Below, piece after piece: positions 1 through 14,330 of a DNA stretch of 14,330 nt; position 1 is the stretch's first letter, and each line of letters opens with the position of its first letter. A model generated the notes under the pieces. It was given only the letters and a program-made list of their open reading frames with translations, did no database searches and was not told where the DNA came from. Origin of the DNA: Thermodesulfobacteriota bacterium (GTDB lineage: Bacteria; Desulfobacterota; Dissulfuribacteria; Dissulfuribacterales; UBA3076); NCBI GenBank assembly GCA_003645605.1, contig QNAY01000004.1:1-14330 (forward strand), in the 5' to 3' direction. A program made the position numbers and the translations under genes.

Positions 1-773
1 GCACCGCTGATGGAGATATCTTCAAGCAAGGGATTGGCTATGGCCATCTGTACTGCCTCCAAGGCCCTGCGTGACCCTTTGGCAACACCTGTACCCATGA
101 GGGCCATCCCCATTTCAGCCGTGACAGTGCGAACATCTGCGAAGTCTACGTTTATATACCCTCTCAGGACTATGAGGTCTGAAATGCCTCTTACTGCATA
201 GTAAAGGACCTCATCTGCCTTTCGGAACATCTCCAGTATCGGAGTGTTGGGCTGGGCAAGGCTTCTGAGCCGATCGTTCGGAATGGTTATTATAGTATCT
301 ACAACATTTTTTAATTCTTCTATTCCCTCTTCAGCAACGCGAATTCTGCGTTTTCCTTCGAAGGAAAATGGTTTTGTCACTACTGCTACTGTAAGAGCAC
401 CCATTTCCTTACTGATTTCTGCAATAACAGGTGCCCCTCCGGTGCCGGTGCCTCCACCCATTCCGGCAGTAATGAAGACCATATCGCTTCCTTCCAGCAT
501 TGCCCTGATATCATCTATGCTCTCTTCTGCGGCTTCCCTGCCAATTTCAGGTTTTGCTCCTGCACCCAGTCCCTTAGTGAGTCCTCTACCCAGTTGGATC
601 TTTGTGCCGGCCTTGGACACTTCAAGGGCCTGGGAATCCGTGTTTGCAGCTATGAATTCCACACCCTTGAGTTCGGAGGCTATCATACTGTTTATAGCGT
701 TTCCGCCTCCACCTCCGACTCCAATTGCCTTTATTTTTGCAGTGAGTTTTGGCTCTATAAACTCAAAAGACAT
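1..773 (-). CDS. ftsZ: Cell division protein FtsZ (N-terminal part, runs off left edge)
   Basis: FtsZ is the tubulin-like GTPase that polymerises into the Z ring at the cytoplasmic face of the membrane and scaffolds the divisome. Reading leftwards from the ATG at 773 gives 257 codons with no stop; the 3' end lies outside the window. The start [20 protein letters not shown] leads into the first nucleotide-binding glycine loop, then NTDSQAL, and the tubulin signature GGGTGTG at about residues 106-112. The T7 synergy loop NVDFADV (Asp210 and Asp213) is intact, so both halves of the GTPase site are present. A GGAGG Shine-Dalgarno (783-787) lies 9 nt before the ATG. It follows ftsA by 23 nt, the usual last pair of the dcw cluster. 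The C-terminal FtsA-binding tail cannot be judged. Confidence 0.98.
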
Positions 774-782
774 ATGCTTAGT

Positions 783-787
783 CCTCC
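783..787 (-). promoter_or_regulatory. Shine-Dalgarno of ftsZ
   Basis: GGAGG on the minus strand, 9 nt before the ftsZ ATG and within the 23-nt ftsA-ftsZ gap. It fits the high FtsZ expression usual for this gene. Confidence 0.8.
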
Positions 788-796
788 AACCGGTTT

Positions 797-2020
797 TTAA
801 ATTTTAAACCATGACTTCATGCGAAGGGTTACCCTGTTGAATATATTCCCGTCTCTTATCCGGAATTTCTGTTGGGGCTGATGTTCCATGCCATAGAGCA
901 CAAGGCCTACAGCAGTGGCGAACATGGGTCCGTTGACCACGTCCACCAGGCCGGAAATCCGCTGTGGATAGCCGATTCTTGTCGGCAACTGGAATACCTG
1001 ATCCGCAATCTCGGCGATTCCAGGCAGAAGGGCGGAGCCTCCGGTTATAACCACCCCTGAAGCCAGTAGTTCTTTAAGTCCTGTCCGTTCTATTTCCTGG
1101 TCAACCAAGGTAAAGATTTCCTCCACTCTGGGCTCAAGTATTTCAGACAGGATGTGCCTGGACAAAAGCCTGGGTTGGCGTCCTCCCACACTGGGAACTT
1201 CTGTCATCTGATCTTTATCTACCAAAGAGTTGAGGCAGCTACCGTGGTCTATTTTTATTTGTTCAGCCTCTTTACCGGGTGTCCTTAACCCGACTGCTAT
1301 GTCATTAGTGAGGTTATTACCGCCAAGTCCCAGCACTGCTGTGTGTTTGATGGCGCTTTCAGTAAATAGAGCAAGATCCGTAGTGCCACCCCCAAAATCC
1401 ACAAGAGCTACCCCCAGGTCCTTTTCCTCCTGGGTTAAGACTGCTTCGGCTGAGGCAAGGGGCTGGAAAACTATGTCCACTACATCAAGCCCTGCCCGGT
1501 TTGCGCACTTGATAAGGTTCTGTGCAGCCGTAACCGCTCCTGTCACTATATGTACTTTGGCTTCCAGCCTTACCCCGGTTATTCCGACAGGATCCAGTAT
1601 CCCTCCCTGCTCATCCACAATGTACTCTTGTGGCAGAATATGTATGACCTCCCTATCAAGGGGTATGGCTACCGCCCTTGCCGCATCTATGACTCTGTCA
1701 ACGTCCTCCTGGGAGACCTCCTGGCCCTTTACAGCTATCACCCCATGGCTGTTGAATCCCTTTATATGGCTGCCGGCAATACCAATGAACACTGAGCCGA
1801 TTTCACACCCGGCCATGAGTTTGGCCTCTTCCATAGACCTCTGTATGGAATCGACCGTGTTGTCTATATTGACAACCACTCCCTTTCGGAGACCTATAGA
1901 AGGATAAGTCCCCACGCCTATAATCTCAGCACCCTTTTCGCTGATCTCACTCACTACCGTACATATTTTAGTAGTGCCGATGTCTAGGCCGACAATCATG
2001 TTACCGGGTTTCTCCACCAT
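797..2020 (-). CDS. ftsA: Cell division protein FtsA
   Basis: FtsA is the actin-fold ATPase that tethers FtsZ filaments to the membrane and recruits later division proteins. The 407-residue product has the usual family length. The N-terminal phosphate-1 loop reads [15 protein letters not shown], the second phosphate loop is [13 protein letters not shown], and the adenosine loop region is [12 protein letters not shown]. The extreme C-terminus, [14 protein letters not shown], is an amphipathic helix matching the FtsA membrane-targeting sequence. The start is well supported: AGGAGAGGAA (2021-2030) directly precedes the ATG at 2020. It lies 8 nt downstream of ftsQ and 23 nt upstream of ftsZ. No repeat insertion is seen in this gene, unlike ftsQ, murG and murF. 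Confidence 0.97.
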
Positions 2021-2028
2021 TTCCTCTC

Positions 2029-2874
2029 CTAATGTTTCAGACTAACCAGGGCCTGGCCGGGGCCATAATCCAAATCAACCTTAGCTGCTTTTTTATATGT
2101 TCCTGAGCGATAGAGTTGATACAGGACTTTTTCCGCCTTACTGAATTGGGCGCGGAGATTTTCAGTATCAAAGTGAAAAGGAATACCGTTGTCAGATGTA
2201 TAGAGTGTTAAGTTATCTTTCTTGGCTATGTCTATTTGGCTAATATTGTTTACACCCAGAGTTCTTGTGCCTTTACTTGCCATGGATATTAATTCCATGG
2301 CCTTTTGGATTTGGTGATTTGGTGATTTGGTGATTTGGTGATTTTTTATGTTTTCAGGGTCAATCCCGGTAATGATGGGAAGAGAGACCGGGTCTTCTGT
2401 TGAAAGTTTATCGATAATTTCACCTTGTTCATCAACCAAATACATTTTATCAGAATTCAACAGGGCTACCGGAGTACATTCTTTGATCGTAATAATCAGG
2501 TGATCCGGCAATTTTTTCTTAACTTTAACCGTATGGACCCAGGGATGTGCCTCTATGGACGTTGCAATTGATTTCAGATCGAGAGACAAAAGATTGTCTT
2601 GGGCGGTCACATCGCTCAGTTGCAAAACCTCCTCTTCTGTGACGCGATCGCAGCCTTTCACCAGGACCTGACAAACCCTGAAAAGATCAGATTGACTTGC
2701 CCAATGCCGACACATAAAAAAACCTACAAGCACAATGCACATTACGGCTATGCCGACCAATATTTTAGAATTGATAAGCCACGATATGGAAGATACCGGT
2801 TTGACAGACTTGGTCCGCGAGCCGGAGCTACGTGCTGAAGACCTGAATTCTGAAGACGGTCTTCTGATTTTCAT
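2029..2874 (-). CDS. ftsQ: Cell division protein FtsQ (POTRA domain), with in-frame repeat insertion
   Basis: FtsQ is a bitopic inner-membrane protein that, with FtsB and FtsL, links the Z ring to septal peptidoglycan synthesis. With the ATG at 2874 it has 281 residues: a basic cytoplasmic tail (1-36), one membrane helix (about 38-54), a POTRA domain (about 64-134, with the typical PWVHTVKVKKKLPDHLIITI stretch) and the periplasmic FtsQ beta domain. About 14 residues (near 177-190, [13 protein letters not shown]) are encoded by an 8-bp repeat tract, probably in a loop between beta-domain elements. The chosen ATG overlaps the murB stop as ATGA; an in-frame TTG at 2889 would add five residues but has no better ribosome-binding site. 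The family is sequence-diverse, and the call rests on domain order plus position between murB and ftsA. Confidence 0.93.
   Translation of the reverse strand: MKIRRPSSEFRSSARSSGSRTKSVKPVSSISWLINSKILVGIAVMCIVLVGFFMCRHWASQSDLFRVCQVLVKGCDRVTEEEVLQLSDVTAQDNLLSLDLKSIATSIEAHPWVHTVKVKKKLPDHLIITIKECTPVALLNSDKMYLVDEQGEIIDKLSTEDPVSLPIITGIDPENIKNHQITKSPNHQIQKAMELISMASKGTRTLGVNNISQIDIAKKDNLTLYTSDNGIPFHFDTENLRAQFSKAEKVLYQLYRSGTYKKAAKVDLDYGPGQALVSLKH
2309..2344 (-). repeat. 8-bp tandem tract inside ftsQ
   Basis: Four perfect ATTTGGTG units on the plus strand (2309-2340) plus ATTT. On the coding strand the tract reads CACCAAAT and encodes [11 protein letters not shown] without a stop. It lies in the periplasmic domain of FtsQ. 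Confidence 0.93.
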
Positions 2875-3776
2875 GTTTCCATACCCCAAATAGATACTTC
2901 CGGGACAAGTCCTACATCAGCCTCTTTTTTTACACGCTCTCTAATGATTTCCAGCAAGTCCATTACCTGTACGGCACTGGCTTTTCCACGATTTACAATA
3001 AAGTTCGCATGCTTTTTGGATACCTCAGCATCCCCGATTCTAAGACCTTTGAGTCCACATTGGTCTATGAGCTTTCCTGCTGAATCTCCCGGGGGATTTC
3101 TAAAAACGCACCCTGCGTTTGGTTTTCCTATAGGCTGGGTGGTTCTCCGTTTGCGCATCACGTTTCTGACATTGCGCTTGATCTGATCGGGGCTGCTTTT
3201 GTCAAGTTGAATTCTTGCGGCAGAGATAAGGGCCTTGTCCGGCAGTCTGAAAGACCTGTAATCAAATTGCAATTGATTTCTCTGGAACCAGCAACTCCCG
3301 TCCGGGCCTGTAAATTGTACAGCGTCTATCGCTTCCGCCATTGAGCACTTGTTAGTGCCGGCATTCATGGATATGGCCCCACCTACACTGGCCGGAATGC
3401 CGGAAAGATTCTCAAGACCACACAGGCTATTGTGTATGGACCAGGAAATAAGGGACTTCAACCTGCATCCTGCCTCTACAGACACTATTGTTTTAAAGGT
3501 ATGGCCGGGAGTGGAATGGATACGATTCAGGGCTGCCAGGGACATGACCAGCTTCACTCCTTTATCGCTGATCAACAGGTTGCTCCCCTGGCCCAGCACC
3601 TTATAGGATATAGAACGATTACCGAGATAAAAAATGGTATGTTCAAGGGCCTTCAAGGTCCGTGGAACCAGGAATAGATGCGCAGGCCCGCCTATGCGAA
3701 AGCTTGTTAGCGGTAAAAGCGGAACATTCTTGCGCACCTGAAGATCTTTTATCCTTTCCAGATCCTTAGAGAGCAA
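2871..3776 (-). CDS. murB: UDP-N-acetylenolpyruvoylglucosamine reductase MurB
   Basis: MurB is the FAD-dependent enzyme that reduces UDP-GlcNAc-enolpyruvate to UDP-MurNAc with NADPH in the cytoplasm. The FAD-binding part shows TSFRIGGPA (FRIGGPA 26-32), LGQGSNLLISD and SGIPASVGGAISMNAG. The substrate domain shows CVFRNPPGDSAGKLID and KHANFIVNRG. The residue in the proton-donor position is Cys223 (AGCVFRNP) where Escherichia coli has Ser229; cysteine here is also found in other MurB proteins, so activity is expected. I chose the TTG at 3776 because AAAGGAG lies 7 nt before it; this gives 301 residues and an 11-nt overlap with murC. An upstream ATG at 3821 would need a 56-nt overlap and adds residues with no family counterpart. 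Lying between murC and ftsQ is typical. Confidence 0.95.
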   Translation of the reverse strand: MLSKDLERIKDLQVRKNVPLLPLTSFRIGGPAHLFLVPRTLKALEHTIFYLGNRSISYKVLGQGSNLLISDKGVKLVMSLAALNRIHSTPGHTFKTIVSVEAGCRLKSLISWSIHNSLCGLENLSGIPASVGGAISMNAGTNKCSMAEAIDAVQFTGPDGSCWFQRNQLQFDYRSFRLPDKALISAARIQLDKSSPDQIKRNVRNVMRKRRTTQPIGKPNAGCVFRNPPGDSAGKLIDQCGLKGLRIGDAEVSKKHANFIVNRGKASAVQVMDLLEIIRERVKKEADVGLVPEVSIWGMET

Positions 3777-5160
3777 ACGCTGACTCCTTTGTCTTAAGCA
3801 TGTCCAGAATTTTTGGTCCAATACGCCCTATGGCACCGGCTCCAAGAGTCATGACCACATCACCCTCCTGCAGGCTTGGTACAATTGCATGAGGAAGGTC
3901 CTTGCAGGACTCCACATAGTGCACGGGTCCACCACGTTTATCCCTGATGTTTCTTGCCAGACGTTTTCCGCTGACTCCTACTATAGGAGTTTCACTGGCT
4001 GGATAGATTTCCGTCAGCCATAGTTCATCAGTTTCCCCGAAGGCCGTGGTGAAATCGTCCATTAATGTCTGGGTTCTGCTGTACCTGTGGGGTTCAAAAA
4101 GGACCACGAGCCGGCGTTCAGGCCAACATGCCCTGGCAGCCGATAGGGTGGCCTGTATCTCAGTAGGGTGGTGTGCGTAGTCATCTACTACTGTTACTCC
4201 CTCTGTTTCACCCAGTATCTCAAATCGTCTGCTTACGCCTTCATATGAAATAAGACCAGCCTGGATCTTATGAAAGGGTATCTCAAGTTCAAGCCCCAGG
4301 GCCATTGCAGCCAGGGAATTTCTTACATGGTGCAGCCCGGGGACCTTGAGTTGTATCTCGCCGAGTTCAGAGTTTTGCCACCAGGCATTGAAGGATACTC
4401 CCAGGCCTTCAAAGGTGATATCTCTGGCCTGCAGATCAGACTCAGGTCCTGTCCCATAAGTCATTACCCGTTTTTTTACTGCCGGGAGCATTTCTCTGAG
4501 GTAGGGGTCATCTCCGCAGAGTATGGCAAGACCATAGAAAGGGACTTTGTCTATAAAATCCAGAAAACACCGGATTATGGCATTCAGGTCTGTATAATAG
4601 TCCAGGTGTTCCTTGTCTATATTGGTTACTACAGCTATGCTTGGTGTAAGGCGCAAAAAGCTTCCGTCACTCTCATCGGCTTCTGCTATAAGGAACTCGC
4701 CCTGTCCCCAACAGGCATTGCTTCCCAGGCCATTCACCTTTCCTCCTATGATGACCGTTGGATCAAGTCCACCGGCGCGAAGCACAGAAGAAATCATAGA
4801 AGTCGTACTGGTCTTTCCATGGGCCCCAGCCACTGCTATGCCGAACTTCTTAAGCCGCATCAATTCCGCAAGCATTTCAGCCCTTGGTATGACCGGAATT
4901 TTGGCAAAATAAGCCCCCTGAACCTCAGGATTGTTTTCTCTGACAGCAGAGGAAATCACCACCACGTCGGCACCCTGAATATTTTCAGAAGCGTGGCCCC
5001 TGTAAATTGTGCCTCCCAGTTTTCTGAGAGACCTGGTGATTTCAGTCTCACGCAAATCAGAACCCGTGACTCTATATCCAAGATTAAGAAGGACCTTTGC
5101 AAGGCCGCTCATGCCTATTCCGCCGATTCCTACAAAATGCATATGTTGTTTTTTATACAT
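3766..5160 (-). CDS. murC: UDP-N-acetylmuramate--L-alanine ligase MurC
   Basis: MurC is the first Mur ligase; it adds L-alanine to UDP-MurNAc using ATP in the cytoplasm. The 464-residue protein has the three-domain layout: an N-terminal Rossmann-like domain (HFVGIGGIGMSGLA), a central ATPase domain with the MurC-type P-loop GAHGKTSTT (112-120) and TNIDKEHLDYY, and a C-terminal ligase domain with VDDYAHHPTE and FEPHRYSRT. GAHGKT rather than GTNGKT separates it from MurD and MurE. The ATG at 5160 overlaps the murG stop by 8 nt (ATGTATAA), implying coupling; no strong Shine-Dalgarno precedes it, and a second ATG at codon 7 is possible. No repeat insertion is seen inside the gene. Confidence 0.97.
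   Translation of the reverse strand: MYKKQHMHFVGIGGIGMSGLAKVLLNLGYRVTGSDLRETEITRSLRKLGGTIYRGHASENIQGADVVVISSAVRENNPEVQGAYFAKIPVIPRAEMLAELMRLKKFGIAVAGAHGKTSTTSMISSVLRAGGLDPTVIIGGKVNGLGSNACWGQGEFLIAEADESDGSFLRLTPSIAVVTNIDKEHLDYYTDLNAIIRCFLDFIDKVPFYGLAILCGDDPYLREMLPAVKKRVMTYGTGPESDLQARDITFEGLGVSFNAWWQNSELGEIQLKVPGLHHVRNSLAAMALGLELEIPFHKIQAGLISYEGVSRRFEILGETEGVTVVDDYAHHPTEIQATLSAARACWPERRLVVLFEPHRYSRTQTLMDDFTTAFGETDELWLTEIYPASETPIVGVSGKRLARNIRDKRGGPVHYVESCKDLPHAIVPSLQEGDVVMTLGAGAIGRIGPKILDMLKTKESAFAL
3784..3790 (-). promoter_or_regulatory. Shine-Dalgarno deciding the TTG start of murB
   Basis: AAAGGAG on the minus strand lies inside the last codons of murC and ends 7 nt before the TTG at 3776. 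It is one of the best SD matches in the operon and argues for the TTG start over the ATG at 3821. Confidence 0.75.
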
Positions 5161-6415
5161 GGTTACGTACTGTAGAACCTTTCAATGTATTAGTTTCTGT
5201 TTCAGAATATGAAAAAGTATGTCCGGCCATCTCTATCAGTGTAGAGGCTATCTCTGTAGCTGCCGTAGGTTTTCCAAGTTTTCGAGCATTTTCTCCCATA
5301 TTGATGAGCTTTTGGGGATTCTCCAGCAAAGACTGTATCTCTCCCGCCAGTTTTATAGCACCGATTTCTTCTTCTAGGAAGTATTTGGCAGCCCCGGCTT
5401 CAGTCAGTTCTCTGGCATTGGCATCCTGATGGCTGTCAGTTGCCCAGGGATATGGAATGAGGATCGAGGGCTTTCCCAAGGTTGTGAGCTCAGCCAGAGT
5501 ACCTGCTCCGGCCCGGCAGATAACCAAGTCTGCCCAGGAATAGGATTCACTAATGTTAGGGATAAATGGGGTCACTTTGGCCGGAATGTTTGCATCCTTG
5601 TAAAATTTCTCAACATGTGACACATCCAGCTTGCCGGTTTGGTGAATAATTTCCAAATGAAAACCGGATTGCCACAAAACCTGTATGGCCGAACCAGCAA
5701 GCCGATTCAGGCATCTGGCACCCTGACTGCCTCCCAGGACCAAGAGATTTAGTGATTTAGTGATTTGGTGATTTAGTGATTGAAATGTCCGTGTGGGTCT
5801 GTGTGGGTCTGTGGCTAATGATTTGGTGATTTGGTGATTTAGTGATTGAATTATGTTTTTCCGTATGGGATTTCCAGTAAAAATTACCCTGTTTTTTGGA
5901 AAGTATTTAACAGTTTCTTTAAAGCTCACAAACACTGTCTTTGCGAACCTGGAGGCCAAACGATTTGTGAGCCCGGGGATAAGGTTCTGCTCATGGAGGG
6001 CTGCGGGTATCCGCAACATTCGCGCTGCAAGAAGTGCAGGCCCGGAGACATATCCCCCGACGCCCAGTACCACATGAGGCCTGAATGATTTAAGCCACGA
6101 ACAAGCCCTGATCGTGGAGAAAGGAAGTCCAGCCAGAGAACGCATGGTTGCTGCAAGGCCTGAGCCCCTGAGAGGCCTTGTGTTCAGGATTCGGTAATCC
6201 CATTTACGCCCTGAGAGTGCTTTTTTTTCCACCGGGCGGCCTGTGCCTATCCACATAACATCTATACGGCCATGGGACTCCATGGCCTCAACTACGGCAA
6301 TTCCGGGAAAAACATGTCCACCCGTGCCACCACCAGCCACGACTAATTTGGTGATTGAGTGATTGGGGGATTGAGTGATTTGGTGATTTGGTGATTTGGT
6401 GATTGTTTTGTGCAT
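5153..6415 (-). CDS. murG: UDP-GlcNAc:lipid I GlcNAc transferase MurG, with two repeat-derived insertions
   Basis: MurG is the peripheral membrane GT-B glycosyltransferase that converts lipid I to lipid II. The core is intact: VVAGGGTGGHVFPG (GGGTGGH 28-34), VLGVGGYVSGPALLAA, HEQNLIPGLTNR, TGNPIRKN, LVLGGSQGA, and the donor-site stretch ICRAGAGTLAELTTLGKP with PYPWATDSHQ. Two segments are foreign to the family and encoded by repeats. The first is about 20 N-terminal residues before the first beta strand ([19 protein letters not shown]). The second is about 35 residues (near 189-223) between GNPIRKN and the strand LNLLVLGG, near the domain boundary. The start is uncertain: ATG 6415 has only a weak GAG upstream, and in-frame starts also exist at 6433 (ATG) and 6445 (GTG). 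An ftsW gene would normally precede murG but is absent. Confidence 0.94.
   Translation of the reverse strand: MHKTITKSPNHQITQSPNHSITKLVVAGGGTGGHVFPGIAVVEAMESHGRIDVMWIGTGRPVEKKALSGRKWDYRILNTRPLRGSGLAATMRSLAGLPFSTIRACSWLKSFRPHVVLGVGGYVSGPALLAARMLRIPAALHEQNLIPGLTNRLASRFAKTVFVSFKETVKYFPKNRVIFTGNPIRKNIIQSLNHQITKSLATDPHRPTRTFQSLNHQITKSLNLLVLGGSQGARCLNRLAGSAIQVLWQSGFHLEIIHQTGKLDVSHVEKFYKDANIPAKVTPFIPNISESYSWADLVICRAGAGTLAELTTLGKPSILIPYPWATDSHQDANARELTEAGAAKYFLEEEIGAIKLAGEIQSLLENPQKLINMGENARKLGKPTAATEIASTLIEMAGHTFSYSETETNTLKGSTVRNHV
5747..5850 (-). repeat. Composite repeat inside murG (unoccupied copy)
   Basis: On the plus strand: four ATTTRGTG units (5747-5778), ATTGAAATGTCC, two copies of the 10-mer GTGTGGGTCT (5791-5810), GTGGCTAATG, three more ATTTRGTG units (5821-5844) and ATTGAA. 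The block is 104 bp. It encodes about 35 residues between the two MurG domains. The same composite, in opposite orientation, occurs between mraY and murD, where a MITE-like element interrupts it. Confidence 0.9.
6346..6405 (-). repeat. 8-bp tandem tract at the murG N-terminus
   Basis: Seven units on the plus strand (6346-6401): ATTTGGTG, ATTGAGTG, ATTGGGGG, ATTGAGTG and three ATTTGGTG, plus ATTG. On the coding strand the tract is open and encodes about 20 residues just before the first beta strand of MurG. It is an imperfect inverted copy of the tract at 6491-6522. Confidence 0.92.
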
Positions 6416-6490
6416 ATATATATCTCGGCTCATAGTTAAATTCACAATCTGCTTGCATATGTATTTTTAAATAAATTCCCTTCTTAAAAT

Positions 6491-6522
6491 CACCCAATCA
6501 CTCAATCACCCAATCACCAAAT
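6491..6522 (+). repeat. 8-bp tandem tract covering the murD stop codon
   Basis: Four CACCCAAT-type units on the plus strand. On the murD coding strand it reads as GGTGATT-type units, which contain TGA, and it supplies the last seven or so codons and the stop of murD. The orientation is opposite to the tracts inside genes. Confidence 0.9.
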
Positions 6523-7919
6523 TCCCTGGTTGCTTCCTGAAAGGCCATGCCACGTTCTTCATAGTTTTTGAACATATCAAAGCTGGAGCAGGCCGGGGAA
6601 AGAAGTATGGCATCACCGGGCTCAGCCAGGGACGTTGCTTTCTCCACAGCTTTTCTCATAGTCTTTTTGCCGTTTTTTGTTCCAAGCACCTGGATAACAG
6701 GCATTACCTTACTTAGGACTTTTTCAAACGCCTTGGCCTCTTCGCCTATAACAATCGCACCACGAATATGCGCCTTTTTTGTGGCTTCGGCCAGGGAGGC
6801 ATAATTTTCACCCTTACTGCGGCCACCCACGATGAGCACTATTGGCTGATCTATGGACTCCAGCGCGCGAAGTACAGACGCGACATTGGTAGCCTTGGAG
6901 TCGTCATAATAGTCGATGCCCGCATTTTGAACCACCCACTGAAGTCTGTGATGTGCCGCTTTGAAGCTTTGGATAACAGACTGCACGGCACCTGCACCTG
7001 CACCTGCCAGGCGTGAAAGGAGTATGGCACAAGCCAGGTTTTCAATATTATGTCGACCCCTTGGGGACCAGCTTTCTAAGTCATATTCCTCCCATTTATT
7101 ATCAGGCCACATGATGTTGATTTTTTTCAAAGAGGTATCCGGCCCGGCCCCGGGAACTCCGGGGCGAAGCATCCCGAAGTAGAGCCTTCTGGCGCGTCCT
7201 CTGTCCTTCCACGTTTCCAGTTTCTTGTCGTCCATGTTGCGAATGGCCCAATCTTCAGGCCTTTGGAAGTCATAGATTGCTGCCTTGCTCTCTCCGTAGC
7301 TTTTGATGTCCTGGTAGCGATCAAGGTGATCCGGCGCAAGATTGAGCCATGCTGCTGTTTTGAACCTTGGAGGAGTGAAAGGAAAATATCTGGTCCTTGG
7401 GAAGTAATCCAACTGGAAGCTGCTAATCTCTAAAACCGCGATAGTTTCCTCAGTATGTTCTTCAATGAGTGCAGATAATGGTGTTCCAATGTTCCCAGCC
7501 CTTACATGGGGCACATTGGCCTTTTTTAGCATCTCATCCACAAGCATGGTAGTAGTGGTTTTTCCGTTTGTGCCGGTGATGCCGATTAGAGGTCCTTTCC
7601 AGAAGGATGCCGCAAGGGCCAGTTCTCCAACCACAGGGATGTTGGACCTGCGTGCTGCCTCAAGGGCAGGAATGTCAGGTGAAACACCAGGGCTAACCAC
7701 TATCAGGTCGGATGAAAGGCAGGTCTCTACCTTATGTTTTTTTGTCTCCACTCCGACGCTATTTTTATCACACCAGCCTGCCAGGCCCTTAGGCCACTTA
7801 TTCAGGGGATTCAAGTCACTGCACATGACTTGTGCCCCTTGAGAGACGAGCCATCCGGCAACCGCCCGCCCGGATACCCCCATGCCCAATATCGTTACTC
7901 TTTTGCCTTTCAGTTCCAC
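6498..7919 (-). CDS. murD: UDP-N-acetylmuramoyl-L-alanine--D-glutamate ligase MurD
   Basis: MurD adds D-glutamate to UDP-MurNAc-L-Ala using ATP in the cytoplasm. The 473-residue protein has the N-terminal domain KRVTILGMGVSGRAVAGWL, the P-loop [12 protein letters not shown] (GTNGKTT 116-122), the stretch VLEISSFQLD typical of MurD, LAPDHLDRY, and the C-terminal motifs VGGRSKGENY and LLSPACSSFDMFKNYEERG. Both ends of the reading frame lie in an 8-bp repeat: the GTG start at 7919 is the last three bases of an ATTGAGTG unit, and the last residues (FGDWVIE) and the TGA stop come from another tract at 6491-6522. The GGTGA of the upstream unit is the only SD-like sequence before the start. It follows mraY after a 229-nt gap carrying a MITE-like element. 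Confidence 0.96.
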   Translation of the reverse strand: MELKGKRVTILGMGVSGRAVAGWLVSQGAQVMCSDLNPLNKWPKGLAGWCDKNSVGVETKKHKVETCLSSDLIVVSPGVSPDIPALEAARRSNIPVVGELALAASFWKGPLIGITGTNGKTTTTMLVDEMLKKANVPHVRAGNIGTPLSALIEEHTEETIAVLEISSFQLDYFPRTRYFPFTPPRFKTAAWLNLAPDHLDRYQDIKSYGESKAAIYDFQRPEDWAIRNMDDKKLETWKDRGRARRLYFGMLRPGVPGAGPDTSLKKINIMWPDNKWEEYDLESWSPRGRHNIENLACAILLSRLAGAGAGAVQSVIQSFKAAHHRLQWVVQNAGIDYYDDSKATNVASVLRALESIDQPIVLIVGGRSKGENYASLAEATKKAHIRGAIVIGEEAKAFEKVLSKVMPVIQVLGTKNGKKTMRKAVEKATSLAEPGDAILLSPACSSFDMFKNYEERGMAFQEATREFGDWVIE

Positions 7920-7972
7920 TCAATCACCAAATCAGTAATTCATTAGCCACAGACACACACAGACATTTCAAT
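7917..7972 (+). repeat. Left part of the composite repeat, interrupted by the MITE-like element
   Basis: Two 8-bp units (7917-7932), then CATTAGCCACAGACACACAC and AGACATTTCAAT. It matches the composite inside murG read on the minus strand. The first unit contains the murD GTG start, and the second the only SD-like GGTGA before it. Confidence 0.85.
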
Positions 7973-8121
7973 GTAACTTCTCAATAAGTTCGGGCAAATC
8001 ATACTTTGCGGCTATCCACTAGATTCCGGCTTTCGCCGGAATGACGATTGGGTGTAAGCGCCTGTCATTCCGGCGAAAGCCGGAATCTAGTGACTGCTAC
8101 CCGGACTTATTGAGAAATTAC
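7973..8121. mobile_element. 149-bp MITE-like element with terminal inverted repeats and 8-bp target duplication
   Basis: The outer arms 7973-7994 and 8100-8121 match as inverted repeats at 20 of 22 positions (left end GTAACTTCTCAATAAGT). The inner arms 8017-8045 and 8064-8092 are a perfect 29-bp inverted repeat around an 18-nt loop. Each inner arm also folds alone (ATTCCGGC-TTTC-GCCGGAAT). The element is flanked by perfect 8-bp direct copies of ATTTCAAT (7965-7972 and 8122-8129). It has no coding capacity, so movement would need a transposase supplied in trans. It sits inside the operon between mraY and murD; no T-run follows the stem, so it is not a typical intrinsic terminator. Confidence 0.85.
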
Positions 8122-8145
8122 ATTTCAATCACCAAATCACTAAAT
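8122..8145 (+). repeat. Right part of the interrupted composite repeat
   Basis: ATTTCAAT (second copy of the 8-bp target duplication), CACCAAAT and CACTAAAT. It continues the composite from 7917-7972 and ends just past the mraY stop. Confidence 0.85.
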
Positions 8146-8148
8146 TCA

Positions 8149-9228
8149 TTATCTTAGCTTGAGCGTGCTGATTGCTACCAGCCCCAGCAATATAGAAATT
8201 ATCCAGAATCTCACAATGACCTTTGGTTCTTTCCATCCCTTAAGCTCAAAGTGATGATGGATGGGAGCCATACGGAAGATCCTCTTGCCTCCTGTTGTTT
8301 TGAAGTAAAAAACCTGAAGAATTACGGATAATGCCTCAACTACGAAAATTCCACCTACAATGACAAGCAGCATTTCCTGCTTTGAGAGAACGGCCACTGT
8401 TCCCAGGGCACCGCCCGCAGCAAGGGAACCTACATCTCCCATGAAGATCTCTGCAGGATAGGTATTATACCAGAGGAAACCCAAACCGGCCCCTACCATT
8501 GCGCCACAAAACACTGCAAGCTCTCCTGCGCCCGGAACCGAAGGAATCTGGAGGTACTGGGCAAGAGTCGAATGGCCGGCCAGATATGTAAACAGGGCGT
8601 AGACTGATGCAGCTATTATGAAAGGGCCGGTAGCAAGTCCGTCCAGACCGTCGGTCAGATTAACCGCATTGGAGGTCCCTACGACCACAAGCAGAGCGAA
8701 AACACCGTACATAATCCCGAGATCAGGCTGAAAGTTCTTAAAGAACGGGATACTAAGATGGGTATCCCACTTACCATGTGCGGCAATTATACACGCGGCT
8801 AAAAGTACAAAGACTGTCTGCCAGACGAGCTTCCACCTGCCGGACAGACCTGTGCTGTTCTGTTTTCTGATCTTCAGCAGATCGTCCGCAAGGCCTATTG
8901 TGCCGTAACCGACAAGAATTAAAATGCTTATCCATACGTACAGATTCCTTAGGTCGGCCCACAGGAGTGTGGCGACCAGGATGGACACAATGATTAATAT
9001 GCCCCCCATGCTTGGTGTCCCGGTTTTTGCATGATGATTTGCCGGCCCGTCGTCCCTGATGACCTGGCCCATCTGCATTGCACACATGCGTCTCATAAAC
9101 CAAGGTCCAAAAAACAATATTATTGAGAGGGCGGTAACAGCCGCATATATTGTCCTGAATGTGATGTAGCGAAAAACATTAAATATAGGCCACATATCGT
9201 GGAGGGGATATAGCAGATGAAAGAGCAT
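8149..9228 (-). CDS. mraY: Phospho-N-acetylmuramoyl-pentapeptide transferase MraY
   Basis: MraY is the polytopic inner-membrane enzyme that transfers phospho-MurNAc-pentapeptide to undecaprenyl phosphate, forming lipid I. The 359-residue length and the string of hydrophobic segments fit the ten-helix fold. Visible family motifs are the aspartate pair and following loop ([20 protein letters not shown]), [13 protein letters not shown], the Mg-binding stretch [17 protein letters not shown], and the cytoplasmic histidine loop [12 protein letters not shown] near the C-terminus. The ATG at 9228 starts 4 nt after the murEF stop with a GAGAGAGGAA stretch before it, so the genes are tightly coupled. 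The stop is directly followed by an 8-bp repeat tract and then the MITE-like element. Confidence 0.98.
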
Positions 9229-9232
9229 TAAC

Positions 9233-12200
9233 CTATTCCTCTCTCAGATGCCTGATAAGGGCATCCACAGCTCTCTCAAGGCCTATGGCCCGTGATCCCT
9301 TTACCAGTGTGGTTGCCGGGGAGGGCATGCAGTCAAGAGCGGCCGATTCCATCCAGGAAAGCAAATCCTCCGTATTGGGGAAGATACGAATAGCCTTTTG
9401 CGAAATACCGGCCTTTTGGGCGGTTTTGGAAACAGCATCCGCGAATTGGCCTACGAAGATTAGAAGATCAACCCCCGTATTTTCTGCAAGTCGTCCAAGA
9501 TCCTGATGGAAGTCGTAGGCCGCATCTCCGAGTTCCAGCATGTCTCCCAGGATCGCTATCTTTTTTTCGCCTTTGCTCCAAAGATCGAGAGTCTCAAGAG
9601 CCGCTCTCATGGAGCCTGGGTTTGCATTATAAGAATCGTCTATCAGCCTCCATTTAGGCCCAAGATTTTTCAGAAAAAGGCGGCCTGGAACCGGTTTTAC
9701 TTCCTCCAGCCCTTGCTTGATCCTGGCCGGTGTCAGCCCCACTGCATGGCCGGTAGCTGCGGCTGCAACCGCATTTTGCACATTTGTTCTTCCTATAAGT
9801 GGAAGATCAACAGAGAGTCTGCTTCCTGCAATATCCAGATCCAGCAAAGTGCCATGCCCGCCCGGGGTCCAGGACAGGCAGGTGATTTGGTGATTTGGTG
9901 ATTTGGTGATTTGGTGATTTGAAGATGGCAAGGCCTTTTGTCCCATGGAATAGCCCACTACCTGACACGTTAGATCTTTGGCCCCTTCCATCACCAGGGG
10001 GTCGTCAAGGTTCACCACTGCCACACCTGTTTGGGAAAGGGCTTTCCAAAGTTCCCATTTTTCCCTGGCTACTTGCTTTATATCCCCAAGGCCGACAAGG
10101 TGGGCAGGCTGTATGGTAGTAATAAGGCCCACTTGTGGCTTGGCAATTTCACACAGCCGGTGTATTTCTCCCGGTTGGTTCGTTCCCATTTCCAGCACTG
10201 CCCAGGAATCATCAGACTTGGCCGAAAGCAGGCTGAGCGGGAGTCCGATAAGGTTGTTAAAATTCCCAGGGGTTTTAGCCACTTTCCATTTTTTCCCCAT
10301 GATCGAGAAAATCAGTTCTTTTGTAGTGGTCTTGCCGCAACTGCCCGTAATGCCGACTACCTTGATTCCAAGGTGTTCCCTATACCATGCTGCGAAATCT
10401 CCCAGGGCCTTCAACGAATCCTGGACTTGCAGCAGGACTGGACGCCGGCGAAGGTCGAAATTCGTATGTCGAAATTCAAAGGTCGAGCTGACTACTGCGC
10501 CGATGGCCCCTTTTTTTATAGCGTCAAGGACAAAATCATGACCGTTGAAACGGTCCCCTGAAAGTGCCCAGAAAATATTCCCTTTTCTTACTGATCTGGA
10601 ATCTGTTGATATTCCGTGGATTGCTGTATCCGGGTCACCCGAAAGGACCATGGCTCCAATAGCTGTTGCCACCTGAGAAGCCTTTAATCGAAATCCCCGA
10701 CCCTCAGGATCCTCTACCTTCGACTCTTGTCTTTTATTCCTTGAACCTTGAACCCTGAACCCTGAACCTTGAATCTTGCGTTTTGCCCCAAAAGCCTCTT
10801 TCAATATTTCTCTATCGTCAAAGGCAAGTCGTTCGTTGCCGATTATCTGGTAGGTTTCATGTCCTTTCCCGGCCACGAGCAGACAGGCACCGGGCCGCGC
10901 TTTTTCTGCTGCCCATAAAATAGCGTCCCTTCTGTCTGGAATTACCTTCACTTCAGCTTTGTTTGCAGGGTGATGGGAAGGAAGGTCTCTGAGGCCGTTC
11001 AACATCTGATCGAGTATGGCAAGAGGGTCTTCAGTGCGGGGATTGTCCGAGGTCAGCACAACAATATCTGCCAGTGAAGCGGCTGCCTGCGCCATGAGAG
11101 GACGCTTGCCCCTGTCTCTGTCTCCTCCACAGCCGATTGCGCAAATCAGAGGCTTGGGCCCTAATCGAATAAGGCAGTTCAGAACACTTTCAAGGGCGTC
11201 AGGAGTGTGGGCGTAGTCTACAAGGGCGGTCACTCCCTGGGGGGTATGCACAGGATCGAGTCTTCCCGGAATACGCATTATTGATTCTATGCCGGTCTGA
11301 ATATGGTCGGGATCTATCCCAATGGTGATTGAAGTCGCTACTGCTGCAAGGATATTGTATAGATTGTGCAGACCTAGAAGCTTGGATTTTATGGAAACAG
11401 GCCCTTTGGGCGTGGCAAGCTTACCTGTTATTCCATCAATATTGATTGACTGGAACTCAGGTCTTACCCCGGCATCAGGACTGAGACCATAACTGATCTT
11501 TTTCCTTTGTAGTATCTCCCACAGGCGCCTTCCATACAAGTCATCAATGTTGATGATTGCCGTATCAGAGGGATACTCCAAAAACAATTTTACTTTGGCC
11601 TGGAAGTATTGTTCCATGTCTCTATGGTAATCCAGGTGATCGCGGCCCAGATTGGTAAAAATAGACGCAGCGAAACTGCACCCTGAGATCCTCTGCTGGT
11701 CAAGGGCGTGGGAAGATACCTCTAAGGCCACTGCCTTTGCCCCTTGCTCCGACATGTCGGCCAGGATCTCCTGCAGTTTTATGGCATCAGGGGTAGTGAG
11801 TTCAGAAGGTATCTCTATGCCCCAATGTCTCTGGTTTATAGTCCCGATTACACCAGGATTCAGACCGGCTTTACTGAAAATGCCTTCCAGGAGGTATGTG
11901 ATCGTAGTTTTACCATTAGTACCAGTGATGGCTATAAGGGCCATTTTTTTACTGGGATTTCCATAAAAGGCACTTGCCAGAAGACCGGTTGAAAGCCTGG
12001 GGTCGTCCACTCCTATAACAGGAAGTGCTCCAGGAACGGTCTTGACGTAACGATGGACATCTTGGTTTGGCATTAACAGGGCAGAGGCTCCTTTCACCAC
12101 GGCATCATTGATAAATTGTCTTCCATCAAGTTCAGTGCCGGGAATTGCCACAAATATATATCCCTGATTTACCTGCCTGGAGTCTGCGGATATGCCCTTG

Positions 12201-12301
12201 ATTTTTACGTCATCCAGCTTAGGTGATATAGAAGCAGCAGGTCTCAGCACTTCCAACATATCCCGCAATGTCCTTTCTTGCCGCATGTTACCAAACATCA
12301 T
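9233..12301 (-). CDS. murEF: Fused MurE-MurF: meso-DAP-adding and D-Ala-D-Ala-adding Mur ligases
   Basis: A single 1022-codon frame encodes two consecutive cytoplasmic Mur ligases. The MurE half (about 1-500) has the P-loop [10 protein letters not shown] (GTNGKTT 127-133), [20 protein letters not shown], and DNPRTEDP (DNPR 419-422), the motif specific for meso-diaminopimelate. The MurF half (about 533-1022) has [11 protein letters not shown], the P-loop [13 protein letters not shown] (GSCGKTT about 653-659), [14 protein letters not shown], and [11 protein letters not shown]. The linker (about 503-532) contains [12 protein letters not shown], encoded by a 7-bp repeat. A second repeat tract adds about 14 residues in MurF (about 794-807), and a third short repeat-like stretch encodes [10 protein letters not shown]. 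The start ATGATG overlaps the ftsI stop as ATGA. MurE-MurF fusions are known elsewhere, for example in Bordetella. Confidence 0.96.
9881..9920 (-). repeat. 8-bp tandem tract inside the MurF part of murEF
   Basis: GGTG followed by four perfect ATTTGGTG units (9885-9916) and ATTT on the plus strand. It is open on the coding strand and encodes [14 protein letters not shown] within MurF. Confidence 0.93.
10452..10486 (-). repeat. Short direct repeat inside MurF
   Basis: GTCGAAATTC occurs twice, 14 bp apart, followed by a third partial copy GGTCGAG. It encodes [10 protein letters not shown] in the N-terminal domain of MurF, about ten residues that look out of place between GAIGAVVSS and the strand PVLLQVQD. 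It is probably a third short-period repeat family. Confidence 0.55.
10741..10775 (-). repeat. 7-bp tandem tract in the MurE-MurF linker
   Basis: Five units of YTGAACC (the last is TTGAATC) on the plus strand. On the coding strand the tract has no stop and encodes [12 protein letters not shown], between the end of MurE and the start of MurF. Confidence 0.9.
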
Positions 12302-14055
12302 TTGCAGGTTATACTGCAGACCTTCACAGCCTTAAGAGGTGTTCCTGATCTTGGTTTCTGTGCGATCACAGTCCCTACACCTTTGAGTTTGGTGAAAATG
12401 CCTATGGATTGCAGAATATCCAAGGCCTGTCTTACGGATTTTCCCTTAAGATTCGGCATCCTGGAGAGTTCTTTTTTGGTCTCTTGGCTTTTCACTGTTC
12501 GCCATTTGTCTTTCAATGGTATCTGTGCAGCCTGTTTTACTACTATTAGTGCTCGCCCTAAAGTGCCCCGGCGTTCACGAGGATCAATTTTTACGCCGTC
12601 AAGCAAAACAATATAACTTACTTTAGGTGATTTGTCGGGCCAGAATCCCAGGGCGGTTACCTGGGCTGGAAATTGAGTGGATATCTGCTCAGACTGTTCA
12701 TTCCACCTGATGCTCGCAAGAGAAGGCCCTCCTCTGACCGCGAGGTTTTTCCGCAATTTTAGTATGAGCTCTTCTGTTAACCAGGGGATTTTGGTCTGCC
12801 TTTGGTCCTTCACAGAAGACTCGGATGTCAAGAATTCATCAGGGCTTTGTAAAGCTACATGTGGTGTCACCAATATATTCCCATTTATCAGGGCGGAGAA
12901 GGCCCTGAGAATCTGGATCGGACTGGCTGTAATACCCCGGCGCAAGAAGCAATTTCGTGAACTCGGCAGGGCTGAAGAAAGACTGCCTTGGCCTTCACCC
13001 GGAAGATCAATACCTGTAGACTGACCAAACCCCAGACCCCAGAGATCCCTTGACAGGCCGTCATAAGAGACAAAATCTTTCAGCTCCTGTTCAGCCCAGG
13101 GACTCCACAGGACCAGACCTTTACCCAAAGTCTCCCATTGCCACTTCCGGGCCATTTCGTCCAAAGACTGACCTTCTGATTTTGCCAGCTCACTTTGTTC
13201 AAACATCCAGTTCAAGAGAGGCGCAAGGACCATCAGGTCAACATTATCTTGCAGAGAGTAATTTGTAATATTCGTCGCAGGTAGTTCCCAAAAACGTTCC
13301 GGGTCCCAGGAAGGTTTGCTGGCAAGGGCAAGGATCTCACCGTTTTCAACACTCATTATAACAAGACAGCCTTTATCGGCCTTAAGCCTTTTCATCTGCC
13401 TGCCAAGCTCTTTTTCCGCTGATGACTGAATATTTTTTTCAAGGGTAAGCGTAAGTTCCTGTCCACCTGCGTGAATTTGTGACACATTAGTGTGGCTTAA
13501 AAGGCTGTCATATGTGTATTCAATTCCCTCAAGGCCCCTGCCGCCGTGATCGACAAATCCCAAAACCGGAGAAGCCAGTGAACCGCAAGGATATACCCTT
13601 TTATATTTTTCCGATATTTCTATTCCCTTAAGCCGCATGTCTTTCAGCTTCAGGCCTTGTTCTACGGAAATGCCGTCTTTTAGACGGATAACGCCCTGTT
13701 CCTCCGCCGGCAGTTTTGTCACAGCATTAGGATCAAGGCCAAGAATTTCTGATACCTGTGGTGCCCAATCATCAACTTGCGGCAACTTGGAAGGCCTTGC
13801 TAAGGCAGAGATTGTCTTTTGGCTTACGGCGAATATTGCTCCTGTCCTGTCAAGAATTATGCCCCTGCACAGAGGGCTTTGCCGGGAATAGTAGTCACGG
13901 CTCTGTTGTTGAGAAAGCCTGGACGAATCAATGTCATATTCGCTATTGACATTGTTGCTCTGCCAAAAGCAACCAACAAACGATGTGGTAATGATCAAAA
14001 ACCCAGCCAGGACAAAAAGGAACAAAATTTTCTTATCTTTATAAGGAAAACTCAT
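12298..14055 (-). CDS. ftsI: FtsI/PBP3-like protein with PASTA domain, apparently lacking all transpeptidase motifs
   Basis: Position and architecture match FtsI, the septal class B penicillin-binding protein: a signal-anchor helix (about 9-28 of 585 residues), the pedestal start RGIILDRTGAIFAVS, GLEGIEYTYD, the domain entry LVIMSVENGEILALASKPSWDP, GFGQSTGIDLPGE (342-354) and RRGITASPIQILRAF, then one PASTA domain (about 533-585). The catalytic residues are missing. By hand alignment with E. coli FtsI, the SxxK site (EPGSTVKP) reads DLMVLAPL, with Val276 for Ser and Pro279 for Lys; SSN reads WSP (317-319); KTG reads RWN (450-452). The region between the first and second motifs is also shortened. 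The frame is open throughout, so this looks like a maintained pseudoenzyme rather than a broken gene. I chose the ATG at 14055 (AGGTGA 11 nt upstream); an in-frame GTG at 14070 is possible. Confidence 0.88.
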   Translation of the reverse strand: MSFPYKDKKILFLFVLAGFLIITTSFVGCFWQSNNVNSEYDIDSSRLSQQQSRDYYSRQSPLCRGIILDRTGAIFAVSQKTISALARPSKLPQVDDWAPQVSEILGLDPNAVTKLPAEEQGVIRLKDGISVEQGLKLKDMRLKGIEISEKYKRVYPCGSLASPVLGFVDHGGRGLEGIEYTYDSLLSHTNVSQIHAGGQELTLTLEKNIQSSAEKELGRQMKRLKADKGCLVIMSVENGEILALASKPSWDPERFWELPATNITNYSLQDNVDLMVLAPLLNWMFEQSELAKSEGQSLDEMARKWQWETLGKGLVLWSPWAEQELKDFVSYDGLSRDLWGLGFGQSTGIDLPGEGQGSLSSALPSSRNCFLRRGITASPIQILRAFSALINGNILVTPHVALQSPDEFLTSESSVKDQRQTKIPWLTEELILKLRKNLAVRGGPSLASIRWNEQSEQISTQFPAQVTALGFWPDKSPKVSYIVLLDGVKIDPRERRGTLGRALIVVKQAAQIPLKDKWRTVKSQETKKELSRMPNLKGKSVRQALDILQSIGIFTKLKGVGTVIAQKPRSGTPLKAVKVCSITCK

Positions 14056-14080
14056 TCTGATCTCTATCACCTAAGTTGAG

Positions 14081-14108
14081 CTATTAGCCTTTAGCTGTTA
14101 GCTATTAG
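14081..14108. repeat. 7-bp tandem tract upstream of ftsI
   Basis: Four 7-bp units on the plus strand: CTATTAG, CCTTTAG, CTGTTAG, CTATTAG. It lies about 25 bp upstream of the ftsI ATG. It has the same design as the 8-bp and 7-bp tracts elsewhere in the window but a different unit. Confidence 0.8.
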
Positions 14109-14150
14109 TTTAATGATTACAGGATGTTTTACTATTACAAACTTTTACCC

Positions 14151-14190
14151 TGTTGAATTCAGCTTTGCTGCACCCTTTGGGGATTCAACA
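14151..14190. repeat. Palindromic element upstream of ftsI
   Basis: TGTTGAAT (14151-14158) and ATTCAACA (14183-14190) form an 8-bp stem. The interior can form smaller hairpins (CAGC-TTT-GCTG and CCC-TTT-GGG). No T-run follows on either strand, so it looks more like a dispersed palindrome than a terminator. Confidence 0.6.
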
Positions 14191-14247
14191 AAGTGAACCC
14201 GTTGGGGGTTATTTCTAATTAGTGTCTGAACGAAAACTAACCAAAAC

Positions 14248-14327
14248 TGTCATTTCGAGCAAAGCGAGAAATCTTATCGTACTGAAAATACAGGCATTAA
14301 AGATTTCTCCCTACGGTCGAAATGACA
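14248..14327. repeat. Inverted repeat of the GTCATTTCGA type
   Basis: Arms 14248-14275 and 14300-14327 match as inverted repeats at 24 of 28 positions around a 24-nt loop. The outer ends TGTCATTTCGA are identical. It resembles a miniature, non-coding palindromic element. Its right flank is at the window edge, so any target duplication cannot be checked. Confidence 0.8.
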
Positions 14328-14330
14328 AAA

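Follow-up and report, generated by a model that had tools for sequence, protein, structure and literature searches.

The ftsI homologue in the dcw cluster of a member of the Dissulfuribacteria encodes a protein that is FtsI by descent and by place, and in which all three catalytic motifs of a peptidoglycan transpeptidase have been replaced. The loss of catalysis is well shown, as far as the residues at the aligned positions can tell, and it is rather likely that the protein is now a pseudoenzyme acting as a divisome subunit. On the evidence of gene order and domain searches, the cluster and the genome as a whole have lost FtsW as well, which the preliminary description of this DNA had overlooked. 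The cluster lies in the window, that is, the whole stretch of 14,330 nucleotides analysed, which is contig 4 of an assembly of 1.91 Mb in 390 contigs, 83% complete (Table 1). Hereafter the class is the Dissulfuribacteria, and the handles G, L and f denote genomes, loci and the families or groups of the sample.

Table 1. Features of the window, in order of position.
Feature	Position	Strand	Basis and remarks
ftsZ, 5' part	1..794	-	cut by the contig end; PF00091, 176.7 bits
ftsA	797..2020	-	ORF and Pfam
ftsQ	2029..2889	-	ORF and Pfam
murB	2871..3821	-	ORF and domain search
murC	3766..5160	-	ORF and domain search
murG	5153..6445	-	ORF and Pfam
murD-murG gap of 52 bases, expected place of ftsW	6446..6497	.	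no SEDS gene; order compared with relatives
murD	6498..7919	-	ORF and Pfam
mraY	8149..9228	-	ORF and domain search
murE-murF fusion, 1022 aa	9233..12301	-	Pfam
ftsI homologue without transpeptidase motifs	12298..14070	-	590 aa from GTG 14070; alternative start ATG 14055, 585 codons
PASTA domain region	12304..12468	-	residues 535-589; PF03793 at 537-581
dead transpeptidase domain	12511..13455	-	residues 206-520; PF00905 partial at 234-420; structural match, model residues 58-521
PSLASIRWN, region of the KTG motif	12700..12726	-	residues 449-457; exact register uncertain, no Lys
WSP replacing SxN	13099..13107	-	residues 322-324; alignment; W322 kept in 25/30 class members
VLAP replacing SxxK	13219..13230	-	residues 281-284; alignments
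pedestal (PBP_dimer) region	13456..13866	-	residues 69-205; Pfam PF03717 at 69-174 and model
predicted N-terminal membrane helix	13954..14034	-	residues 13-39; helix in the predicted model, putatively membrane-spanning by sequence

The open frame of 585 codons given in the preliminary description was recovered (585 from ATG 14055, 590 from GTG 14070), and VLAP, WSP and RWN (residues 455-457) lie exactly where it had placed them, at 13230-13219, 13107-13099 and 12708-12700. Their correspondence to the motifs was read from two alignments: alignment A, which joins the window protein to 28 proteins from named records (5 from the same class and 23 others), and alignment B, which joins class members to 34 FtsIs of the phylum; as these 34 were selected for bearing the motifs, their own motif score is no test. 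In both, VLAP aligns on SxxK and WSP on SSN, and the first two motifs are firmly fixed. The earlier claim that the alignment constrains all three positions stands for motifs 1 and 2 and is less certain for the third, the register of which differs by a few residues: RWN falls on KTG in alignment A, the column is IRW in alignment B, and in a profile-to-PDB alignment GPS falls on GKS (PSL being 12726-12718). None of the three registers puts a Lys at the Lys position of KTG. The shortening of the domain between the first two motifs, which had also been described, is visible in alignment A.

The remainder of the protein is recognisably FtsI. Pfam scores are 45.8 bits for PBP_dimer, 32.5 for PASTA and 51.6 for a partial Transpeptidase match (profile positions 1-193 of 299), and the predicted model matches FtsI/PBP3 structures over residues 58-521, so that the FtsI fold is retained. 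With the FtsI/PBP3 proteins of Pseudomonas aeruginosa and Escherichia coli and the corresponding PBP2 of Neisseria gonorrhoeae it shares this fold, the place in the dcw cluster, the N-terminal helix and the pedestal; it differs from them in the absence of the three motifs, in a genome that lacks FtsW and in the class-specific residues W322 and Y486. The NCBIfam FtsI/SpoVD equivalogs score the window protein below their curated cut-offs, the best being TIGR02214 with 143.7 bits against 688, and PRK15105 reaching 60.5 against 737. Its place in the dcw cluster, where murE-murF follows immediately downstream, its pedestal and its transpeptidase fold mark it as FtsI by descent, and none of SxxK, SxN and K(T/S)G, which mark FtsI as a peptidoglycan transpeptidase, is present. 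The dead FtsI is expected not to bind beta-lactams.

The losses are those of the whole class. An FtsI homologue is present in 38 of the 41 genomes of the order. In one of the three others (G019) murE is cut at the contig start, so that ftsI would be expected beyond the edge of the contig; G024 (83% complete) has no murE-murF match, and G029 (66% complete) has weak Mur-ligase matches only. In the alignment columns of the 30 homologues that were read, which are those with loci given, neither the Ser nor the Lys of SxxK, neither the Ser nor the Asn of SxN, and no Lys of KTG is kept in any member, and losses shared by all 30 are more than chance. In 25 of the 30, Trp has replaced the first Ser of SSN, which indicates that what now fills the former active site is conserved and not a random set of residues. 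When 22 class sequences (8 near-copies having been dropped) were compared with the 34 motif-bearing FtsIs, the columns that are near-invariant in the latter and lost in the class proved to be mostly at or beside the three motifs, and 47 other conserved columns are common to both sets. The same gene and gene order are found in the closed genome G014 (2,025,450 bases) and in the named records L092-L095. The orthologue search that had been proposed in order to exclude a decaying allele or a sequencing artefact therefore speaks against both, as no class member read has intact motifs.

The pedestal and PASTA domain, which had been described as intact, are so in the window protein according to Pfam, but most of the pedestal is deleted in several relatives. 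Such deletions occur in two members of the genus (G002 and G007) and in most members of f9. At eleven loci (L009, L010, L014, L015, L018, L020, L023, L025-L027 and L030) the pedestal is mostly missing, approximately over window residues 95-150, and the dead transpeptidase domain is kept. Several class members also stop short of PASTA.

Substitution rates point to a protein that is still under constraint. Between the window and G006, dN/dS is 0.236 for ftsI and 0.094-0.278 for eight other dcw genes, murE-murF, murB and ftsQ having higher values than ftsI. Among the FtsIs of six full-length genus members it is 0.24-0.40, and in 15 of 15 pairs of these the transpeptidase domain (0.15-0.34) is more constrained than the pedestal (0.28-0.85); PASTA or the N-terminal part is even lower in some pairs. 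These ratios demonstrate, for coding sequence, that the FtsI scaffold is under purifying selection though its catalytic positions are lost class-wide, as the preliminary description had supposed when it combined active-site loss with a retained and selected fold. Such selection would fit a structural role needed for divisome assembly.

The second element of the finding is the missing polymerase. No SEDS gene lies between murD and murG in any of the 10 class clusters that show both genes. Exactly one PF01098 match was obtained in 40 of the 41 genomes and in 45 of 46 genomes of the class, G010 having none, and in 38 of 40 genomes no more than 400 bases separate the SEDS gene from an intact PBP2; the two genes are far apart on one contig in G015 and on different contigs in G034. 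In the window's own genome, NCBIfam cut-offs identify the single SEDS protein as RodA and its neighbour as PBP2, and the closed G014, which also has one SEDS gene, carries the order mreB-mreC-PBP2-RodA. A cognate FtsW was found neither in the own, 83%-complete genome nor in closed G014. At ten mre-type loci (f25, f28, f35, f39, f63 and G014) the SEDS protein stands beside PBP2 and scores higher as RodA than as FtsW; mreC is present in all ten and mreB in eight. Since FtsW is gone, the protein cannot have the role that is known for an FtsI without catalysis, the activation of FtsW.

It had been proposed that another enzyme takes over cross-linking, and a second class B PBP with intact motifs was accordingly sought in the same genome. 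PBP2 is that protein; its presence and that of a class A PBP, detected in 39 of the 41 genomes, support the proposal. The class A PBP occurs once per genome, except for two matches in G012; none was found in the own genome (83% complete) or in G029. A further PF00905 ORF of 303-487 aa was detected in 20 of the 41 genomes (two weak, one cut by a contig end). L185-L188 were read, and of these L185:1686-3098, L187:1463-2692 and L188:1606-2913, scanned with Pfam, encode 410-471 aa with a Transpeptidase domain and no dimerisation domain. SxxK- and SxN-like motifs can be seen by eye in these transpeptidase-only ORFs, which occur in about half of the class genomes. A third transpeptidase was rejected as the septal replacement: it was not seen, for example, in families f4 or f10, and therefore cannot be general.

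The rest of the division machinery is largely in place. In all 10 class stretches ftsI has mraZ, rsmH and an ftsL-like gene upstream of it, the ftsL-like protein scoring below its NCBIfam cut-off (25.5 against 42.45). DivIC/FtsB is above cut-off in 34 of 41 genomes, and no FtsB-like gene was found in the window's own genome (83% complete). Taken with FtsZ, FtsA and FtsQ, these data suggest that the FtsQLB-FtsA-FtsZ frame stays and that the FtsWI synthase is gone.

Some features of the cluster deserve mention in their own right. ftsL, which directly precedes ftsI in class relatives, is absent from 14080-14330 (260 bases upstream of ftsI); the contig ends upstream of the window ftsI, and either an insertion or a break of the contig could account for this. 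The murE-murF fusion recurs in 11 of the 13 class clusters read; in L174 and L180 the two genes are separate. Arrays of an 8-base tandem unit (AATCACCA / TGGTGATT) occur at 2305-2343, 5751-5847, 6366-6404, 6488-6526 and 9881-9927; they are found within ftsQ, murG and murF as well as between genes or at the ends of genes, and encode in-frame peptides. The pattern has 17 matches against 0.00 expected from shuffling, and a unit of 8 in essential genes could shift the frame if copy number changes.

Beyond the class, a SEDS match was obtained in 113 of 118 sampled genomes of the phylum, two in most. Sixty-four dcw stretches were read, 41 outside the ftsW-less groups and 23 without ftsW. Where ftsW and ftsI are both visible (35 stretches), SxxK and SSN are always present, and K(T/S)G is present in 34, G092 reading KTA. 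Four stretches show ftsW only, with ftsI off the stretch; neither gene was seen in G081. In G075 FtsI is intact and the stretch contains no ftsW, which is elsewhere or was not seen, the genome having two SEDS matches. Among the ftsW-less stretches, 17 carry an FtsI devoid of the motifs (10 from this class, 4 from f25 and 3 from f28), and the other six (f39, f35 and f63) have in the ftsI slot a short ORF that is unrecognised as FtsI by the search. The slot protein of Thermodesulfobacterium geofontis (G143, f39) has 333 aa and a weak PBP_dimer match, and those of f35 have approximately 250-270 aa, with PASTA matches of E 6.6e-6 and 0.012. A quick IQ-TREE analysis of six dcw genes in 61 taxa, which yields a dcw-gene tree of uneven composition and not a species tree, joins f25 to the Dissulfuribacteria and needs four label changes, of which starred branches force at least three. 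FastTree recovers the same four groups. One clade is not rejected by the AU test (p 0.149), so that repeated independent loss in the phylum would be favoured by these gene trees, short of being shown.

The groups without ftsW present further peculiarities. Slot proteins of the Thermodesulfobacterium type (L254:2684-3682, L258:3152-4171 and L259:10145-11152) have 333-340 aa and a pedestal-like start; no recognisable transpeptidase domain and no PASTA were found in them. In f63 and f35 an ORF of 267-270 aa occupies the ftsW place between murD and murG (L257:4694-5500, L260:5109-5909 and L261:5087-5896); it is hydrophobic-rich and, by sequence, a membrane protein. As an FtsW candidate it was rejected, having no Pfam match and a probability of 0.2% in hhalign against SEDS, with only 3 and 7 sequences. 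The RodA of the closed f25 genome G059, beside PBP2, is split in two overlapping frames (L302:4589-5784), and its two SEDS matches are pieces of this one broken RodA and not two genes. No SEDS match was obtained in G159 (f25, 99% complete).

The explanation that we consider probable is that the dead FtsI would be a non-catalytic scaffold or regulator of the divisome beside FtsQLB, the septum being built by a class A PBP or by RodA-PBP2. Catalysis would have been freed to decay once FtsW, the polymerase that FtsI served, was lost, and the binding surfaces would have been kept under selection. The dead protein would still join FtsQLB and, through it, also FtsA and FtsZ, and it may pass on the division signal by positioning or gating a different peptidoglycan synthase at the septum. 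This synthase would most likely be the single class A PBP, and otherwise RodA-PBP2, the former being preferred by a modest margin. We thus infer, as the preliminary description did, a scaffold role. The chances are about even that several lineages (Dissulfuribacteria with f25; f28; f39; f35/f63) likewise divide by FtsZ-FtsA-FtsQ without FtsW, an FtsI that is dead, or reduced to an anchor in the membrane with a single small domain, being a non-enzymatic subunit that through its conserved surface recruits or gates the class A PBP or RodA-PBP2. Some findings speak against a scaffold: the much shorter slot proteins elsewhere (Thermodesulfobacterium and f35) and the pedestal deletions also fit slow decay, the own incomplete genome yielded no FtsB-like or class A PBP gene, and the precedents for a structural FtsI, in the available part of the source, act via a SEDS partner that is lacking here (PMC12713402).

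A rival reading concerns the synthase that the dead FtsI would serve. The protein might be an adaptor that brings a lone RodA-PBP2, serving elongation and division alike, to the divisome; a class B PBP is the normal partner of a SEDS polymerase, and RodA-PBP2 is the only intact pair of this kind found in the class, f25, f28, f35, f39 and f63. This possibility is nevertheless a doubtful one, because the pair belongs to the usual elongation operon, to judge from the mre genes of the ten loci, and because a class A PBP, which polymerises and cross-links alone, is present in nearly all genomes of the order and builds the septum in Clostridioides difficile. It has also to be considered whether the protein does anything at all. 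That it is a neutral relic, its catalysis lost with FtsW and the remainder decaying without function, would agree with the graded shortening of the slot protein over the phylum and with the repeated pedestal deletions, but is improbable: the frame is open, dN/dS lies within the range of the neighbouring dcw genes and nowhere near 1, the dead domain is the more constrained part in every pair, the homologue is kept in almost the entire order, and residues at the old active site are conserved class-specifically.

Slightly less probable again is a function as sensor or wall tether with no connection to FtsQLB, in which PASTA and the closed-off pocket would bind peptidoglycan. PASTA is retained in the window protein and is the recognisable part of the far shorter f35 slot proteins, yet the Thermodesulfobacterium slot protein keeps the pedestal side, PASTA not being found there, several class members end before PASTA, and the dead domain itself is conserved. 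Retention of the fold in the predicted model would also suit a transpeptidase still active with unconventional residues; this is very unlikely, as no invariant Ser, Cys, Thr-Lys or similar pair substitutes for the motifs in the class. An artefact of assembly or binning, to which an incomplete assembly of 390 contigs is open, is hardly credible, being refuted by the closed genome, which, like L092-L095, shows the same gene and order.

Parallels to a division-acting FtsI without catalysis exist, as far as the available parts of the following reports go. The structural role of PBP 2B in Bacillus subtilis does not depend on its catalysis: with the active serine removed the protein is still structurally needed, and another PBP cross-links (PMC5656894). 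The dead FtsI resembles it in this respect, but the PBP 2B without active serine was made by engineering and has an FtsW partner, whereas here the state is natural, class-wide and without FtsW. C. difficile divides without FtsW-FtsI and has a class A PBP as septal synthase (PMC10693644); the likeness lies in a vegetative septum made without FtsW-FtsI and in one elongation-type SEDS pair. Its dcw-encoded SpoVD/SpoVE are active and serve sporulation, in contrast to the dead dcw FtsI and the SEDS-free cluster described here. FtsBLQ has been reported to repress PBP1b until FtsN acts (PMC6325244). Within the phylum, ftsW is absent in four Desulfobulbaceae, including cable bacteria, in which FtsI was counted among the division proteins and assumed to be the active maker of the septal wall (PMC7873302). 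The ftsW absence is thus shared and already published; the available part of that report makes no mention of FtsI motif loss, and no prior report of a motif-less FtsI in this phylum was found in the titles and abstract beginnings of the open-licence literature.

The universal core of septal wall synthesis is considered to consist of FtsW and FtsI (PMC10693644). An FtsI that lacks both active site and FtsW, naturally and throughout a class, sets the structural role of this protein apart both from its enzymatic role and from the activation of FtsW, and its annotation as an active FtsI would be wrong over the whole class. The window's genus is probably Seep-SRB2, whose members are partners of methane-oxidising archaea and which, in the part of the source available, is placed in the same order (PMC10553843), and through this link the question also concerns a group of environmental importance. 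Experimental tests are possible in Dissulfurimicrobium hydrothermale, a non-pathogenic rod that is in culture and has a closed genome; its strain Sh68T is described, in the part of the report available, as a motile short rod of the class Dissulfuribacteria (PMC8780430). If the reading for several lineages is true, the divisome could exchange its FtsWI synthase for another, and what selection maintains in FtsI would be separable from transpeptidation and from FtsW.
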